This document shows positions 1-64,000 of a stretch of 64,000 nt of DNA, piece by piece. A program made the translations under genes and the position numbers. Each line of letters starts with the position of its first letter. Within the stretch, counting starts at the first letter, position 1. The stretch comes from Roseofilum halophilum BLCC-M91. Lineage in GTDB: Bacteria; Cyanobacteriota; Cyanobacteriia; Cyanobacteriales; Desertifilaceae. The notes beneath the pieces were generated by a model. It was not told where the DNA came from, did no database searches, and worked only from the letters and a program-made list of their open reading frames with translations. The stretch lies in NCBI RefSeq assembly GCF_030068445.1, contig NZ_JAQPOK010000041.1, forward strand, positions 1 to 64,000, in the 5' to 3' direction.

Positions 1-284
1 CGCGCGGCAAAAAAGTTGCTAAATGCGGTTTGTAGGTGTCTTAACCCCTGTTGCAAGGGGACACAACTGACTTCGTTTAAGAAATCTAACTCTTCTTGTT
101 TTTTCCAGGCAGTCAACATTGAAGAGGTTTGAGCGTAATCGATTCTTTCTTGTAGTGAGTACCAAGCCTGAGTTCTTTCATGGAGCGCTTTGTTGTAAAC
201 TAATCTTACACAACCCAAAGTGCGCCGCAATAGCGAGTCTTGCTCTAAGGTTGGGTAAAATCGGTAGTTAAATGCTCTTTCCAT
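1..284 (-). CDS. tnpB: TnpB (IS200/IS605-type OrfB), 5' part, cut by window edge
   Basis: Reading from the ATG at 284 towards position 1 gives an open frame of about 94 residues that runs off the window. It begins MERAFNYRFYPT, followed by a QDSLLRRTLGCVRLVYNKAL stretch and an AWYSLQER segment. This is the standard N-terminal helix-turn-helix region of TnpB/OrfB proteins, the RNA-guided RuvC nucleases carried by IS200/IS605 and IS1341-type elements. The RuvC active site and zinc ribbon would lie outside the window, so intactness cannot be judged. A GC-rich hairpin about 70 bp upstream fits an element end. No tnpA transposase is visible on this side. Confidence 0.85.
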   Translation of the reverse strand, partial: MERAFNYRFYPTLEQDSLLRRTLGCVRLVYNKALHERTQAWYSLQERIDYAQTSSMLTAWKKQEELDFLNEVSCVPLQQGLRHLQTAFSNFFAA

Positions 285-353
285 GTGGGATTCAAAGGAG
301 TTCTCACATTGTAGCACCTAAGATGTAATTGTGGTAGTCTATGGTTAGTAAAG

Positions 354-370
354 CCGCCCTGGAAGGGCGG
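354..370. repeat. GC-rich hairpin at the tnpB-proximal element end
   Basis: CCGCCC at 354-359 pairs with GGGCGG at 365-370 around a TGGAA loop. It lies 5' of the TnpB start. Subterminal hairpins at this position are typical of IS200/IS605 left ends, so it probably marks the element boundary. The exact end is not determined. Confidence 0.55.
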
Positions 371-444
371 GGTTTCAGACCCAATTTTTCTGATGAGTTT
401 CAAATTGCCCAGTAAACTGCATGAATCGTGGATAGTTTTTTTGA

Positions 445-831
445 TTACTTCTTGCTTATTATTTTGGGGAATAGTTGAGAATACTGGTCAATATCGAGCC
501 GATCTGGAGGATTAAGACTGTCTGTTTGCAGTTGAGTCAGTAAAGTTTTGCTCTTCAGGAGTAGTTGGCGAATATCTAACCCTGCATATTCCGGTTGATA
601 GCGACTTAAGCGGCTGATCCCTTCACCGAGTAGAATCATGGCCCCCCGTAAATTTTGATTGCCCAGATGATAAATAGCGACAGCAATTTGTAAGATACCT
701 TGATAGAGGGTGCGTTCGGGTTCCGAGGCTTCGAGCCAAAGGGCTTCTAGGGTATCGTGACAGGCATAAAATTCTTGTTGGTTAAATTGTTGAATACCGT
801 GCCAAAATTCAGGGGGCAGTTGATTAGACAT
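445..831 (-). CDS. DUF309 family protein
   Basis: A 128-residue protein starting at the ATG at 831 (MSNQLPPEFW). An upstream in-frame start at 933 would overlap the preceding regulator gene and is less likely. The sequence shows the helical DUF309 pattern: an H-x-FN-x-x-EFYACHDTLEALWL segment near residues 10-35, then YQGILQIAVAIYHLGNQN and a C-terminal helix pair. DUF309 proteins have no established biochemical role. The gene begins 11 bp after the Fur-type gene on the same strand, so the two are probably co-transcribed. Family assignment is from motif pattern only. Confidence 0.75.
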   Translation of the reverse strand: MSNQLPPEFWHGIQQFNQQEFYACHDTLEALWLEASEPERTLYQGILQIAVAIYHLGNQNLRGAMILLGEGISRLSRYQPEYAGLDIRQLLLKSKTLLTQLQTDSLNPPDRLDIDQYSQLFPKIISKK

Positions 832-842
832 AGGATGGGATT

Positions 843-1400
843 TTATTCTGACTCTGGATCGTCTTGCTCTAAGTGTTCTTGGATCTCTTCTAAGCTCTGA
901 TGACCAGAGGCGATCGCCCTCGAACAAGTCCAACTACTTGGTAACATAGCTGGCCATCCTTTGCGGATCGCTTCTGGACAGATGGCATGAATGGTTAATT
1001 GACAATCAATCATTTGTACGCCGGTTTTACAAGCTTGTTTTAAGCTTTGCTTGAGAATTGTATCATTCTTGAATTCTAGGGTTTGGTTACACTGAATGCA
1101 GACAATATGATGATGGTGATGGGGATAGGGATGATTCAATTCGTAGTGTTTATGACCCTCTGCCAGTTCCAGTTCCCGAATAATCCCCATTCTAGCCATC
1201 AATTTCACCGTGCGGTAAATGGTTGATAAGCTAATCTTCTCCCCCCTTTGTTTGAGCAGATCGTGGAGTTCTTCAGCGCTCAGATGGTTACCCCTGGGTA
1301 GATTCTGGAAAACATGCAGAATCGTTTCTCGTTGGGGAGTTAAGCGCCAACCTTTGGCATTGAGTTCAGCCTTGAGAGAGGTGGGAGTACATAAAGACAT
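843..1400 (-). CDS. fur: Fur family metalloregulator (FurA-like)
   Basis: A 185-residue ferric-uptake-regulator type repressor. The N-terminal winged helix (about residues 10-80) includes GWRLTPQRETIL and SLSTIYRTVKLMARMG. The metal-binding dimerisation half has EGHKHYE (81-87), a five-His run (94-98), C101-x-x-C104, C133 and C141. It reads like cyanobacterial FurA, but the second Cys of the usual C-terminal CPxC pair (position 144) is Ala. The protein also carries an extra 40-residue acidic tail with one more Cys (C159). A perfect inverted repeat abuts the start codon and may be an autoregulatory operator. The manganese transporter genes lie nearby on the same strand. PerR or Zur function is less likely on sequence similarity. 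Confidence 0.9.
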   Translation of the reverse strand: MSLCTPTSLKAELNAKGWRLTPQRETILHVFQNLPRGNHLSAEELHDLLKQRGEKISLSTIYRTVKLMARMGIIRELELAEGHKHYELNHPYPHHHHHIVCIQCNQTLEFKNDTILKQSLKQACKTGVQMIDCQLTIHAICPEAIRKGWPAMLPSSWTCSRAIASGHQSLEEIQEHLEQDDPESE

Positions 1401-1412
1401 GAGAAATTCTCA
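1400..1412. promoter_or_regulatory. Inverted repeat at fur start, possible autoregulatory operator
   Basis: TGAGAAATTCTCA is a perfect 6-1-6 palindrome overlapping the T of the fur ATG. An AT-rich stretch and a second TTGAGAATATC-like half lie within 80 bp upstream. Fur proteins bind AT-rich palindromes and often autoregulate. Assignment to this site is inference. Confidence 0.25.
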
Positions 1413-1535
1413 ATAACAGTGGTGTTCTTAAAATTATAAAGCCCCAATTACTGATTTGCAAAAAAGCAACATTATTGAGAATATCTTGCAACGTCCTCTA
1501 CTGGGCTGTTTCAGCTAAAATACTCAATGGCTGGA

Positions 1536-1576
1536 CTCAAAGAATCCCCGAACTGAAGAGACGGGGATTCTTTGAG
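1536..1576. terminator. Perfect 15-bp hairpin after map
   Basis: CTCAAAGAATCCCCG (1536-1550) pairs perfectly with its complement at 1562-1576 around an 11-base loop. It begins 4 bp beyond the map stop. A T-tract follows on the plus strand but not in the map direction, so in the map direction it would act as an mRNA 3' end or a Rho-dependent stop. The minus-strand read GAATCCCCGTCTCTTCAG resembles the 3' hairpin of cyanobacterial IS200/IS605 elements, so it may be a solo element end. Confidence 0.5.
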
Positions 1577-1580
1577 CTTT

Positions 1581-2369
1581 TTAAGCACTTTTATACTCGT
1601 TTTTGGATTCCGGTAAGGTAAGGATTTCAGCTCCATTATCGGTAACGGCGATCGTATGTTCAAACTGGGCCGATAGCTTGCCATCTTTGGTTATCGCTGT
1701 CCAATTATCCTCTAAAACCTGAGCCTCATAGGTTCCCTCATTAATCATCGGTTCAATGGTAAACACCATCCCTTTACGCAGGCGTTTCCCTTTTCCTCTG
1801 ACTCCATAATGGGGAACCTGGGGAGCGGTATGAAATTCACGGTTAATTCCATGGCCGACAAAATCTCGCACTACGGAAAACCCATGGGCTTCAGCATACT
1901 CTTGAATGGCTGCACCAATATCGCCAATTCTACCCCCTGGTTTCACGGCCGCAATCCCGCGCATCATACATTCATAGGTGACTTCTACCAGCTTTTTGGC
2001 GACGGGTGAAGGAGTGCCGACAAAAAACGTCCGCGATGTATCTCCATAATAGCCATCAAGGATCGGAGTTACATCGATATTAATAATGTCACCGTCCTTG
2101 AGTTTTTGTTTGCTATTGGGGATACCGTGACAAATCACTTCATTGACACTGGTACAAATGGATTTGGGGAAGCCATGATATCCTAATGGCGCACTAATGG
2201 CCCCATGTTCGCGAGTCCAACGCTCGGCTTCATCATTTAACTCTAAGGTACTGACTCCAGGTTGTACCATGGGCGCTAGGTGATCGAGTAACTGACTGGC
2301 TAAGAGGCCCGCTTTTCGCATTTTGTCGATTTCGCGACGTGATAGCAATACAATTGTTTCGCTTCCCAT
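1581..2369 (-). CDS. map: Methionine aminopeptidase, type I
   Basis: A 262-residue cytosolic dinuclear metallopeptidase that removes the initiator methionine from nascent proteins. All five metal ligands of the pita-bread fold can be placed: D99 and D110 in NIDVTPILDGYYGD, H173 in GHGINREFH, E206 in FTIEPM and E237 in QFEHTIAV. H65 and H81 fit the substrate-binding histidines. Length and start are normal for the short type Ia form without an N-terminal zinc-finger extension. In many bacteria map sits in the ribosomal spc operon; here it stands between the Fur-type gene and the manganese transporter, away from the adk-infA cluster at 60-61 kb. Confidence 0.95.
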   Translation of the reverse strand: MGSETIVLLSRREIDKMRKAGLLASQLLDHLAPMVQPGVSTLELNDEAERWTREHGAISAPLGYHGFPKSICTSVNEVICHGIPNSKQKLKDGDIINIDVTPILDGYYGDTSRTFFVGTPSPVAKKLVEVTYECMMRGIAAVKPGGRIGDIGAAIQEYAEAHGFSVVRDFVGHGINREFHTAPQVPHYGVRGKGKRLRKGMVFTIEPMINEGTYEAQVLEDNWTAITKDGKLSAQFEHTIAVTDNGAEILTLPESKNEYKSA

Positions 2370-2460
2370 GTTTCTAATATCTCAAAGGTGATGTCTTCAC
2401 TATTGATCTATGATACGGGAATGAGTGATGGGGAGATAGCAGGGCTGTTGTATTCTTTCC

Positions 2461-3342
2461 TCAACTATCCGGTGAGGATGTCAATTGGGAATTTTGGGCT
2501 AAAATCCCGTACTTGGGAGCCAAGACCATGGCGAGAATGAAGAAGAGGGTCAAGAGTACGACGATCGCCCCTCCTGTGGAGATATCGAGATGATAGCTGA
2601 AATAGGTTCCCAGGATGCACGATAGGACGCTACTGGTAATGGAGAGTCCCATCATGCGATCGAAGCGATCGGTGAGTAAATAGGCGATCGCTCCCGGAGT
2701 CACTAACATGGCAATAACCAGAATAATCCCCGCCGTTTGCAGAGCGGTGACAATGGTTAACGCCAACACCGACAACAACGTATAGTACATCAATTGAATA
2801 TTTAACCCGATCGCCTTGGCATGATTGGGATCGAAACAGAATAATAACAAATCCTTGCGCCGCAACCCAATCACCAATAGGGTAATTGTCCCCGCGATTA
2901 AGGTTTGGATAATATCACTGTTGGAAATTCCCAACACATTGCCAAACAGGATATGAAACAAATCTACATTACTGGGGATTTTAGTAATCAACACAATCCC
3001 AAAGGCAAAAAAACCGGTAAAGACAACCCCAATTACTGCATCCTCTTTTAACCGCGTTTTTGATTGCACATAACCGATGGCAACGGTTGCGCCAAATCCA
3101 AATAGGAATGCTCCCACCGCAAAGGGAATATTCAAAGCATAGGCAACGACTACCCCAGGAACCACCGCATGGGAAACTGCATCCCCCATCAGCGACCAAC
3201 CTTTGAGGGTAATATAACAGGAGAGTACGGCACAGACTAAGCCGACAAAGGCACTCACCCATAAGGCTCGGACTAAAAACCCATATTCTAGGGGTTCGAT
3301 GAGCCAATCTAAAATGGGTATAGTGGTGATTAAAGAATTCAT
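2461..3342 (-). CDS. mntB: Manganese ABC transporter, membrane permease
   Basis: A 293-residue ABC-3 family integral membrane protein with eight or nine hydrophobic segments, starting at the ATG at 3342 (MNSLITTIPILDWLIEPLEY). It forms the membrane channel for divalent-metal import together with MntA and MntC. Features include GDAVSHAVVPGVVVAY and LRRKDLLLFCFDPNHAKAIG, typical of Mn/Zn permeases. A frame continues 60 codons upstream, but that extension is only a translated intergenic inverted repeat (3410-3486), so the start at 3342 is preferred. It is the last gene of mntC-mntA-mntB, 176 bp after mntA. Naming follows the Synechocystis usage, where MntB is the permease. Confidence 0.92.
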   Translation of the reverse strand: MNSLITTIPILDWLIEPLEYGFLVRALWVSAFVGLVCAVLSCYITLKGWSLMGDAVSHAVVPGVVVAYALNIPFAVGAFLFGFGATVAIGYVQSKTRLKEDAVIGVVFTGFFAFGIVLITKIPSNVDLFHILFGNVLGISNSDIIQTLIAGTITLLVIGLRRKDLLLFCFDPNHAKAIGLNIQLMYYTLLSVLALTIVTALQTAGIILVIAMLVTPGAIAYLLTDRFDRMMGLSITSSVLSCILGTYFSYHLDISTGGAIVVLLTLFFILAMVLAPKYGILAQNSQLTSSPDS

Positions 3343-3409
3343 AGATATTAAGTAATAAGTAATGAGTAATAAGTAAGAAATAAATCCTTCAGCTTGGGAG
3401 AGAGATTTA

Positions 3410-3486
3410 GTAGGTTGGGTTGAGGAACGAAACCCAACAAATACCTTGGGTTTGTGTTGGGTTTCACTTCGTTCAACCCAACCTAC
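3410..3486. repeat. Long inverted repeat between mntA and mntB
   Basis: GTAGGTTGGGTT at 3410 pairs with AACCCAACCTAC ending at 3486. Inner arms GAACGAAACCCAACA and TGTTGGGTTTCACTTCG also pair, making a 77-bp fold-back. It lies in the mntA-mntB spacer and could modulate readthrough within the operon. The form is that of a dispersed cyanobacterial repeat (REP/MITE-like). Confidence 0.75.
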
Positions 3487-3518
3487 AGAACCTAAAACTG
3501 CTGGGGAATAGGGAATAG

Positions 3519-4301
3519 TCAAGAATCAACCTCGAAATTTGGGGAAAAAGAGCGCAAACTTTGCACGGGTAAGCCGCCAAATGTCATGGCGAGATTTTCT
3601 GGGGTAAAGGTTTCTTCTGTGGTTCCGGAGGCGAGAATGGTTTGATTGATTAAAATGGTGCGATCGCAGAATGTGGAAATCGAGGCTAAATCGTGGGTAG
3701 ACACCAGAATGGTGTGTCCCTCATCGCGCAACTGCATCAGCAAATCAACGATCCGCTTCTCGGTTTTCACGTCTACGCCGGTAAACGGTTCGTCTAATAA
3801 GATGACTTTACCCTCTTGAGCGAGCGATCGGGCCAAAAATGCCCGTTTCTTTTGTCCTCCCGACAGCTCCCCTATTTGCCGATGGCGAAATTCCACCATT
3901 CCCACCCGCTCTAAACTTTCCATCACCAACCGCCGATCTTTAGCGCTGGGAATGCGTAACAAATTCATATAGCCATAGCGCCCCATCATCACCACATCAA
4001 ACACGCTCACCGGAAAATTCCAATCCACTTCATCCGACTGGGGTACATAGGCCATTATCTGCCGCTTTTGAGCTATTTGCACCCGCATACCACCCACCCG
4101 AATTTGTCCTTGCTTCGGCGGTAAAAAGCCCATAATTGATTTAAATAATGTTGATTTTCCGCCCCCATTGGGCCCGACTAGGGCGGTAATCGTTCCCGGT
4201 TCCACGGTACAGGTGGCATTATAAATTGCCAGTCGAGCATTACTGTAAGTCACACTGAGTTGATCGACAGTTATATTGAGCGATTCAGTCAAAGATGGCA
4301 T
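3519..4301 (-). CDS. mntA: Manganese ABC transporter, ATP-binding subunit
   Basis: A 260-residue ABC ATPase that powers Mn(II) uptake at the cytoplasmic face. Walker [10 protein letters not shown] is at residues 43-51, the Q-loop in [10 protein letters not shown], the signature LSGGQ at 146-150, Walker B VILLDEP at 166-172 and the switch His at 203 (STHD). The [18 protein letters not shown] segment is characteristic of the Mn-type subfamily. The ATG at 4301 is chosen because GGAG lies seven bases upstream; a TTG ten codons earlier has no such site. It lies between mntC and mntB on the same strand. Confidence 0.94.
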
Positions 4302-4448
4302 GGTGTTCTCCAATGGGTTAAGTTCAGGCAAATATCAATGAACAATTAACAATGAACAATGAACAATTAAATAATTGATCTGGTTTGGGGCAGGTTCACA
4401 AAGGTTATGGATAGGAATTGGGGATATTGGTAAACCTGCCCCTACAGA

Positions 4449-5426
4449 TTACTTATTACTTATCAACAATCCCTCCGTAATCAGTTGCACATCATATTCG
4501 AGTAGCTCTAAAAATGTCGGCACGGGGCCATCTGCCGTAGACAAAGAATCAACATAAAGATTGCCGCCAAAGGTTGCGCCCGTGGTTTGGGCGACTTGCT
4601 TTTGTCCTTTATCATTCACCGTTGTTTCACAAAAAATGGCGGGAATGTTCTGACTTTTGACGCGATCGATTACCCCTGCCACTTGTTTGGGCGTAAACTG
4701 TTGCTCGGAATTAATCGGCCAAATATAAATTTCTTTCATTCCATAATCGCGAGCCAGATAAGAAAAAGCGCCTTCACAGGTGACTAAGTAGCGTTGATTT
4801 GGGGGCACTTTTTCTATGGCTTCGCGCAATTTTTGGTCAATGGCCTTGAGTTTTTCGCTATAGGCTGCTGCATTGGCGTTATAGGTTTTGGCATTTTCTG
4901 GATCGAGGGTAACAAAGGCTTGGCGGATATTTTCCACATAAATCAGGGCGTTTTGGGGAGACATCCAAGCGTGGGGATTGGGTTTGTCGGTGTAGGGGCC
5001 TTCGGCAATGGGGATGGGTTTAATGCCTTTGGTTAAGAGGACAGAGGGCACGTTGTCGAGGTTGCCTAAGAATTGTTCAAACCAGCGCTCTAGATTCATG
5101 CCGTTATAGAGAATGAGATCGGCTTCTTGTGCTTGGGTGAGGTCGCTGGGGGTGGGTTCGTAACCGTGGATTTCTGCACCGATGCGGGTTATGGACTCGA
5201 CGGTTAGTTTGTCTCCGGCAATGTTTTGGGCAATGTCGGCCAGAACGGTAAAGGTGGTGAGGACTTTCTTTTTGTTTTCGGTTTCTCCGGGGAGGGAGGC
5301 TGAGTTTTCAGGGGTTGAGCTGAGGGTTGAGGGGGTAGGGGGGTCTGGGTTTGTACAGCTTGTTAGCCCTAGGGAGAGGACGAGGGAGGCGATCGCCATT
5401 AGAGTTCTTGGATAGGAGCAACACAT
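4449..5426 (-). CDS. mntC: Manganese-binding lipoprotein of ABC transporter
   Basis: A 325-residue solute-binding protein that captures Mn(II) in the periplasm for the MntAB importer. The N-terminus has a hydrophobic signal and a lipobox LTSC with the lipidated Cys at residue 24, followed by a Ser/Pro/Thr-rich tether. The four expected metal ligands are in place: H87 (EIHGYEP), H152 (NPHAWM), E218 (CEGAFSY) and D293 (YVDSLS). C217 and C266 match the redox-sensitive disulfide described for Synechocystis MntC. The sequence is much closer to MntC than to ZnuA; no His-rich zinc loop is present. It is the first gene of mntC-mntA-mntB and divergent from gun4. Confidence 0.95.
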   Translation of the reverse strand: MCCSYPRTLMAIASLVLSLGLTSCTNPDPPTPSTLSSTPENSASLPGETENKKKVLTTFTVLADIAQNIAGDKLTVESITRIGAEIHGYEPTPSDLTQAQEADLILYNGMNLERWFEQFLGNLDNVPSVLLTKGIKPIPIAEGPYTDKPNPHAWMSPQNALIYVENIRQAFVTLDPENAKTYNANAAAYSEKLKAIDQKLREAIEKVPPNQRYLVTCEGAFSYLARDYGMKEIYIWPINSEQQFTPKQVAGVIDRVKSQNIPAIFCETTVNDKGQKQVAQTTGATFGGNLYVDSLSTADGPVPTFLELLEYDVQLITEGLLISNK

Positions 5427-5448
5427 GAAGACATCCGTCTGGTTATTT

Positions 5449-5490
5449 TCATAATTATTTCATCTTTCATCTTTATATCATAATTGTTTC
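5449..5490. promoter_or_regulatory. Paired direct repeats in the mntC/gun4 divergent promoter region
   Basis: TCATAATTATTTC (5449-5461) and TCATAATTGTTTC (5478-5490) are near-identical 13-mers with start points 29 bp apart, in the very AT-rich spacer between mntC (minus) and gun4 (plus). Spacing close to three helical turns suits a dimeric regulator, possibly for manganese or iron control. This is inference; no known operator consensus is claimed. Confidence 0.3.
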
Positions 5491-5547
5491 AACTTGGATC
5501 GAAAACTCCCCCATCTCCCTCCAGTAGTGGCTTCGTTTTGCGGTACA

Positions 5548-6285
5548 ATGATTCCGATTAAGGGATTCAAGGATTTAATTGCTGTTTCTGTGCCTGAACT
5601 TACCGATCTCGAACAACTCTCTACTGCCCTCTCATCATCGAATGGGAAAACCCAACTGAAAACCATTGAGACTCTCAGCACTTTGGGGAGTTCGGGGGAA
5701 CAGGTGTTGATGGATTTTTTGGCGAAGGGCGATCGCCATCATCCCACTTGGGTACAAGGAACGGTCTTCCTCAAGCTCAGAACGTCTGAATCGGCTGCTG
5801 TGCAAGAGTTTCTCAATCGTGAGTTTCCCCAAGGGGTGGTTCCCCTAAAGAGCGATCGCGATATTGATTACAGTCCCCTACAAGCGCTGTTAATCGAGCA
5901 GAAATTTCTAGAGGGCGATCGGCTAACCCTATTAAAAATGTGTGAACTAGCCGGAGAAAGTGCCATGACTCGCAAATGGCTGTATTTCTCCGAAGTCAAT
6001 CAATTTCCCCGCACCGATTTACGCACCATCAATACCCTATGGCTCGTCTATTCCGAAGGTAAATTTGGCTTCTCCGTACAACGGGAAATCTGGTTATCCT
6101 TGGGCAAAAACTGGGATAAACTCTGGCCGAAAATTCAATGGCGCACCGGTAAAGCTTGGACGCGCTATCCGAGCGAATTTATTTGGGATTTAACCGCTCC
6201 CAAAGGCCATTTACCCCTCACCAACCAACTGCGAGGGGTACGGGTGATGAACTCCCTGCTCTCCCATCCCGCTTGGACAGATTAG
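5548..6285 (+). CDS. gun4: GUN4 family tetrapyrrole-binding protein
   Basis: About 245 residues. The N-terminal half (about 15-110) is an all-helical domain like that of Synechocystis Gun4. The C-terminal half (from about 130) is the GUN4 core: KWLYFSEVNQFPRTDLRTIN, SVQREIWLSLGKNWDKLWP, then GHLPLTNQLRGVRVMNSLL. GUN4 binds protoporphyrin IX and Mg-protoporphyrin and stimulates Mg-chelatase, the first committed step of chlorophyll synthesis, at the thylakoid or envelope surface. Start choice is uncertain: a TTG at 5494 and a GTG at 5527 are also in frame, and none has a good ribosome-binding site; ATG 5548 best fits the family length. Divergent from mntC. Confidence 0.88.
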   Translation: MIPIKGFKDLIAVSVPELTDLEQLSTALSSSNGKTQLKTIETLSTLGSSGEQVLMDFLAKGDRHHPTWVQGTVFLKLRTSESAAVQEFLNREFPQGVVPLKSDRDIDYSPLQALLIEQKFLEGDRLTLLKMCELAGESAMTRKWLYFSEVNQFPRTDLRTINTLWLVYSEGKFGFSVQREIWLSLGKNWDKLWPKIQWRTGKAWTRYPSEFIWDLTAPKGHLPLTNQLRGVRVMNSLLSHPAWTD

Positions 6286-6395
6286 CAGAGTGAAAAGGAG
6301 GCCCCAATTGGGGTCACTTTTGCCCTGAAAATCTTGGCTCAAAGGTAATATCAAATAAGTTGGATTGATTTGGATGCTGAAGGTTCCTAAGTAGA

Positions 6396-8642
6396 ATGAA
6401 TCAAAATCTCGAAATCCCAAATATTACTGATTTACTAGAGAAGATTGGGGTATCAAAATGCTTAAACGATCGTGCCAGAGATCCTTTAATTGCGTCCTTA
6501 GAGGTAATGACTTTAGAACCCTTAGAAGTCTTATTCCGAGAGGCTGAAACAGGGGATGCACTCTACTTAGTTGCAGAGGGTGAATTAGAAGTTTACAAAG
6601 GGGATGAATCGAACTCCCCCCTGGTTTTGGGTCGTATTCAACCAGGGGAGTGGGTGGGAGAACTGCAAGTATTGTTAGGGGGAAAACGCACGGCCTCAAT
6701 TCGATCGCTGAGTGCGAGTCAAGTGATTCGGTTTCCCAAAAGCAATATGCTCGAGGCGATCGCCCAATGTCCAGAACTGGGTCAATATTTCCTCAATCTG
6801 GTTCAGAACCGCTTAAGAGAACAGCAAATGACTGCTTTCTTCTCCCAAACCTTTGGCAGCTTAGAAGAGGGTTGTATGCAGGAATTAAAAACTAGAGGGG
6901 AGTGGATACAACTGCGTCGGGGTGAGTGTTTGTGCAAGCAAGGAGAGGAGGGGGATAGTGTATATTGGGTCTTGCATGGACGGTTTAATACCTTGTTAGA
7001 AGATGAGCAAGGTCAGATCAAAGTTTTAGGCACAATTGGTTCTGGGGAAATTATTGGCGAACTCTCGGTCATTACCCATGAACCCAGAAGTGCCAGCGTT
7101 TATGCTCTGCGAGATAGCTGGTTGATTCGGTATCGTCAAGCAGATTTTCAAGCTTTAATTCAACAGTATCCTGTGCTGCTGCTCAAGACCACAGAGCGCT
7201 TAATTGAGCGGTTTAAGCAACGGGAGCGAGAATCGAGTACCGTGAGCCAAAAAACCGATTATCAAACGATTGCTCTGTTACCGATCGAGGAACAAACGCC
7301 TCTCAGGGATTTTACGGAATCTTTGGTTACGGCCTTATCTGCCCATGGCAAGGTTTTGCATCTGAACCGCGATCGCCTGGCAGAATCGTTAGAATTCCCC
7401 GATATTGCCGATGTCGATCCCGAAGAACCCCGTGGTGTGAGGTTGCAACTGTGGCTAGAGGAACAGGAGGAAGACCATCAGTTTATTATTTTTGAAGCCG
7501 ATTCTGCTCACTCTCCCTGGACAGAGCGCTGTATTCGACAAGCAGATCATCTGGTTTGGGTGGCTCACTCTTGGGCAGATCCAGGGTTAACCCCCCTAGA
7601 ACAACGGGTGCAAGCAGAGCAAAATCCAGCCACCACCATTGAACAAAGCTTGATTTTAATCCATGAAGAGGGGGAAAGCTTACCCACACGAACGCGATTT
7701 TGGCTAGAGACGAGAACCCTGTCTCTGCATCATCATGTGCGATCGCACCATCAAGGAGATATAGAACGGGTGGGTCGGTTTTTAGCTGGTTGTGCGATCG
7801 GTGTAGCCCTCGGTGGAGGAGGGGGACGAGGAATGGCCCATATTGGGGTTTTACAAGCCCTAGAAATGACCGGTATTCCCATCGATTTTATTGGTGGAAC
7901 CAGCATGGGATCGTTATTGGCCGCAGCATATGCCATGAATTGGGATATTCCGACCATAATTGCCAAAGGGAAGGAAAATACGGCTAGAAATGATGCTTTT
8001 AGCGATGTTACCCTTCCCATCACTTCATTTCTCAGTCACAAAAAATTCGATCGGGGACTCAAATGGTTATATGGAGACACTCGCATTGAAGATCTCTGGC
8101 TTAATTTTTTTGCTTGTTCCACCAATATCACTACAGGACAGAAAACAGTCCATCGTCAGGGATATGTTTGGCAAGCCATTCGCGCGTCTGCTTCCTTACC
8201 CGGCGCTTTTATTCCCTTTATTGCAGATGGGGAGCTGTTTATTGATGGGGGAGGACTCGATAACGATCCGAGTTTAACGATGAAAGAATTGCATTCTGGG
8301 CCGATTATCCTATCGAGTGTTGCCCCATGGTCGATGAACAAAATCACTTTTTCTTATGAAGAGTTTCCGTCCCCTTGGAAAATTCTCTGGAGTCGCATCA
8401 ATCCTTGGATGAAACCGATAGAATGCCCGACACTTATGGATTTTTTGGGTTTGTCTATAGGAACAAATAGTCTTGCTAATATGCAAAAAACCTTTGCTGC
8501 TGCTGACTTGGTTCTCACACCGAATTTGCAGGATTATCCTGTCTTCGAGGTGAGTAAAATTGATGAGCTAATTGAGATTGGGCGGGAATATACCCTAGAG
8601 AAATTGAAGGATCGGCCTGATACCATTTTCCAGTATTTGTAA
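6396..8642 (+). CDS. Patatin-like phospholipase with two cyclic-nucleotide-binding domains
   Basis: A 748-residue protein of the neuropathy-target-esterase type. Two cNMP-binding folds lie at about residues 20-135 and 150-275, each with the IGELxV(L/I)...RSAS(V/I) phosphate-binding pattern. A linker domain follows, then a patatin hydrolase domain from about 465. The oxyanion glycine loop GGGGGRG is at 473-479, the nucleophile S503 in GTSMG, and the catalytic Asp D617 in DGGGLD. It is expected to hydrolyse phospholipids or lysophospholipids under control of a cyclic nucleotide at the membrane. No transmembrane segment is evident. Its last codons and 3' flank are duplicated at 26258-26302. Confidence 0.9.
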   Translation: MNQNLEIPNITDLLEKIGVSKCLNDRARDPLIASLEVMTLEPLEVLFREAETGDALYLVAEGELEVYKGDESNSPLVLGRIQPGEWVGELQVLLGGKRTASIRSLSASQVIRFPKSNMLEAIAQCPELGQYFLNLVQNRLREQQMTAFFSQTFGSLEEGCMQELKTRGEWIQLRRGECLCKQGEEGDSVYWVLHGRFNTLLEDEQGQIKVLGTIGSGEIIGELSVITHEPRSASVYALRDSWLIRYRQADFQALIQQYPVLLLKTTERLIERFKQRERESSTVSQKTDYQTIALLPIEEQTPLRDFTESLVTALSAHGKVLHLNRDRLAESLEFPDIADVDPEEPRGVRLQLWLEEQEEDHQFIIFEADSAHSPWTERCIRQADHLVWVAHSWADPGLTPLEQRVQAEQNPATTIEQSLILIHEEGESLPTRTRFWLETRTLSLHHHVRSHHQGDIERVGRFLAGCAIGVALGGGGGRGMAHIGVLQALEMTGIPIDFIGGTSMGSLLAAAYAMNWDIPTIIAKGKENTARNDAFSDVTLPITSFLSHKKFDRGLKWLYGDTRIEDLWLNFFACSTNITTGQKTVHRQGYVWQAIRASASLPGAFIPFIADGELFIDGGGLDNDPSLTMKELHSGPIILSSVAPWSMNKITFSYEEFPSPWKILWSRINPWMKPIECPTLMDFLGLSIGTNSLANMQKTFAAADLVLTPNLQDYPVFEVSKIDELIEIGREYTLEKLKDRPDTIFQYL

Positions 8643-8645
8643 ACA

Positions 8646-8835
8646 CTATAGAGCGCAGCGCTATAATAGCTTTACTGTAGTGCCGTGACAACCCTAAAAT
8701 GGTGGGTTACGGCGGATTGAGAGATTGCTATTACAGTCTAGGTTTTAGCCGCCTAACCCACCCTACGCTAATGCTATAGAGCGCAGCGCTATAATAGCTT
8801 TACTGTAGGGTGCGTTAGCGGCAGCGTAACGCACC
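8646..8835. repeat. Nest of palindromic repeats between patatin gene and gmk
   Basis: A 35-bp unit beginning CTATAGAGCGCAGCGCTATA occurs twice, exactly, at 8646-8680 and 8774-8808. Between the copies lies an imperfect inverted repeat (GGTGGGTTACGGCGG near 8701, CCGCCTAACCCACC near 8749). After the second copy, GGTGCGTTA (8809-8817) pairs with TAACGCACC (8827-8835). The last hairpin sits between convergent genes and could end transcription from either side. Related AGCGC palindromes recur near 9820, 15557, 26281 and 47622. Confidence 0.85.
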
Positions 8836-8869
8836 GTAAAATTGACATATTGAGTGGGGAGTTAATTGG

Positions 8870-9460
8870 TTAAGGTTGCAGGCTCAGTTCAGGTAGACCG
8901 GGAAATAAGACGGATTCGATTTCGGCTAAGGCTCGATCGAAGTCATCATTGACAATTTTTACGTCAAACTCGTCAGCCGCCTCAATTTCAATGGTGGCAC
9001 GGTTGAGGCGACGGGTAATGGCTTCTGGGGATTCACTTTGGCGATCGCGTAATCTGCGCTCTAATTCGGACATCGATGGCGGTAAAATAAAGAGTCTCAT
9101 GGCTTGGGGAAAGGAGGCGCGAATCTGCCGAGCGCCTTCTAATTCAATTTCTAATAAGACTAGGGTTCCTTGCTTGACTTTCTCTTCTACGCTTGCGCGA
9201 GGTGTGCCATAATAATTACCGGCAAATTGGGCCCACTCCAACAGTTGCTCGGCAGCAATCAGGTTTTGAAACTTCTCTGGAGTGACAAAAAAATAATCTG
9301 TACCGTCCACTTCTCCCGGCCGAGGGGAACGAGTGGTCATGGAAACTGACAGATAGATATCTGGATGGCGCTTAAGGAGCGATCGCACCAAGGTTCCCTT
9401 ACCCACCCCACTCGGGCCCGTAATCACCACTAATTTTCCTGTCTCAAGCGCTTGTATCAT
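8870..9460 (-). CDS. gmk: Guanylate kinase
   Basis: A 196-residue nucleotide kinase that converts GMP and ATP to GDP and ADP. The P-loop GPSGVGKGT is at 15-23. The GMP-binding stretch includes SVSMTTRSPRPGEVDGTDYFFV, and LIELELEGARQIR-like and RLxxRxxESPEAITRRL segments follow. Start ATG 9460 is chosen; a TTG two codons upstream is in frame. It lies directly downstream of remA on the same strand (34-bp gap), an association widely seen in cyanobacteria and Firmicutes, so the two are likely co-transcribed. Confidence 0.95.
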   Translation of the reverse strand: MIQALETGKLVVITGPSGVGKGTLVRSLLKRHPDIYLSVSMTTRSPRPGEVDGTDYFFVTPEKFQNLIAAEQLLEWAQFAGNYYGTPRASVEEKVKQGTLVLLEIELEGARQIRASFPQAMRLFILPPSMSELERRLRDRQSESPEAITRRLNRATIEIEAADEFDVKIVNDDFDRALAEIESVLFPGLPELSLQP

Positions 9461-9494
9461 TCCCAATCTATTCTGAACGTTATCCTCTGCTCCC

Positions 9495-9752
9495 TTAAGA
9501 TTCCCGGTTCCCCTTTTGGCTCATAAACCGTTGGGACACCGTTTCTGGTTGAATGGCAGAGAGGACAACATGGCCTGAATCCATAATTATCACAGCACGG
9601 GTACGTCTACCATAGGTGGCATCAATCAATTCTTGGCGATCGCGACATTCGGCGATCGTTCGTTTAATCGGTGCTGACTCTGGAGTGACGATCGCAACCA
9701 CTCGATTGGCATTAATAATATTACCAAATCCAATATTAATCAGTTGAACCAT
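9495..9752 (-). CDS. remA: RemA-like DUF370 protein
   Basis: An 85-residue protein of the DUF370/RemA family, with the typical opening [19 protein letters not shown], then SAPIKRTI and [20 protein letters not shown]. In Bacillus, RemA is a ring-forming DNA-binding regulator of matrix genes and osmoprotection. In cyanobacteria the role is not established. The position immediately upstream of gmk supports the family call. An ATG with AGGAGAT-like purines nearby supports the start. Confidence 0.88.
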
Positions 9753-9861
9753 AGGAGATGGGGAGATGGGGGGATGGGGAACTTATTGATTAATGATTCG
9801 GTTTATTATACATTTATTTATAGCGCTACGCGCCGATCTAACTGCTCTATTTTTATCGCCT

Positions 9862-10116
9862 ATGCCTCCCCGTTGGCCTCGAAAACCCGACCGTAGAGAT
9901 CCAGACTATCGCCGCTTAGATGACCGGATGAACTTTGCTCTCCATGTAGCAATCTATTTGGCAATCAACTCCGGACTCTGGTTTGTGCATCAAATTAAGC
10001 CCGATACTCTCCTATGGCTCACTTGGTTTAGTCTAGGCTGGTTGGCTCTGCTGGCGATCCATGGTATTTTTATTTTTGCGATCGCCGACTACTCCCCCTC
10101 TTCTAGTCCTAAATAA
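9862..10116 (+). CDS. 2TM domain small membrane protein
   Basis: An 84-residue protein with a charged N-terminus (RKPDRRDPDYRRLDDRM) and two transmembrane helices (about 28-45 and 53-75). This matches the 2TM domain family of small membrane proteins of unknown role. An in-frame ATG at 9793 would add 23 residues, but they overlap an AGCGCTACGCGCC palindrome of a dispersed repeat type, so the start at 9862 is preferred with moderate certainty. It is divergent from remA. Confidence 0.65.
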   Translation: MPPRWPRKPDRRDPDYRRLDDRMNFALHVAIYLAINSGLWFVHQIKPDTLLWLTWFSLGWLALLAIHGIFIFAIADYSPSSSPK

Positions 10117-10130
10117 ATTCCCCAAAGATT

Positions 10131-10187
10131 TGCCCTCATCCCCCTGCCCCCTTCTCCTGTGGGAGAGGGATATTAGGGAGAGGGCAA
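10131..10187. repeat. CCCTCATCC...GGGAGAGGG dispersed repeat, copy 1
   Basis: A run CCCTCATCCCCCTGCCCCC, then CTTCTCCTGTGGGAGAGG and TTAGGGAGAGGGC, forms a fold-back. Other copies are at about 10748-10834, 33222-33302, 33706-33747, 33825-33906 and 44195-44256. It lies between convergent genes. Confidence 0.8.
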
Positions 10188-10207
10188 ACCTTAACTCAAC
10201 TTAAACC

Positions 10208-10564
10208 TTAATCATTACTGACTTGCTTCCCCGTAAACTGCTCAATTAACCAGGAAACCAGGGATAAAACAATTGAGCCAAGCACGGCTGGAAAGAACCC
10301 AGATACAGTAAATCCAGGGGTAAAATAGCCAACCAGAGCTAGGGAAATGGCGTTAACCACCAATAGGAACAAGCCTAAAGTGAGAATGGTTAACGGTAAG
10401 GTAAGAAGGGTTAAAATGGGCTTGACGATAGCATTGACTAACCCCATAACGATCGCCCCCACGGCCGCTGCTTGCCAACTGGCAATCATTAAACCGGGGA
10501 CAAGATAGGCAGTGATCGCCAGGGCGATCGCCGCTAAAGCCCAAGTGAGAAAAAAGTTAATCAT
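10208..10564 (-). CDS. Phage holin family protein (4-TMS, YvlD-like)
   Basis: A 118-residue hydrophobic protein with four predicted membrane helices and the family pattern: short N-terminal helix, PG-containing loop (YLVPGLMI), central AIVKPILTLLTLPLTILTLG and C-terminal FLVVNAISLALV. Despite the holin name, these chromosomal proteins are not known to lyse cells. The gene stands alone, downstream of mnmA on the same strand, with a repeat-rich 295-bp spacer between. Confidence 0.85.
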   Translation of the reverse strand: MINFFLTWALAAIALAITAYLVPGLMIASWQAAAVGAIVMGLVNAIVKPILTLLTLPLTILTLGLFLLVVNAISLALVGYFTPGFTVSGFFPAVLGSIVLSLVSWLIEQFTGKQVSND

Positions 10565-10582
10565 GATCTCAAACGTCTAAAG

Positions 10583-10635
10583 TTTGGACTTGCGTTCAAT
10601 AATACCACCTCCCAGGAGGCGATCGCCTTCATACC
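10583..10635 (-). pseudogene. Duplicated 3' end of mnmA
   Basis: Positions 10583-10627 match the last codons of mnmA (10866-10910) exactly over 45 bp, and the match continues for a few bases after one substitution (cct versus ccc). This orphan copy encodes a fragment of the MnmA C-terminus ([14 protein letters not shown]) with no body in front. It lies 283 bp from the original, in the same orientation. Confidence 0.85.
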
Positions 10636-10641
10636 CAAACG

Positions 10642-10722
10642 CTAGTCTAGCTTAGGTTGACAATCGCTAAAGGATAAAGCCTCTTCATCCAGATAACCGG
10701 CGATCGCAGGTTGAGTTTGCAT
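10642..10722 (-). CDS. Possible 26-codon ORF
   Basis: ATG at 10722 opens MQTQPAIAGYLDEEAL..., ending CQPKLD at a TAG at 10642. It is bracketed by the two copies of the mnmA tail. I do not recognise the peptide and see no convincing ribosome-binding site. It may be a small gene or the tail of a lost one. Confidence 0.2.
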   Translation of the reverse strand: MQTQPAIAGYLDEEALSFSDCQPKLD

Positions 10723-10747
10723 ACAATTAGTCCCTCATGTCAACGGT

Positions 10748-10834
10748 TGCCCTCATCCCCCTACCCCCTTCTCCCACAGGAGAAGGGGGAAAAAGTCCCT
10801 CTCCCACGGGGAGAGGGATTTAGGGAGAGGGCAT
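10748..10834. repeat. CCCTCATCC...GGGAGAGGG dispersed repeat, copy 2
   Basis: A full-length copy: CCCTCATCCCCCTACCCCC, CTTCTCCCACAGGAGAAGG, then a spacer, CCCTCTCCCACGGGGAGAGG and TTAGGGAGAGGGC. Several nested inverted repeats make a strong cruciform or RNA hairpin just beyond the mnmA stop, so it may serve as its terminator. Confidence 0.85.
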
Positions 10835-10859
10835 GTCATCAAAATGCTATAGAAAGCCT

Positions 10860-11921
10860 CTAACCTTTGGACTTGCGTTCAATAATACCACCTCCCAGGA
10901 GGCGATCGCCCTCATACCAAACCGCCCCTTGTCCGGGAGTTACCCCAAACTGCGGCTCATCAAAGCGCAAATGCACCCGATTCTCCGGTAGAGGAACCAC
11001 CGTCACCGGAACCGGTTGGGAGCGGTAGCGAATGCGAACCTCAGCCCGAATCGGACTATCCGGTGGCGCAATAGACACCCAATTGACCCGACAAACCGTA
11101 CACTCCGGATCGGCCGCACTATCGCGGGTTCCCACAATCACCCGATTCATCACCGGGTCAAGATCCACCACATACAACGGTTCCGAATAGGCCACGCCTA
11201 AGCCGCGCCGTTGACCAATCGTATAATGATGAATCCCTTGGTGTTGTCCTAAAACCTTGCCCCCTTGGTCAACAATATCCCCAGTCTTCTGGTTAATATA
11301 CTGATCCAAAAACGACTGCATCGAGCCATGGGCCTCCACCAAGCATAAATCTTGACTTTCCGGTTTTTCTGCCGTCGTCAAATTAAACTCAGCCGCTAGG
11401 CGACGAGTTTCCGTTTTTGGCGTTTCTCCCAAGGGAAACAACGTAGAAGCCAAAATTTCTTGGGACAAATCATACAAAAAATAAGACTGGTCTTTTCGCG
11501 GGTCAATGGCCTTCAAAAGCTGATAGCGCCCCGACTGCTCATCAAACGCAATTCGCGCATAATGGCCCGTAGCAATATAATCAATCCCCAGCTCCGATTT
11601 CGCATAATGAATCATCGGGCCAAACTTCACCGCCCGATTACACTGGGAACAGGGTAGGGGTGTAATTCCCTCCCGATATCCCGACACCAAATAGTCAATA
11701 ATATTCTGCTCAAACAAGTCCCGACTATCCACAATATGGTGGGGGACTCCAAGCTGTTCGCAAATTTTCGCCGCATCCACCATACCTTCCGAGCAGCACT
11801 GTCCCTTCCCCTTCATCAACCAAAGGGTTAAGCCCACGATATCGTATCCTTGATGATGAAGAACGGCTGCGGCAGTAGAACTATCTACTCCTCCAGAGAG
11901 TCCGACGACAACCTTTTTCAT
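10860..11921 (-). CDS. mnmA: tRNA-specific 2-thiouridylase MnmA
   Basis: A 353-residue cytosolic enzyme that thiolates U34 of tRNA Lys, Glu and Gln using ATP and a sulfur relay. The PP-loop SGGVDSS is at residues 9-15. The catalytic cysteine pair is C94 ([10 protein letters not shown]) and C193 (SQDLCLVE). YIATGHYAR and the C-terminal beta-barrel domain (RVGxxxxRSQPVP-like, [17 protein letters not shown]) are complete. ATG 11921 is used; a GTG at 11930 is possible. The last 17 or so codons are also present as an orphan copy at 10583-10635. Confidence 0.95.
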
Positions 11922-12022
11922 GGTGGTCACTTAGCTAACGGTGAACAAAAGCATTATTTTTGTGTACCCTTCTAAGGTAACACCTCCCTCCTTAATCCGG
12001 AGATCTACATTTTTAGCCGACC

Positions 12023-12769
12023 ATGAACGACCAAAAACACCATTCAAGACTCAATCTGGCGATCCTTCTGGGGAGTTTGGGCTTAGGATTAATGGTCAGC
12101 CCTAGCGCTCGGGCCCAACCCTTCCTTTTACCTCCACCAGAAATTCAACAACAACCGATGAATTTTCCCCCTCCTCCTCCGAGTAATGCTCTACCCAGGA
12201 TTCCGGGTAATCCTAATCCACCCTATGTAAATCCCAGTTTCTATCCCTATGTGGTTGTGGTTAATGGCAATTCTCCCCTGTTATTAGAGCAAGTGCAACG
12301 GATTGTCCCGGATGCTTTTGTGAGGCAAATGGGTGGCCGCACCGTGATTCAAGCGGGTGCGTTTCAATTCAATGGTTCGGCCCAGGAGCGTTTGTCCGAG
12401 TTGCGATCGCGCGGTATTTTAGCTGAAGTAGTGACTCGACAAGGGGAAACTCTAGCCGGTGGTTCAACTTATCCCGCTCCAACCTATCCTACCCCAACTC
12501 CCCCTGCCAATCCCATCAATCCTAATCCTGCTGGAGTTTGGGATAAAGGTTATTATGTGGTGATTCCTAGCTCTCAAGATAATGTTACTGTAATTGCTAA
12601 TCGAGTGCGGCAAATCGTTCCCAATACGGTCAGTGTGATGGCTAAACGCTCTCGTCGGGGAATGCATGTTGCTGTTGGCCCCTATGCTAACCGCAGCGAA
12701 GCCGCAGAAATGATGTTATTTTTACATAATTCTGGATTGAATAATGCTCGCGTTTACTTTGGTCGTTAA
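12023..12769 (+). CDS. Secreted protein with two SPOR-like repeats
   Basis: A 248-residue protein with an N-terminal signal peptide (hydrophobic LAILLGSLGLGLMV, cleavage near ARA-QP). A Pro-rich linker follows (about 35-75). Two related modules lie at about 77-140 and 175-248; each has YVVV(V/I)...(L/I)...V(Q/R)(R/Q)IVP, a basic segment and a final (I)(Q/V)AGAF or VAVGPY turn. This is the layout of SPOR-type domains, which bind denuded septal peptidoglycan. A Pro/Thr-rich linker separates them. A periplasmic cell-wall role is likely but inferred. The small membrane gene follows 20 bp downstream. Confidence 0.7.
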   Translation: MNDQKHHSRLNLAILLGSLGLGLMVSPSARAQPFLLPPPEIQQQPMNFPPPPPSNALPRIPGNPNPPYVNPSFYPYVVVVNGNSPLLLEQVQRIVPDAFVRQMGGRTVIQAGAFQFNGSAQERLSELRSRGILAEVVTRQGETLAGGSTYPAPTYPTPTPPANPINPNPAGVWDKGYYVVIPSSQDNVTVIANRVRQIVPNTVSVMAKRSRRGMHVAVGPYANRSEAAEMMLFLHNSGLNNARVYFGR

Positions 12770-12789
12770 AACCTTTTCTTCTTCTGTCT

Positions 12790-12999
12790 ATGAGACCCCC
12801 AGATGATGATTTTTCTGGATCTGTTCAAGGTTGCTTGGGACAAGTGGTAACTTATCTTGTGGTTGCCGTAGTTCTCTTTTTCTTGGTCTTGTTTGCTTGC
12901 GGTTATTTCCATACCACCTTTAATACGGTATTACTGGTTTGGTTGGGATTAATGATGTTTGTTTCTCTTGCATTTATCCTCAAAATGACTGAGGATTAA
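12790..12999 (+). CDS. Small two-helix membrane protein
   Basis: A 69-residue protein with two transmembrane helices (about 18-38 and 45-64), a short acidic N-terminus (MRPPDDDFSGS) and a charged end (KMTED). I do not recognise a family. It lies 20 bp after the SPOR-like gene and 48 bp before the glutathione-transferase gene, so it may be in their operon. Confidence 0.6.
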   Translation: MRPPDDDFSGSVQGCLGQVVTYLVVAVVLFFLVLFACGYFHTTFNTVLLVWLGLMMFVSLAFILKMTED

Positions 13000-13047
13000 A
13001 TTTCATGTTTTGGTCAGGGTGTCATTCAAATTATAAGGAATATTCTT

Positions 13048-14016
13048 ATGGGCTTAGGATTATTAGTCGATGGTCAATGGGTTTCTCGACGGGAACAATC
13101 CGATCGAGAAGGAAACTTTGTTCGCCCTCAAACCACTTTTAGAAATGAGATTACAGCCGATGGTTCGAGTGGCTTTAAGGCAGAATCGGGGCGGTATCAT
13201 CTCTATATTTCTTGGGCTTGTCCTTGGGCCCATCGCACGGCGATTATGAGAAAATTAAAGGGATTAGAATCGGCTATTGGTTTATCCGTGGTCGATCCAG
13301 AAATCGATCAAAATGGTTGGGAGTTTTCTGAAGCTGTGGGTTGTATTCCGGATATGATTAATCAGGCTGACTATCTCTGGCAAATATATCTCAAGGCCGA
13401 TGCTAATTATAGCGGTCGGGTGACGGTTCCGGTTTTGTGGGATAAGAAAACGGAAACTATAGTTAATAATGAATCGCGGGAAATTATCCGCATGTTGGAT
13501 ACGGAGTTTGAGCGACTGGCACAACGTCAAGTTACATTTTACCCGGAAGAATTAAGAGATATTATTGATGGTACGATTGATACCATTTATCAACCGATTA
13601 ATAATGGAGTGTATCGGGCTGGCTTTGCTACAACTCAAGCAGCCTATGAACGAGGGTTGATGGATCTGTTTGATGCCCTAGAGCATTGGGATCGGGTGTT
13701 AGAACAACAACCTTATTTATGTGGCGATTGCATCACTCAGGCGGATTGGTGTTTGTTTACAACCCTGATTCGCTTTGATCTTGTATATTATACTCATTTT
13801 AAGTGTAATCTCCATCATATTAGCGATTATCCTAATTTATGGAGCTATTTGAAAGAACTGTATCAAGTGCCAGGAGTATCTGAAACTTGTGATTTTGACC
13901 ATATTAAGCGCCATTATTATCGCAGTCATACGGATATTAACCCAACCCAAATTGTGCCTAAAGGGCCGATTTTGGATTTTGAAGCTCCTTACGATCGCAA
14001 GGTGTTGATGCATTAG
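13048..14016 (+). CDS. Glutathionyl-hydroquinone reductase (ECM4/YqjG-type GST)
   Basis: A 322-residue glutathione-transferase superfamily enzyme of the Xi/omega-like class. The catalytic Cys is C58 in ISWACPWAHR. The thioredoxin-like domain continues with SVVDPEI...GWEF and VPVLWDKKTETIVNNESREI, and the all-helical domain contains YRAGFATTQAAYE and LCGDCITQADWCLF. Family members reduce glutathionyl-hydroquinones using glutathione, thereby detoxifying quinones. The gene ends 10 bp before the TTG that precedes nnr, so co-transcription is likely. Confidence 0.88.
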   Translation: MGLGLLVDGQWVSRREQSDREGNFVRPQTTFRNEITADGSSGFKAESGRYHLYISWACPWAHRTAIMRKLKGLESAIGLSVVDPEIDQNGWEFSEAVGCIPDMINQADYLWQIYLKADANYSGRVTVPVLWDKKTETIVNNESREIIRMLDTEFERLAQRQVTFYPEELRDIIDGTIDTIYQPINNGVYRAGFATTQAAYERGLMDLFDALEHWDRVLEQQPYLCGDCITQADWCLFTTLIRFDLVYYTHFKCNLHHISDYPNLWSYLKELYQVPGVSETCDFDHIKRHYYRSHTDINPTQIVPKGPILDFEAPYDRKVLMH

Positions 14017-14035
14017 TGAGGAGATATTGTTAATT

Positions 14036-15589
14036 ATGATAGATCGCCGAAATCAAATCTCTGAAGTGGTCGTCACTGCGGAGGAAATGCGAGCCATTGA
14101 AAACCGCATCTTTGCGGCAGGTATGCCCGTAGCAGCGTTGATGGAAAAGGTGGCGGGGTTGGTGGCTCGGCGGATGATGGCCGAATGGGAAACATTAGGG
14201 TTAACTTCGGCTAAAATTGGCGTGATTGTGGGGCCAGGTCATAATGGTGGGGATGCTTTGGTGATTGCGAGGGAATTGCATTGCCAAGGGTATCAAGTCG
14301 CCATTACACAACCGTTGGCCAAGTTAAAGGCATTGACCCAAAGCCATGCCCAGTATGGCAAAAGTTTGGGGATTCCTTGGGTGAGTTTAGGGGAATTGCT
14401 GCCAAGTTGCGATATTCTGATTGATGGCTTGTTTGGATTTGGTCTAGAGCGCCCCATTTCTGGAGATCTGGCCGAGCAAGTGGAGCAGATTAATCAATCC
14501 CAAAAGCGGGTTTTTAGTGTTGATTTACCCTCTGGCATCCATACGGATACGGGGGAAGTTCTCGGCCATGCCATTCGTGCTGATTATACGTTTTGTTTGG
14601 GACTGTGGAAAGCGGCTTGTTTGCAAGATGGGGCGGTTGAGTATTTGGGGAAGGTGGAGTTGGTTGATTTTGGGATTCCGTTAGGGGATATTGAGGCGGT
14701 TTTAGGGGAGTCTTGCCGATGTTATCGTATCACCAGAGAACGGGCGATCGCCGGTTTGCCCCTTCCCCGTCCTCTCCTATCCCATAAATACAAAGCGGGT
14801 CATCTCTTGCTGGTGTGCGGTTCTGAGGAATATGCCGGTAGTGCCATTTTAACCGGTTTAGGGGCCCGCGCTTCTGGGGTGGGGATGCTTTCAATTGCGG
14901 TTCCTGGGAGCTTAAAACCCCTGCTCGTTCCCCAGCTCCCGGAAGCACTGATTATTCCTTGTCCAGAAACCGACAGGGGGGCGATCGCCGAATTTCCCGA
15001 TCCTCTAGACTGGGACAAGTATCAGGCGATCGCCTGCGGCCCGGGAATTGGGCGATCGGCTGAACCCATTATTTCCACTCTCCTCCAAGTTCCCACACCC
15101 CTGATCCTCGATGCCGACGGTCTAAATAACCTCGCCAGTCTCGGTATTTCCCAGCTCAAGGGGCGATCGGCTCCCACCCTCCTCACCCCCCATGCCGGAG
15201 AATTCAAGCGCCTCTTTCCGCAAATTAACCCCAATGTAGACCGCATCCAAGCCGTTCGCGCAGCGAGTCAACAAACCGGGGCGATCGTTCTTCTTAAAGG
15301 CGCAAGAACCGCCATTGGTAGTCCCACCGGAACCGTTTACCTCAACCCCGAAAGCACCCCAGCCCTCGCCAGAGGAGGCAGTGGCGATGTTCTCACCGGC
15401 CTTTTGGGGGGCCTGCTGGCCCAACTCCCCAAAGCCCCAGAAATCGCCATCCAAACCGCCACCTGGTGGCACGCCCAAGCAGGAATCTTAGCCGCCCAAC
15501 ACCGCACCCCTTTAGGCGTAGATGCCTTTCATCTCACCGAATACTTGAGTCAAGTTATAGCGCTGCGTGCGGTAATCGGTAATCGGTAA
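14036..15589 (+). CDS. nnr: Bifunctional NAD(P)H-hydrate repair enzyme
   Basis: A 517-residue fusion that rescues damaged NADH and NADPH hydrates. The N-terminal half is the NnrE epimerase (GPGHNGGDALVIAREL; VDLPSGIHTDTG). The C-terminal half is the NnrD ADP- or ATP-dependent dehydratase (HKYKAGHLLLVCG, GPGIGRS, LDADGLNNL, TPHAGEFKRL, ARGGSGDVLTGLLGG). ATG 14036 is chosen with GAGGAG upstream at about 13 bases; a TTG at 14027 is closer to that site and cannot be excluded. The final residues (RAVIGNR) are encoded by a palindrome and a heptamer repeat, so the natural C-terminus has been replaced or extended. Confidence 0.93.
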   Translation: MIDRRNQISEVVVTAEEMRAIENRIFAAGMPVAALMEKVAGLVARRMMAEWETLGLTSAKIGVIVGPGHNGGDALVIARELHCQGYQVAITQPLAKLKALTQSHAQYGKSLGIPWVSLGELLPSCDILIDGLFGFGLERPISGDLAEQVEQINQSQKRVFSVDLPSGIHTDTGEVLGHAIRADYTFCLGLWKAACLQDGAVEYLGKVELVDFGIPLGDIEAVLGESCRCYRITRERAIAGLPLPRPLLSHKYKAGHLLLVCGSEEYAGSAILTGLGARASGVGMLSIAVPGSLKPLLVPQLPEALIIPCPETDRGAIAEFPDPLDWDKYQAIACGPGIGRSAEPIISTLLQVPTPLILDADGLNNLASLGISQLKGRSAPTLLTPHAGEFKRLFPQINPNVDRIQAVRAASQQTGAIVLLKGARTAIGSPTGTVYLNPESTPALARGGSGDVLTGLLGGLLAQLPKAPEIAIQTATWWHAQAGILAAQHRTPLGVDAFHLTEYLSQVIALRAVIGNR

Positions 15590-15623
15590 TCGGTAATCGG
15601 TAATCGGTAATCGGTAATCGGTA
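15571..15623 (+). repeat. Heptamer tandem repeat GGTAATC, about 7.5 copies
   Basis: Perfect tandem GGTAATC units start inside the last codons of nnr and run past its stop. Since 7 is not a multiple of 3, each frame meets a stop within a few units, so the nnr stop is supplied by the third unit whatever the copy number. Short heptamer arrays are a known feature of filamentous cyanobacteria. Confidence 0.95.
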
Positions 15624-15723
15624 GCGTAGCCTGTCCGCAGGAAAAACATCTACCCATTTTTGGGCAATTCCAAAAATCCCAAAGCTATGATGGGAAAAGT
15701 TCGCCTCCCCACCCAACCCGATC

Positions 15724-18700
15724 ATGTGGAAATCCATTACTTCCCTCTGTGTCTTCCTATCCTGTGCAGTACCTGCCTACGCTCAACCCTCAATTACCCC
15801 AGCCCAAGACGCAACCGGAACCCAAGTTACTCCTAGTGGCCCTCAATATCACATCACCGGCGGAACCCAAGCGGGTTCTAATCTTTTCCACAGCTTTCAA
15901 CAGCTCGGTTTAAACCCTGGAGAAGTAGCCAACTTCATTGCTAGGCCCCAGATTCAGAACATTCTCGGTCGGGTTGTGGGGGGTGAAGCGTCCCTGATAA
16001 ACGGCCTCATTCAAGTCGTTGGAGCTAATGCCAACCTCTATCTGATGAACCCTGCGGGCATCATTTTCGGGCCCAACGCCCAGCTCAACGTCCCCGCAGA
16101 CTTCACTGCCACCACCGCAACGGCGATCGGATTTGGTCATGATACCTGGTTTAATGCCCAAGGAGACAACACTTACGCCAACTTAATCGGTACGCCCCGT
16201 GAATTCCAATTTCCCTACCATAATCCCGGCACAATCATCAACGAAGGCAACTTAACCGTTAATCCCCAACAACAGCTCACCCTCCTCGGCGGAACCACCA
16301 TTAACCTCGGAACCCTAGAAGCACCTGGCGGAAAAATCACCATTGCCGCCATTCCCGGCGAGCAAGTTGTCCGTATTTCCCAAGAAGGCCATTTACTCAC
16401 CCTAGATTTACCCTTATCCGCAACACCCACAACCGAAGAAAACCCCATTCAACCCGCTTCACTACCGGAATTAATTACCGGCGGTTTTGTCAGTCATGCC
16501 AGCCAACTCCAGGTTAATCAACACGGACAAGTTGAATTAACCGGCAGTGGCATCACCTTACCCCCACCAAGCGGACTCAATATTACATCAGGCAGCCTAG
16601 GGGTTTCGGGAAATGAAGGGGGAGAAATTCAGATTTTAGGCGAACAAATAGGAGTCATTGATGGCAACATTAATGCATCTGGCATCAATAGCGGTGGTGA
16701 AATTTTTATTGGTGGAGATATCCAAGGACAAGGCATTTTACCCAACGCCTCCCGCACCTTTATCAGCCCAGATTCCGTTATTTCTGCCGATGCCCTAGCA
16801 GAAGGCAATGGCGGACAAATCATCATTTTTGCCGAAGAAACCGCCAGGATATACGGAACCCTGAGCGCCAGAGCCGGGCAAATTTCCGGCAACGGCGGCT
16901 TCATCGAAACCAGTGGCTTACAGTCCTTAGACCTCAGCCAAACCCCTGATACTTCCGCCCCCTTTGGCGAGGGGGGCACATGGTTAATCGATCCCTATAA
17001 TGTGGAGATTGTTCCAGCAGGGTTTGGAAGTAGTAATATTAACAGCACCAATCCCTTTTCCCCCACGGGAGATTCCGCAAAATTAGAAGTTGGCTTACTT
17101 ATAGATGCCTTAAAAAACAGCTCAAACGTTGAAATCATCACAGGAACTGGAGGCACTCAACTCGGTGATATCACCTTATCCACTGACTTAGATTTTAATG
17201 GCATTGGCAATAGTTCCTTAACCTTAAATGCAGAAGGTGGAATATTTATCAATCGGCCAATTTTTGACAGTAATCTCACTACTCCAGACTCCCTTAATTT
17301 AAACTTCCAAGGTCAGAGTCGATCTGTAACCGTCAATGCGCCTATTTCCACGCAAGGCGGTAATATTAACATGACAGCAGAAAGTAGCGGTAATGGTATT
17401 CATCTAACTGTACCTCTCAACTCTAGTGGTGGAGCCATTCATCTCACAGGAACCAGCGTAGGATCGGGAGATGGAGTATATATTGAAGGGAGTGCGAGTA
17501 TTGACTCTGGAGGAGGAGACATTAACATTGAGGCAGCCACAGCTACAGGTGGCACTGCCTTAAATGTTCAAGCTCCCATTAGTGCTGGCACGGGTAACAT
17601 CAGCCTTATTTCTGATTTACCCTCTATTAACAATAAAATTTCCGGCATGGGTGATTTACTGATCCGACCTCAAAATCCAAATGCCACCATTTTTCTCGGC
17701 CCAAATTTATCCGCACCATTCTTTAGTTTGAGCCAAGGAGAACTTGCCCAACGGATTGATATTTCAGGAACTGTCACCATTGAAAATAACAGCACGATTA
17801 ATATTTCAGCCTTAGATCTCAACAATAGCAGCAACCCTGCTCCTGCACGACAATATACCTTAATCCTCCAAGGACAAACCCTAAATTTTAACAACACTCT
17901 AATCTTAAGTCCCAATCAAAACGGACAATTCATTGCCACTGGAAGTATTTTAGATAGCTCCCCAGTTAATTCGGCAATATTTAATGGCAGGGTTCTTTTA
18001 GATGCCAATACCATCGGCACAGAAGCCGCTCCCCTCTACATTAAAGGCAGTCAACTAGCTGCCATTACTCGTTCTGGCGATCTCTTTCTCGACACCGGTG
18101 ATATCTCCATTAATCCCCCTCAAAATACCGTCAGCACCGTTTCCGGAATTAGCGGTATCCAAAGCGCTGGTCAACTCAACATTCAAGGCAGCCAAAACCT
18201 TAATTTAGATGCAAATTTGACCTCTAATGGAGCCATGACCATTGCTCCACCCTTGAATTTAGTCAATGATATCACCTTAGAAAGTAACGGCGGATTAATT
18301 AATTTAGAGAATACCATTAATGGCAATCAAGACTTAATCCTTAACTCAGGAAGCGTAACCTTTGCTAGTCCTGTCGGCAACACAGCACCCTTAAATAACT
18401 TAACCGTTACTGGAGCAACTCAACTCAATGCAGAGATTACCACCACAGACACCCAAACCTATAATAATTCCGTCCAATTAAACGATAATCTCACCCTCAG
18501 TAGCACCCATACTATCACCTTTGGGCAAACCCTTGATGGCGCTCAAGATTTAACCCTAAATAGTGATAGTATTACCTTTGCAGATGCGGTGGGAAGTATC
18601 GACCCCTTAAATCGTTTAACCGTTAATGGCAATACCAGACTCAATAACACTATTACCACCACCACAGCCCAAATCTATAATGGTTTAGTGCAATTGGATC

Positions 18701-21700
18701 ACTCGGTAATTTTGGATAGTGGTAATGGGAATATCAGCTTTGCCAATACAGTTGATGGGGCTGAAGATTTAACCCTTAATAGTGACAATATTACCTTTGG
18801 GGATGAGGTGGGCAGTATCGACCCCTTAAATCAGTTAACCCTGAATGGAAACACGACCCTCAATGGCAATATTACCACAACTGGAGCGCAAGCCTATAAC
18901 GGCTTAGTGGAATTAAATAACTCGGTTATTTTAGACAGTAGTGGCGCTAATATTACTTTTTCTGATGCAGTGTCTGGCGCTCAGGATTTAAACGTTAATG
19001 GGGGCGAAATCAACTTTTCTAATCCGGTGGGAAGTCCTAACCCTTTAACCAGTTTAACCCTGAATGGAAATACGACCCTTAATGGCAATATCACCACAAC
19101 CGGAGCGCAAACCTATAACGGTTCAGTTCAATTGAATAATAACTCGATCTTACAGAGTGGCAATGGGGATATTACCTTTGAAGGGACGGTTGATGGAACC
19201 CAAAATTTTAAGTTAGATGCGGGGACAGGAAATATTACTTTTAATGGACAAGTCGGCAGTACAAATCCCTTAGCTGATTTCACCCTGGAGAGTACGGGAT
19301 TAACCCAAATTAACGATACGGTGAATGCCAGTCAAATCAGGACAAATGCAGGGGGAACGACTGAAGTTAATGGAGATATCACTACGACAGGAGAGCAGGT
19401 TTATAATAATCCCGTTATTTTAGGCAATAGCATTACCTTCAGAACCGATAATAGTAATCTTACCTTTGACAATACGGTTGATGGCACAACCGCAGGAGCG
19501 CAAAACTTAACGGTAGAAACGGGTACAGGTAGCCTGAGAGGGTTTGGTGCAGTGGGGAATTCGGTTCCCCTCGGTGACATTACTTTAATTGCTGATGACA
19601 TGAGTTTTGACAGTTCCCTGGCTGGTACGGGGACTCTAACCCTGGAACCGTTCAGCAATACGCAAAATATTCGACTGGGAGGAACGGATAATAATGACCC
19701 GAATACTTTAGAGTTAAGTGCTACGGATATTCAAGGGTGGCAAAATGGATTTCAGTCGATTACTGTGGGACGCAATACTTTATCTGGAGCAATCGTTACT
19801 GAGGGGAATTTAACATTTCAAGACCCGATCGCACTGCAAACGGGATCGAGTATAACGGTAAATGGCACACTGACAGGAGCAGATGATGCTTCCATTGGTT
19901 TAGAGGGTTCTGAAATCAGGTTGAATGCCGATATTACCACAGCGAATAACGATATTAATCTCAATGGTGCAATTAATCTGGGTGCAGATGCAACCCTGAG
20001 TACGGGCACTGGAGAGGGCAATCTCAATATTGCGGGGTCAATTGATGGTAATGCGGGACTCACTTTAGAATCGGGTACGGGAGAGATTAGCCTCAATGGT
20101 AATATCGGTGAAATTAACCCGTTAAATCGTTTAAATATTCAAGGTAATGTGACGACAGGGGCGAATGGTTCATCTATTACTACTGTTAATGATATAACGA
20201 CAGGAGAGATCAGTACCAGTGGCCAAGCCCTGAGTTTAACCAGCAACCAAGGCAATATTCAAACCGGAGATTTGGATACAGCAGCCATAGGAAGCGGTGG
20301 CAGTCTTACCCTAAGCAGTCCCACTGGTAGCATCACCACAGGAAATCTGACTTCTGCGGGAGATACAGCCGGAGGCGATATTAATGTACAAGCGCAAGTT
20401 TCAATTACGACCGGTGATATTGACTCCAGCGCCACTACAGGAGATGGAGGTTCCGTATTTCTTGACCCCATTGGTAATGTGCAAGTTGGTTTTATTAATG
20501 CTCAGGGAGGAACCGCAGGCACGGGGGGCAATGTATTTGCCGAGTCTACGGGGGGATTTTTCCAATCTACGGGAACATTTGTAGACCAAAATGGGCAAAA
20601 CGCCAGCATATCAACCGCCGGGGGACTTGGTGGGGGAACGATTGAAATTCGTCATCAGGGGGGGACGTTGAATGCACCGATACAACCCTTTGGGGTGGGC
20701 AATGGGGGAGTGAATGGCACTCAAGGGGTGATGACAACGGGAGCGTTTACCCTATCCAATCAAGAGTTTGCCGATTCGTTTACGTTGGGAACCATACGAA
20801 TTGTGACGGATGATGGGGTAATACCGACTGCTGTAACTACTCCGCCAACACGGACTACGGTTCCTTCATCAGTTGTAGTGGAGCCAACGATTGAGCCAAG
20901 TGTGCCCATTACGCCTGTACCCACGCCAAGGGTTTCTATTCCTTTGATTCCTACAGAAAGTCCTTCTATTTCCGAGTTTCCCCCGCCAACTCCCTCTAGT
21001 TCTGGTGGTGATGGTGGGGGTAATGGTGGGAATGGTAGCGGTAATGGGGGTGGTGCTGCTGTTGCTGTTCCTCCGTCGGCGTTGCCAGTAGTCGGGGTTG
21101 CTGTTTCTGAGGAGGAAGGTTCAGATGATGGTGTGGGGAGTGCGGTGAATGCGGTGTTACTGGGACGGGAGAATGGGGCGCAACCCATGGTGATTTCTAC
21201 AGATGAGGTAAGTTTAGATCAAACCATCGCCGCTTTGGAAGCTCAATTTACCCGTGAATATGAGGTGTATTTGGGTTTGGAGAATAATACGCGGATTTTG
21301 CAGTTGCGGGAAATTCAGAGTTGGTTAGAGGAAGCGAGTCAAGCGCCTGTAAACACTGGGTTGATTTATGTGGTGTTTGGTCGTCGGCAGTTGGAAGAGA
21401 ATGCGGCGCTGGTATGTCCGGTTCCCACTGCTGTAGAGGTAGAAGGGGCCCGGCAACCCCCCGCTTGTCTGCCCCATCCAGAGGATACGTTGCATTTGAT
21501 TTTGGTTACGGCGAATGAGGAGCCGATGCAAGTGGATTTTCCAGAGGTGAAGCGGGAGGAGGTGATGGCGCTGGTGAATGAGTTGCGTCAGGAGGTGACG
21601 AATCAGTTTAAGTTGCGAACGACGAGTTATTTGCCACCAGCGCAGAGGTTGCATGAATTGCTGATTGAGCCATTGGAATCGACGTTAGAGGAGCAGGGGA

Positions 21701-22509
21701 TTGAGACGCTGGTGATGATTCCGGATAGGGGACTGAGGTCTTTGCCAATGGCGGTTTTGCATGATGGGGAGCAGTTTTTGATGGAGAAGTATAGTTTGGG
21801 GTTGGTTCCCAGTTTTAGCCTGACGTTGCCAGAGTATCGGAGTTTGCAGGGGGTGGAGGTTTTGGCTATGGGGGCTTCGGAGTTTGAGGACATGCCGCCT
21901 TTACCTGCTGTGCCGGTGGAGTTGCGAGAAATTGGGGGGGAGGATGCGTTTCTGAATGAGGGGTTTACGATAGAGAATTTGCGGGCAGGGCATCAGACGG
22001 GGCGGTTTCCGATTGTTCATTTGGCGACTCATGCGGATTTCCAAGAGGGCGCTCCAGAGAATTCGTTTATTCAGTTGTGGGAGTCGCAGATTCAACTGCC
22101 GGAGATGAGGGGGTTGGACTGGGGGAATCCTCCTGTGGATTTGTTGACGTTGAGTGCTTGTCGAACGGCGATAGGGAATGAGGAGGCGGAGTTGGGGTTT
22201 GCAGGGTTGGCGGTGATGTCTGGGGCTAGGTCGGCTTTGGCGAGTCTTTGGTACAGTAGCGATGTGGGCACGTTGGCGCTGATGAGTAAGTTTTATGACC
22301 AGTTGGAGTCTGCGCCGACTCGTGGGGAGGCTCTGCGTCGGGCGCAGTTGGCGATGTTGGAGGGTGAGGTGAGTTTGGATGGGGGACAGTTGCGGGGAAC
22401 GAGGGGACAGGGGGGGATTACTTTGCCGAAGGAGTTGGCTCAGGGGAGTGTGTCTTTTTCCCATCCCTATTATTGGGGAGCGTTTACGATGATTGGTACG
22501 CCTTGGTGA
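15724..22509 (+). CDS. Secreted haemagglutinin-like (TpsA-type) protein with C-terminal CHAT protease domain
   Basis: A 2261-residue protein. A signal peptide (residues 1-20, ending AYA) leads into a filamentous-haemagglutinin TPS domain (about 25-170) with GVANxx-like, INGLIQVVGANANLYLMNP and GIIFGPNA motifs. Long beta-helix-type repeats follow, including four or five 73-residue repeats at about 867-1230. A Gly-rich linker lies near 1760-1780. The C-terminal region (about 1985-2255) is a CHAT caspase-like domain with DRGLRSLPMAVL, the catalytic His H2103 in HLATHA and Cys C2146 in LSACRTA. The N-terminus predicts two-partner secretion; no TpsB transporter is in the window. The CHAT domain implies surface or secreted proteolysis, by inference. 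A hairpin terminator follows. Confidence 0.92.
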   Translation: MWKSITSLCVFLSCAVPAYAQPSITPAQDATGTQVTPSGPQYHITGGTQAGSNLFHSFQQLGLNPGEVANFIARPQIQNILGRVVGGEASLINGLIQVVGANANLYLMNPAGIIFGPNAQLNVPADFTATTATAIGFGHDTWFNAQGDNTYANLIGTPREFQFPYHNPGTIINEGNLTVNPQQQLTLLGGTTINLGTLEAPGGKITIAAIPGEQVVRISQEGHLLTLDLPLSATPTTEENPIQPASLPELITGGFVSHASQLQVNQHGQVELTGSGITLPPPSGLNITSGSLGVSGNEGGEIQILGEQIGVIDGNINASGINSGGEIFIGGDIQGQGILPNASRTFISPDSVISADALAEGNGGQIIIFAEETARIYGTLSARAGQISGNGGFIETSGLQSLDLSQTPDTSAPFGEGGTWLIDPYNVEIVPAGFGSSNINSTNPFSPTGDSAKLEVGLLIDALKNSSNVEIITGTGGTQLGDITLSTDLDFNGIGNSSLTLNAEGGIFINRPIFDSNLTTPDSLNLNFQGQSRSVTVNAPISTQGGNINMTAESSGNGIHLTVPLNSSGGAIHLTGTSVGSGDGVYIEGSASIDSGGGDINIEAATATGGTALNVQAPISAGTGNISLISDLPSINNKISGMGDLLIRPQNPNATIFLGPNLSAPFFSLSQGELAQRIDISGTVTIENNSTINISALDLNNSSNPAPARQYTLILQGQTLNFNNTLILSPNQNGQFIATGSILDSSPVNSAIFNGRVLLDANTIGTEAAPLYIKGSQLAAITRSGDLFLDTGDISINPPQNTVSTVSGISGIQSAGQLNIQGSQNLNLDANLTSNGAMTIAPPLNLVNDITLESNGGLINLENTINGNQDLILNSGSVTFASPVGNTAPLNNLTVTGATQLNAEITTTDTQTYNNSVQLNDNLTLSSTHTITFGQTLDGAQDLTLNSDSITFADAVGSIDPLNRLTVNGNTRLNNTITTTTAQIYNGLVQLDHSVILDSGNGNISFANTVDGAEDLTLNSDNITFGDEVGSIDPLNQLTLNGNTTLNGNITTTGAQAYNGLVELNNSVILDSSGANITFSDAVSGAQDLNVNGGEINFSNPVGSPNPLTSLTLNGNTTLNGNITTTGAQTYNGSVQLNNNSILQSGNGDITFEGTVDGTQNFKLDAGTGNITFNGQVGSTNPLADFTLESTGLTQINDTVNASQIRTNAGGTTEVNGDITTTGEQVYNNPVILGNSITFRTDNSNLTFDNTVDGTTAGAQNLTVETGTGSLRGFGAVGNSVPLGDITLIADDMSFDSSLAGTGTLTLEPFSNTQNIRLGGTDNNDPNTLELSATDIQGWQNGFQSITVGRNTLSGAIVTEGNLTFQDPIALQTGSSITVNGTLTGADDASIGLEGSEIRLNADITTANNDINLNGAINLGADATLSTGTGEGNLNIAGSIDGNAGLTLESGTGEISLNGNIGEINPLNRLNIQGNVTTGANGSSITTVNDITTGEISTSGQALSLTSNQGNIQTGDLDTAAIGSGGSLTLSSPTGSITTGNLTSAGDTAGGDINVQAQVSITTGDIDSSATTGDGGSVFLDPIGNVQVGFINAQGGTAGTGGNVFAESTGGFFQSTGTFVDQNGQNASISTAGGLGGGTIEIRHQGGTLNAPIQPFGVGNGGVNGTQGVMTTGAFTLSNQEFADSFTLGTIRIVTDDGVIPTAVTTPPTRTTVPSSVVVEPTIEPSVPITPVPTPRVSIPLIPTESPSISEFPPPTPSSSGGDGGGNGGNGSGNGGGAAVAVPPSALPVVGVAVSEEEGSDDGVGSAVNAVLLGRENGAQPMVISTDEVSLDQTIAALEAQFTREYEVYLGLENNTRILQLREIQSWLEEASQAPVNTGLIYVVFGRRQLEENAALVCPVPTAVEVEGARQPPACLPHPEDTLHLILVTANEEPMQVDFPEVKREEVMALVNELRQEVTNQFKLRTTSYLPPAQRLHELLIEPLESTLEEQGIETLVMIPDRGLRSLPMAVLHDGEQFLMEKYSLGLVPSFSLTLPEYRSLQGVEVLAMGASEFEDMPPLPAVPVELREIGGEDAFLNEGFTIENLRAGHQTGRFPIVHLATHADFQEGAPENSFIQLWESQIQLPEMRGLDWGNPPVDLLTLSACRTAIGNEEAELGFAGLAVMSGARSALASLWYSSDVGTLALMSKFYDQLESAPTRGEALRRAQLAMLEGEVSLDGGQLRGTRGQGGITLPKELAQGSVSFSHPYYWGAFTMIGTPW
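18322..19413 (+). repeat. 219-bp coding repeats in the haemagglutinin-like gene
   Basis: Equivalent points recur at 18322, 18538, 18757, 18976 and 19195: one 216-bp step, then three exact 219-bp steps (73 codons). Each unit contains a (G)xQDLTLNS...VGS...PLNxLT(L/V)NGNTTLN...ITTTGAQ(T)YN pattern. Constant unit length with drifting sequence indicates tandem duplication of a beta-helix rung block. Confidence 0.9.
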
Positions 22510-22517
22510 TGGGTAGT

Positions 22518-22539
22518 GCGGGCATCTTGCCCGCTTTTT
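22518..22539 (+). terminator. Rho-independent terminator after the CHAT gene
   Basis: GCGGGC, loop ATCTT, GCCCGC, then TTTTT. The hairpin starts 9 bp after the stop codon. The same GCGGGCATCTTGCCCGC hairpin recurs near 33584-33602 and, inverted, near 42430-42448, so a dispersed repeat serves as terminator here. Confidence 0.8.
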
Positions 22540-22552
22540 AACCCAATTAATT

Positions 22553-23455
22553 TCAGGAGATGGGGACAACTCCTCGATCGAAAACCTGGTGATTTGTGCC
22601 GATTCCTTGGATAATTAGGCGATCGCCATAAACTTCATAGGCAGCAAAACTCAGACGAGAGGCAGAATGGGCTGTCCATTCTGAACGACCGACATCTCGT
22701 ACCCCTGCCCCTGCGCCACAAATGAGGTAGGTTGTACCATTAATGGCGCGGGTGCGTTCGTAGACATGATCGTGGCCATTAATATACAGTTGCACTCCGT
22801 ATTTCTGAAATAAGGGGGTAAGGATGGGAATCAATTTATTGTTTAAGCCATAGTGGGCGGAAGAATAGATTTGGTGATGGCCAAACACAATTTTCCAGGG
22901 CGCGTCAGATTGTTTTAAGCCTTGCTCTAACCAGGCTAGTTGGTTGGCCCAGTCTGCATTAGAATTGGTATCTAAGGCCCAAAATTGCACCGCTTTCTGA
23001 CGGAAGCTATAGTAACGTTTGCCTCCCATGTTGAAGAGAGGATATTGGGTTTGAGGGACACCATTATCCGTGCGAATATCGTGGTTTCCCAAACAGGCGT
23101 AAAAGGGAATGCCTTGTTGTAGTAGGGGGCGATAGGGGTCTTCAAAAACGGCTTGAATTTTTTCTATTTCACCCTCGTTGTAAATATTATCTCCGGCTAG
23201 AATAACTAATTCACAGGGAAAGCGTTGAGCATACTGGGCCATGGCGGAAGCCACTGCATATTGACCCTGGGCCCCGGTTCCGGTATCTGCTACGGAGATA
23301 AATCGCAGCAGGGGGGAATCAGGGGTGAGAGGATTTTGGGCGATCGCCTTTTCTAAGGGCGGTTGAGAGCGATTCAAGGTAATCTGTTGACTGATGACCC
23401 ATCCCAGAGTCATCCCGGCTCCCCACTGGAGAATTTGACGACGTTTAATATTCAT
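22553..23455 (-). CDS. Tat-exported metallophosphoesterase (purple-acid-phosphatase-like)
   Basis: A 300-residue protein starting at ATG 23455. The N-terminus MNIKRRQILQWGAGMTLGWV is a twin-arginine-type signal (RRQIL). The catalytic metallophosphoesterase blocks are present: VADTG, GDNIYNEG, LGNHD, FGHHQIYS and NGHDHVYER, the order seen in acid phosphatase-type enzymes. It is expected to hydrolyse phosphate esters in the periplasm with a two-metal centre; the substrate is unknown. A frame continuing 19 codons upstream lacks support because it would precede the Tat signal. Convergent with the CHAT gene and divergent from purL. Confidence 0.85.
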   Translation of the reverse strand: MNIKRRQILQWGAGMTLGWVISQQITLNRSQPPLEKAIAQNPLTPDSPLLRFISVADTGTGAQGQYAVASAMAQYAQRFPCELVILAGDNIYNEGEIEKIQAVFEDPYRPLLQQGIPFYACLGNHDIRTDNGVPQTQYPLFNMGGKRYYSFRQKAVQFWALDTNSNADWANQLAWLEQGLKQSDAPWKIVFGHHQIYSSAHYGLNNKLIPILTPLFQKYGVQLYINGHDHVYERTRAINGTTYLICGAGAGVRDVGRSEWTAHSASRLSFAAYEVYGDRLIIQGIGTNHQVFDRGVVPIS

Positions 23456-23650
23456 TACCGTTTGGGTTGATCTATAATTTACAAATTTTAGAACCGATTG
23501 TCCCTTCTTCAATAGATGTCTATTCTATCGAATCCTGCCATTCTCCGCGTCTGCGCGTCTGTGTGTCCCCCTGTCCCTATTCGTCCCCCGATCTTCACCC
23601 TTGCCTTTTTGCCTTAAAATCAGAGAGGCGCTCTCTGTTGCGAATCGATC

Positions 23651-25969
23651 ATGGCTGCACCTTCTGACTGTCCGTTTTCCCCCCAAGATATTGCCTCTGA
23701 GGGGCTGAAACCCTCGGAATATGAGGATATTGTCCAACGCCTGGGCAGACACCCTAACAAGGCGGAATTGGGGATGTTTGGGGTGATGTGGTCGGAGCAT
23801 TGTTGCTACAAAAATTCTCGGCCGCTGCTGAGTCAGTTTCCCACCAAAGGCGATCGCATCCTGGTGGGGCCGGGAGAGAATGCGGGAGTGGTGGATCTTG
23901 GTGAAGGACTGCGGTTAGCGTTTAAGATTGAGTCCCATAATCATCCGTCGGCGATCGAACCTTTCCAAGGGGCTGCCACTGGAGTCGGCGGTATTCTCCG
24001 CGACATCTTCACCATGGGCGCTCGCCCCATTGCCGTCCTCAACTCCCTGCGCTTCGGTTCCCTGGAAGATAGCCGCACCCGTCGCATTTTTACTGGTGTG
24101 GTGGATGGGATTGCCCATTATGGCAACAGTGTGGGCGTGCCCACCGTGGGCGGTGAAGTCTATTTTGACCCTGCTTATACCGGCAATCCCCTGGTAAATG
24201 TTATGGCTCTGGGATTGATGGAAACCCCGGAAATTGTGAAATCGGGAGCCTCTGGCAGGGGTAACCCGGTTCTCTATGTCGGTTCGACTACCGGGCGCGA
24301 TGGCATGGGAGGCGCGAGTTTTGCCAGTGCCGAACTCAGCGACAGCTCCATGGACGATCGCCCCGCAGTGCAAGTGGGCGATCCCTTCCTGGAAAAATCC
24401 CTGATTGAAGCCTGTCTCGAAGCCTTCAAAACTGGTGCAGTCGTCGCCGCTCAGGACATGGGAGCGGCTGGAATTACCTGCTCGACCTCGGAAATGGCGG
24501 CTAAAGGGGGTGTGGGAATTGAGCTGGATCTCGATAAGATTCCCGTGCGCGAAACCGGTATGGTTCCCTACGAGTATCTCCTGTCGGAATCCCAAGAGCG
24601 GATGTTATTTGTGGCTCACAAGGGCAGGGAGCAGGAACTGATCGATATTTTCCACCGTTGGGGACTGCAAGCGGTGGTTGCTGGGGAAGTGATTGATGAC
24701 CCCATTGTGCGGATTCTGTTTCAAGGGGAAACGGCTGCGGAAATGATGGCTACGGCTTTGTCGGATAATACGCCCATTTACCGCCATGAATTGATGAGCG
24801 AGCCGCCGGAATATGCCCAAGCTGCCTGGAAATGGACGGAGGCTCAACTCCCCCCCTGTACTGCTGAAGGGATTGAAATTGGGGGAGCGTTCAAATCTTG
24901 GAAAGATTGCCTGCTGGATCTTTTGGATACACCCACGATCGCCTCGAAGCAGTGGGTCTATCGCCAATATGACCATCAGGTACAGAATAATACGGTGGTT
25001 TTCCCTGGTGGCGCGGATGCGGCGATTATCCGTTTGCGACCGGTGAATGATGGTGCTGAACCTCAACCCTTGCCTGCTGTGCAGTCGGGAGTTGCTGCTA
25101 CTGTAGATTGTAACTCCCGCTATGTCTATCTCAATCCCTACGAAGGGGCAAAGGCTACGGTTGCAGAAGCGGCGCGGAATCTAAGTTGTGTGGGGGCAGA
25201 ACCCATTGCTGTGACTGATAATCTCAATTTTGGCTCTCCAGAAAAGCCCATTGGCTATTGGCAACTGGCACAAGCCTGTCGGGGACTCTCGGAAGCTTGC
25301 GGGGAATTCTCGACTCCGGTGACTGGGGGGAATGTTTCTCTGTATAATGAGACGCTCGATAGTCAGGGTAATCCCCAACCGATTTATCCGACTCCGGTGG
25401 TGGGAATGGTGGGGTTAGTGCCGGATTTAGGGCGCATTTGCGGTCAAGGATGGCGGAAAGAGGGCGATCGCATCTACCTGTTGGGTTCCGGTTCTCCTTT
25501 AACATTGGGCGCTTCGGAATATCTCGCTAGTCTCCATAAAACCGTCGCCGGACAGCCGCCGAAAGTGGATTTTGACCTAGAACGTGGGGTGCAAGGGGCT
25601 TGTCGCCATGGCATTCGTCAGGGATGGATACAGTCAGCCCATGATTGCGCCGAAGGGGGGTTAGCGGTGGCGCTGGCAGAATGTTGTATTGCTGGAGGCT
25701 TCGGAGCGCAAATTGACACTACCCCTGGAGAGCAACGCCCAGATCTGAGTTGGTTTGGGGAAGGGTTAGCCCGAATTGTGGTGTCGGTTGCGCCAGAGTT
25801 TGGAGAAGCTTGGGAAGCCTATCTTCAGGAACAATTGCCCCATCAATGGCAGGTTATGGGCACAGTGGAAGGTGGAGCAGCCCTGGAGATTAAGGGCATT
25901 TTAACCGCTACAGTCTCGGAAATGGGCGATCGCCATCAACAAGCTATTCCCCGCCGTCTGCACATTTAG
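23651..25969 (+). CDS. purL: Phosphoribosylformylglycinamidine synthase subunit PurL
   Basis: A 772-residue synthetase subunit of purine biosynthesis that converts FGAR, ATP and ammonia (from PurQ) to FGAM. The length fits the small PurL type that works with PurQ and PurS; neither is in the window. Diagnostic segments are [57 protein letters not shown] and, in the C-terminal half, [11 protein letters not shown] and [16 protein letters not shown]. purF follows 1.4 kb downstream in the same direction but is separated by an oppositely oriented membrane gene and repeats. Confidence 0.95.
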
Positions 25970-26171
25970 CCCATTCCGTCCTGCAATTATCCCCCGTAGG
26001 GGCGGGTTTTACCCAAATCTATAACACCCACCGATAACTTACCTGAACCCGCCCCCACCCCACCCATACACGCAGAATCGATCATCCTTTATCGCCGAGA
26101 ATAGGGCGGGTTTACTCCATTGGTTGGTGGGTTTCCTAAATTTGGGTTAACCCGCCCCTACGGTATGAATG

Positions 26172-26261
26172 TTAACGCCGTTTCAACAGGGAACCGAGAC
26201 CCCCAACGGCTAACAGTGCCAAGCTATAGCTTTGATATCGAACAAGCGGGCAAGATGCCAT
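26172..26261 (-). pseudogene. Orphan C-terminal coding fragment resembling a PEP-CTERM tail
   Basis: The minus-strand frame reads ...SYSLALLAVGGLGSLLKRR and then TAA. A hydrophobic segment with small residues ending in a basic KRR cluster is the design of PEP-CTERM sorting signals, but the preceding PEP motif is absent. Upstream the frame enters the patatin-tail copy. It is probably the remnant of a lost exported-protein gene; the assignment is tentative. Confidence 0.35.
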
Positions 26262-26302
26262 TTTCCAGTATTTGTAAACACTATAGAGCGCAGCGCTATA
26301 AT
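26258..26302 (+). repeat. 45-bp copy of the patatin gene 3' end plus palindrome
   Basis: Exactly identical to 8623-8667, covering the last six codons and stop of the patatin gene (IFQYL) and the start of the CTATAGAGCGCAGCGCTATA palindrome. The two copies are about 17.6 kb apart in the same orientation. Confidence 0.95.
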
Positions 26303-26330
26303 TTTATAAATAATTTATCCCTCTATGGCA

Positions 26331-27062
26331 CTATACTCCAACTGAGTCAGCAGGCTGGTTAGCTGTGTAGTCAAAATTGAGGAACATAATCACAGACACC
26401 GTTGTAAAGTAATAAGTAATAATTCCGGTAGCCAGGTGAAGGAAAGCTGCGGCAGCAATTTCTAACCCAATGACGCTGAGTAGACCGCTAACGATACCGA
26501 TTATAGAAGCCAAAAGTAGAATAGGGATAATCAGTAAGATCGCTAAAAGTAGGAGTCGTCCAAATACACCCCACCAACGACCTTTAACTAGAGTTTGACT
26601 ATAGCTCATGGCATTGAAACCACAATCGCGTAATGCAACAGCATAGTAGGCAAAGCTGTACCGAATGGCCAGCCAGATGCCAGGAATAATAAATACAACC
26701 AAGCCCAGTGCAACAGCAATCGATACCAGGAGACTGACACCGAAGGCGATAAAAAACTTGGGTGCAGCATTTTGTAATACTGTCATCGTCTCTACACTCT
26801 GACCTCGAATGGAGCGCTCAACGACATTGGGTAGAGCTAGTCCAACGATTATAACCAGAACACTAGAGATAATAGAGAGCAGTACCTCTAAACCATCTGG
26901 AATCTGCTCGAATTCTTCCAGAATTAAAAGAGGTATATTCGTGATTAGAGTAAAAATACAAAAGATTTGAATATTCTTTCTAAACTCTGACCAGCCTATA
27001 CTCAGGTATTCTGGAACCCCAAGTAGAGACTGTTGCAGAGAACTTTGCAGGTTTGATTCCAT
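26331..27062 (-). CDS. Hydrophobic multi-pass membrane protein of unknown function
   Basis: A 243-residue protein with about six transmembrane segments. It has a cytoplasmic amphipathic N-terminus (GWSEFRKNIQIF), a conserved-looking VERSIRGQSVETMTVLQ loop, then FVIIPGIWLAIRYSFAYYAVALRDCGFNAMSYSQTLVKGRWW. This organisation resembles the YciC/DUF975-like and GDPD membrane-domain families, whose roles are poorly defined. No operon partner is evident, as purF lies divergently upstream. Family assignment is uncertain. Confidence 0.7.
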   Translation of the reverse strand: MESNLQSSLQQSLLGVPEYLSIGWSEFRKNIQIFCIFTLITNIPLLILEEFEQIPDGLEVLLSIISSVLVIIVGLALPNVVERSIRGQSVETMTVLQNAAPKFFIAFGVSLLVSIAVALGLVVFIIPGIWLAIRYSFAYYAVALRDCGFNAMSYSQTLVKGRWWGVFGRLLLLAILLIIPILLLASIIGIVSGLLSVIGLEIAAAAFLHLATGIITYYFTTVSVIMFLNFDYTANQPADSVGV

Positions 27063-27394
27063 AATCGTAGACTCCCTTTCAATTGGATAATGAGTTACCT
27101 AATAGAACTTGACCAGGATCAATAGGGTATCTAATCCCTGGCACACTCAGCGTATCACATCCCTCTAATCGTCAAATATATGTATGGGGTTGACCGTGTT
27201 GTACGCTTCAAGCCCCCCATCTCTCTATCTCTCCATCCCCATCAATTCGTTATGTCATTGTGTTAAGAAAACATTAAAATAAAATTAGGTATCCACGCTT
27301 ACATTTTGAGCAACAGGTTTTTTAATCTGAGCTACCCTAAATTGAGAAAACAACACCGACAACGTGATACCGCTTACCTATCCCCATCGAACCT
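27063..27394. other. Divergent promoter region upstream of purF
   Basis: A 332-bp AT-rich spacer between the membrane gene (minus) and purF (plus). It must hold both promoters; TAAAAT-like hexamers occur near 27275-27290. I see no PurR-type operator, riboswitch or intact small ORF. Confidence 0.4.
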
Positions 27395-28846
27395 ATGGAG
27401 CTTGATGTTTTGAATCCCAACCGTGCCGATAAACCCGAAGAAGCCTGTGGTGTGTTTGGCCTATACGCCCCCTCAGAAGAGGTGGCCAAACTCACCTATT
27501 TTGGTCTCTATGCCCTCCAACATCGGGGACAAGAATCCGCAGGCATTGCTACTTTTAACAATAGACAAGTGCATTGGCATAAGGATATGGGCTTAGTGTC
27601 CCAAGTTTTTAATCAACCTACCCTCAATCGTTTGGTGGGGGAAAGTGCGGTGGGTCATGTCCGCTATTCCACAACCGGTTCCTCACAGGTGTCGAATGCC
27701 CAACCGGCCGTGGTAGACACCCGGCTAGGGTCTCTTGCTTTAACACATAATGGCAACATTGTCAATGTGATAGAACTGCGGGATAAATTGATCCAGGAAA
27801 ATCATTGTTTCCTGACAACGACAGACTCAGAAATGATTGCTTTGGCGATCGCCACAGAAGTCGATCGCGGTAAAGATTGGTTAGAAGGCGCAATCTCGGC
27901 CTTTAAATATTGCAAAGGAGCCTATAGTTTAGTCATTGGCACACCGGACGGTATTATGGGAGTCCGCGACCCCCATGGCATCCGTCCCCTGGTGATTGGC
28001 ACATTGGGGCAAAATCCTTGTCGCTATGTGCTGGCCTCGGAAACCTGCGCCCTAGATATTATTGGGGCCGACTATTTGCGGGATGTGGAACCGGGTGAAC
28101 TGGTTTGGATCACCGAAGAGGGGTTAGCCTCCTTCCATTGGGCCCAAAAACCCCAACCCAAACTTTGTATCTTCGAGATGATTTATTTCTCCCGTCCCGA
28201 TAGCGTGGTGGAGGAAGAGACCATCTATAGTTATCGCAAACGGTTGGGTCATTATTTGGCTAAAGAATCCTATGTGGATGTGGATCTGATTATTGGTGTA
28301 CCCGATTCGGGGATTCCGGCGGCGATCGGATTTTCAGAAGCTTCTGGTATTCCTTATGCCGAAGGTCTCATTAAAAACCGCTATGTGGGTCGCACGTTTA
28401 TCCAACCGACTCAAGCCATGCGCGAATCGGGAATTCGCATGAAACTCAATCCCCTCAAGGATGTGCTATCCGGGAAACGGATTATCCTAGTCGATGACTC
28501 CATTGTGCGCGGAACCACCAGTAAGAAACTGGTCAAGGCTATCCGCGATGCGGGAGCAACGGAAGTTCACATGCGAATTTCGTCGCCTCCCGTCACTCAT
28601 CCCTGTTTCTACGGTATTGATACGGACAATCAAGACCAATTGATTGCGGCGACTAAATCTGTAGATGATATTTGCCAACAAATTGGTGTAGACTCCTTAG
28701 CCTACCTCAGTTGGGAAGCCATGCACCATGCCACTGGCGATCATCAAGAAAACTTCTGTTCGGCTTGTTTCACGGGCAATTATCCCATTGACATCCCCGA
28801 ACCCCTGAAGCGATCGAAACTGATATTAGAAACGACCCATTCCTAG
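27395..28846 (+). CDS. purF: Amidophosphoribosyltransferase
   Basis: A 483-residue enzyme that catalyses the first committed purine step, PRPP and glutamine to phosphoribosylamine. A 17-residue propeptide precedes the N-terminal nucleophile C18 (EEACGVFGLYAP). The glutaminase domain shows HRGQESAGI, GHVRYSTTG and LTHNGNIVN. The PRPP loop IILVDDSIVRGTTSKK is intact. Cysteines in PKLCIFEMIYF, HPCFYG and ENFCSACFTG fit the [4Fe-4S] cluster of the Bacillus-type enzyme. A 9-bp hairpin follows the stop. Confidence 0.96.
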   Translation: MELDVLNPNRADKPEEACGVFGLYAPSEEVAKLTYFGLYALQHRGQESAGIATFNNRQVHWHKDMGLVSQVFNQPTLNRLVGESAVGHVRYSTTGSSQVSNAQPAVVDTRLGSLALTHNGNIVNVIELRDKLIQENHCFLTTTDSEMIALAIATEVDRGKDWLEGAISAFKYCKGAYSLVIGTPDGIMGVRDPHGIRPLVIGTLGQNPCRYVLASETCALDIIGADYLRDVEPGELVWITEEGLASFHWAQKPQPKLCIFEMIYFSRPDSVVEEETIYSYRKRLGHYLAKESYVDVDLIIGVPDSGIPAAIGFSEASGIPYAEGLIKNRYVGRTFIQPTQAMRESGIRMKLNPLKDVLSGKRIILVDDSIVRGTTSKKLVKAIRDAGATEVHMRISSPPVTHPCFYGIDTDNQDQLIAATKSVDDICQQIGVDSLAYLSWEAMHHATGDHQENFCSACFTGNYPIDIPEPLKRSKLILETTHS

Positions 28847-28853
28847 TTAAATG

Positions 28854-28874
28854 GGGTGCGTTATCAACGCACCC
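28854..28874 (+). terminator. Hairpin after purF
   Basis: GGGTGCGTT pairs with AACGCACCC around an ATC loop, 7 bp past the purF stop. No T-tract follows, so termination would be weak or factor-dependent. The arms match the GGTGCGTTA repeat at 8809-8835. Confidence 0.5.
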
Positions 28875-28882
28875 TACTGGTG

Positions 28883-28916
28883 ATATCAAGTCCGGTTTCC
28901 GCAAGCGGACATGAAA
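28883..28916. repeat. 34-bp dispersed element, copy A
   Basis: The element begins ATATCAAGTCCGG and ends GCAAGCGGACATGAAA. It is an exact reverse complement of 33636-33669. Internally it contains TCCGC and GCGGA arms able to fold. A degenerate version is at about 33483-33520. Confidence 0.85.
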
Positions 28917-28934
28917 GGGGGATCAAAATGTACC

Positions 28935-31900
28935 TCACTCCATGGCTCCATTGGCTTGAAGGGTAGAGATCGCGGCTGGAGTTAAGCCTTCAATTTCGGC
29001 AATCTTCATCTCTGCATAGGGACGTGCTACCCGCAGGGTGTTCATCAATGCTCCCTGGTTCACATCCCAGAGTTTAATCGTCTCGTCTTCGCTGCCACTG
29101 GCTAAGGTGGTAGCGTTGGCACTCAAGGAGAGCGATCGCACCCCTTCGTTATGTCCAGTTAAGGTATGCAGGCAGTTCCCGGTGTTTGGATTCCAGATTT
29201 TGATGGTGCGATCGCTGCTCCCACTGGCTAAAATTGCTCCATCTTGACTCATCGCTAACGCATGAACCCAATGATGATGAGCGGGCAACGTCTGCAAGCA
29301 GTCCCCCGTTTCCCAATTCCAGAGCCGCACCGTAGTATCATCACTACCACTGGCTACAATTGATCCTTGCGAACTCGCAGCCAAAGACCCCACCCAATCC
29401 TGATGTCCGGTTAAAATGCTCAGGCATTCCCCCGTTTGCAGATTCCAGAGGCGAACGGTCAGATCGTCGCTGCCGGTTGCCAGCACTTCCCCATTGCCAC
29501 TGAAGGCTACCGTGCGCGTGGGGCGAGTATGTTCCTCGAATGTATACAAACACTCCCCCGTATGGGTATTCCAAACCCTAGCCGTTTCATCCCCGCTTCC
29601 CGTGGCTAGAAGTTTCCCATCGGGGCTGAAGCGCACGCACCAAATGGCATCTTCATGACCGGTGAATGTGCGAAGTAAGCGCCCCGTACTCACTTCCCAT
29701 AACTTCACCATGCGATCGCCGCTCGAACTGGCCAAAAGCTGACCATCCGGACTAAAATCCACCGATTGCACCGTAGCCAAGTGACCTGCCAACGTCTTCA
29801 AGCATTCCCCGGTTTTCACGCACCAGAGCCGCACCATACGGTCTAAACTACCACTAGCCAACAGTTGACCATCCGGACTCAAGGCTACCCCCCAAATCCA
29901 ATTGGTGTATCCCTGCCAAGATTTTTGGCACTTTCCCGTCCGTACATCCCACAGTTTAACAAAATTATTGACGCTGCTACTAGCCAGGGTTTTGCCCCCA
30001 TCATGGGGATTAAAAGCTACTTGCCAGATCCAGTTGGTATGGCCGTATAAAACATGCAGGAGTTCCCCCGTACCCACATCCCAGATAACAATGGTTTTAT
30101 CATCGCTTCCACTGGCTAAAAGATTGCCATCGGGACTAAAGGCTACGGAATGCACCCCATTCTGGTGTCGGTGCAGGGTTTGCAAGCAGTCCCCCGTGTC
30201 CACATCCCAGAGCTTGACGGTGCGATCGTCACTGCTGCTGGCCAGCAGATGACCGTGGGGACTAAATGCTACCGACCACACCCAATTCTCATGACCTTCT
30301 AACACCTTCACCTCGCCGGTTTCTCGATCCCACAGGCGGATGGTCATGTCATTACTACTACTGGCGATCAGGTCACTTTCTTGGCTCAAGGCGACACAAC
30401 ACACCCCTTCCGTATGACCGGTGAAGGTATGCAGACATTGGGGCTGTTCGGGGTGGGAAAGACTCCAAAGTTTCACTAAGCGATCGGCTGCTCCGGTGGC
30501 TAAATTTTGACTATCGGCACTAAAAACCACGGAGCGCACGGTTTCTTGATGCTCTGTTAAGGTGGCAATACAGTCCCCATTGGAGAGATCCCAGAGTTTT
30601 ACGGTTTTATCGGCGCTGCCACTGGCTAAAAGATTACCATCGGGACTAAAAGCGATGGAGCGCACCCAACCTTGATGACCTTGAATGGTTAAGAAGGGTT
30701 GACTGTCGTCGAATCCCCAAAGGCGAATGGCTCCATAGCCATCACCGATCGCCACTAATCGTTCTTTAGGGCTAACGGCGAGGCAAAAAACGGGGCCGAA
30801 GACATCGGTAAATACGGAGCCAACAAAGTGACATTGGCTAAAGTCGGTGTGGTTGAGGTTGTGTCCTTTGAGGTAGGCTTGGCGGATGGGGAGTTGGGAA
30901 AAGTTGGTATGGGAGAGGTTGATTTTCAGTTGACAGAGGAGGTTGATCAGGTTGCCAGCAGCGTATCCGAGAAATTTGGGGTTGGTAGGGGCGGGTTTGA
31001 AACCCGCCCCTACGCGCAATTTGTGTAAAAATTGTTCGATCCAGGGGCGGGGATTTTGCAGGTCGATGAGGTTCGTCAGGTAGTCGGCAATGGGTTGGAG
31101 AATCAGGCGGATTTGACTTTCGCGCACGTAGTCTTTGGCGGTGGCTTTGATCAGAGCATGGCTGTTGAAGAGGTTGAGATTTCCGGTTTGCAGTTCGGTG
31201 CAGATTTCTTGGATGAAGCGGTTGGTGAGGTATTCCATCACCACGTTTTGCAGGGTGGTGGTGATGGGGGTAAGACTGCTGGAAATGGATTCAACCAGCG
31301 ATCGCCCCACTAAAGAGTATAGAATTTCGATTAGTTGGCGGCGATCGGGCTGTAGGGGTTGCCCCATCATGTCTTCTTGCAGGGTTTCTGGGGTGACGGG
31401 TTCCCGGTTGATGGCTAACCAATAGAGGATATGTTGTTCTGGGAGGGAGAGGCGCTGCCATTGTTGATCGAGGACTTCGCAGACATCCTGAATGGCGATC
31501 GCCTCCCCACGGTTTAAGTAGTTTGCCGCACTCCCCCCATACAGCTCCTGAATGCGAGTGGCAATCAGTTTCAGCACCAGGGGATTCCCATTGCAAGAGT
31601 CCGTGAGTTGCTGGTTCACTGTGGCACTTGCATCCAAACCCTTAGCTTTCAGAATCTCCGCAATTGCCCCCTCATCTAACCCCTGTACTTTCCACACCCT
31701 CACCGGTAATTTTGGCCCTTGCAGCGCGTTAATCGCCTTCGGTTTTTCCCGACTGGTGAGCATTAAGCAGCCTTGATGCTCCGTTTCCCCCAACCGCGTC
31801 AGGAAATCGCCATAATCCTCATATCCTGGGCGATAGCGTCCGGCAGTCGTTTGCGGTTGCAGAATGGCTTCCACATTATCAAAGACCATCAAACAGCGAT

Positions 31901-32972
31901 GTTCCTTCAGATGGTCAATCAGTTGGGTAATTCTGCGGTGGATGGGGACATCTTCTGGGTTGTCCGGTTCATAGTTGAACAACTGGTTGATTTCGTCGAG
32001 CATCTCGCTCAAAGGAGGAGCTTCTCGCAAGGAGCGCCAAATAATGGCTTCAAAGTCCCCAGCGACTTCCTGGGCGAGTTTCACCGACAGGGCGGTTTTG
32101 CCAATTCCCCCAATACCTAACAGCACCAGCACCCGACAGCGATCTTGGGTAATCCAGGTTTGCAGGGTGTCTAGTTCGTCGTTGCGTCCATGGAAAATGG
32201 AGACATCGGGCGCTTCTCCCCAGTGTTGTTTGTTCGTTTTGGGTGACCTAGGGGCGGGTTCTGTAGGGGCGGGTTTGAAACCCGCCCCTACGTCGGAATG
32301 GGAACCGAAACCCGCCCCTACGTCGGAATGGGAACCGAAACCCGCCCCTACGTCGGAATGGGAACCGAAACCCGCCCCTACGTCGGAATGGGAACCGAAA
32401 CCCGCCCCTACCTGGGAATGGGAACCGAAACCCGCCCCTACAAGGTTGGTTAAGGGCGGAATATTAAGCAATTCCGGCTTGTATTTAAAGAAGATCGGGA
32501 TCAGATAATTTCGTTGAGTCGTGCTATTCCCGCGAATGCCAAATTTGTGATAGATGTTACGGATCTGTTTGCGGATCGTTCCGGGGTTTTTGTTCAGGGA
32601 GGTGGCAATTTCTTCGTCGGTTTGGTTCTGGAGGAAGAGCTGTAAAACCGGTTTTTCTTGGGTAGAGAGGCGATCGCAAATTTCCTCAAAGTCTTCTGCA
32701 CTCATGCTCTGGAAGTTCTTCAAGTAGGGAATATTCACCAACTCCGGTTTATATTTGAAAAATAGAGCAACCAGAAAAAAGCGCCCTCTCCTACGCCCAT
32801 CATCTTTCTTGATGCCAAAAGAGTGATAAATACCGCGCCGAATTTTCTGCACATCTGATTTATTACTGGCTACCGTCGTAGCGATTTCCCGATTATTAAG
32901 CAATTCGTGCAAAACTTGCCGCTCTGTAGGGTTGAGTCCTGCGAGTATGCGATCGAACTGCTGTTGATTCAT
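28935..32972 (-). CDS. STAND NTPase with tandem HTH domains and 14 WD40 repeats
   Basis: A 1345-residue protein. Two homologous HTH units (about 8-80 and 95-172) each end in an FFKYKPEL-x-NIP motif. A repeat-derived linker of VGAGFGSHSD units follows (about 177-241). An NB-ARC/NACHT-type NTPase comes next (Walker A GIGGIGKTAL near 287, Walker B CLMVFDNVE, a TSRE sensor-like motif), then a helical region with pentapeptide-like LSHTNFSQ and LNHTDFSQ. From about 726 there are 14 WD40 repeats, enough for two seven-bladed propellers. STAND proteins are ligand-triggered switches in signalling, programmed death or anti-phage defence. The HTH pair suggests DNA binding instead of a nuclease effector. 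Function is inferred. Confidence 0.9.
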   Translation of the reverse strand: MNQQQFDRILAGLNPTERQVLHELLNNREIATTVASNKSDVQKIRRGIYHSFGIKKDDGRRRGRFFLVALFFKYKPELVNIPYLKNFQSMSAEDFEEICDRLSTQEKPVLQLFLQNQTDEEIATSLNKNPGTIRKQIRNIYHKFGIRGNSTTQRNYLIPIFFKYKPELLNIPPLTNLVGAGFGSHSQVGAGFGSHSDVGAGFGSHSDVGAGFGSHSDVGAGFGSHSDVGAGFKPAPTEPAPRSPKTNKQHWGEAPDVSIFHGRNDELDTLQTWITQDRCRVLVLLGIGGIGKTALSVKLAQEVAGDFEAIIWRSLREAPPLSEMLDEINQLFNYEPDNPEDVPIHRRITQLIDHLKEHRCLMVFDNVEAILQPQTTAGRYRPGYEDYGDFLTRLGETEHQGCLMLTSREKPKAINALQGPKLPVRVWKVQGLDEGAIAEILKAKGLDASATVNQQLTDSCNGNPLVLKLIATRIQELYGGSAANYLNRGEAIAIQDVCEVLDQQWQRLSLPEQHILYWLAINREPVTPETLQEDMMGQPLQPDRRQLIEILYSLVGRSLVESISSSLTPITTTLQNVVMEYLTNRFIQEICTELQTGNLNLFNSHALIKATAKDYVRESQIRLILQPIADYLTNLIDLQNPRPWIEQFLHKLRVGAGFKPAPTNPKFLGYAAGNLINLLCQLKINLSHTNFSQLPIRQAYLKGHNLNHTDFSQCHFVGSVFTDVFGPVFCLAVSPKERLVAIGDGYGAIRLWGFDDSQPFLTIQGHQGWVRSIAFSPDGNLLASGSADKTVKLWDLSNGDCIATLTEHQETVRSVVFSADSQNLATGAADRLVKLWSLSHPEQPQCLHTFTGHTEGVCCVALSQESDLIASSSNDMTIRLWDRETGEVKVLEGHENWVWSVAFSPHGHLLASSSDDRTVKLWDVDTGDCLQTLHRHQNGVHSVAFSPDGNLLASGSDDKTIVIWDVGTGELLHVLYGHTNWIWQVAFNPHDGGKTLASSSVNNFVKLWDVRTGKCQKSWQGYTNWIWGVALSPDGQLLASGSLDRMVRLWCVKTGECLKTLAGHLATVQSVDFSPDGQLLASSSGDRMVKLWEVSTGRLLRTFTGHEDAIWCVRFSPDGKLLATGSGDETARVWNTHTGECLYTFEEHTRPTRTVAFSGNGEVLATGSDDLTVRLWNLQTGECLSILTGHQDWVGSLAASSQGSIVASGSDDTTVRLWNWETGDCLQTLPAHHHWVHALAMSQDGAILASGSSDRTIKIWNPNTGNCLHTLTGHNEGVRSLSLSANATTLASGSEDETIKLWDVNQGALMNTLRVARPYAEMKIAEIEGLTPAAISTLQANGAME
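30985..31013. repeat. GTAGGGGCGGGTTT palindrome inside the STAND gene
   Basis: GTAGGGGCGGGTTT and its exact reverse complement are separated by one G, giving a perfect 29-bp palindrome in the coding sequence, translated as RVGAGFKPAPT. The same element is found between genes elsewhere (55798-55859, 57691-57750, 26104-26161). Confidence 0.95.
32250..32442. repeat. In-frame 30-bp minisatellite derived from the GTAGGGGCGGGTTT element
   Basis: From 32281, 30-bp units starting CCCGCCCCTACGTCGG repeat at 32281, 32311, 32341 and 32371 (identical) and 32401 (variant), ending with a partial unit at 32431. An inverted GTAGGGGCGGGTTT arm precedes at 32263. On the coding strand each unit adds ten residues (VGAGFGSHSD). 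The unit length keeps the frame open. Confidence 0.97.
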
Positions 32973-33221
32973 GGCTCTATACCGATGCTATAGGAATGAC
33001 TGGCTCAGAGGTCAACATTCGCCTGTTCTGTGCTGTTGAAGTCTGAGTTTTTTTGTCTGAGGCACACAACCATATATTACACAGTCTTTCTCCTTCTTTA
33101 CAGTCCCTCAGCTTATGGAACATCCGGATGTTTACTCTCAGAGATTGGGTATCATTCCGGTTTTTTACCTCTGTAAGGGAAAGTGGGTTGATAGTTTACT
33201 TATTTTATACTTAATTTTTTC

Positions 33222-33302
33222 CCTCATCCCCCTCCCCCCTTCTCCCACAGGAGAAGGGGGTACAAGTCCCTCTCCCGTGGGAGAGGGATTTAGGGAGAGG
33301 GC
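33222..33302. repeat. CCCTCATCC...GGGAGAGGG dispersed repeat, copy 3
   Basis: Begins CCCTCATCCCCCTCCCCCC, contains the CTTCTCCCACAGGAGAAGG hairpin and a CCCTCTCCCGTGGGAGAGGG hairpin, and ends TTAGGGAGAGGGC. Confidence 0.85.
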
Positions 33303-33635
33303 AAGATCATTAGTCATTTTTTCCCCAGTTGACGACAAAAATAGATAGGGAGTCAATGTTGTTTTTTTTATTTAATGTTTTGTGGCGATCGCCCGCCCCT
33401 CTCCCAGCATTTTGCCCATCTCTTGCCCAAAAGAACATTCGGATGTTTACTTTTTGGGAGGCGATCGCCGTTGGGTTGGTTATATCAAGTTCGCTTATTC
33501 ATGTCCGCGAAGCGGAAATACCCTAATTAAAAATCCAGGGAGCAAGATGCTCCCACTCCAGTCATATCAAAGAATTCGAGGAGTGCGGGCATCTTGCCCG
33601 CTTCTTAACAAATTTTCATGTCCGCTTTAACAAAT

Positions 33636-33669
33636 TTTCATGTCCGCTTGCGGAAACCGGACTTGATAT
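33636..33669. repeat. 34-bp dispersed element, copy B (inverted)
   Basis: Exact reverse complement of 28883-28916. A partial tandem piece (TTTCATGTCCGCTTTAACAAA) precedes it. Confidence 0.85.
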
Positions 33670-33824
33670 GAGATGAGATATAGCATTTCTCTCTTGCATG
33701 AGGTATAGCCCTCACCCCCAACCCCCTCTCCCACGGGAGAGGGGGCTAAGTCTGTATCTTATCTATTTGAGAAACGCTATAACCTAAAGAAGTATAGCAA
33801 TTCTAAATGAGTTATAAATCATTG

Positions 33825-33906
33825 CCCCTCATCCCCCTACCCCCTTCTCCCACAGGAGAAGGGGAAAAGTCCCTCTCGGAGTGGGAGAGGGATTTAGGGA
33901 GAGGGC
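33825..33906. repeat. CCCTCATCC...GGGAGAGGG dispersed repeat, copy 5
   Basis: Full-length copy with the AGGAGAAGGGG arm and GAGTGGGAGAGGGATTTAGG end. A shorter, diverged copy lies at 33706-33747. Confidence 0.8.
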
Positions 33907-34041
33907 TTTTTCTATTTCACAACTCAAATGGACTTGCTATAGCTTGGAAAAACAGCCATGGGTATTTCTGAATTGCTGCCAATCCTGCAAAATTTAATTG
34001 AAACGGGTTCTTTGGCTCACATTAATTTTAATCAATCGAGC

Positions 34042-34083
34042 GGCGATCGCCCAAATGACTCAAGTTCCTGAATAGGCGATCGC
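34042..34083. repeat. 42-bp direct repeat, left copy, flanking the Uma2 gene
   Basis: Starts and ends with HIP1 octamers (GCGATCGC) around CCAAATGACTCAAGTTCC. Identical to 34759-34800. Together the two copies bracket the Uma2 gene. Confidence 0.95.
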
Positions 34084-34098
34084 CTTTTGCTCCCACTT

Positions 34099-34674
34099 TT
34101 ACCAAATCAAGTGAAGATTCAAAACAAATCCCGGTAAAATATCCCCTCCTGATAAGGTGAGAGGATTGTCTAGAACTTGTTTGGCTTGTCCCTGACGATA
34201 AATTTCGACTTGACGGTTCTTCGGGTTAATGAGCCAACCTAACCGAGTGCCATTGTCCATATATTCCTGCATTTTTGCTTGTAGTAGCTTTAAGGAATCG
34301 CTCGGCGATCGCAGTTCAATCACAAAATCTGGAGATAAGGGTAAAAATTTAGTCTTTTGTTCTGCGGTTAAAGCCTCCCATTTCGCTAAGGGTATCCAAG
34401 ACGCATCGGGGGAATAATCTGCCCCATTCGGAAGAGTAAACCCACCCGATGAATCAAAGACAATTCCTAATTGAGTTTGTCTATTCCATAGGGCTAACTC
34501 TAGGTTAAGGTCAGAATTACGCTTACTGGTTTCCCCTCCTGTGGGTGGCATAACGATCAAGTCCCCTTTAGCGGTTCGTTCTAATCTTAAGTTACGGTTG
34601 GCAGCACACAGTTGATAAAATTGTTCATCCGTAATCGAGGCGGTTTCTGGATTGTTCAAAATCAATGCTGTCAT
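34099..34674 (-). CDS. Uma2 family endonuclease (DUF820)
   Basis: A 191-residue protein of the Uma2/DUF820 family, abundant in cyanobacteria and related to PD-(D/E)XK nucleases. Motifs are GDLIVMPPTGGETSKRN, then SGGFTLPNGADYSPDASWI, and the core PDFVIELRSPSDSLKLLQAKMQEY with its Asp/Glu pair and downstream Lys. The C-terminus LSGGDILPGFVLNL is typical. Biological roles are unproven; many copies per genome suggest mobility. Exact 42-bp direct repeats on both sides suggest insertion or recombination as a unit. Confidence 0.88.
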   Translation of the reverse strand: MTALILNNPETASITDEQFYQLCAANRNLRLERTAKGDLIVMPPTGGETSKRNSDLNLELALWNRQTQLGIVFDSSGGFTLPNGADYSPDASWIPLAKWEALTAEQKTKFLPLSPDFVIELRSPSDSLKLLQAKMQEYMDNGTRLGWLINPKNRQVEIYRQGQAKQVLDNPLTLSGGDILPGFVLNLHLIW

Positions 34675-35128
34675 GTTTTTATCTCGCTGAACCTATCAAA
34701 ATCCTAACAGATCCCATGCAGCGAAGACTAATCTCTAGGGGGTGCTGATGCCCAGGAGGGCGATCGCCCAAATGACTCAAGTTCCTGAATAGGCGATCGC
34801 GAAGCGATGAGTCCCATTATCGCCAACCCCTCAAAATAACATTCAGATGTCCATAGACAGCCTGGGAACGACCTGCTTTAATCTAAGAAATGCCAAGAAA
34901 ACAAGCAAAATATTATTTTTATGCTCAAATTCTTAAGAAATTCTAAAGTCCTCGCTTCGGAACGACTTAATCCCTTGGGACGGAATGATATTGCTTGAGT
35001 TCCAACAGTAGATTTTTATCTAGTCCATTCGGGTGTGAGGGGTATTGTGTCTCTAAATAAATCGGGGAAAGGAACAGACTTGAGATTCCTGATCTACCAA
35101 GATTTCTGAAGTTAACCCAATCAAAATT
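34675..35128. other. Spacer upstream of the COP23 gene
   Basis: A 454-bp spacer holding the right 42-bp repeat and HIP1 sites. From about 34840 the DNA is AT-rich and non-repetitive, and probably carries the promoter and leader of the downstream exported-protein genes. No intact ORF or RNA gene is recognised. Confidence 0.45.
34759..34800. repeat. 42-bp direct repeat, right copy, flanking the Uma2 gene
   Basis: Identical to 34042-34083, same orientation, 717 bp apart. Confidence 0.95.
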
Positions 35129-36115
35129 ATGAAATTTAAATTCAATCGCTCCAACTGGTTCTCTCGCGTGTTGATGGGAACCGCAATTCTCGCAACTTTG
35201 GGCGTTATGGTTCCTGAAGTCGTCAATGCAAACGGTGCTGAAAGTCAGGATACCTTGGCTGTTTATCCGCGACTTTCTGCCCAAGAACTGGCAGAACATC
35301 GGCGCAAGCAAATTGAGGAACTGGTCAAGGAGATCGAAAAAACTCAGGCAGAAATGAACGCCAATCCTCAACAGTTTTGTCAACAAGAAAATGGGCAAAA
35401 ATGTGCGGTTTTGAGTAACCAACTTCAGGTAACCGCCGGACTCTTCTATAGTATGGGAGAAGCCTTGCAAGAGCAAAACAATCCACAACAAGCACAGAGG
35501 CAGTTTGAAAAGGCAGGTAGCTTTACGGAGCAGGCCAATCGAATTCAATCACTAACTCGTGGTATCCAAAGTGGCTATTACACTGAAGGCACTGGAGGTT
35601 CGTATCCAGGTTTAGATGAAAATCTGGTGAGCTATCAGGAGGCTGAAAAATCAGATTTGCAACAAGAAGCAACTGGATTCTTCCAACAAGGTGAGAACCA
35701 ATTAGCTTATCAAAGTATTGGCCAAGTTTCTAAAGTTGGGAAACATTTCGACTGTCGCCAAAATAATGGTCAGTGGCAAACAGTTGTCAACAAGAATTCT
35801 CAAAGTCACCCTCTGATTCTTTGGGGCGATCTAGGAGGATACTCAACTGAAGCTCGCTGTAACGCTGTTTCAGCACGTTTAAACAATCTGGAATCTCATG
35901 TTGTTCAAGATGTAGCTCAAACATTTAAGGTGGATGAGATCGAGGTCGATCAGAAGAAAGTTACGGTGGTTTGCGTACCCGATCGCGGTCGATGCAACAG
36001 CGAAAATGCAATCTTTACTCTGACGCGAGCCTCTAGACCCAGTAACTGGGAGATTCAAGAGCAATTTATCGGTTTGGTTAACGACCCCGGATCGGAGGCT
36101 CCCATCCGCAATTAA
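35129..36115 (+). CDS. Exported protein with C-terminal COP23 domain
   Basis: A 328-residue protein with a signal peptide (hydrophobic VLMGTAILATLGVMV, cleavage near VNA-NG). The middle (about 50-150) is helical and Gln-rich with a TPR-like pattern (FYSMGEALQEQNNPQQAQRQFEKAGSF is TPR in style). From about 200, FDCRQNNGQWQTVV, LILWGDLGGYSTEARCNAVSARLNNL and VVCVPDRGRCNSENAIFTL match the COP23 family, first described as a circadian-oscillating membrane-associated protein in cyanobacteria. The four Cys residues may form disulfides. It shares leader style (VPEVV-x-A) with the next gene, suggesting a common origin or operon. Confidence 0.75.
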   Translation: MKFKFNRSNWFSRVLMGTAILATLGVMVPEVVNANGAESQDTLAVYPRLSAQELAEHRRKQIEELVKEIEKTQAEMNANPQQFCQQENGQKCAVLSNQLQVTAGLFYSMGEALQEQNNPQQAQRQFEKAGSFTEQANRIQSLTRGIQSGYYTEGTGGSYPGLDENLVSYQEAEKSDLQQEATGFFQQGENQLAYQSIGQVSKVGKHFDCRQNNGQWQTVVNKNSQSHPLILWGDLGGYSTEARCNAVSARLNNLESHVVQDVAQTFKVDEIEVDQKKVTVVCVPDRGRCNSENAIFTLTRASRPSNWEIQEQFIGLVNDPGSEAPIRN

Positions 36116-36201
36116 TTCAGTTCATTCCGTAGATTGGGCTGGAATACATAACCCAATCTACCCTCTACCATTCATCTTTTGCACAACTATCCAAACTGAC
36201 A

Positions 36202-36681
36202 ATGTTTAATTTTCTTCGTTTTCCAAAAATTCTGCCCATGCTCGCTGGAGCGATCGCCCTATTTTCTGTAACTGGAATCGTTCCTGAAGTCGTTCGCGCT
36301 GATAGCTCTTTAGCGACAGGAAACTACCGAATTGCACAAAGCTCAATTGAGGGACTTGAGGGACTTGGTGCGATTGAGGGAGTGGAAGCGCTTCAGCAGG
36401 TCATGGAAAAAATGCTCAAGACGTTGGCAGAAACGTCTTACGCTCAGGGCGAAACTGCTCTAGAGGAACAAGATTTTCAACAAGCAATGAACCACTTTAA
36501 TGAGGCAATTGAACGTTACTCAGAATATGCCGAAGCTTATGTTGGGAGAGGGGCAGCCCGCGCTCAATTGGGCGATCAATCCGGCGCTGTTTCTGATTTA
36601 CAAACTGCCGCCAGTTTGTTCCAAAAACAAGGCAATACCGAAGCCTACCAGCAGATTCAGCAAGTCTTACAAGGACGGTAA
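36202..36681 (+). CDS. Exported TPR protein
   Basis: A 159-residue protein with a signal peptide resembling that of the upstream gene (MLAGAIALFSVTGIVPEVVRAD). After a linker come at least two TPR units (about 78-150): AETSYAQGETALEEQDFQQA, MNHFNEAIERYSEYAEAYVG and GAARAQLGDQSGAVSDLQTA. Such proteins scaffold protein contacts in the periplasm. It follows the COP23 gene by 86 bp and precedes the first SLH gene by 8 bp, so an operon is likely. Confidence 0.75.
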   Translation: MFNFLRFPKILPMLAGAIALFSVTGIVPEVVRADSSLATGNYRIAQSSIEGLEGLGAIEGVEALQQVMEKMLKTLAETSYAQGETALEEQDFQQAMNHFNEAIERYSEYAEAYVGRGAARAQLGDQSGAVSDLQTAASLFQKQGNTEAYQQIQQVLQGR

Positions 36682-36689
36682 GTAGTCAA

Positions 36690-37061
36690 ATGATATCAAA
36701 ATTTCTTCGCAAATCATTGCAAAACACATTGAAAATTATGGTCATTGCTCTGGCTATATGCGGAGCGATCCTTCTCCCACAAAGCATTCAAGCTCATACT
36801 TCTAGTTTGGTTCCTGCTAACTCATCGCAACTTGAAAATACCCCAGATATCTCTCAACTAATAGCCCAACGTTATTATAGGGATGTAGTACCTACCGATT
36901 GGTATTTTCAAGCTTTACAAAGTTTAGTAGACCGCTATGGAGTCATTCCAACTCCAGATCCTGACGACTCACTTGAGCGATTTAGACCAAACCAACCAGT
37001 AACACGAGCAGAATTTGCTTCTGTGCTAAATCAGGCTCTCGATATCATCTCTAGCCGCTAA
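36690..37061 (+). CDS. Small exported single-SLH-domain protein, copy 1
   Basis: A 123-residue protein. The signal peptide (IMVIALAICGAILLPQSIQA) is followed by a short linker and one S-layer-homology-like domain: YYRDVVPTDWYFQALQSLVD, RYGVI, then FRPNQPVTRAEFASVLNQAL. SLH domains bind pyruvylated secondary wall polymers or peptidoglycan, and occur in cyanobacterial outer-membrane porins; here there is no porin barrel. Closely similar to the next gene, with near-identical DNA over the signal peptide, showing recent tandem duplication. Confidence 0.75.
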   Translation: MISKFLRKSLQNTLKIMVIALAICGAILLPQSIQAHTSSLVPANSSQLENTPDISQLIAQRYYRDVVPTDWYFQALQSLVDRYGVIPTPDPDDSLERFRPNQPVTRAEFASVLNQALDIISSR

Positions 37062-37070
37062 AAACACAAC

Positions 37071-37111
37071 GCGATCGCCTTTCTGGGTGTCGAGGGGGCG
37101 ATCGCCACAAC
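37071..37111. repeat. 41-bp HIP1-bounded element, copy 1
   Basis: Starts GCGATCGCCTTTCTGGGTGT and ends GGCGATCGCCACAAC. Identical to 37607-37647. One copy follows each SLH gene, so the duplicated unit included the 3' flank. Confidence 0.95.
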
Positions 37112-37152
37112 CCAAATAATTTTTTGTACACAATCAGCCACATTATCAACTC

Positions 37153-37578
37153 ATGAAAAACCTAAATGTTTTGCACAAATTATTGCAAAATACATTGAAA
37201 ATTATGGTCATTACTCTGGCCATATGTGGAGCGATCCTGCTTCCACAAAGCATTCAAGCTCATACTTTTAGTTTGATTCCTGCTAACTCATCGCAACTGG
37301 AAAATACTCATTACCCAGTTGAGTCACTCGATATCGAAAATGCACCTGAGATATCCCAAATAACGAGCGTGAGTCAATATAGGGATGTAAGACCTACTGA
37401 TTGGTATTTTCAAGGTTTACAAAGTTTAGTAGAACGGTATGGTGTAACTGTTCCTGGAGATTCAGATGGGCTATTTAGAGGAAATAAGCCAGTAACACGA
37501 GCAGAGCTAGTTGCCACACTCAATGCTGCTCTCGATCGCATGAATCAACTCATTGCTGCTGCGACTGCTGACTACTAA
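37153..37578 (+). CDS. Small exported single-SLH-domain protein, copy 2
   Basis: A 141-residue paralogue of the preceding gene. The signal peptide and first linker are almost identical (IMVITLAICGAILLPQSIQA). An 18-residue insertion follows (HYPVESLDIENAPEISQ-like), then the SLH-like domain YRDVRPTDWYFQGLQSLVE, LFRGNKPVTRAELVATLNAAL. The coding parts have diverged more in the domain than in the leader. Function as for copy 1: envelope-associated, otherwise unknown. Confidence 0.75.
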   Translation: MKNLNVLHKLLQNTLKIMVITLAICGAILLPQSIQAHTFSLIPANSSQLENTHYPVESLDIENAPEISQITSVSQYRDVRPTDWYFQGLQSLVERYGVTVPGDSDGLFRGNKPVTRAELVATLNAALDRMNQLIAAATADY

Positions 37579-37606
37579 AGGTCACCGATCGACTAAACCA
37601 TGTCAA

Positions 37607-37647
37607 GCGATCGCCTTTCTGGGTGTCGAGGGGGCGATCGCCACAAC
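37607..37647. repeat. 41-bp HIP1-bounded element, copy 2
   Basis: Identical to 37071-37111, same orientation, 536 bp apart. Confidence 0.95.
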
Positions 37648-37723
37648 AAGCCCCTTAAATTTGAACTGGAGACACGCGATCGCATTCCGAACCCATCAGG
37701 ATGCGATCTTTTTCTTCCCTCCC

Positions 37724-38041
37724 TCAGTTCAGGCAAACATAGATAATCTCTGCATTTCCTAAAATTTCTTCGCGTCGCAGCCAATTTTCACTACGCTCTA
37801 TCGCCCTTTTACTGACAAAATCAATCGGCCTGCTCACCAAATTTTCCAGTTCTTGCTGCATCTCCATCACCTTAAATAATCCCCAACGAGCATCCGGAGA
37901 GAAGGTAAACAAGAAATCAATATCGCTGTTCGGGTTGAAATCATCGCGCAGAATAGAGCCAAACACCGATAATTCAACAATTTTCCAGCGCTGGCAAAAC
38001 TGGGCTATTTCTGGTTCTGGTAAGTTGATTTGTCGCTTCAT
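37724..38041 (-). CDS. Minimal nucleotidyltransferase (MNT-type antitoxin-like)
   Basis: A 105-residue protein with the polymerase-beta-like motif VFGSILRDDFNPNSDIDFL (GSx10DxD). In MNT-HEPN modules such proteins AMPylate and neutralise a HEPN ribonuclease. No HEPN gene adjoins; instead the gene lies 10 bp downstream of a UPF0175 gene on the same strand. It may be an orphan MNT or part of an unusual pair. The catalytic GS and both Asp residues are present, so it looks active. Confidence 0.82.
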   Translation of the reverse strand: MKRQINLPEPEIAQFCQRWKIVELSVFGSILRDDFNPNSDIDFLFTFSPDARWGLFKVMEMQQELENLVSRPIDFVSKRAIERSENWLRREEILGNAEIIYVCLN

Positions 38042-38051
38042 TTTCTGAGAC

Positions 38052-38411
38052 TTATTTCAGGCATTCCCAATCGTTTTCATCCACAATAGGACTGACCAAA
38101 TCTCCTGTAATTTTAGCTTTACCCGCAATCAAAGGTGAAGGTTGGCGGCGTTGTTTTAACTCTGCAATGCTTTGAAGATCTCGTTCTAGTTCCGCTTCAT
38201 CATAGTTTAAATAAACTCCCATGCTCTTCAAAAAAGCATGAGTCTCTAGACGCGAAGAAATCCCAAGAGTGCGGCCAACTTCTGCGGTACTCAATGCTCC
38301 AGAACTGTAGGCATCAGCCACAAGTATTTCTAAAACTCTGCGCTCGATAGGTTTAGACTCTCCACCTAATCTTTGCGCGATTCGATCCGGTATTTCAAGG
38401 GTAATTTGCAT
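38052..38411 (-). CDS. UPF0175 family protein (antitoxin-like)
   Basis: A 119-residue protein. The N-terminus MQITLEIPDRIAQRLGG, then RRVLEILVADAYSSGALSTAEVGRTLGISSRLETHAFLKSMGV, matches UPF0175, which contains a short HTH and is usually found beside a PIN-type toxin (DUF3368). Start ATG 38411 has GGAGAG upstream; an ATG four codons earlier does not. It is followed at 10 bp by the MNT gene, with which it probably forms one transcript. Confidence 0.8.
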   Translation of the reverse strand: MQITLEIPDRIAQRLGGESKPIERRVLEILVADAYSSGALSTAEVGRTLGISSRLETHAFLKSMGVYLNYDEAELERDLQSIAELKQRRQPSPLIAGKAKITGDLVSPIVDENDWECLK

Positions 38412-38517
38412 CGCTCTCTCCATTGGATGGGTCTCAATAGTATAACACCTAGAACGGCGATCGCCTCTAACGACACCTCAAGATTAGACTGCCACATCCT
38501 TCTACCTCCAGCCTACG

Positions 38518-38913
38518 CTAAAGCCAATCTTCCAACATCAAATCTTCAACCCTGTGCATATCGGAATCATGGGAAACTAGAAGCAGATTATGGGCGATCG
38601 CCGTTGCTGCAATTAAAATATCCGCATCTTCCATTGGCTCTCCTTTCCGTTTTAGATTGGCATGAATTTGTGCCGCTCTCTCGAAAATTGCCAGATCGCC
38701 CACGATTACTTGATATTTCTGACATAAGTCCTGAAAATCCTTAAGCTGACGAGTTGCCCCATTCGCAATCAATCCTCGTTTGATTTCATAGTAAGTCATT
38801 CCGGCGAGGAAAACGCTTTCACCTAAAACATCTAGGTTTCCCATTTTTTCCTGGACTTTTCTATTATTCTTCAAAATTGCTGTGACAATATTCGTATCCA
38901 GTAGATAACCCAT
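38518..38913 (-). CDS. vapC: PIN-domain ribonuclease toxin (VapC-type), module 1
   Basis: A 131-residue PIN nuclease. The acidic active-site residues are in place: Asp in YLLDTNIV, Glu in TYYEIKRG, Asp pair in EDADILIAATA and Asp in SHDSDMHRVE. VapC toxins cleave RNA and are neutralised by a co-encoded antitoxin. The antitoxin gene ends 6 bp upstream on the same strand. It is closely related to the second PIN gene at 39302-39700 (identical GEPMEDADILIAATAIAHNL). Confidence 0.92.
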   Translation of the reverse strand: MGYLLDTNIVTAILKNNRKVQEKMGNLDVLGESVFLAGMTYYEIKRGLIANGATRQLKDFQDLCQKYQVIVGDLAIFERAAQIHANLKRKGEPMEDADILIAATAIAHNLLLVSHDSDMHRVEDLMLEDWL

Positions 38914-38919
38914 GGTGAC

Positions 38920-39216
38920 TTACCATTTACCTTCCACTGCGGCATCAAAAATAGCCATCTGTTCTGGCGTTAGCTCGTTCAACGTTCCCGCAACAGCCTC
39001 TCTCACCATTACCCGCTCAACTCGATCGGTCAATTCCGACTCATCCACAGCACAAAGCTCCTGGGTATCCACTTGTGCCAATAGGTTAGAAAAGATGCTC
39101 ATCACCTCATCTTTTTCTAATCGCTCTCTGAACTTCTCGTTTTCTTGGAATAAGCGATCGACAATTTCAGAAATTCGACTGATGACGACATCTTGCGCTG
39201 GAAAAACTTGGGTCAT
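38920..39216 (-). CDS. Putative antitoxin of PIN module 1
   Basis: A 98-residue mainly helical, acidic protein directly upstream of the PIN toxin. It is paralogous to 39706-39999: ISEIVDRLFQENEKFRERLEK in the first half and GTLNELTPEQMAIFDAAVEG at the end. I do not recognise a classic VapB DNA-binding fold (AbrB, RHH or Phd). Its role as antitoxin is inferred from position and from co-duplication with the toxin. Confidence 0.7.
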   Translation of the reverse strand: MTQVFPAQDVVISRISEIVDRLFQENEKFRERLEKDEVMSIFSNLLAQVDTQELCAVDESELTDRVERVMVREAVAGTLNELTPEQMAIFDAAVEGKW

Positions 39217-39301
39217 AATCTTCTCCCCTACAATATGGACAGACTATAGATAGTATAACTTCCAGAAGTCAGAGGCGCGATCGCTCCCTGTCCTCCTCCA
39301 G

Positions 39302-39700
39302 CTAAAGCCAATCTTCCAACTTCACATCTTCAACCCTCCGCATATCCGAATCATGGGAAACCAGAATCAGATTATGGGCGATCGCCGTTGCTGCAATTAA
39401 AATATCTGCATCTTCCATTGGCTCTCCCTTGCGTCTTAAATTGGCATGAATTTCCACAGCTTTCTGGAAAATATTGAGGTTATCCAAATACAACAGAGGA
39501 ATGCGAGCGCACCAAATCTCTAAATTCGCCAACTGCCGAGTGGCATTAATATACAAAAGTCCTCTTTTAACTTCATAGTAACTTACGGCACTCAGATAAA
39601 TCTCTGCACCTTGACCTTCGATATACTGTAATCGAGTCACTACCCTTGAATTTCTCTTCACCAGTGCAGTAATAATATTCGTATCGAGCAAATAACCCAA
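39302..39700 (-). CDS. vapC: PIN-domain ribonuclease toxin (VapC-type), module 2
   Basis: A 132-residue PIN nuclease with the same catalytic pattern: YLLDTNIITALV, SYYEVKRGLL, GEPMEDADILIAATA and SHDSDMRRVED. The C-terminus (SHDSDM...VEDxxLEDWL) is shared with module 1, while the 50-100 region has diverged, where toxins usually contact their antitoxins. Its antitoxin lies 5 bp upstream. Modules 1 and 2 are separated by 85 bp and arose by tandem duplication. Confidence 0.92.
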   Translation of the reverse strand: MGYLLDTNIITALVKRNSRVVTRLQYIEGQGAEIYLSAVSYYEVKRGLLYINATRQLANLEIWCARIPLLYLDNLNIFQKAVEIHANLRRKGEPMEDADILIAATAIAHNLILVSHDSDMRRVEDVKLEDWL

Positions 39701-39705
39701 TCCGA

Positions 39706-39999
39706 TTATCTCCCGGCAACTGCCGCATCAAATTGTGCCATTTCTTCTGGTGTCAGTGTATCTAACATGCCATAAACTAATTCCGTTGCCATTAAGAGAT
39801 CGACTCGGCGGAGTAACTCCTCTTCTTCTAGCAATAAAATGCTATCGCGATCGACACTTTCAAAGACATTCAACAACATCTCCATTATTTTCTGTCGATC
39901 GAGTTGCTCCCGAAAACAAGGGTTCTCATCCATTAATTTTTGAACGATATTGGAGAGACGGAAGGTAAGGGTATCCGTAGCAGGAACTCGATTTATCAT
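39706..39999 (-). CDS. Putative antitoxin of PIN module 2
   Basis: A 97-residue helical protein paralogous to 38920-39216. Shared landmarks are LSNIVQKLMDENPCFREQL and GMLDTLTPEEMAQFDAAVAG, with a conserved FDAAV-G end. The AT-rich upstream region with a HIP1-rich flank is probably its autoregulated promoter. Antitoxin function is inferred from adjacency to a PIN toxin. Confidence 0.7.
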   Translation of the reverse strand: MINRVPATDTLTFRLSNIVQKLMDENPCFREQLDRQKIMEMLLNVFESVDRDSILLLEEEELLRRVDLLMATELVYGMLDTLTPEEMAQFDAAVAGR

Positions 40000-40183
40000 A
40001 ATTTTTTGAGGCTAACTATACCTTTGATAACAGCCAGAAATCAGAGATATTATAACTCCCAGACGTGAGAGGGGCGATCGGACTCCGTATCCCATTGGCG
40101 ATCGCCCCCCAGACTGTGAGATACTGAGAAAATTAGGGTAAGCGTCCTCTAAAATGAGGAAATATTTCTATCCAGAGAGGGCT

Positions 40184-40582
40184 ATGGGATATCTCACTGT
40201 CATTAGCGAAACCGGTTTTCCTCATTCTGTGTGTTGCTTTGAATACAACCATAAATCAGAATGGTATGCCTTCAAACCGAAAATCCCCAAATTCCCCCTC
40301 TGTCCTGGCTATATCGATCGCTCCGATAGAACTCCCTACATCAAACACTGGGTCAAATTTGCAATTCCTGACTCCGACTTAGAGCAAACGATTAAGCAAA
40401 TGTTCAGTAAATACCGAGGATTAATCTATTGCATTGGTAAAGGCCCCGATTGCGTTACCCTATCTGTAGATGTAGCTCAGTGGTGTGGTTTAACGCTCCC
40501 ACCCCCCCCTAATCTGATTCCCGGTCATCTGGTATCGAAGTTAGCTAAACTCAATTCCAGTTTAGTCCAAGAATACTATTAA
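40184..40582 (+). CDS. Unknown protein, possibly a permuted papain-like hydrolase
   Basis: A 132-residue protein. ATG 40184 is chosen because AGAGG lies six bases upstream; an ATG ten codons earlier has no such site. Visible features are an early GFPHSVCCFEYN block with a His, a Trp/Tyr-rich segment (EWYAFKPKIPKFP), and late YCIGKGPDCVTLSVDVAQWCG with a Cys preceding a helix. The His-then-Cys order resembles circularly permuted NlpC/P60 or LRAT-like enzymes, but similarity is weak. No signal peptide. It stands alone beside the toxin-antitoxin island. Confidence 0.5.
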   Translation: MGYLTVISETGFPHSVCCFEYNHKSEWYAFKPKIPKFPLCPGYIDRSDRTPYIKHWVKFAIPDSDLEQTIKQMFSKYRGLIYCIGKGPDCVTLSVDVAQWCGLTLPPPPNLIPGHLVSKLAKLNSSLVQEYY

Positions 40583-40684
40583 ACGAAGCTGACAAAATTC
40601 GGCGATCGCCGATCCTGCAAGAGTTCTAGAATTTCAGTTAAGACAAGGGTTTTACCCTTTTGATAGAACAGGGATCAAACAGGG

Positions 40685-42322
40685 CTAAATGCTGCAACTT
40701 AAGCCACCCGCTTTTTTACTGAAACGGGCATTTTCTCGATAGTCCACAGGGCAGTCAATCACCGCAGGAACGTCTTGCGCTAGAGCTTCTTTAAGGATGG
40801 GAAGCAAGTTTTCCGAGGTGTCAATTCGGTATCCTTTTAATCCCATACTTTCCGCTAATTTAACGAAGTCAGGGTTGGTAAATTTAATGAAGGCAGATTC
40901 GCCATATTGGTCTTCTTGTTTCCACTCAATTAAACCATACCCCCCATCATTAAAGATGATCGTCACAAAGGCTGTTCCCACTCGCAGAGCAGTTTCTAGC
41001 TCCTGACAGTTCATCATGAATCCGCCATCACCAGTCACGGCAACGACTTTGCGATCCGGATAAACCAATTTGGCGGCGATCGCCCCTGGAATGGCAATCC
41101 CCATGGCGGCAAATCCATTAGAAATAATACAAGTATTAGGGCGATCGCAGTGATAATGGCGAGCCATCCACATTTTATGAGCGCCCACATCAGAAATTAC
41201 CACATCTTCGGGCCCCATCACTTGCCGCAAATCATACACAATTTTTTGCGGTTTCACCGGGAACCCCGGATCGTTAGCATATTGTTCGTAATCTTCACGA
41301 ATTTCTCCACGCAATTGATGAATATAAGGATCGGGTTTTTCCGATCGCTCGCAGCGCCGCAAAATTTCCAACAGCGCATCCGAAATATCTCCCACCACTT
41401 CCACTTCGGGAATATAGCTGCTATCAATTTCAGCCGGTTTTGCCCCAATATGAACGATGGGAATGTTTTTATTAGGATTCCATTTTTTCGGGGAATATTC
41501 AATCAGGTCATAACCAATGGCAATCACTAAATCCGTGCGATCAAACGCACAACTGATAAAATCCCGTTGTTTTAATCCCGTTGTCCACAAGGATAAGGGA
41601 TGACTATAGGGAATTGCCCCCTTACCCATAAACGTATTAGCCACTGGAATATTCAAATGGGTAGCAAACTCCGTTAAGGCTTCGCTGGCATTGGCGCGAA
41701 TCGCTCCATTGCCCACTAAAATCATGGGAAACTTGGCTTTAGAAATCACTAAAGCCGCTTCATTCAGGCTATGATAAGCGGCATAGAACTTATCTTTTTT
41801 GTCTCGTTTTAAGGGGTCACCTTCTGCGGGCATATCGGCAATATTTTCCGGTAAATCAATATGGACTGCACCGGGTTTTTCCGTTTGGGCAATTTTGAAG
41901 GCGCGGCGCACAATTTCCCGCGTATTGCTGGGGCGGACAATTTGGGTATTCCACTTGGTCACCGCCGTAAACATGGAGACCAAATCGAGGTATTGATGGG
42001 ATTCAATGTGCATTCGGTCTGTACCCACTTGGCCGGTAATGGCCACTAGGGGAGCGCCATCGAGGTTAGCATCGGCAACCCCGGTCATGAGGTTGGTGGC
42101 TCCTGGGCCGAGGGTGGATAGACAGACACCTGCTTTACCGGTGAGACGACCATAAACGTCGGCCATGAAAGCGGCCCCTTGTTCGTGGCGGGTGGTAATA
42201 AATTGAATGGGAGAGTTGGTGAGTGCTTTTAGCACCGCCATGTTTTCTTCTCCAGGAAGGCCAAAGATGTATTTAACGCCTTCGTTTTCTAAGCAACGGA
42301 TGAGTAATTCTGCGGTATTCAT
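40685..42322 (-). CDS. 2-Oxoglutarate decarboxylase (acetolactate-synthase-like ThDP enzyme)
   Basis: A 545-residue thiamin-diphosphate enzyme. The N-terminal domain has the ThDP-activating Glu in TTRHEQGAAFMADVYGRLTG. The cofactor motif is GDGGFMMN...FNDGGYG in the C-terminal domain. It is often annotated as acetolactate synthase, but the gene lies beside an SSADH gene; in Synechococcus PCC 7002 that pair (A2770/A2771) was shown to turn 2-oxoglutarate into succinic semialdehyde and then succinate, closing the TCA cycle without 2-oxoglutarate dehydrogenase. The call rests on that neighbourhood plus similarity. It is downstream of the SSADH gene with a 215-bp repeat-containing gap. Confidence 0.82.
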   Translation of the reverse strand: MNTAELLIRCLENEGVKYIFGLPGEENMAVLKALTNSPIQFITTRHEQGAAFMADVYGRLTGKAGVCLSTLGPGATNLMTGVADANLDGAPLVAITGQVGTDRMHIESHQYLDLVSMFTAVTKWNTQIVRPSNTREIVRRAFKIAQTEKPGAVHIDLPENIADMPAEGDPLKRDKKDKFYAAYHSLNEAALVISKAKFPMILVGNGAIRANASEALTEFATHLNIPVANTFMGKGAIPYSHPLSLWTTGLKQRDFISCAFDRTDLVIAIGYDLIEYSPKKWNPNKNIPIVHIGAKPAEIDSSYIPEVEVVGDISDALLEILRRCERSEKPDPYIHQLRGEIREDYEQYANDPGFPVKPQKIVYDLRQVMGPEDVVISDVGAHKMWMARHYHCDRPNTCIISNGFAAMGIAIPGAIAAKLVYPDRKVVAVTGDGGFMMNCQELETALRVGTAFVTIIFNDGGYGLIEWKQEDQYGESAFIKFTNPDFVKLAESMGLKGYRIDTSENLLPILKEALAQDVPAVIDCPVDYRENARFSKKAGGLSCSI

Positions 42323-42424
42323 GGGGATGGGATGGGATAGAGGGATGGGGGGATCGGGAAATGGGGGATCGGGGGATCGCCTATTCTATTAAGTCCGGTT
42401 AATAGGTTAAGAAGTTGGGGGTTA

Positions 42425-42500
42425 AGAAGCGGGCAAGATGCCCGCACTCCTTGAGAAATTGGATATTTTGTAGTGGGAGCGTCTCGCTCCCTAGCTCCTT
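42425..42500. repeat. Paired hairpins between the SSADH and decarboxylase genes
   Basis: GCGGGCAAGATGCCCGC (about 42430) and GGGAGCGTCTCGCTCCC (about 42475) are copies, in opposite orientation, of the hairpins near 33585 and 33540. They lie inside the two-gene transcription unit and could attenuate or stabilise the message. Confidence 0.75.
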
Positions 42501-42537
42501 AATTAGGGTTGGTGAACCTGCCCCTACTCATTACTCA

Positions 42538-43905
42538 TTATTTAATCCAAACGGTTTTGAGGTTGACAAATTCGCGGATGCCTTCGACACTGAGTTCTCG
42601 GCCATAGCCCGATCGCTTGATGCCACCGAAGGGAAGACGGGGGTCAGATTTAACCATGCCATTGATGAAGACGGCTCCAGCTTCGAGGTCGCGAATGAGG
42701 CGATCGCACTCTTCTCGATCCGTTGTCCAAGCACTGGCTCCTAGTCCTAAAGAGGTGGAGTTAGCCAGGATAATGGCTTCGTCGATGTCTTTAACCCGGA
42801 ACAGGAGGGCGACGGGGCCGAAAAATTCTTCGGTGTCGGCGGGAGTGCCGGGGGGAATGTTGGCTAAAATGGTGGGCGGGTAGTAGTTTCCGGGGCGATC
42901 GCTCAGAGCTTGGCCACCAATCAGAACTTCTGCCCCTTGACTCACACAGGCTTGCACCAGTTCATCCACTTCTTTCAGGATACTGGGGGTCGCTAGGGGG
43001 CCAATATCATTAGCCTCGTCCATGGGGTCACCCATACTGAGCTGACGGTATTTTTCTACCAGGGCATTTTGGAAGCGATCGGCGATCGCCTCCACCACAA
43101 TAAACCGTTTAGCGGCAATACAGGACTGGCCATTATTTTGCACTCTTGCAGTCACCGCAGTAGCCACCGCAGCATCGAGATCGGCGCTCTCTAACACAAT
43201 AAAGGGATCGGTTCCACCGAGTTCCAAGACCGTTTTCTTAATGTGTTTTCCGGCAATAGAGGCTAAACTGGCTCCAGCCGGTTCCGATCCGGTTAAAGTC
43301 GCGGCTTTTACCCGGTCATCGGCCACAATTTGGGCTACCTTATCCGCACCCACGAGGAGAGTTTGAAAAGCGCCAGGAGGGAAACCCCCTTGGGTAAAAA
43401 TCTCTTCCAAGGCGATCGCACATTGGGGCACATTAGAGGCATGTTTGAGCAGTCCCACATTACCCGCCATCAGTGCCGGAGCCGCGAAGCGGAAAACTTG
43501 CCAGAAGGGGAAATTCCAAGGCATCACCGCCAGAATCGCCCCCAAGGGATGGTAAGCCACAAAGCTTTGACTGGCATCGGTTTCCGTATAAGTCGGACTG
43601 AGGAAGCTTTCAGCGTTATCGGCATAGTAGCGACAAACGAGGGCACATTTTTTCACTTCGGCGATCGCCTGTTTAATCGGTTTTCCCATTTCTGTGGTAA
43701 TGATTTTGCCAAACTTTTGGGCATCTTTTTCCACAATGTCCGCCGTTTGCTTTAACCAGGTGGCTCTTTGGGCAAAGGATGTTTGCCGATAATCTAAAAA
43801 GGCTTGTTGGGCTAAAGCTAATTTCTTCTCTAATTCAGCATCTGTGAGTGCCGAAAACGTTTTACAAGTTTCTCCGGTTGCTGGGTTAACAGTGGCAATG
43901 CCCAT
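42538..43905 (-). CDS. gabD: Succinate-semialdehyde dehydrogenase
   Basis: A 455-residue aldehyde dehydrogenase. The catalytic Cys lies in [14 protein letters not shown], the general-base Glu in [12 protein letters not shown], and the nucleotide-binding part includes [13 protein letters not shown] and [13 protein letters not shown]. The C-terminal [14 protein letters not shown] is typical. It is expected to oxidise succinic semialdehyde to succinate with NAD(P)+. The short, compact form and its position upstream of the ThDP decarboxylase match the cyanobacterial TCA bypass pair. Confidence 0.9.
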
Positions 43906-44119
43906 GCAGTTTCTCCCTAAGAGTGTCTCATGCGATAAAAAAGCCTTTTGCCCGATCGCAGATTGGTCTTTCCGGCAAAAGACGTTTACGGATTGTCTTC
44001 ATTTAAATTTTAGATACAATAGAGGGTCAACAGATTTAAACTCTACAATTTGTATCACTTTTAGAGTGTAGGTATCTCCTCTAAGGTTAAGAAATGTGTC
44101 TTATCGCCAGGATTCGGGA

Positions 44120-44200
44120 TCAGTATTTCCTCACCAGTCCCCGCAGTTCAGGCACTTGTGCCGCAATTTCCCGACCAATTTCCAAAGAAGCCGTTGCCGC
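44120..44200 (-). pseudogene. Orphan C-terminal coding fragment
   Basis: The minus-strand frame reads ATASLEIGREIAAQVPELRG, then LVRKY and TGA. The codons look natural and the helix is amphipathic. Upstream the frame runs straight into the 44195-44256 repeat, so the gene body is missing. The parent family is not identified. Confidence 0.4.
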
Positions 44201-44256
44201 AGGAGAAGGGGAAAGTCCCTCTCCCTATATCCCTCTCCCTTGGGAGAGGGACTTTT
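44195..44256. repeat. Dispersed GGAGAAGG/GGGAGAGGG repeat, copy 6
   Basis: GCAGGAGAAGGGGAAAGTCC, then a CCCTCTCCCTTGGGAGAGGG hairpin followed by a short T-run. Rearranged relative to the other copies. Lies just beyond the M32 gene stop and may terminate it. Confidence 0.7.
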
Positions 44257-44262
44257 TTCCCT

Positions 44263-45789
44263 TTAGAAATCATACAATTGCCGATATTTATGCTGAATAT
44301 AATCCACAAATGGGGCAATTTTCAAATCGCTACCGGTGACGTTTTGCATTAACTCCAGTGGGGTGTAGACACTGCCAAATTGATAGATATGGTCGATTAA
44401 CCACTGGTGTAAGGGGGCAAAATGACCTTGGGAAATGTCGTCTTTCAGGTGGGGTAGATCCTGGAGAGCTGCTTGATAAATTTGGGCGCTCATGATGTTG
44501 CCTAGGGTGTAGCATTGGAACATGGCTCCCAGGGTGGAGGTATACCAATGAACATCCTGAAGCACGCCCAGGCGATCGCTCGGTGGACAGACTCCGAGAT
44601 CGGACTGATAGCGAGCATTCCAGGCATCCGGAAGATCTCGCACTTCTAGAGAACCTTCGAGTAATTCTAACTCTAGGTCAAAGCGAATCATCACATGGAG
44701 ATTATAAGTAACTTCATCGGCATCCGTGCGAATGAGCGATCGCTCCACCCGGTTAATGGCTCGGTAAAATCGATCTAAACCAACATCCTTGAGCTGTTCG
44801 GGAAACATTTCCTGCAACTGAGGATAAAAATACTGCCAAAATTCTGGCGATCGCCCCACCAAATTTTCCCACAGCCGCGACTGACTTTCATGGACTCCTG
44901 CCGATGTGCCTTCTGCTAACGGCGTACCTTCCAAGCTGCGATCTAATCCCTGCTCGTAGAACCCATGGCCCATTTCATGAATTGTACTAAACAGAGCCTC
45001 CGTCAGATCGTTTTCCCGGACACGGGTGGTAATTCGCACATCGCCAATAGAAAAACTGGTGGTAAACGGATGCAAGCTCTCATCCTGACGACCGCGATTA
45101 AAATCATACCCCACTTGCCGCAACAGATTCAGAGTAAACTGCAATTGTTTTTGGCGATCGAACCCTTGCTGCACGCAGGAAACATCCGGTTGGGGACAAG
45201 AGGATATAGCCTCCACCAGAGGCACTAACTTCTGACGCAACTGGGCAAACAACGGTCTCAGCGTCGCCGTCGTCATCCCATAATCAGCCTCTTCAATCAA
45301 GGGATCGGCAACATGATCGTAGCCAGCAAAAAAACTGGCATACTCGCGCGTATAATCCAGAGTTTTTTCCAGATCCGGTTGCACCAGAGCAAAATTATCC
45401 CCTTCCTTCGCTTTAGCCCAAGCTTCATAACACTGACTGCGATGGGCCGAAAACTGGGCCACAAAATCCCCAGGCACTTGTACCGCTCTCTGATAATTCC
45501 GGCGAGTGATGCGAATTAAACTCGCTTCTGGGGAAGTATAGTCCCAGCTTTGAGCTTGATCCTCTAAATCTGCTAACAACTCTCCTAATCTAGGGTCTGT
45601 CAACTTTTGATGGGCCATTTGGCGCAACAGGGCCATCTGTCGTCCCCTCGCCCCGGCCCCTCCAGAGGGCATATAGGTGGCTTGATCCCAATAGAGTACA
45701 GAAACAGCCGCATGAAGATCTACGATCTCGGTGACCCGCGCTTTTAGGTCGTCTAATTTAGGGCTTTTGGACTTCAGGGTTGCTATCAT
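44263..45789 (-). CDS. Carboxypeptidase M32 (Taq-type)
   Basis: A 508-residue zinc metallocarboxypeptidase of family M32. The HEXXH zinc motif is in TIHEMGHGFYEQGL, with the third ligand Glu downstream in the GVHESQSRLWENLVGRS segment. Family landmarks also include YMPSGGAGARGRQMALL, TRVRENDL and IRTDADEVTYNLHVMIRFDLE. It removes C-terminal residues from peptides, probably in the cytosol since no signal peptide is seen. The length is usual for the family. It appears to be monocistronic. Confidence 0.93.
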   Translation of the reverse strand: MIATLKSKSPKLDDLKARVTEIVDLHAAVSVLYWDQATYMPSGGAGARGRQMALLRQMAHQKLTDPRLGELLADLEDQAQSWDYTSPEASLIRITRRNYQRAVQVPGDFVAQFSAHRSQCYEAWAKAKEGDNFALVQPDLEKTLDYTREYASFFAGYDHVADPLIEEADYGMTTATLRPLFAQLRQKLVPLVEAISSCPQPDVSCVQQGFDRQKQLQFTLNLLRQVGYDFNRGRQDESLHPFTTSFSIGDVRITTRVRENDLTEALFSTIHEMGHGFYEQGLDRSLEGTPLAEGTSAGVHESQSRLWENLVGRSPEFWQYFYPQLQEMFPEQLKDVGLDRFYRAINRVERSLIRTDADEVTYNLHVMIRFDLELELLEGSLEVRDLPDAWNARYQSDLGVCPPSDRLGVLQDVHWYTSTLGAMFQCYTLGNIMSAQIYQAALQDLPHLKDDISQGHFAPLHQWLIDHIYQFGSVYTPLELMQNVTGSDLKIAPFVDYIQHKYRQLYDF

Positions 45790-45946
45790 CGTTAACCAAT
45801 AATGGGGTGAATTTACTGTTAATTGAGCCTTGGGAAAGAGTCACTCCAGGCTTTCCAGAATTTGATGACACCCTGGATAAAGTTATGATGTTCACTCAAG
45901 CATTGGGTTAAGAGTGAATATAGAGATCGTTCGCACTTACACGCAC

Positions 45947-46207
45947 TTAAAAATGATAGGTCGTTTGGCTGCGATCGATCCAATTTACCGTGCGTAACCA
46001 ATGCCATACTCCCGTCGGTCTACGGGTGGAAATTCCCTTGCTTTCTTCATGGGCAACCTCTTCGAGTTCTCCCGTTTCAAACTGGTATCCCAACTGGTTT
46101 ACCATCTGAATAAACGCCTCTGGATCGGCCGCTTGTTCCAAGGATTCCCGTAAATCATGATCTTTATTGACATCCCTTAAAAAGCGCATCACTTCTTCTT
46201 TCGACAT
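45947..46207 (-). CDS. Nif11 domain protein
   Basis: An 86-residue protein. The first 50 residues match the Nif11 leader domain: MSKEEVMRFLRDVNKDHDLR, then LEQAADPEAFIQMVNQLGYQFETGELEEV. Nif11-type proteins occur as leader peptides of RiPP precursors and as stand-alone proteins in nitrogen-fixing cyanobacteria. Here the remaining 35 residues (ending DRSQTTYHF) lack a GG cleavage site and a Cys-rich core, and no lanthionine or cyclase gene is near, so a precursor role is doubtful. Confidence 0.78.
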   Translation of the reverse strand: MSKEEVMRFLRDVNKDHDLRESLEQAADPEAFIQMVNQLGYQFETGELEEVAHEESKGISTRRPTGVWHWLRTVNWIDRSQTTYHF

Positions 46208-46337
46208 AACAATCCTCTCCTCCTGCTTTTATACCAGGATAGCAACATTTGAGAAGCTTAAGCTATTATCATGTTACTGCTCATTTTACTGGATCGATCG
46301 GCTCCGGAACTGATTTTTTTCAATCTTAACCAATGAC

Positions 46338-47528
46338 TTACTGCCAATCCCGTGGAGACTGGTGAGCATCATAACCTCCAGTTCTCATTAACCGATCTAA
46401 CTCACCCGGATCGGAAGAAACCTTTTGTGCTTCCTCAATCGTAATTCGTCCCTCTAAAATCAATTTATACAGGGATTGATTCATCACACACATCCCATCC
46501 ATTGCGCCCGTTTCCATTAATTGAAACGCTTCATCTTCAGACCCTTTTAATAAATAATCTTGCATCGCTGGCGTATTGACCAAGATTTCATGGGCCGCTG
46601 TCCGTCGTCCATCAGTGGTTGGTAGCAATAATTGGGCGACCACACCCACAAGAGAGTCGGCCACTTGAATGCGAACCGCTTGCTGTTCCTCTGCACTATA
46701 GAGATTTAATAGACGATTAATGGCATTAATGGCATTACGAGTATGGAGGGTTCCCAGCACTAAGTGACCGGTTTGGGCAGCTTGCAGAGCCGTATTTACC
46801 GTAATGCGATCGCGCATTTCTCCAATTAAAATGACATCTGGATCTTCCCGCAAAACGGCCCGCAGAGCCTGGTAAAAATCATGGGTATGCAATCCCACTT
46901 CCCGTTGACTGAGTAAACATTTATGGGAGGGATGGACATACTCAATGGGGTCTTCAATGGTGACAATATGTTTATGTTCGCTTTTATTAAGAAAATCAAT
47001 CATCGCTGCCAATGTGGTTGATTTTCCTGAGCCGGTTGGCCCCGTGACTAAAATTAGACCTTGTTGACTACAAATGAGATCCTGTAGCACTTCGGGTAAG
47101 CCCAATTGCTCGATGGTGGGAATCTCCAAACTAATCAACCGTAATACCATGGCTCCCCCAGTTAGGGAGTCAAAGCAATTAACCCGACAGCGTACTAATC
47201 CTTCATAAAAGATGGCTGTATCTAATTCTTTATCTTGGGCAAATTTTTGACGTTGTTCTGGGGGCAGAATATCTGCCAGGTACTGATCGAATTGTTCGGG
47301 GGTGACGGGATTTTGATCTTTTAACTTCATCATCTTGCCCCGCACTCGAAATCGGGTTACCTGTCCTACGCGAATATGAATATCCGAGGCTTTATTGGTG
47401 TGGGCGTGCTGTACAATTTTTTTGATTAAGTTTCCCAGTTGAAAGGGTTGAGGGCTTTTGGATGGATGAGGAGGGGGAGGTAAGGGTTTGTGGGTGTGTT
47501 GAGTGCGATCGGAATCAGAAACTGTCAT
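46338..47528 (-). CDS. pilT: PilT-like twitching ATPase
   Basis: A 396-residue type IV pilus retraction ATPase family member. After a Pro/His-rich N-terminal tail (about 1-30) come the PAS-like region with KASDIHIRVGQVTRFRVRG, Walker A GPTGSGKST, the Asp box TIEDPIEYVH, Walker B DVILIGEMRD and the His box AQTGHLVLGTLHT. In cyanobacteria PilT paralogues drive pilus disassembly, motility and phototactic direction; the tail and divergence suggest a PilT2-like role, which is uncertain. No other pilus gene is in the window. Confidence 0.9.
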   Translation of the reverse strand: MTVSDSDRTQHTHKPLPPPPHPSKSPQPFQLGNLIKKIVQHAHTNKASDIHIRVGQVTRFRVRGKMMKLKDQNPVTPEQFDQYLADILPPEQRQKFAQDKELDTAIFYEGLVRCRVNCFDSLTGGAMVLRLISLEIPTIEQLGLPEVLQDLICSQQGLILVTGPTGSGKSTTLAAMIDFLNKSEHKHIVTIEDPIEYVHPSHKCLLSQREVGLHTHDFYQALRAVLREDPDVILIGEMRDRITVNTALQAAQTGHLVLGTLHTRNAINAINRLLNLYSAEEQQAVRIQVADSLVGVVAQLLLPTTDGRRTAAHEILVNTPAMQDYLLKGSEDEAFQLMETGAMDGMCVMNQSLYKLILEGRITIEEAQKVSSDPGELDRLMRTGGYDAHQSPRDWQ

Positions 47529-47666
47529 GATCTGCTTCTCCTATCTTGAGTTTGCCTATCTTATCCTATTTTTTTTGAAGCTTGCCCTCAATCGATCCTT
47601 ATTTCCTATTCCCTATTCCCTAGCGCGAAGCGCTATAGATGAAACAATCTACTACCCACTTAAGGC

Positions 47667-49070
47667 TTAAACTTGAACGGTTTTCAACTTCTGGACTGCT
47701 GAAGTAACAAAAGATTGCACAAAAGCAGTGCGCTGGTTTTGTTGAAAGACTTGTTTGATAATTGAGGTCAATTTCTCTAGATTTAGTCCCTGTTCTGGGT
47801 TAAAGTCTTGGGTTTGGAAATATTCAATTAAACTTAATCCGGCAATGCGAGTTAAATAGGCCGCGCTGATGCCTTGTACGAGTCCGCCCGCCGTATAGGT
47901 GATGGCGTTGGTTTTGAGAATATGAGTAATGGTTTGGGTGGAGAGTTCGACTAAGCCGAGTTTGACGATTAGTTCTCCCACGATTCCGGCGATGTTTTGA
48001 CCTTGCTGGAGAGTAAAGGATTGGTTGGGTTGATAGATTTTGGCTAGGTCTAAAATCAGTTGACCGGTAATTGCGCCGGTTGTCAATAAATCGAGGCTGG
48101 GAATGGGGTTAGCGAAGGCGGTAGTGGCGGCGATCCATTGATATTGCTCGATCGCCGGCAAAGCGCGATCGCGGCGTTTTTGGTTCCAGACGGCTTGAAT
48201 CTCGCGCTGTAAGGCTTCTGCTTGGCGCTGGATCGTCCCTAAAATCGGCACATTGGAAGCCTTAGCCACTTGCGCGAGACGGGTTTTCAGGGCTTCAATT
48301 TGGGGCGCTCGATGTTCCATCCATTCGTCTACAGTGCCATCGGGTTCGTGTTTGCGGACTTTGATGGGTTGGGGGATAGCGGCGATCGCCACCACATCCT
48401 CTTTCTCTAGTTTACCAGTAATCCGGCTGTTAATTTGTTGCAGAATGCTGGGCAGTTCTTGGGGTAAGTATTGGTCTTGTTTATTCAGAGCTAAAATAAC
48501 GTGATGATGATTTTTTTTGAGCTGTTGTAGGGTTTGATATTCCGAGTCGGTTAAGTCTCCAGCAATGACCAATAAAATCACGTCACTGTTGCGGTGTTGC
48601 TCTTCAATCTGGCTTTGAATTTCTTCGCTCGGATTGGGCGTAAATAGGGCAGGTGTTTCTACGAGCTGCCAATCTGGGGAGAGGAGATTAAACAGGCTGG
48701 TTTTGCCCACATTTTTACCGCCCGTAATCGCAATTTTGAGGGTTTGGCGATTGATTTCTGCTCTCAGTTCATGCAAGCGGTTTTGCCAACTGGAAACATC
48801 AATATCTTCTGTGGCTAACTCGGAGATCGCCCCTTCAACCTGGGTAAACGTCCGCTCTAGTGTTTCCCTATTTACCGGTGAAGTAACTGTTTCCACCGGG
48901 ATAGAGGCAGAATTTTGCCGCCACCACCAAATGCCACCCCAGGCGATCGCCCCCAGGGTAACCCATTCTCCCCATTCACTCACGGAACTTTGGATATTTG
49001 CCCACAACCACAGGATAGCTCCTAATCCTAAGCCACCAACTAACAGAGGACGACGTATGAGTGTTGCCAT
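47667..49070 (-). CDS. Membrane-associated GTPase with DUF697 domain
   Basis: A 467-residue protein. Near the N-terminus are one or two hydrophobic helices (LLVGGLGLGAILWLW, VTLGAIAWGGIWWW). A TRAFAC GTPase domain follows (about 115-270) with P-loop GGKNVGKTSL and NKQD specificity motif. The C-terminal DUF697 domain (about 300-450) is hydrophobic and helical. The GTPase G3 DxxG is degenerate (VETPALF). The start at 49070 is chosen for GTGGAG eight bases upstream. Related cyanobacterial proteins are of unknown role, perhaps membrane remodelling. It lies after the MscS gene in the same direction, 66 bp away. Confidence 0.8.
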   Translation of the reverse strand: MATLIRRPLLVGGLGLGAILWLWANIQSSVSEWGEWVTLGAIAWGGIWWWRQNSASIPVETVTSPVNRETLERTFTQVEGAISELATEDIDVSSWQNRLHELRAEINRQTLKIAITGGKNVGKTSLFNLLSPDWQLVETPALFTPNPSEEIQSQIEEQHRNSDVILLVIAGDLTDSEYQTLQQLKKNHHHVILALNKQDQYLPQELPSILQQINSRITGKLEKEDVVAIAAIPQPIKVRKHEPDGTVDEWMEHRAPQIEALKTRLAQVAKASNVPILGTIQRQAEALQREIQAVWNQKRRDRALPAIEQYQWIAATTAFANPIPSLDLLTTGAITGQLILDLAKIYQPNQSFTLQQGQNIAGIVGELIVKLGLVELSTQTITHILKTNAITYTAGGLVQGISAAYLTRIAGLSLIEYFQTQDFNPEQGLNLEKLTSIIKQVFQQNQRTAFVQSFVTSAVQKLKTVQV

Positions 49071-49136
49071 CGATTTCTCCACTAAACCCAACCCGATCTC
49101 TAGCTTAACTCGATTGGGGGGCGATCGCCTAATCGC

Positions 49137-50018
49137 CTAATCAGACTCCCCAAATTCAGTGTTTGCTCGTGGAGTATGTATCGATCGCTTGAGATAAGGC
49201 AGATTATAACGGGCGAAGGCTCGTTTGGCTCGGCGAATTAACTCGGTTTTATACATAAATTCATCGCGAGCATCCATGGGATAAGAGCGCAGCTTAAATT
49301 TAGTTCCCCAACGTTCTTCTTCCATGATAACAACAATCGGAAGTTTTAGTTGGGTGTATTTGCTGCTGTAAGCAGCTTGATAGAGAATCTGAATCACCCG
49401 TTCATCATCCACATCATGATCGAAATAAAAATCGGTGGCCACTTGAGCTTCTAACTGGCCGCCGTTAGAATTAGAAACCGCTTCTGTCCAGGTTTTATTG
49501 TGGGGAATGGTGACTGTATTATCATCGGGGGTTTGGATTTGAATTCCCCGCAGTCCATAACTGACCACTTCTCCATAATGCTCTTGGATTTGAATGCGAT
49601 CGCCGACGCGATAGGGAGCTTCAAACAAGGCAATAATTCCGGCAATAATGGAACTGACATAATCCTTAAAGGCAAAACCGAGAGCAACGGCAATGGTTCC
49701 CGTTAAGGCGATCAGATTGGCTTCAGATAGGTTGAAAAATAGGCGTAGAAGATAGGCAATGACTAGGATTAAAATCAACCCTTTCCAAAACGGGACAGAT
49801 TGTTTAATTAACAGCCGAAATCTTCGAGCCACTCGCTCGGAACTCCAGGTGGTTAGTTTTTCTACTAAATAGGTACTGCCATAGGCGATCGCCACAGCAA
49901 GCAGCGATCGCAGAATTTTCGGCATTGTAAAATCCGTCAGCAGTTCCTCCGAGAGGTTAGGGGATGACTCCACTTGAGCCAATAACGATAGAGTCTCCCC
50001 GGATAATCTAGCGATCAT
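49137..50018 (-). CDS. Small-conductance mechanosensitive channel (MscS family)
   Basis: A 293-residue protein with three or four N-terminal transmembrane helices. The pore-lining helix region includes FFNLSEANLIALTGTIAVALGFAFKDYVSSIIAG. The beta domain has FEAPYRVGDRIQIQEHYGEVVSYGLRGIQI and TVTIPHNKTWTEAVSN. MscS-type channels release solutes on hypo-osmotic shock. The start codon immediately follows, without a gap, the stop codon of the upstream gene 50019-51206, implying translational coupling. Confidence 0.92.
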   Translation of the reverse strand: MIARLSGETLSLLAQVESSPNLSEELLTDFTMPKILRSLLAVAIAYGSTYLVEKLTTWSSERVARRFRLLIKQSVPFWKGLILILVIAYLLRLFFNLSEANLIALTGTIAVALGFAFKDYVSSIIAGIIALFEAPYRVGDRIQIQEHYGEVVSYGLRGIQIQTPDDNTVTIPHNKTWTEAVSNSNGGQLEAQVATDFYFDHDVDDERVIQILYQAAYSSKYTQLKLPIVVIMEEERWGTKFKLRSYPMDARDEFMYKTELIRRAKRAFARYNLPYLKRSIHTPRANTEFGESD

Positions 50019-51206
50019 TTAGACTTTACCCACAAAAAAATTATTATTACTGAGTTCCCGAACCACTTTTTGATAGTGACTCGGTTGTAGAGATAATCCA
50101 CCCTGTTTTGCTTCGAGAAGATCGGCGCGTAAGAGCCACTGTACTCTCGCCTGAATTTGACTTTCCGATTCCCCTAAACTGAGGGCAAGATGCCTACGGG
50201 TGATGGAACCATGAATAAGGACAGAATGGAGTAAATAGCGATCGCTCGGCTCTAACGTAGGCAAGCTGGGTAAAGAAGGTTTGGTTTCATACAAAACCAT
50301 TTCCGGATCATTGAAGGAAGGTACTCGATCGTCTGCCACCGCATCAGGTTTAATCCGCAAACTTTGCAACCACAAGTAAGTAGCAATTTGACTGACTCCC
50401 GATGATTGAGAGGCTAACGCTTCCCAATAGGTTTTTGTCGGTTCAGTCTCTTCTCCTGAAAGGAACTTAGGAACCACAAGGGTTTGAGTGATGGGGTTTA
50501 ACCACTCTTCAAGTAGGGTAGCATCGAGTTTAGGTAACGTCTGAATCTCACTAAAATAAGCGCTCACCTGACAGACAAAATCTAGGAAATCCCAGGCCCA
50601 ATGATTACAACCGATTGCCCAAAAGCAATGTGGATTCTGGATCATCAAGTCTCGGAGTAATTCTACACTCTCCCAACCCCCGATCGATCGCAGAAAACAT
50701 TGCTCTAAACAGGGAATCACAATCAGGGTTTGCCGCTCTTCGAGTGCGTCTACATCCAGGGAATGATCGGCCTCTTGGCTAGGGTTGAGATGGATGTGAG
50801 GATAGGGTTGTAGGGCTTTTTGAATACGTTGGCTTAGGGTGAGGGGGTTGCGGGGACGATGGAGAGCAGGAAAAGGGGTAACAATCTCTAAAGCGGGGGG
50901 GTTCTCCCAATGAGCGAAACTATCTTCTAGGATTTTGGCGATCGCCTCTACGGGATGAGCGAGAATGACCACATGATTGGCTGCCTCTAAATTTTTTTGC
51001 CAGGTTGCCACCCTGGTAGCGATCGCCTCTTGAATCGTGGTTTGATACGTTAAAGGACTTGATAAAGTCTCCAGACGTTGGCTTAACTCTGCCAAGAGAG
51101 TGTCCGGCAATCCGATTAAATCTTCATCGGGTTCAGTAACCTTTTGAGCCTTGGTAAACCAGGATTGAATCTGTTGGCGAACATGGGGTAAAACACTCTG
51201 AATCAT
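50019..51206 (-). CDS. Unknown protein coupled to MscS
   Basis: A 395-residue soluble protein. The N-terminal two thirds have alternating helices and strands with hydrophobic patches (AANHVVILAHPVEAIAKIL, TLIVIPCLEQCFLRSIGGWE, HCFWAIGCNHWAWDFLDFV), reminiscent of an NTPase-like fold without a recognisable P-loop. The last 80 residues look like a winged helix (DRYLLHSVLIHGSITRRHLA, then LLEAKQGGLSLQ). The gene abuts the MscS gene, so it may regulate or assist the channel. I do not recognise the family. Confidence 0.65.
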   Translation of the reverse strand: MIQSVLPHVRQQIQSWFTKAQKVTEPDEDLIGLPDTLLAELSQRLETLSSPLTYQTTIQEAIATRVATWQKNLEAANHVVILAHPVEAIAKILEDSFAHWENPPALEIVTPFPALHRPRNPLTLSQRIQKALQPYPHIHLNPSQEADHSLDVDALEERQTLIVIPCLEQCFLRSIGGWESVELLRDLMIQNPHCFWAIGCNHWAWDFLDFVCQVSAYFSEIQTLPKLDATLLEEWLNPITQTLVVPKFLSGEETEPTKTYWEALASQSSGVSQIATYLWLQSLRIKPDAVADDRVPSFNDPEMVLYETKPSLPSLPTLEPSDRYLLHSVLIHGSITRRHLALSLGESESQIQARVQWLLRADLLEAKQGGLSLQPSHYQKVVRELSNNNFFVGKV

Positions 51207-51247
51207 CGATCTGTCCCTGATGGTTAATTCCTAACACTCACTCAACC

Positions 51248-52003
51248 CTACTTTTTCAGCACTCCCGCTTCCCAATTGCCCTCCAACTTCGTGCCATTGG
51301 TATAAGTAAATACTCCCCAACCCTGTTTCATGCCATTGCGAAAATTACCCTCATAACGATTGCCACTGGGAAAAATACAAGTGCCAAAGCCATTCAATTG
51401 ACCATTCTGAAACGCGCCACTGCATTGGGTTCCATTGGCAAAATTGAGAGACCCGCGACCATCCGGGCGACCGTTACGAAAAGCACCTTGATAGCGATCG
51501 CCATTTCGATAGACACAAGTCCCCATACCATTCAACTGTTGATTCTGAATCGTTCCTTCACAGCGCGTTCCCGTACTCAAAACGATCGCCCCTTGTCCCA
51601 AACGCTGGCCATTCTGAAACTGTCCTTCATAGCGATATCTTCCCGGAAACGAACATACCCCATCCCCTTGCAAACGGCCATTGCGGAAGGTTCCTTGACA
51701 TTGAACCCCATTCCGGAAGCGTAGAGTTCCTTGACCGTGAAAAATGCCCTCCACCAATTGTCCTTGATACTGAGTACCACTCGGAAGCGTACAAGTCCCT
51801 TCTCCGGTTAAGGTTGGGCCGCTAAAATTCCCTCGACAGAGAGAATTCGGGTTCGCTTGTGCAGAAAGGCTAAACCCGGCGATCGCCGCTACTGTGCTGG
51901 CAATTAGAGCGATCGCGAAGCGACTGGGCAAGAGTATCGCGAACCCATGAGCCAATCCGAATTGGGGTTGTTCTATCATCCGTTTCATTGCCCTATATCC
52001 CAT
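51248..52003 (-). CDS. Exported MORN-repeat protein
   Basis: A 251-residue protein with an N-terminal hydrophobic signal (RFAIALIASTVAAIAGFSLSA) and cleavage near AQA-NP. About eight MORN units follow, alternating forms such as GNRYEGNFRNGMKQGWGVFT and GTQCSGAFQNGQLNGFGTCI. A Cys in every second unit gives a two-unit periodicity. MORN proteins bind lipids or other proteins at membranes; the exported form suggests a periplasmic or envelope role. In-frame ATGs five and eight codons in are alternative starts. Confidence 0.85.
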   Translation of the reverse strand: MGYRAMKRMIEQPQFGLAHGFAILLPSRFAIALIASTVAAIAGFSLSAQANPNSLCRGNFSGPTLTGEGTCTLPSGTQYQGQLVEGIFHGQGTLRFRNGVQCQGTFRNGRLQGDGVCSFPGRYRYEGQFQNGQRLGQGAIVLSTGTRCEGTIQNQQLNGMGTCVYRNGDRYQGAFRNGRPDGRGSLNFANGTQCSGAFQNGQLNGFGTCIFPSGNRYEGNFRNGMKQGWGVFTYTNGTKLEGNWEAGVLKK

Positions 52004-52243
52004 GATCTGGTCTTAATGTTCAAACTTCTCTATCATATAGGTTTAGACTTAATCCGGTTAATGGAAAAAGTTCCAGACAGCAGCGATCAAAACTTCCCCG
52101 ATCTCAATCGAGACCCAAGGGAGTAATGTAGAGCGCCAGGTGCTGGTAATCGGGACTTGATGGAGCGATCTCCTAATATCGCCTAATCAAGTAAACCCTT
52201 GTACACCTTTGGAGTTATCGTTAATTAACCCTACCGCAACCCC

Positions 52244-53758
52244 ATGCTGCCATTAGTTTCTTTGTTGATTTTTTCCCAAATTCCGATTCCGCTTTCTGAA
52301 CCCGCTCCCATACCCATCGATCCCGCTCCTCAACCCACTGCTGAACCCACCCCTGAACCGACTCCTAAACCCACCCCTCCCCCTCTCCCCCCTCCAGAAC
52401 GCCTAAGTCCCCTTGAACAAATTCCCAAGCTTCCTCCCTTGCCAACATTTGAATATTTACAACCGACTGAAATTCGACCCCTATCGGGCCAACTCGATCG
52501 GGTTCCGGTCTTTAATAGTAATAGTCCCGAACTGGTGAAAACGGAAGGCATTCTCCTCTCTACCTTTCCCAAACAGGGAATGCGCTATCCCCAAGCCCAC
52601 CTGGATTATCCCTTAGAGGGACGATTTGATATTTTTGCCCATCACATTTCTCGCGCGAGAACACGAGCGGAAATTCGCTCCTTTTTTCAAGGGATTTTAA
52701 TCTATAATCCCACGGATAAACCTGTTACCCTAAGAGTCTTGGAAGGAGCCAGTTATTTAACTCGCCCGGATGCGATTTTTATTGACTTACCCCCAATTGT
52801 CGATAATCGTTTAGGAACCATCTTTTCCGGGCCGGGAAGTCGGGCCGCTGGGGATGTGTTGCGCGGCCGCAAACAAGGGACTTGGCCCGATGTGATGGTG
52901 ATTCAACCCAAAGAAATTCAACAACTGATGAATCTGCCGATTCCTGCGGGAACGGTGCTGCCGACTTCTAATGGTCGCTCGACCCTGTTGCGGGTGGAAA
53001 CCGATGGGCCGGTTTATGTGGCGAATTTGGCCATGCTTTCCCCAAAAAATCCGGATGGGACGGAGCGGGTTCCGACCCTGCAAGAATGGCAGAATTTATT
53101 GGTCAATGGCACCTTATCGGGGCCAAGAGATTTACGACCGACTCCCATTGATAAGAAAACAACGAACTTTCCCGCTCGGTTCATTTATGGTCGCGTGGCG
53201 GGCATTTCCGAGGGGTCTCAATGGACAACGACGTTAACAGATACTCCCCAATCTGAGGATTTAACGATTCCAGAACCCGGACGGGCGATCGCCTATGGCC
53301 TAAGTTTACTCCATCGGGGACGGCTGGGTACAGGACAAATTCAAAGCGCCCCCATGTTAACTCGCTATCCGGATACGGCCTATTTTGGCCATGGCAATTA
53401 TGGGGTTGAATATAATTTGACGTTGCCGCTCTATAACAATACGCAGCAATCCCAAAAGGTGACCATCGCTTTGCAAACCCCCTTAAAAGATGATGGCACA
53501 CAGGGAATGCTAATGTTTTTAGAGCCTCCAGAAGACCGGATCTTTTTCCGGGGAACAGTGCGAATTGTCCATCGAAATTCCCAGGGACAAGAGACGGAAC
53601 GTTATATGCATTTGGTACAACAGCGAGGACAACGGGGAGAGGCCTTATTACAGCTAACCATGCCTCCGGGCGATCGCCAACAGGTACAAGTCGATCTCAT
53701 TTATCCTCCCGATGCGACTCCTCCCCAAGTGTTAACAGTTAAAACGGAGAATCAATAG
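52244..53758 (+). CDS. DUF3370 domain protein
   Basis: A 504-residue protein. A short hydrophobic start (MLPLVSLLIFSQIPIP) is followed by a Pro/Glu/Thr-rich tether (about 17-60). From about 70 to the end is a beta-rich domain with EIRPLSGQLDRVPVFNSNSP, EGRFDIFAHHISRA, IYNPTDKPVTLRVLEGASYL and YFGHGNYGVEYNLTLPLYN, matching the DUF3370 family, found mainly in cyanobacteria and of unknown function. The leader and tether suggest export. Divergent from the MORN gene. Confidence 0.82.
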   Translation: MLPLVSLLIFSQIPIPLSEPAPIPIDPAPQPTAEPTPEPTPKPTPPPLPPPERLSPLEQIPKLPPLPTFEYLQPTEIRPLSGQLDRVPVFNSNSPELVKTEGILLSTFPKQGMRYPQAHLDYPLEGRFDIFAHHISRARTRAEIRSFFQGILIYNPTDKPVTLRVLEGASYLTRPDAIFIDLPPIVDNRLGTIFSGPGSRAAGDVLRGRKQGTWPDVMVIQPKEIQQLMNLPIPAGTVLPTSNGRSTLLRVETDGPVYVANLAMLSPKNPDGTERVPTLQEWQNLLVNGTLSGPRDLRPTPIDKKTTNFPARFIYGRVAGISEGSQWTTTLTDTPQSEDLTIPEPGRAIAYGLSLLHRGRLGTGQIQSAPMLTRYPDTAYFGHGNYGVEYNLTLPLYNNTQQSQKVTIALQTPLKDDGTQGMLMFLEPPEDRIFFRGTVRIVHRNSQGQETERYMHLVQQRGQRGEALLQLTMPPGDRQQVQVDLIYPPDATPPQVLTVKTENQ

Positions 53759-53774
53759 TAGCCGCTATCAGGAT

Positions 53775-54251
53775 TTACGCTGGAATATAATCTTCATCCA
53801 AGAGATTATCTAAAGTCAACTTGGGTTCAACGGGAAACCCTTCTGGGTTGAGTTCGTATTTCCTCAAGATATCCTTCCTCGCATCCCCATAACATTGAGT
53901 CCACACCTCTGCTAAAAGAACCTTGAGGCTAGGACTCTCTTCTAATAAATATTGAATTTGTCGTCGCTGCTCAACAACGCTTTGTCGCCATCCTCTGGCA
54001 TTGTTGGCTTTTTCAGATTCCCAGTATTCAAGTTTTAAAAGATGTTCGATTAAAGTCGTCAGCCTGCTTTTTAACTCCTTTTTCTCTCGTTTCCCCATGC
54101 TTTCAACTTCTTCAATTAAACTCTCAAAATCAATCCGATCGAGCTTTCTTTCTTTGAGTAACTGCGCTGTTGTCTGTACCCATAAATAGAAATCTCGATC
54201 GTAAAGTTCTGATAGATTAGAATCAGCTTTTTCCTGCAACTCTGGATTCAT
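53775..54251 (-). CDS. DUF29 family protein
   Basis: A 158-residue helical protein from ATG 54251 (MNPELQEKADSNLSELYDRD). The DUF29 pattern is clear: LYDRDFYLWVQTTAQLLKER, then DFESLIEEVESMGKREKKEL and HLLKLEYWESEKANNARGW. DUF29 proteins are multicopy in cyanobacteria and of unknown function. A longer frame reaching 54332 would overlap prfA and is unlikely. It starts 17 bp after prfA on the same strand. Confidence 0.85.
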   Translation of the reverse strand: MNPELQEKADSNLSELYDRDFYLWVQTTAQLLKERKLDRIDFESLIEEVESMGKREKKELKSRLTTLIEHLLKLEYWESEKANNARGWRQSVVEQRRQIQYLLEESPSLKVLLAEVWTQCYGDARKDILRKYELNPEGFPVEPKLTLDNLLDEDYIPA

Positions 54252-54268
54252 AACCTTGGCAACATTTT

Positions 54269-55369
54269 CTAAGCTTGAACGGTTTGATTGGCGAGTTCTT
54301 CTAAACGCAGTTGCTGATCTTGGGTAATACAAGCCTGAATTAAGGCTTCAATATTGCCTTCTAAGGCACTTCCTAGGGAAAAGTTTTGACCCAGACGGTG
54401 ATCGGTAATGCGATTATCCTTGTAGTTGTAAGTGCGGATTTTTTCCGATCGCGAACCCGTCCCCACCTGCGATCGCCGCATATCTGTCACCGCATCCTGC
54501 TGTTCTTGCAGCTTCATGTCATACAACTTCGCCCGCAAAATCTGCATCGCCCGTTCTCGGTTTTGCAACTGCGATCGCTCCTCCGTACAAAATACCCGAA
54601 TCCCGGTCGGCTTATGGAACAAGTCTACCGCCGTTTCCACCTTGTTCACATTTTGTCCACCTGCACCACCGGAACGAGCCGTGCTAATTTCTACCTCTTT
54701 AGCATCAATCTCTACTTCTACCTCATCCACCTCCGGCATAATAGCCACCGTCGCCGTTGAAGTATGCACTCGTCCCCCCGTTTCCGTCACCGGAACCCGT
54801 TGCACCCGATGAACCCCTGCCTCAAACTTGAGCTTACTATAAACCTGCTCGCCTTTAATCTCCAGGATTGCCTGCTTAAATCCACCCATTTCCGCCGGGG
54901 ACTCGCTCACCAGATACACCTTCCAGCCTTGCACTTCCGAATAGCGAGAATACATTCTCACCAGATCGCCTGCCCAAATACTGGCTTCATCACCCCCCGT
55001 TCCTGCACGAATTTCCAACATGATATTTTTTTCATCATTGGGATCGCGGGGCAGCAATAAAATGGTTAACCGATGCTCTAACTGATCGATTTTCGTTTCT
55101 AACTCTTGCACTTCCAAGGCAGCGATTTCTTGCAGTTCGCGATCGCCACCCGACTCCTTATAAATCTCCCTCGCTCCCGTCAACTCCTCTTGAGCCTGCT
55201 TCCAGATTTCATAAGTATTCACCACCTCCTCCAGAGACGAACGAGCTTTTGCCACCTTTTGCACCTCCTCTGGATTCGTGGCAATATCTGGATCGGCTAA
55301 CCGACGAGTCAATTCATTAAACGTCTGTTCAACAGAAGTTAGTTTGTCAAGAAGATATGCTTCAGCCAT
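54269..55369 (-). CDS. prfA: Peptide chain release factor 1
   Basis: A 366-residue class-I release factor that recognises UAA and UAG and triggers peptidyl-tRNA hydrolysis. The catalytic GGQ is in [17 protein letters not shown]. Also visible are [18 protein letters not shown], the [20 protein letters not shown] segment and the RF1-type C-terminus ([19 protein letters not shown]). Full length. It is the last gene of the translation cluster, 122 bp after rpmE, and a DUF29 gene follows. Confidence 0.96.
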
Positions 55370-55491
55370 TGTTCAGGTGTCCAAGATTGAGGTTGTTTAC
55401 GGTTACCGAGCGGAGTCGAGGTACAGCAGGGAATAATACATGGACTGTAGGTTAAACCCCTACAACCCACAAAGACCAATCGCAATGGCTG

Positions 55492-55710
55492 CTACTTCTT
55501 ACTTCCCATCCAGTTATACCGTTTCTGGAATCGTTCAACCCGTCCTTCCGTGTCAATAATTTTCTGAGTCCCCGTATAAAACGGATGATTTCCAGACCAA
55601 ACATCCACATGAATTTCCGGTTGAGTCGAACCCACCGTCATCACAAACTCGCCATTACAATACACTTTGGCTTCCGGATACCATTTTGGGTGAATATCAG
55701 ATTTAGGCAT
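55492..55710 (-). CDS. rpmE: Ribosomal protein L31
   Basis: A 72-residue 50S protein: KSDIHPKWYPEAKVYCNGEF, then VGSTQPEIHVDVWSGNHPFYTG and VERFQKRYNW. Only one of the four zinc-binding cysteines of C+ L31 is kept (C18), so this is effectively a zinc-free form. It belongs to the rplM-rpsI-rpmE-prfA order, separated from rpsI by a repeat-containing gap. Confidence 0.95.
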   Translation of the reverse strand: MPKSDIHPKWYPEAKVYCNGEFVMTVGSTQPEIHVDVWSGNHPFYTGTQKIIDTEGRVERFQKRYNWMGSKK

Positions 55711-55797
55711 GATGATTACACTTTACAAAAACACTAACAACTAAACGGGTTTAAACCCTATTATAATCCAATCGCGATCGCTCCCCAAGGGTGTGGG

Positions 55798-55859
55798 GTA
55801 GGGGCGGGTTCAGTAAGATCTTGGTGGGCAAAGGGAAAGATTGGTGAACCCGCCCCTAC
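55798..55859. repeat. GTAGGGGCGGGTTCA inverted repeat between rpsI and rpmE
   Basis: Arms of 15 bp at 55798-55812 and 55845-55859 surround a 32-bp spacer. A third, diverged arm follows near 55888. Same family as in the STAND gene. It would form a hairpin in the rpsI-rpmE transcript and may reduce readthrough. Confidence 0.9.
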
Positions 55860-55903
55860 ATCTTGGTAGGAAAAGGGAAAGACTGATGAACCCGCATCTA
55901 CCC

Positions 55904-56320
55904 TTACCGTTTCGAGTATTGAGGAGCTTTTCTGGCTTTGCGTAAGCCATATTTTTTCCGCTCTTTTGCCCTCGGATCGCGGGTCAGATACCCTTCAATT
56001 TTCAAGGGTTGGCGATTATCGGGATCGAGTTCGCACAAAGCTCTAGCCACACCCAAGCGAATCGAATCCGCTTGTCCCGTTAATCCGCCACCTTTCACAT
56101 TCACCAGAACATCATAGTCATTTTCCAGACCCAAGGTTTCCAGGGGAGCTTTGGCTGCACCCAGATATTGGGGATTAAATTGGAGATACAAATCTCCCGG
56201 TTTGCCATTAATTTTTAATTCCCCTTGTCCGGGAACCAAACGCACGCGAGCAACGGAGGATTTTCTCCGTCCAGTTCCCCAATAAACAGCCCGATCTTTT
56301 TGACTCTCAGTAGCTTGCAT
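55904..56320 (-). CDS. rpsI: Ribosomal protein S9
   Basis: A 138-residue 30S protein. It includes [38 protein letters not shown] and the basic C-terminal tail [17 protein letters not shown], which contacts the P-site tRNA. Its start overlaps the rplM stop by one base (TAATG), implying coupling. Confidence 0.97.
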
Positions 56321-56775
56321 TAGTTATCTTCTCCTGGTACAGTTTTCAGTTCCAAAACTTCGGGGTTTTGTGCCTCATGGGGATGTTTGGGCCCCGCATA
56401 GACTTTTAGTTTAGTAAACAGCTTGCGTCCTAAAGAGTTTTTAGGCAGCATTCCTTTGATGGCTTTTTCCACAATCCGCTCTGGAATTCGCCCTTGCAAT
56501 TTGGCGAAGGTTTCAGTTTTCATTCCCCCTGGACGACCGGAATGGCGGCGATAGAGTTTTTGCTCCCGTTTTTTACCAGTCACCTGGATTTTTTCGGCGT
56601 TGACAACGATCACAAAATCCCCAACGTCCATATGGGGGGTAAAGGTGGGTTTATTTTTCCCTCGTAAGATACTGGCCACTTCTGTAGCTAAACGACCGAG
56701 ACGCTGGCCATCGGCATCGACCACAAACCATTTTCGGTCTAGACTCTCTTGGGGAGGTAAGTAAGTTTTAGTCAT
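56320..56775 (-). CDS. rplM: Ribosomal protein L13
   Basis: A 151-residue 50S assembly protein: [38 protein letters not shown] and [21 protein letters not shown]. Full length. It follows truA by 26 bp and overlaps rpsI by one base. Confidence 0.97.
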
Positions 56776-56801
56776 AATTAATCGTTTGTTTGGATAGAGG
56801 G

Positions 56802-57620
56802 CTATTCAGTTGAACCCAATTTAAGCTGGGGCTGGGTGTCAAACCAAACCTCTGGGGGAAAGGGTGGGTCTGGGTAGCCCACACGCAGTAAGCATAGCCC
56901 TTGGGCTGGGGCTGCGTATTTGACTAAATCCCGCCGCTCTTCTTGCCACAGATGGGTAAATTCTGTGGGGGTCATTTCAGCCGCGCCCACTTTGACCAAT
57001 AGTCCCACCAGAAGCCGCATCATCCCATAGAGAAATCCATTGGCTTGGACTTCGATCGCAACAAATGGGTCTTGGGAAGAGCATTGGGCCGTTTGGATAT
57101 CGACCCAGGAGTGCTTGCGACTCGATCCGGCCCGATGAAAGGCGGATAGGTGATGGCGACCCACTAAAGGGTCGAGGGCGGCTTGAATGCGGTTGGCATC
57201 CAGAGGTTGATAATAATAATGCCAAGTCAGATGCCGCACAAATAGGTTGGGGTTGGCGTGGGTATAGAGAGTATATCGATACCGTCGCCACAGAGCAGAA
57301 AAGCGGGCGTGCCAGGTGGGGGCAACCCGAGCCGAACCGCGAATGAGAATGTCTTCGGGTAAGCGACTATTGAGAATGGTCGCCCACCGTTGGGGAGGAA
57401 TGGGCCCAGAGACATCGAAATGGGCCACTTGAGCGGCTGCATGGACTCCGGTATCGGTTCGACCGGCAGCCACCACGGGCACTCGCCGATCGATTACGGA
57501 GGCGATCGCCTTTTCCAGTTCCTCCTGTACGGTTCGTTCTCCTTTTCCTTGCCGTTGCCAACCTTGGAAATGGGTTCCCAGGTACTGAATGACTAGAGCA
57601 ATTCTTTGACGCTCATCCAT
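56802..57620 (-). CDS. truA: tRNA pseudouridine synthase A
   Basis: A 272-residue enzyme that makes pseudouridine at tRNA positions 38-40. The catalytic Asp is in [11 protein letters not shown]; other landmarks are [12 protein letters not shown], the [14 protein letters not shown] loop and [19 protein letters not shown] 57620 is chosen because AGAGGA lies just upstream; the longer in-frame start at 57710 runs into a dispersed repeat. Its location between rplQ and rplM is the usual cyanobacterial order. Confidence 0.95.
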
Positions 57621-57690
57621 TAAATCCTCTGAGTCTTTCAGTTGCCAATGGCATTTCATTGGTTCTCCCCTGTGTTCCCCATCACCTATA

Positions 57691-57750
57691 GTAGGGGCGG
57701 GTTTGTCCATCTTTCTCTTGGCCTACCCAGATCTTAGTGAACCCGCCCGG
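57691..57750. repeat. GTAGGGGCGGGTTT inverted repeat between rplQ and truA
   Basis: An arm GTAGGGGCGGGTTT at 57691-57704 faces GTGAACCCGCCCGG ending at 57750 (slightly decayed). It lies between the rplQ stop and the truA start, again inside a translation operon. Confidence 0.85.
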
Positions 57751-57756
57751 TTTGAC

Positions 57757-58146
57757 TTAGACTAGTTCAATAATCGCCATTTCTGCATTGTCCCCCCGAC
57801 GAGGAACTGTGGGCAGAATGCGGGTATATCCCCCTTGGCGATCGCTGTACCGAGACGGAGCTTGTTCAAAGAGCGCATGAACCAATTGCTTTTTCCTCAG
57901 CATATGTTCTTTGCGGTCTGGACTCCCACTCAGGTATAGATAGCTCAAAACCTGGCGACGAGCCGCCAGTGTTCCACTTTTCGCCAGAGTAATCATTTTC
58001 TCCGCTTCACTACGAACGGCTTTCGCCCTCGCTTTGGTGGTCTTAATCCGACCATGACGAATCAATTCAGTCGTTAAGGTTCTCAGGAGAGCCTTACGCT
58101 GATCTGCGGGTTTTCCCAACTTGGGGACACGACAACGATGACGCAT
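57757..58146 (-). CDS. rplQ: Ribosomal protein L17
   Basis: A 129-residue 50S protein starting [20 protein letters not shown], then [20 protein letters not shown] and [20 protein letters not shown]. The 16-codon upstream extension of the frame is not conserved and is left out. It lies 51 bp after rpoA, the usual arrangement. Confidence 0.96.
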
Positions 58147-58197
58147 AACACTTTTCCACGTTTCAAAGTTTAGACACGATTCAACCCCTGACACCAG

Positions 58198-59139
58198 TTA
58201 GGATTTGGCCTTTTCATGGGGCAAAGTAATTCCTAACCTCTGTTGCAGGGCTTCAATCACTTCTTCAGCCGATTTCGCCCCAAAGTTTTTGATCTCTAGC
58301 AAGTCTTCTTGGGTGTAATCGAGTAGATCCGATACATTATTAATCTGCGCTCGTTTGAGACAGTTGTAAGCTCTCACCGATAACTGTAATTCCTCAATCG
58401 GGATCTGACTATTGGGATCATCGGTCAGTTCTGGCTCATCCTTGAGCGGCTCAAAGGTAATATCTTTGAGTGGACTAAATAAATCCACCAATATCGTCGA
58501 TGCTTGAGATAGGGCTTCTTGGGGAGTGATACTCCCATTGGTGGTTACATCAAGGATCAGCCGGTCTTGTTCCAAGGAACCCCCTACCCGTGCATCTTCG
58601 ACCATATAATTGACTTTAGATACGGGCATAAAAATCGCATCAATCTGGAGAAAGTCCAAGGCACTCGGATCTTGGCGACTGCGGTCTACGGATCGGTAGC
58701 CTGTACCCGTTTCTATCCGAAATTCCATTTCTAAGGTTGCGCCCTCCGATAGGGTGGCAACTTTCTGAGTGCCATTGACTAATTCCACATCCGATGGTAG
58801 GTCAAACTCACTGGCTTGCACCGTTTTTGGCCCCGTGGCCACTAAACGGCCAATTTGGGGTTGATTGGAGTAGCTTTTGACAATGATTTCCTTCATGTTC
58901 AGTAAGATTTCTAGTACATCTTCCCGAACGCCTGGAATCGTTGCAAACTCATGGTTTACGCCAGCAATCCTCACTGAGGTCACGGCTGCCCCAGATAGAT
59001 TAGAGAGCAATACTCGTCTGAGAGCATTGCCTACAGTTGTGCCTTGACCTCGTTCTAAGGGTTCTAGAATAAATCGGCTGTACTGACTTTGATCTTTTTC
59101 TGTATAACTTTCAACACATTCAACCTGAAACTGCCCCAC
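58198..59139 (-). CDS. rpoA: RNA polymerase alpha subunit
   Basis: A 313-residue subunit. The N-terminal dimerisation domain (YSRFILEPLERGQGTTVGNA, LRRVLLSNLSGAAVTSVRI) is followed by a linker and the C-terminal domain (IEELQLSVRAYNCLKRAQIN, then LLEIKNFGAKSAEEVIEAL) that contacts UP elements and activators. It starts with GTG; GGGAGG seven bases upstream supports this. Position between rpsK and rplQ is standard. Confidence 0.97.
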   Translation of the reverse strand: MGQFQVECVESYTEKDQSQYSRFILEPLERGQGTTVGNALRRVLLSNLSGAAVTSVRIAGVNHEFATIPGVREDVLEILLNMKEIIVKSYSNQPQIGRLVATGPKTVQASEFDLPSDVELVNGTQKVATLSEGATLEMEFRIETGTGYRSVDRSRQDPSALDFLQIDAIFMPVSKVNYMVEDARVGGSLEQDRLILDVTTNGSITPQEALSQASTILVDLFSPLKDITFEPLKDEPELTDDPNSQIPIEELQLSVRAYNCLKRAQINNVSDLLDYTQEDLLEIKNFGAKSAEEVIEALQQRLGITLPHEKAKS

Positions 59140-59267
59140 AGAGCCACCTCCCTTCGCCTGCTTTCTAGGATGGCTGTATATGACCTTCCTAGCTGTTTTT
59201 TTGTCATTGAATGGATCTCGGTCGCCTCATCTGCTGGTTTAGCAGACTCGGAGCGATCGCCCTGACC

Positions 59268-59657
59268 CTAGACTCGCCGCCGTTTTGGAGGACGACATCC
59301 ATTATGAGGGATGGGGGTGACATCTCGAATGAGGGTGATTTCTAAGCCTGAACCTTGTAGGGCACGGATAGCGGTTTCTCGCCCCGATCCGGGGCCGCTA
59401 ACCATGACTTCAATTTGCCGCATTCCTTGGTCGATTGCCCGACGAGCGGCGCTATCGGCGGCTGTTTGAGCGGCAAAGGGGGTTCCTTTTTTGGCTCCCT
59501 TAAATCCACTCGATCCGGCTGAAGCCCAAGAGATTACATCGCCATTGGGAGCGGTAATCGAGACAATCGTGTTATTGAACGTCGATTGAATGTGGGCTAC
59601 ACCATTAGGAATATTTCGCTTTTGCTTCTTAGGGCCTGTTTTTTTCGGTCGTGCCAT
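59268..59657 (-). CDS. rpsK: Ribosomal protein S11
   Basis: A 129-residue 30S platform protein: [39 protein letters not shown] and the C-terminal [19 protein letters not shown]. Full length. The 97-bp gap to rpsM and 128-bp gap to rpoA are unremarkable. Confidence 0.97.
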
Positions 59658-59754
59658 AGTTTATGTTGCACTCTATGTATCTTATGTATCTTGGTCTCAG
59701 AGGTCTTTGATGGAGTTGGCGATCGCCAGGGAGCGATCGGGTCAACCGCTCTAC

Positions 59755-60138
59755 CTATTTCTTAGCGGCTGCTTTTTTCTTACCAGCCACTGTGCGGCGG
59801 ACTCCACGACGGGTACGGGCATTGGTGCGGGTGCGCTGTCCCCGTACCGGTAATCCCATACGATGCCGTCTGCCACGATAGGTGCCAATATCCATCAGAC
59901 GCTTGATATTCATTGCCTCCCACCGTCTGAGATCCCCTTCTATTTGATATTGGGTTTCTACAGTTCCTCTTAAGGCAACGATATCGTTATCTGTTAAATC
60001 TTTTACCCTTGTATCTGGATTGACACCAGTCTCCGCTAAGATCTTTTGGGAACGGCTTAAGCCGATCCCATAGATGTAGGTTAGACCTATTTCTATCCGT
60101 TTATCTCGCGGTAGGTCTACACCAGCTATTCTGGCCAC
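59755..60138 (-). CDS. rpsM: Ribosomal protein S13
   Basis: A 127-residue 30S head protein with [32 protein letters not shown] and [18 protein letters not shown]. It starts with GTG, with GGGAG about 11 bases upstream. The Lys/Ala-rich tail (KKKAAAKK) contacts tRNA. Confidence 0.96.
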
Positions 60139-60247
60139 GCTTTTTTCTCCCTCGTCTTGAACAACTTAACTTAGGTCATCTCCCTGGGGGGAGCTGCCGC
60201 ATCTGCTCTATTAACTCATACCAATGGCTTCCAGTCTGGGGTTAGAG

Positions 60248-60361
60248 TTAACCTTGACGTTGCTTATGTTTTGGGTTAGAACAGATCACCATTACCCGAC
60301 CTTTACGGCGGATAATTCGGCATTTTTCACACATTTTACGGACGGATGCTCTGACTTTCAT
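60248..60361 (-). CDS. rpmJ: Ribosomal protein L36
   Basis: A 37-residue 50S protein found by translating the rpsM-infA gap: [20 protein letters not shown], then [17 protein letters not shown]. The zinc ligands C11, C14, C27 and H32 are all present, so this is the zinc-binding C+ form. Position between infA and rpsM is canonical. Confidence 0.97.
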
Positions 60362-60450
60362 CCCGTATTTTTGAATGTCTACAAATATAACATCTTATCA
60401 GTTTTACGTCGGTTTTGTCAAATCAGACGAGAGAGACTTGAGAGCTGTTT

Positions 60451-60675
60451 TTACTTCTTACGCAATCGATAGGTGATTCTCCCTTTCGTTAAGTCATAGG
60501 GAGTCAATTCTACTTTGACGCGATCGCCCGGTAGAATCTTGATATAGTTGCGGCGGATTTTACCGGAAATATGGGCTAACACATTAAACCCATTATCCAG
60601 GTCTACCCGAAACATGGCATTAGGCAAGGATTCTGTCACCTGCCCTTCCATTTCAATCAAATCTTGTTTAGCCAA
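60451..60675 (-). CDS. infA: Translation initiation factor IF-1
   Basis: A 74-residue OB-fold protein that blocks the ribosomal A site during initiation: [20 protein letters not shown], then [20 protein letters not shown] and [15 protein letters not shown]. It starts with TTG; GAGGA lies about ten bases upstream. Located between adk and rpmJ. Confidence 0.95.
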
Positions 60676-60814
60676 TGTAATCTATCCTCAATTCAACAGG
60701 TCTGGGTCACAGCAATTCAATTTCCATGACTTTTACCCGAAAACAAAATTTCCGGGGTCTTTACATATCTTATCAAATTTTTTTGTCAAACTCGATCCGG
60801 TTATGAGTTCACCG

Positions 60815-61375
60815 CTAATGTCCCATGGTCAAAGCATGTTGTAAATCCTGAGTCACCTTTTCCACGGGCTGATTTCCGCGAATCCGCTTCAGTTTACCCC
60901 GAGCGCCATAGAAATCAATCAAGGGTTGAGTTTCCTCGTGATAAACCTCCAAGCGATGGCGAATCGTATCGGTCGTATCATCAGCCCGTCCTCTAGACAA
61001 AAGCCGCTCAATTAAAATTGCTTCCGGAACCTCCAAGAAAATGGCATAATCACAATCCTTATTCTTGGAATACAACATTTTTTGAAAGGTTTCGGCTTGG
61101 GAACTGTTACGAGGGAACCCATCCAAAATCCACCCATTTTGGGCATCCGTTTCACTCAGCCGCTCCTCTACCAAATCCAACACCAACTCGTCTGGAACCA
61201 AAGAGCCTTGATCCATATAGAACTTGGCCTTCAATCCCAAATCCGTTTCGTTGGCCACACTATTACGGAGAATCTCTCCTGTAGAAATATGGGGAATCTT
61301 TTCCCGTTTAGATAGTTCGGCGGCTTGAGTTCCCTTGCCAGAACCAGGTGGGCCAATAAAAATCAACCTTGACAT
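60815..61375 (-). CDS. adk: Adenylate kinase
   Basis: A 186-residue enzyme that interconverts AMP, ADP and ATP. P-loop FIGPPGSGKGTQA is at residues 6-18. Also present are the AMP-binding ISTGEILRNSV segment and LDGFPRNSSQAETF. Its length, and RLLSRGRADDTTDTIRHRLEVY in place of a longer insert, show the short form without the zinc-binding LID. It lies 4 bp after secY, so the two are translationally close. Confidence 0.96.
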   Translation of the reverse strand: MSRLIFIGPPGSGKGTQAAELSKREKIPHISTGEILRNSVANETDLGLKAKFYMDQGSLVPDELVLDLVEERLSETDAQNGWILDGFPRNSSQAETFQKMLYSKNKDCDYAIFLEVPEAILIERLLSRGRADDTTDTIRHRLEVYHEETQPLIDFYGARGKLKRIRGNQPVEKVTQDLQHALTMGH

Positions 61376-61379
61376 GACA

Positions 61380-62687
61380 CTACTGTTTCACCATCCCTTC
61401 ATAACGTTGAGAAATCACATAGGTTTGAATTTGCTTCGCGGTATCGATGGCCACCCCAACCAAAATCAATAAGGAGGTAGCACCTAATCCTTGAAACGTC
61501 GGGACGCGGGTCAAGCCTTCAACCACTGTGGGCACAATAGCCACAATGCCTAAAAACACAGCCCCTAAGAACGTCAACCGATTCAGAACCCGTTCAATAT
61601 ACTCACTCGTTGCTTTTCCGGGACGAATGCCAGGGATACTCGAACCCATTTTTTTCAAATTCTGGGCTACATCCACTGGATTCATAATCAAAGAAGCATA
61701 GAAATAGCTAAAAAACAGAATCATCGTCAAATAGAAAGGAACATATAATGCTCCTCCTGGACTCAGATATTGAACTGCACTGAGGACAGCCGAACTTCCG
61801 GTTAATTCAGCCACGGTAACCGGTAAGATCAAGACGGCGGAAGCAAAAATAATCGGCATTACTCCACCTTGGTTTAATCGCAAGGGGAGGTAGCTACTTT
61901 TTTCCAAATACAGTTTTCTACCCACTTGGCGACGGGCGGAGATGATCGGAATTCGTCGAGTTCCTTCTTGAACAAAGACAATGCCGACAATCATCACCAG
62001 GAAGACCAGCACCAAAAGCAGAGTCCGTCCGACAATACCACTATCTCCACTGGAGGCTAACTCAATGGTTTGGCCAATGGAGCGAGGTAAGGTAGAAACA
62101 ATATTGACAAAAATCAATAACGACGCACCGTTGCCGATACCCCGTTCAGTAATCACTTCTCCAAACCACATCACCAACATGGAACCCGCACTGAGGGCTA
62201 AGATGGTTTGCAGAATAAATATGGGCCCTGGGTTTAAGGCAACTCCGGGGGCATTATTTAACCATAATCCAATCCCTACGCTCTGAAGGATGCACCATCC
62301 TAGGGCAACATAGCGGGTAATTTGGGAGAGTTTGCGCCGTCCGGCTTCTCCTTCATTCTTTTGTAAATCTTCTAGGGTGGGCAGAGCAGCAGTCAGCAGT
62401 TGGATAATGATGGATGCATTAATAAAGGGGAGGATACCGAGGGCAAAAACGCCCAGTTGGGAAATCCCTCCACCAGAAAACAGGTCTAAAAATCCGATAA
62501 TTGGACTGCCTTCAATATTGCGGCTAAATTGATCGCGGTCGATACCGATGACGGGGATATAAACCCCTAATCTAGCCAAAATCAATAAGCCCAGAGTGAT
62601 GAGCAACCGACCTCTGAGGCCGGCTGCTTGAGCCATCTGGATAAAGGTTTCTTGAGCGCTTGGGGTTTTGTCTCGACTAACGGTCAT
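61380..62687 (-). CDS. secY: Protein translocase subunit SecY
   Basis: A 435-residue channel with ten transmembrane helices that forms the Sec pore in plasma and thylakoid membranes. Landmarks are GRLLITLGLLILARLGVYIP, the FSGGGISQLGVFALGILPFI plug region, WFGEVITERGIGNGASLLIF and the C-terminal GVAIDTAKQIQTYVISQRYE. ATG 62687 (MTVSRDKTPSAQE) is chosen by family alignment; the frame continues 20 codons further. Upstream lies an unusual 402-bp gap to rplO. Confidence 0.96.
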   Translation of the reverse strand: MTVSRDKTPSAQETFIQMAQAAGLRGRLLITLGLLILARLGVYIPVIGIDRDQFSRNIEGSPIIGFLDLFSGGGISQLGVFALGILPFINASIIIQLLTAALPTLEDLQKNEGEAGRRKLSQITRYVALGWCILQSVGIGLWLNNAPGVALNPGPIFILQTILALSAGSMLVMWFGEVITERGIGNGASLLIFVNIVSTLPRSIGQTIELASSGDSGIVGRTLLLVLVFLVMIVGIVFVQEGTRRIPIISARRQVGRKLYLEKSSYLPLRLNQGGVMPIIFASAVLILPVTVAELTGSSAVLSAVQYLSPGGALYVPFYLTMILFFSYFYASLIMNPVDVAQNLKKMGSSIPGIRPGKATSEYIERVLNRLTFLGAVFLGIVAIVPTVVEGLTRVPTFQGLGATSLLILVGVAIDTAKQIQTYVISQRYEGMVKQ

Positions 62688-63089
62688 TAAGGGATACCTC
62701 GTTGACATATTCACCAGGCTGAAGCCATGGTGATTCCTAAACCTCACAATTTAGGTTTCTGCTTCAGTGCAACTGCCTCCACCCTTTTGCGAGTCTTGGT
62801 CTTATGTTCGCTCCACAGACTATCCCCGCAAGTCCTGCGGTTTTTATGTTTTGAAATCTCAAATAGGAGAAATCTTGATGTACTTGGTTGATTCAGGGGT
62901 TGGAGTGCCCATTGCCCCGTCCTCTTTTCCCGGTCTACCGATTTTTCTGCGCCGTTGCCACTTTTGGCAAACTTTGATGTTAGGCTTTCTGTCTCCATCG
63001 TCACGGGTGGGTCATTGACCAGTTCCATTGTACTGTAAAGCTGTCCTAATGAAGCTTTTGCTTCTTGCCTTTTGCCTAGCGCAAAGCCC
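62688..63089. other. 402-bp spacer between rplO and secY
   Basis: An unusually long gap inside the spc operon. It contains a CCTAAACCTCACAATTTAGG hairpin (62736-62755) close to secY and a CCGCA-AGTCC-TGCGG hairpin (62826-62840) followed on the plus strand by TTTTT. A 94-codon minus frame (63028-62744) shows no recognisable domain and is not called. It may hold an extra promoter or attenuator for secY-adk. Confidence 0.5.
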
Positions 63090-63536
63090 TTATTCTAAAA
63101 CCTGGCAACTCCCTCCAGCGCCTTCGAGTTTAGTCCGAGCATTAGCGGTAAAGCGAGCTGCTTTGACTTGCAGCGGCACACTAATGTCTCCGTCTCCCAA
63201 GATTTTCAAGGGGCCGTCATTGGTGGTCACAATTCCTGTTTCCATCAATGATTCTAAAGTCACTTCGGTATTTGCTGGCAGGGTAGCCAGTTGACGAATG
63301 TTAATCGTAGTGTACTGTTGTTTGTTAATAACTGTAAAGTGCTTGAGTTTAGGCACACGCCGATATAGGGGCATTTGTCCCCCTTCAAAACCGGGACGAG
63401 TCCCCCGACCTGAACGGGATTTTTGTCCCCGCATTCCAAAGCCACAACTGGCTCCCTGACCTGCCGAGATTCCGCGACCTACTCGACGGCGGCGTTTACG
63501 GGAACCTTTTTTAGGGGCAACATCTTGTAATCTCAT
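63090..63536 (-). CDS. rplO: Ribosomal protein L15
   Basis: A 148-residue 50S protein. The Arg/Gly-rich start ([20 protein letters not shown]) is followed by [20 protein letters not shown] and the globular part with [20 protein letters not shown] and [20 protein letters not shown]. Full length. It lies 54 bp after rpsE. Confidence 0.96.
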
Positions 63537-63590
63537 GGTATTTATCCTTGCGCTTACCGGTTTACTCTCTTGTTAGTCCCTTTGTGGGTG

Positions 63591-64000
63591 CTAGATATAA
63601 AGCTGTTCGATGGCAATCCCTCTTTCTTGGGCAACCTCAGCAAAGGTGCGAAGGCTAGAGAGGGCATCAACGGCTGCTCTAGCATTGTTGAGCGGGTTAT
63701 TGGAGCCAAGTTGTTTGGCTAGGGCATTTTGAACCCCTGCCAGTTCTAGCACGGTACGCACTGAACCCCCAGCAATTACCCCAGTACCGGGAGCGGCTGG
63801 ACGCATCAGCACTTTAGCGCCTGTGGCTTCTCCTGTTGAAGGATGGGGAAGGGAGTTGGATTTAGTCAGGGGAACGGTAATCAGGTGTTTTTTGGCATCG
63901 GCGACTCCTTTTTTGACCGCTCCGATCACATCACCGGCTTTACCCACGCCTACGCCGACTTGACCCTTTTCATTGCCGACGACGACGATCGCCCGGAAGC
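63591..64000 (-). CDS. rpsE: Ribosomal protein S5, 3' part, cut by window edge
   Basis: About 136 C-terminal residues of S5; the start lies beyond the window. [20 protein letters not shown] is visible at the edge, then [40 protein letters not shown] and the [20 protein letters not shown] end. S5 acts in decoding accuracy and mRNA unwinding. It is the first visible gene of this part of the spc operon. Confidence 0.95.

Follow-up and report, generated by a model that had tools for sequence, protein, structure and literature searches.

A predicted CHAT protease of the separase/Csx29 fold at the C-terminus of a TpsA-type exoprotein in Roseofilum halophilum

Introduction

The locus described here raises the question of what a caspase-like protease domain does at the end of a protein whose beginning resembles that of a secreted adhesin. 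The site of action of the CHAT proteases characterised so far, Csx29 and HetF, is intracellular or at the cell membrane. Csx29 has pseudo-caspase and caspase halves and an H615-C658 pair (PMC10028731). HetF of heterocyst-forming cyanobacteria carries its CHAT domain N-terminally (aa 1-555), together with TM and TPR segments (PMC8406250), and PatU3 can be cleaved by it (PMC12288457). In the 64,000-nucleotide stretch of Roseofilum halophilum BLCC-M91 analysed here (the window), a further cyanobacterial CHAT domain is found that, unlike that of HetF, lies at the C-terminus, on a TpsA-type protein of the two-partner secretion (TPS) system.

TPS and CHAT are each established families, and in public records the label for this CHAT type is simply 'CHAT domain-containing protein'. 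No open paper was found on CHAT in combination with two-partner secretion and cyanobacteria, or with haemagglutinin and caspase, and the open exoproteome papers examined for CHAT or haemagglutinin contained nothing relevant. The reading favoured below, in which the protein is an exported, tethered separase-like protease perhaps linked to CHASE2/DUF928 sensing, appears reasonably probable from the sequences and structure models taken together. If it is true, a large branch of exported CHAT domains on TPS arms would bring caspase-type proteolysis into the cyanobacterial envelope. Most of the cyanobacterial genomes sampled encode TPS-CHAT proteins, with several copies in each, and the hosts include multicellular forms.

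Architecture of the TpsA-CHAT gene

The gene (15724..22509, + strand) is an uninterrupted ORF from the ATG at 15724 to the stop at 22509 and encodes 2261 aa. As the preliminary description had stated, this single ORF holds both a TPS secretion domain and a CHAT domain that looks catalytically intact. Residues 1-20 (15724..15783, +) read by inspection as a Sec-type signal peptide (MWKSITSLCVFLSCAVPAYA, followed by Q). The TPS secretion domain follows at residues 27-228 (15802..16407, +), where Pfam PF05860 matches at E 5.6e-42 and NCBIfam adhes_NPXG matches residues 55-133 at E 2.8e-21, so that the earlier assignment of a TPS exoprotein N-terminus is borne out.

The beta-rich passenger, residues 229-1695 (16408..20808, +), is without cysteine, shows the lowest conservation within the family, and contains a tandem repeat (18533..19139, +) of 2.8 copies of a 219-bp (73-aa) unit. 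A beta-rich AlphaFold model of residues 24-503 (pLDDT 85.6) matched the solved secretion domains of EtpA, HMW1, HxuA, haemolysin A and FHA, with E 1.1e-15 for EtpA and 4e-11 for HMW1 (TPS-domain model). The long beta-helix described earlier is thus upheld for its start, while beyond about residue 503, where the model ends, the description stays at a beta-rich passenger. TpsA exoproteins such as EtpA, HMW1, HxuA and FHA share with the present protein the fold of the secretion domain, the beta-rich start of the passenger and the presence of TpsB genes in the genome; TPS-CHAT fusions differ from them in having a protease domain at the end, and in most cases no TpsB gene lies next to them.

A hinge at about residues 1697-1787 (20812..21084, +) is first Pro-rich and then Gly-rich; the Gly-rich linker reported before lies at about 1758-1777, within the Pro-rich stretch that starts at about 1697. 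The CHAT protease module occupies residues 1822-2261 (21187..22506, +), as delimited by an AlphaFold model and fold comparison, with the Pfam CHAT match (PF12770) covering residues 1971-2258 at E 1.5e-59 and 202.2 bits (curated cut-off 24). At E<=0.01 the protein gave only CHAT and TPS, with no match to the Peptidase_C14 p20 (orthocaspase/metacaspase) profile, and PADLOC likewise returned no match.

Fold and catalytic competence of the CHAT module

The model of residues 1822-2261, built with an alignment of 85 relatives, reached pLDDT 92.3 and pTM 0.93, and structure comparison by Foldseek and VIA-align gave it the protease fold of Csx29 and separase. The top match was Csx29/TPR-CHAT (7y9x; Z 28.0 over 341 residues), followed by separase (5fby; Z 24.9). 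Since neither the module nor its profile found anything in the PDB by sequence at E<=1, solved structures are linked to it by fold comparison only. The likeness to the Csx29 of Craspase (type III-E CRISPR) extends over the whole 440-aa module, including both the pseudo-caspase and the active caspase half, and the spacing of 43 between His2103 (22030..22032, +) and Cys2146 (22159..22161, +) equals that of H615 and C658. The window protein nonetheless has only 13% identity to Csx29, is without a TPR domain, has no CRISPR gene or Cas7-11 among its scanned neighbours and is predicted to be exported. With eukaryotic separase it shares the two-part pseudo-caspase and caspase fold, and it differs in being bacterial, predicted to be exported and carried on a TpsA arm. 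Gingipains, which the model matched at Z ~17, are likewise clan CD cysteine proteases and are extracellular; they belong to another family and take another export route, and no prodomain was seen in the window protein.

The two catalytic residues were numbered correctly in the preliminary description. Both fall in invariant alignment columns, in 62 of 62 fusions, and are intact in all 165 CHAT domains of the tree alignment. D2180, also invariant in the fusions, might be a counterpart in the S1 pocket of separase D2151 or Craspase K670. Purifying selection acts on the CHAT domain: dN/dS was 0.04-0.14 for CHAT against 0.09-0.38 for the passenger, and was lower for CHAT in each of 11 close pairs. 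The fold, the invariant dyad and these ratios together support a working enzyme, and the case for protease competence is strong; the module is very likely an active protease, as predicted from its sequence and model.

Some clan CD domains are non-catalytic, and the module could in principle serve here for binding, folding or anchoring. Its model does resemble DdvA, a transmembrane anti-sigma factor (Z 18.6). Such a role is nevertheless very unlikely, given a dyad kept in 165 of 165 domains, the low dN/dS (0.04-0.14), and a catalytic cysteine retained in every case although nearly all other cysteines have been purged.

Export and the cysteine pattern

The hydrophobic stretch expected of a signal peptide was present in 90 of the 102 complete fusions by a simple heuristic, with AXA as well in 51; the 12 that failed this crude check count against export. 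The catalytic cysteine is the sole cysteine of the CHAT domain in 104 of 108 fusions, and non-catalytic ones there number four in 35,048 residues. Per 1000 residues this amounts to 0.11, compared with 0.81 cysteines for TPS and passenger together and 9.74 in neighbouring genes. Over the whole secreted part of 102 fusions, in sequences that are related and not independent, the total is one in 55, three in 41 and five in three, and even in three only. This odd total in 99 of 102 arises because the extra cysteines are mostly paired: they form close pairs, with spacings mainly of 4-5, some of 10-37 and one of 60, at many different, non-homologous places (hinge, pre-CHAT, passenger). In the window protein, C1898 and C1915 (21415..21468, +), the only non-catalytic cysteines of the mature protein, are proposed to form a disulfide. 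An odd count would be explained by disulfides plus one free catalytic thiol, as expected outside the cytosol, and the cysteine depletion would be an independent mark of export. The single-cysteine signature also offers a cheap test of protein location that needs nothing but sequence.

It is against this evidence that a protein staying in the cytosol and acting like Craspase or HetF has to be weighed. Csx29 (PMC10028731) and HetF (PMC8406250; PMC12288457) do act within the cell or at its membrane. The signal peptide, the TPS domain, the TpsB genes of the genome, the cysteine depletion with its paired pattern and the signal-peptide-like starts on sister proteins all stand on the other side, and a cytosolic location is extremely unlikely. 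Export, which had been claimed from the outset, is strongly supported, and the window protein is very probably exported. The accompanying premise that CHAT proteases are cytosolic does not hold in cyanobacteria: most standalone CHAT proteins and several TPR-CHATs of this genome begin with signal-peptide-like segments, some CHATs being without one, so that exported CHATs look usual in this group.

The final position of the CHAT domain is a separate matter. Because it passes TpsB last, it may remain in the periplasm rather than sit on the surface; a folded C-terminal protease may block full passage through TpsB, and the surface would then perhaps never be reached.

Eighteen TPS-CHAT proteins carry a family 2 glycosyltransferase domain ahead of the hydrophobic leader and TPS domain (L071, L072, L075, L077, L082, L103, L104, L120, L125, L164, L165, L218, L221, L226, L228, L229, L235 and L236; in L072, Glycos_transf_2 matches at E 8.4e-32). 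An enzyme of cytosolic type here precedes an export leader, which counts against the export reading.

Distribution, relationships and conservation

The fusion is not the exception for which it was first taken. In the 4.85-Mb genome there are 29 CHAT matches, seven TPS domains and four ShlB/TpsB genes, and all but one of the seven TPS domains are in the same ORF as a CHAT domain. Within the class, the same CHAT type was found at E<=1e-40 in 116 of 145 genomes and TPS in 110 of 145, and the best 80 matches listed over GTDB genomes were all cyanobacterial. A set of 108 TPS-CHAT fusions was collected from 103 fetched cyanobacterial loci. In the tree, the CHATs of fusions group with the standalone ones in a single clade (support 95) that excludes the TPR-CHATs, with 27 standalone rows as a subclade; the window CHAT has its nearest neighbour in Laspinema sp. 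D2d. Scattered 'standalone' members were rejected as independent losses of TPS, since several of them could stem from cut contigs or frameshifts, and only the 27-row clade is relied upon.

This distribution bears on self-cleavage, which had been suggested as a role. The CHAT domain could be an in-cis processing protease that cuts the hinge or passenger, maturing the fibre or freeing it from TpsB. Caspase-like peptidases are described as processing domains in polymorphic toxins, usually just before the C-terminal toxin (PMC3482391). A flexible Pro/Gly hinge precedes CHAT here, and in 70 of 102 fusions P, G, S and T make up half or more of the best 60-aa stretch. The CHAT domain ends exactly at the C-terminus in 108 of 108 fusions, however, leaving no cargo to release, and the same CHAT exists as a standalone protein, probably exported, without a passenger. 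Self-cleavage is therefore disfavoured as the main role; cis-processing is unlikely, and ranks second to an exported protease arm acting in trans.

The layout of TPS, repeats and a C-terminal effector also recalls CdiA, and TpsA might deliver CHAT into neighbouring cells as a contact-dependent or polymorphic toxin, with an immunity protein alongside. The likeness lies in a caspase-like C-terminus on a large exported protein, and caspase-like domains are among the C-terminal toxins recorded for other routes (Zhang et al., 2012, PMC3482391); the T5SS row of that survey names HINT as the only protease, and CHAT is not mentioned in the text available. Conservation runs the wrong way for a toxin: mean identity over 88 pairs is 0.79 for CHAT and 0.79 for TPS, and it is the middle that varies (0.57). 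A single CHAT subfamily is used throughout, in place of a variable toxin, and neither an immunity-like gene beside the window gene nor a recurrent small partner among 95 neighbours was found. With CHAT and TPS conserved and no recurring immunity gene, a polymorphic toxin is very unlikely.

Other members of the family have features of their own. Proteins of the standalone clade (e.g. L130:5967-7277 and L139:5708-7033) have one extra cysteine about 150 residues before the catalytic one, at about -265 from the C-terminus, which is absent in nearly all fusions and is a possible redox switch. Tandem TPS-CHAT paralogues occur at L164 (3434-8092 and 8454-12041), and likewise at L165, with identities of 97-100% in TPS, 77-79% in CHAT and about 45% in the middle, which suggests gene conversion of the TPS part. 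One protein, L223:6191-8047, combines a signal-peptide-like start, MORN-like repeats and the same CHAT type.

Genomic context

The scanned neighbours of the window gene encode, by Pfam, a SPOR protein, glutathione-transferase-like and YjeF/NnrD-type proteins, a metallophosphatase (convergent, directly downstream) and purine-synthesis enzymes. The Pfam scan of eight genes gave no bacterial gasdermin hit, and one neighbour among them had no Pfam match at all. A search for a cognate TpsB had been proposed: the genome has four ShlB genes, but the scan of the genes flanking the window gene showed no TpsB; as DUF928 and CHASE2 are missing among them too, the window copy is an orphan. A TpsB gene beside tpsA is common, yet is not known to be required in the TpsA family, so its absence lowers only the claim of an operon.

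Across the family, DUF928 and ShlB are the commonest immediate neighbours (10 each, n=95), both more than 100-fold above a rough background, followed by CHASE2 with three. For 19 of 108 fusions the fetched stretch includes a TpsB gene, and 67 of 108 have none of TpsB, DUF928 and CHASE2 in a fetched stretch that is sometimes short. CHASE2, DUF928 and TPS-CHAT are co-directional and operon-like at five loci (L100, L109, L225, L129 and L103) and adjacent in other arrangements at L125 and L120; the CHASE2 partners have adenylate cyclase or GGDEF-EAL output. DUF928, TPS and this CHAT type also tend to be present or absent together across the 59 genomes compared (Fisher p <1e-7, with no correction for kinship or genome size). 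In the present genome a TPR-CHAT lies alongside DUF928 and CHASE2 (L035), so the link may belong to CHAT proteins generally.

Elsewhere in the genome (G000:C162:4092-4958), a CHASE2 match and a CHAT match lie on the same strand, in open frames that are both 814 aa long, and probably belong to a single receptor-protease protein. Genes for MinD/ParA-type ATPases recur beside this CHAT type (L077:3584-4348, L081:8598-9362 and L239:5052-5813).

Proposed function

Taken as a whole, the earlier interpretation is partly supported. Of the roles suggested there, extracellular proteolysis and signalling may apply, and nothing found in this analysis points to cell death. The favoured reading of an exported, tethered protease can be set out as follows. 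The signal peptide would direct Sec export. The TPS domain would then engage an outer-membrane porin of the TpsB (ShlB) type, whose gene lies elsewhere in the genome, and the beta-rich passenger would be threaded out from N to C. The Pro/Gly hinge would join the passenger to a separase/Csx29-type cysteine protease with the dyad His2103-Cys2146. This protease, outside or still periplasmic, would cut envelope or extracellular proteins in trans, a mode of action that we infer and hold to be moderately likely. Its activity or output would be tied to DUF928 proteins and CHASE2 receptors, whose genes are repeatedly found next to those of TPS-CHAT proteins; this coupling is a tentative proposal, a little short of even, and would provide a testable context for DUF928, a domain of unknown function. 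A wider extension, rather doubtful at present, is an extracytoplasmic caspase/separase-like signalling pathway in filamentous and other cyanobacteria, in which exported CHAT arms would sense contact or damage to the envelope and, together with DUF928 proteins, relay the signal to receptor cyclases of the CHASE2 type (cAMP or c-di-GMP).

Apart from this gene, the window contains a WD40 repeat protein (28935-32972, -) with an in-frame short tandem repeat (VGAGFGSHSD...), which on the opposite strand reads as a repetitive ORF as well (31975-32508, +).

Follow-up and report, generated by a model that had tools for sequence, protein, structure and literature searches.

Is a run of four small genes for exported proteins a conserved cell-surface system, or is it held together by something other than its genes? 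The run lies on contig C41 (72,474 bases) of the draft genome of Roseofilum halophilum BLCC-M91 (G000; 4.85 Mb in 169 contigs), and all coordinates given here are those of the window, i.e. the whole stretch of 64,000 nucleotides that was analysed. The locus was compared across six Roseofilum genomes, all of them drafts: R. halophilum itself, Roseofilum acuticapitatum BLCC-M154 (G004) and four others (G001, G002, G003 and G005). The run is probably one allele of a hypervariable exported-protein locus in which a fixed frame is kept and gene bodies are swapped, with SLH1 and SLH2 as porin-head fillings and the COP23 and TPR genes as paralogues.

The four genes (COP23, TPR, SLH1 and SLH2) all lie on the forward strand with gaps of 86, 8 and 91 bp, and the reading frames given in the initial annotation have been confirmed, each with a Pfam match above its gathering cut-off. 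The first gene (35129-36115, +) encodes a TPR-COP23 family exported protein of 328 aa, whose C-terminal domain scores 48.3 against the COP23 profile (PF14218; gathering cut-off 27). The second (36202-36681, +) encodes a TPR-only paralogue of 159 aa (Pfam TPR_2 31.6; cut-off 27). The VPEVV leader that had been noticed in both is indeed common to them because both are paralogues of one TPR-COP23 family. The TPR protein aligns near full-length with TPR-COP23 proteins of relatives (e.g. E 1e-23), and the leaders of these proteins read MVPEVA, MLPEVV, VVPEAA or VVPEVA. By this comparison the motif is a family trait and does not point to a special targeting system. The COP23 gene has a further paralogue within its own genome on contig C149, and a genome-contig search with a COP23 alignment returned three loci. 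The COP23-TPR pair is retained in one of the five other genomes (G004, whose TPR copy is 78% identical to that of R. halophilum), and G001 has a TPR copy without the first 21 codons. The four-gene order was found in none of these five genomes; for that order, this is the lack of conservation in relatives that the initial annotation had named as refuting its reading. Domains and signal-peptide-like leaders support exported envelope proteins, but a conserved four-gene system finds no support.

It is the noncoding frame, not the gene set, that is conserved at this locus. Four of the six genomes, R. halophilum included, each retain three or more of the four blocks, namely the promoter, the HIP1 hairpin, the leader start and the terminator. 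Block A (34829-35155, +) comprises the promoter/5' leader region and the first ~9 codons of the first gene, and is conserved in G004 and G005; it is 92% identical to G005, and the stretch 34833-35222 is 91% identical to G004. The intercistronic element E is bounded by HIP1 octamers and is present as E1 (37071-37111, +; hairpin at 37071-37105), defined by repeat, fold and relatives, and as a second copy, E2 (37607-37647, +), defined by exact repetition. Block S (37112-37185, +) consists of a 41-bp 5' UTR and the first ~11 codons (MKNLNVLHK...) of the gene that follows E, and is common to G005 and G001. Block T (37643-37715, +), recognised from relatives and fold, is a tail whose hairpin (37678-37708) resembles an intrinsic terminator and runs on into five T.

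Between these blocks, gene content differs by genome. In place of the COP23, TPR and SLH genes of R. halophilum, G004 has TPR-COP23, TPR, COP23, two Trypsin_2 and DUF4344 genes (COP23, TPR, trypsins and metallopeptidase); G005 has a tectonin-type lectin of 488 aa, E, a 175-aa gene and T; and G001 has a truncated TPR gene, a ricin-B lectin, E, a 195-aa gene, E, a 368-aa gene and T. The truncated TPR gene of G001 is joined directly to a shortened WD40 gene, and the 368-aa protein has a lipobox-like leader (by eye), giving a ricin-B lectin and lipoprotein content. The 175/195-aa family has no significant family or PDB match (best Pfam DM9, E 0.067). G002 retains no more than a 40-bp fragment of T, next to its UPF0175 side, and a search of G003 gave no match to the blocks. 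The presence of the frame in only four of the six genomes of the genus counts against the frame-and-swap reading, as do the draft state of all six and the position of the G001 and G005 arrays near contig ends.

The junctions between frame and bodies are sharp. In G005, block A runs into nine common codons (two differing in R. halophilum), after which the 488-aa protein replaces COP23. Similarly, the stretch 37068-37185, which covers E1, the 41-bp UTR and the first ~11 codons, recurs at 90% identity before the 195-aa gene of G001, and 37073-37185 recurs at 96% identity before the 175-aa gene of G005. SLH2 and the 175-aa protein of G005 have 10 of the first 11 residues in common (MKNLNVLHK plus one) and no other significant stretch. 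Homology is lost abruptly just inside leader codons both at block A (G005) and at block S (R. halophilum versus G005 and G001). SLH2 itself resembles a chimera, with a start as in the 195/175-aa gene, a body as in SLH1 and a short three-way common stretch at the switch (by eye). At the other end, the 109 bp of E2 and its tail (37607-37715) have a counterpart of 98% identity in G004, located 3' of the DUF4344 gene.

Noncoding identity is high in the blocks. The 295 bp of noncoding block A are identical at 272/295, 279/295 and 286/295 positions in three pairs (92.2%, 94.6% and 96.9%), the block S UTR at 37/41 to 39/41 (90-95%) and block T at 72/73 and 71/73 (97-99%). By comparison, median identity is 0.78 over 16 noncoding runs, each 40 bp or longer, that were aligned between samples of R. 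halophilum and G004, in a small sample from which block A was masked by a mechanical antisense ORF; one of the 16 reaches 0.92, upstream of the WD40 gene beside the locus. The COP-TPR gap has an identity of 0.72-0.78 (two methods), and orthologue pS is 0.24-0.43 for three of four reference pairs outside porins. The Uma2 gene is nearly identical between G004 and G005 (pS 0.04), so some of the similarity may stem from recent transfer of the whole region. The conserved blocks may also reflect function alone.

The E1 hairpin has a folding energy of -21.6 kcal/mol (z -3.5), and the E2 copy a z of -2.4. The T hairpin has a z of -3.1, and related hairpins occur in G004 (after its TPR gene) and G001 with z of -4.4 and -5.3. 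A consensus scan of the region, which allows loops of 3-8 only and so excludes the T hairpin, returned 3 promoter-like matches against 4.8 expected and 1 terminator-like match against 2.8, none above its own background. A search of known RNA families gave nothing near (best 18.8 against a gathering score of 181.5 bits). The 8-bp gap between TPR and SLH1 and the terminator after SLH2 are compatible with one transcription unit, and the E hairpin with its conserved leader could be the start of a second.

Taken as a mechanism, the frame consists of block A with its first codons, the HIP1 hairpin E, block S and the terminator T, kept between species. The gene bodies between the blocks would be replaced by homologous recombination in the conserved blocks, and an incoming body would at once be expressed and exported. 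SLH1 and SLH2 would be the fillings of this species before and after E. The differing contents may instead go back to repeated deletions within a larger array present in the ancestor.

The strongest competing explanation is ordinary island turnover, in which genes are gained and lost at random in a plasticity zone rich in toxin-antitoxin and Uma2 genes, and the blocks are conserved regulatory sequence with no exchange mechanism. The neighbours fit this account: those on the minus strand include nucleotidyltransferase, UPF0175, Uma2 and, judged from sequence, PIN-like genes. The Uma2-family gene (34099-34674, -; Pfam) is upstream of the cluster in R. halophilum and downstream of it in G004 and G005; it is flanked by a 42-bp HIP1-bounded direct repeat (34042-34083 and 34759-34800, by sequence comparison), the second copy of which is also found upstream of the cluster in G004. 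Also in favour of turnover, HIP1 shows no enrichment at breakpoints relative to the interior of alignments. However, there are two junctions at which homology ends shortly after the leader of an unrelated gene begins, and random insertion is not expected to hold a start codon and leader start in register. Turnover alone is thus an unlikely explanation, and a frame with swapped bodies is preferred.

A more specific version of the frame-and-swap reading can be built on HIP1. The left edge of E lies at an intact GCGATCGC in five of six copies with differing left neighbours, the switch from T-sequence to E-sequence in G001 falls within a HIP1 octamer, the T fragment in G004 starts at a HIP1 octamer, and the 42-bp repeat around Uma2 has HIP1 at each end. 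HIP1 is missing from the two leader junctions, from the outer ends of A and T, and from the right edge common to E1 and E2. In total, five kinds of block edge at the locus are at HIP1 and at least five are not, for edges that were picked after being seen. In a sample of ~0.43 Mb of R. halophilum, 0.45 Mb of G004 and pieces of four others, shared HIP1 is not enriched at homology breakpoints (5/279 versus 99/6981 interior windows, 1.42%; p 0.36), and local exact repeats have HIP1 at an end in 8 of 636 cases with ~7.8 expected. An earlier control, with the two sides shifted independently, had given a both-sides excess (4 versus 0.15 within 5 bp; 3 versus 0.11 within 2 bp) and no excess for HIP1 on either side (15 versus 11.3). 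The both-sides excess was dropped because the independent-shift null breaks homology between the sides, and interior windows remove it. The accessible part of PMC4390886 reports hints that site-specific recombination takes place at sites of the HIP1 type, and nothing that would support a part for them in homologous recombination. That HIP1 palindromes are the crossover points, with HIP1-bounded E, T and Uma2 repeat letting exported bodies swap behind a fixed promoter and leader, is speculative and highly doubtful. If it were true, Roseofilum mats would have a stock of wall- and sugar-binding proteins to exchange, and HIP1 would acquire a role on the chromosome that can be tested.

SLH1 (36690-37061, +; 123 aa) and SLH2 (37153-37578, +; 141 aa) each consist of a signal and one SLH domain of porin-head type, as seen with Pfam SLH, NF033921 and alignment. 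They score 27.1 and 27.4 against SLH (PF00395; gathering cut-off 20.8). The iron uptake porin profile NF033921 is matched solely at its SLH end (profile positions 7-60 and 1-70), and the scores of 51.3 and 90.8 fall short of its curated cut-off of 100 bits over the whole protein. There is no Pfam OprB match to an OprB-type beta-barrel in either protein, and both stop after the SLH domain. The profile, and an alignment that adds 32 other SLH segments of the loci retrieved, identify the domain as the porin-subtype N-terminal SLH domain, and SLH2 ends (...IAAATADY) at the point where the aligned porins run on into the stalk. Among the ligand-groove residues, whose roles are taken from the accessible part of PMC10628300, Trp, Gly and TRAE are all present in SLH2; SLH1 has Trp and TRAE, with Pro in place of Gly. 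Both SLH cysteines are present in 27 of the 32 other segments, neither in 5 and a single one in 0; SLH1 and SLH2 have neither cysteine of the porin SLH domain. Among solved structures, the closest chain is 8bz2_A (E 0.0012, residues 74-130), and a single-sequence AlphaFold structure of SLH2 was too poor for use (pLDDT 45). Short SLH proteins are uncommon elsewhere among the matches listed from 59 + 12 genomes, which include a 133-aa protein in G017, a 115-aa protein with half an SLH repeat in G006, some proteins of 230-250 aa in G010 and G012, and two at contig ends (G058 and G011). A genome-contig search with SLH2 found no match.

SLH1 and SLH2 are the counterpart of the signal-plus-SLH head in SomA/B-type porins and end before the coiled-coil stalk and barrel. 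They would sit in the periplasm on the pyruvylated peptidoglycan-linked polymer, the polymer that porin SLH domains bind, and would modulate or decorate outer-membrane tethering sites. We infer from their sequences, and propose as the likeliest role, that they are periplasmic wall-polymer binders. In Synechocystis, according to the accessible part of PMC8707739, loss of Slr1908 leads to more vesiculation and Slr1841 is essential; occupancy of porin-SLH wall sites could therefore matter. The accessible part of PMC10628300 reports that the isolated OmpM SLH domain does not bind to sacculi and that binding sites are assembled by three SLH domains from separate chains, both of which count against this role for SLH1 and SLH2. 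The absent cysteines also count against the proposed function.

A different origin for the two proteins would be that they are decaying leftovers of truncated porin genes. In favour of this, the two proteins are equivalent to the beginning of a porin, and there is little constraint on their SLH part. Yet both frames are intact with leader and stop, the SLH scores exceed the Pfam cut-off, the leader is under strong constraint (omega 0.11, against 0.72 in the SLH part), Trp and TRAE are retained in both proteins, and no barrel remnant lies 3' of the SLH genes. The porin pair of the genus is found elsewhere: each of the four porin-bearing relatives (G002-G005) has two porin genes in tandem, flanked by genes that we take, from their sequences, to be a small pterin-dehydratase-like gene and mutS. 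Decay is accordingly quite improbable. No full-length NF033921 or OprB match was found in R. halophilum or in G001. In R. halophilum, 223 bp separate the end of mutS from the end of a contig, and the dehydratase-like gene was not found; in G001, neither gene was found (both dehydratase searches were without positive control). The apparent porin absence in R. halophilum is best explained by an assembly gap. Replacement of porins by SLH heads was rejected, as the porin site between the dehydratase-like gene and mutS meets a contig end.

The initial annotation also described a fresh duplication in which the SLH gene was copied together with a 41-bp flank. The 41-bp repeat is exact (37071-37111 = 37607-37647), and a search of the genome for its 36-base core, with up to three mismatches allowed, gave no third copy. 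The pattern GCGATCGCC-N10-30-GGCGATCGC has 47 forward matches genome-wide, and the exactly repeated spacers are this locus's two only (by eye). With two copies in its own genome, the element was rejected as a dispersed mobile repeat. All six E copies found lie between genes. G004 has no SLH gene at its E2 and tail, and E1 with its UTR precedes unrelated genes in G001 and G005; the element therefore belongs to the locus and not to the SLH gene, and joint duplication of the SLH gene and its flank is refuted. The SLH1/SLH2 pair has a dS of 0.43 (bootstrap 0.27-0.64), against 0.27-0.39 for four full-length orthologue pairs of R. halophilum and G004 (TPR 0.34, Uma2 0.30, WD40 0.27, mutS 0.39) and 0.42 for the 45-residue COP leader alone. 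The pair thus dates from around the separation of the species, or from before it, and is not fresh. Positive selection on the SLH domain finds no support in the substitution rates, with omega below 1 in the SLH part (0.72; 0.32-1.5) as in the leader (residues 12-52). The SLH part exceeds the leader in pN, by a contrast reached in 0 of 2000 permutations, with a pS contrast that is not strong (0.09). The original reading, a four-gene surface system with recent duplication of SLH gene and flank and selection on the SLH domain, has real gene order, short gaps, an exact repeat and the pN contrast in its favour, but is scarcely credible given an SLH1/SLH2 dS as large as between species, E2 and T without SLH, E1 and S before unrelated genes, and a gene order found in none of the five other genomes of the genus.

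A literature search found no papers on this locus, with subscription journals mostly outside its reach. If the frame-and-swap reading is right, the Roseofilum locus retains the expression and export signals and changes the secreted protein only, which would be a simple route to diversify what a mat-forming cyanobacterium presents to neighbours or host. The locus supplies natural porin SLH heads without the porin, and thus raises the question of whether a free SLH head can occupy outer-membrane tether sites. The local HIP1 edges provide a concrete place for an old question about HIP1, though a general rule is unsupported by the sampled sequence.

Several known systems can be compared with this locus. 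HIP1- or GGCGATCGCC-associated site-specific recombination in Synechococcus PCC 7002, as cited in the accessible part of PMC4390886, is similar in that some edges are at GCGATCGC, often within GGCGATCGCC; the Roseofilum locus differs in being chromosomal, with no breakpoint enrichment, other edges off HIP1 and no recombinase identified. SomA/SomB-type iron uptake porins (NF033921) of cyanobacteria, and OmpM of other diderm Terrabacteria, share with SLH1 and SLH2 a signal-like leader and one N-terminal porin-subtype SLH domain (QxTSVSQxRDVRPTDW..., IAAATA end), whereas SLH1 and SLH2 are below the family cut-off and are without the coiled-coil stalk, OprB barrel and Cys pair. The COP23 family (PF14218) is represented by the C-terminal domain of the first gene, which differs in being fused to a TPR-like N-terminal part, as are its Roseofilum paralogues. 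Hypervariable genomic islands and cassette loci have conserved ends with content exchanged between close species, as is seen here. Unlike these, the Roseofilum locus has conserved elements also between genes, and homology extends across the promoter and UTR as far as the opening codons, such that the start of the leader is kept while the body is changed.

In the window, the minus-strand Uma2 gene (34099-34674), which neighbours the variable exported-protein cluster of COP23, TPR and two SLH genes, is flanked by two HIP1-bounded 42-bp direct repeats (34042-34083 and 34759-34800) that match each other exactly. In two relatives, by contrast, Uma2 lies on the opposite side of the cluster. In the minus-strand WD40 gene (28935-32972), near its N-terminal third, near-identical VGAGFGSHSD repeats follow one another at 31975-32508. 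In the Roseofilum genome G001 (locus L115, 8793/8794), a shortened WD40 gene runs straight into a TPR gene from which the first 21 codons are missing; a deletion of some 3.5 kb, measured against the window, would give this arrangement, as would an assembly error. A stop codon interrupts the TPR-COP23 paralogue of G002 (C67 28332-29009, locus L092), and in G005 the gene for the 488-aa tectonin-type protein is internally repetitive, with units of about 200 bp (L116 10950-11558).

The tandem SomB-type porins of the genus adjoin mutS in four relatives. In R. halophilum, mutS terminates 223 bp short of the end of contig C72 (locus L100), and the tandem porins of this genome probably fall in the assembly gap beside mutS. 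Between R. acuticapitatum (G004) and G005, dS is 0.98 in the second porin (L084 3057-4751; L085 8740-10431) but 0.39 in the first and 0.29 in mutS, which suggests exchange or faster change of the second porin.
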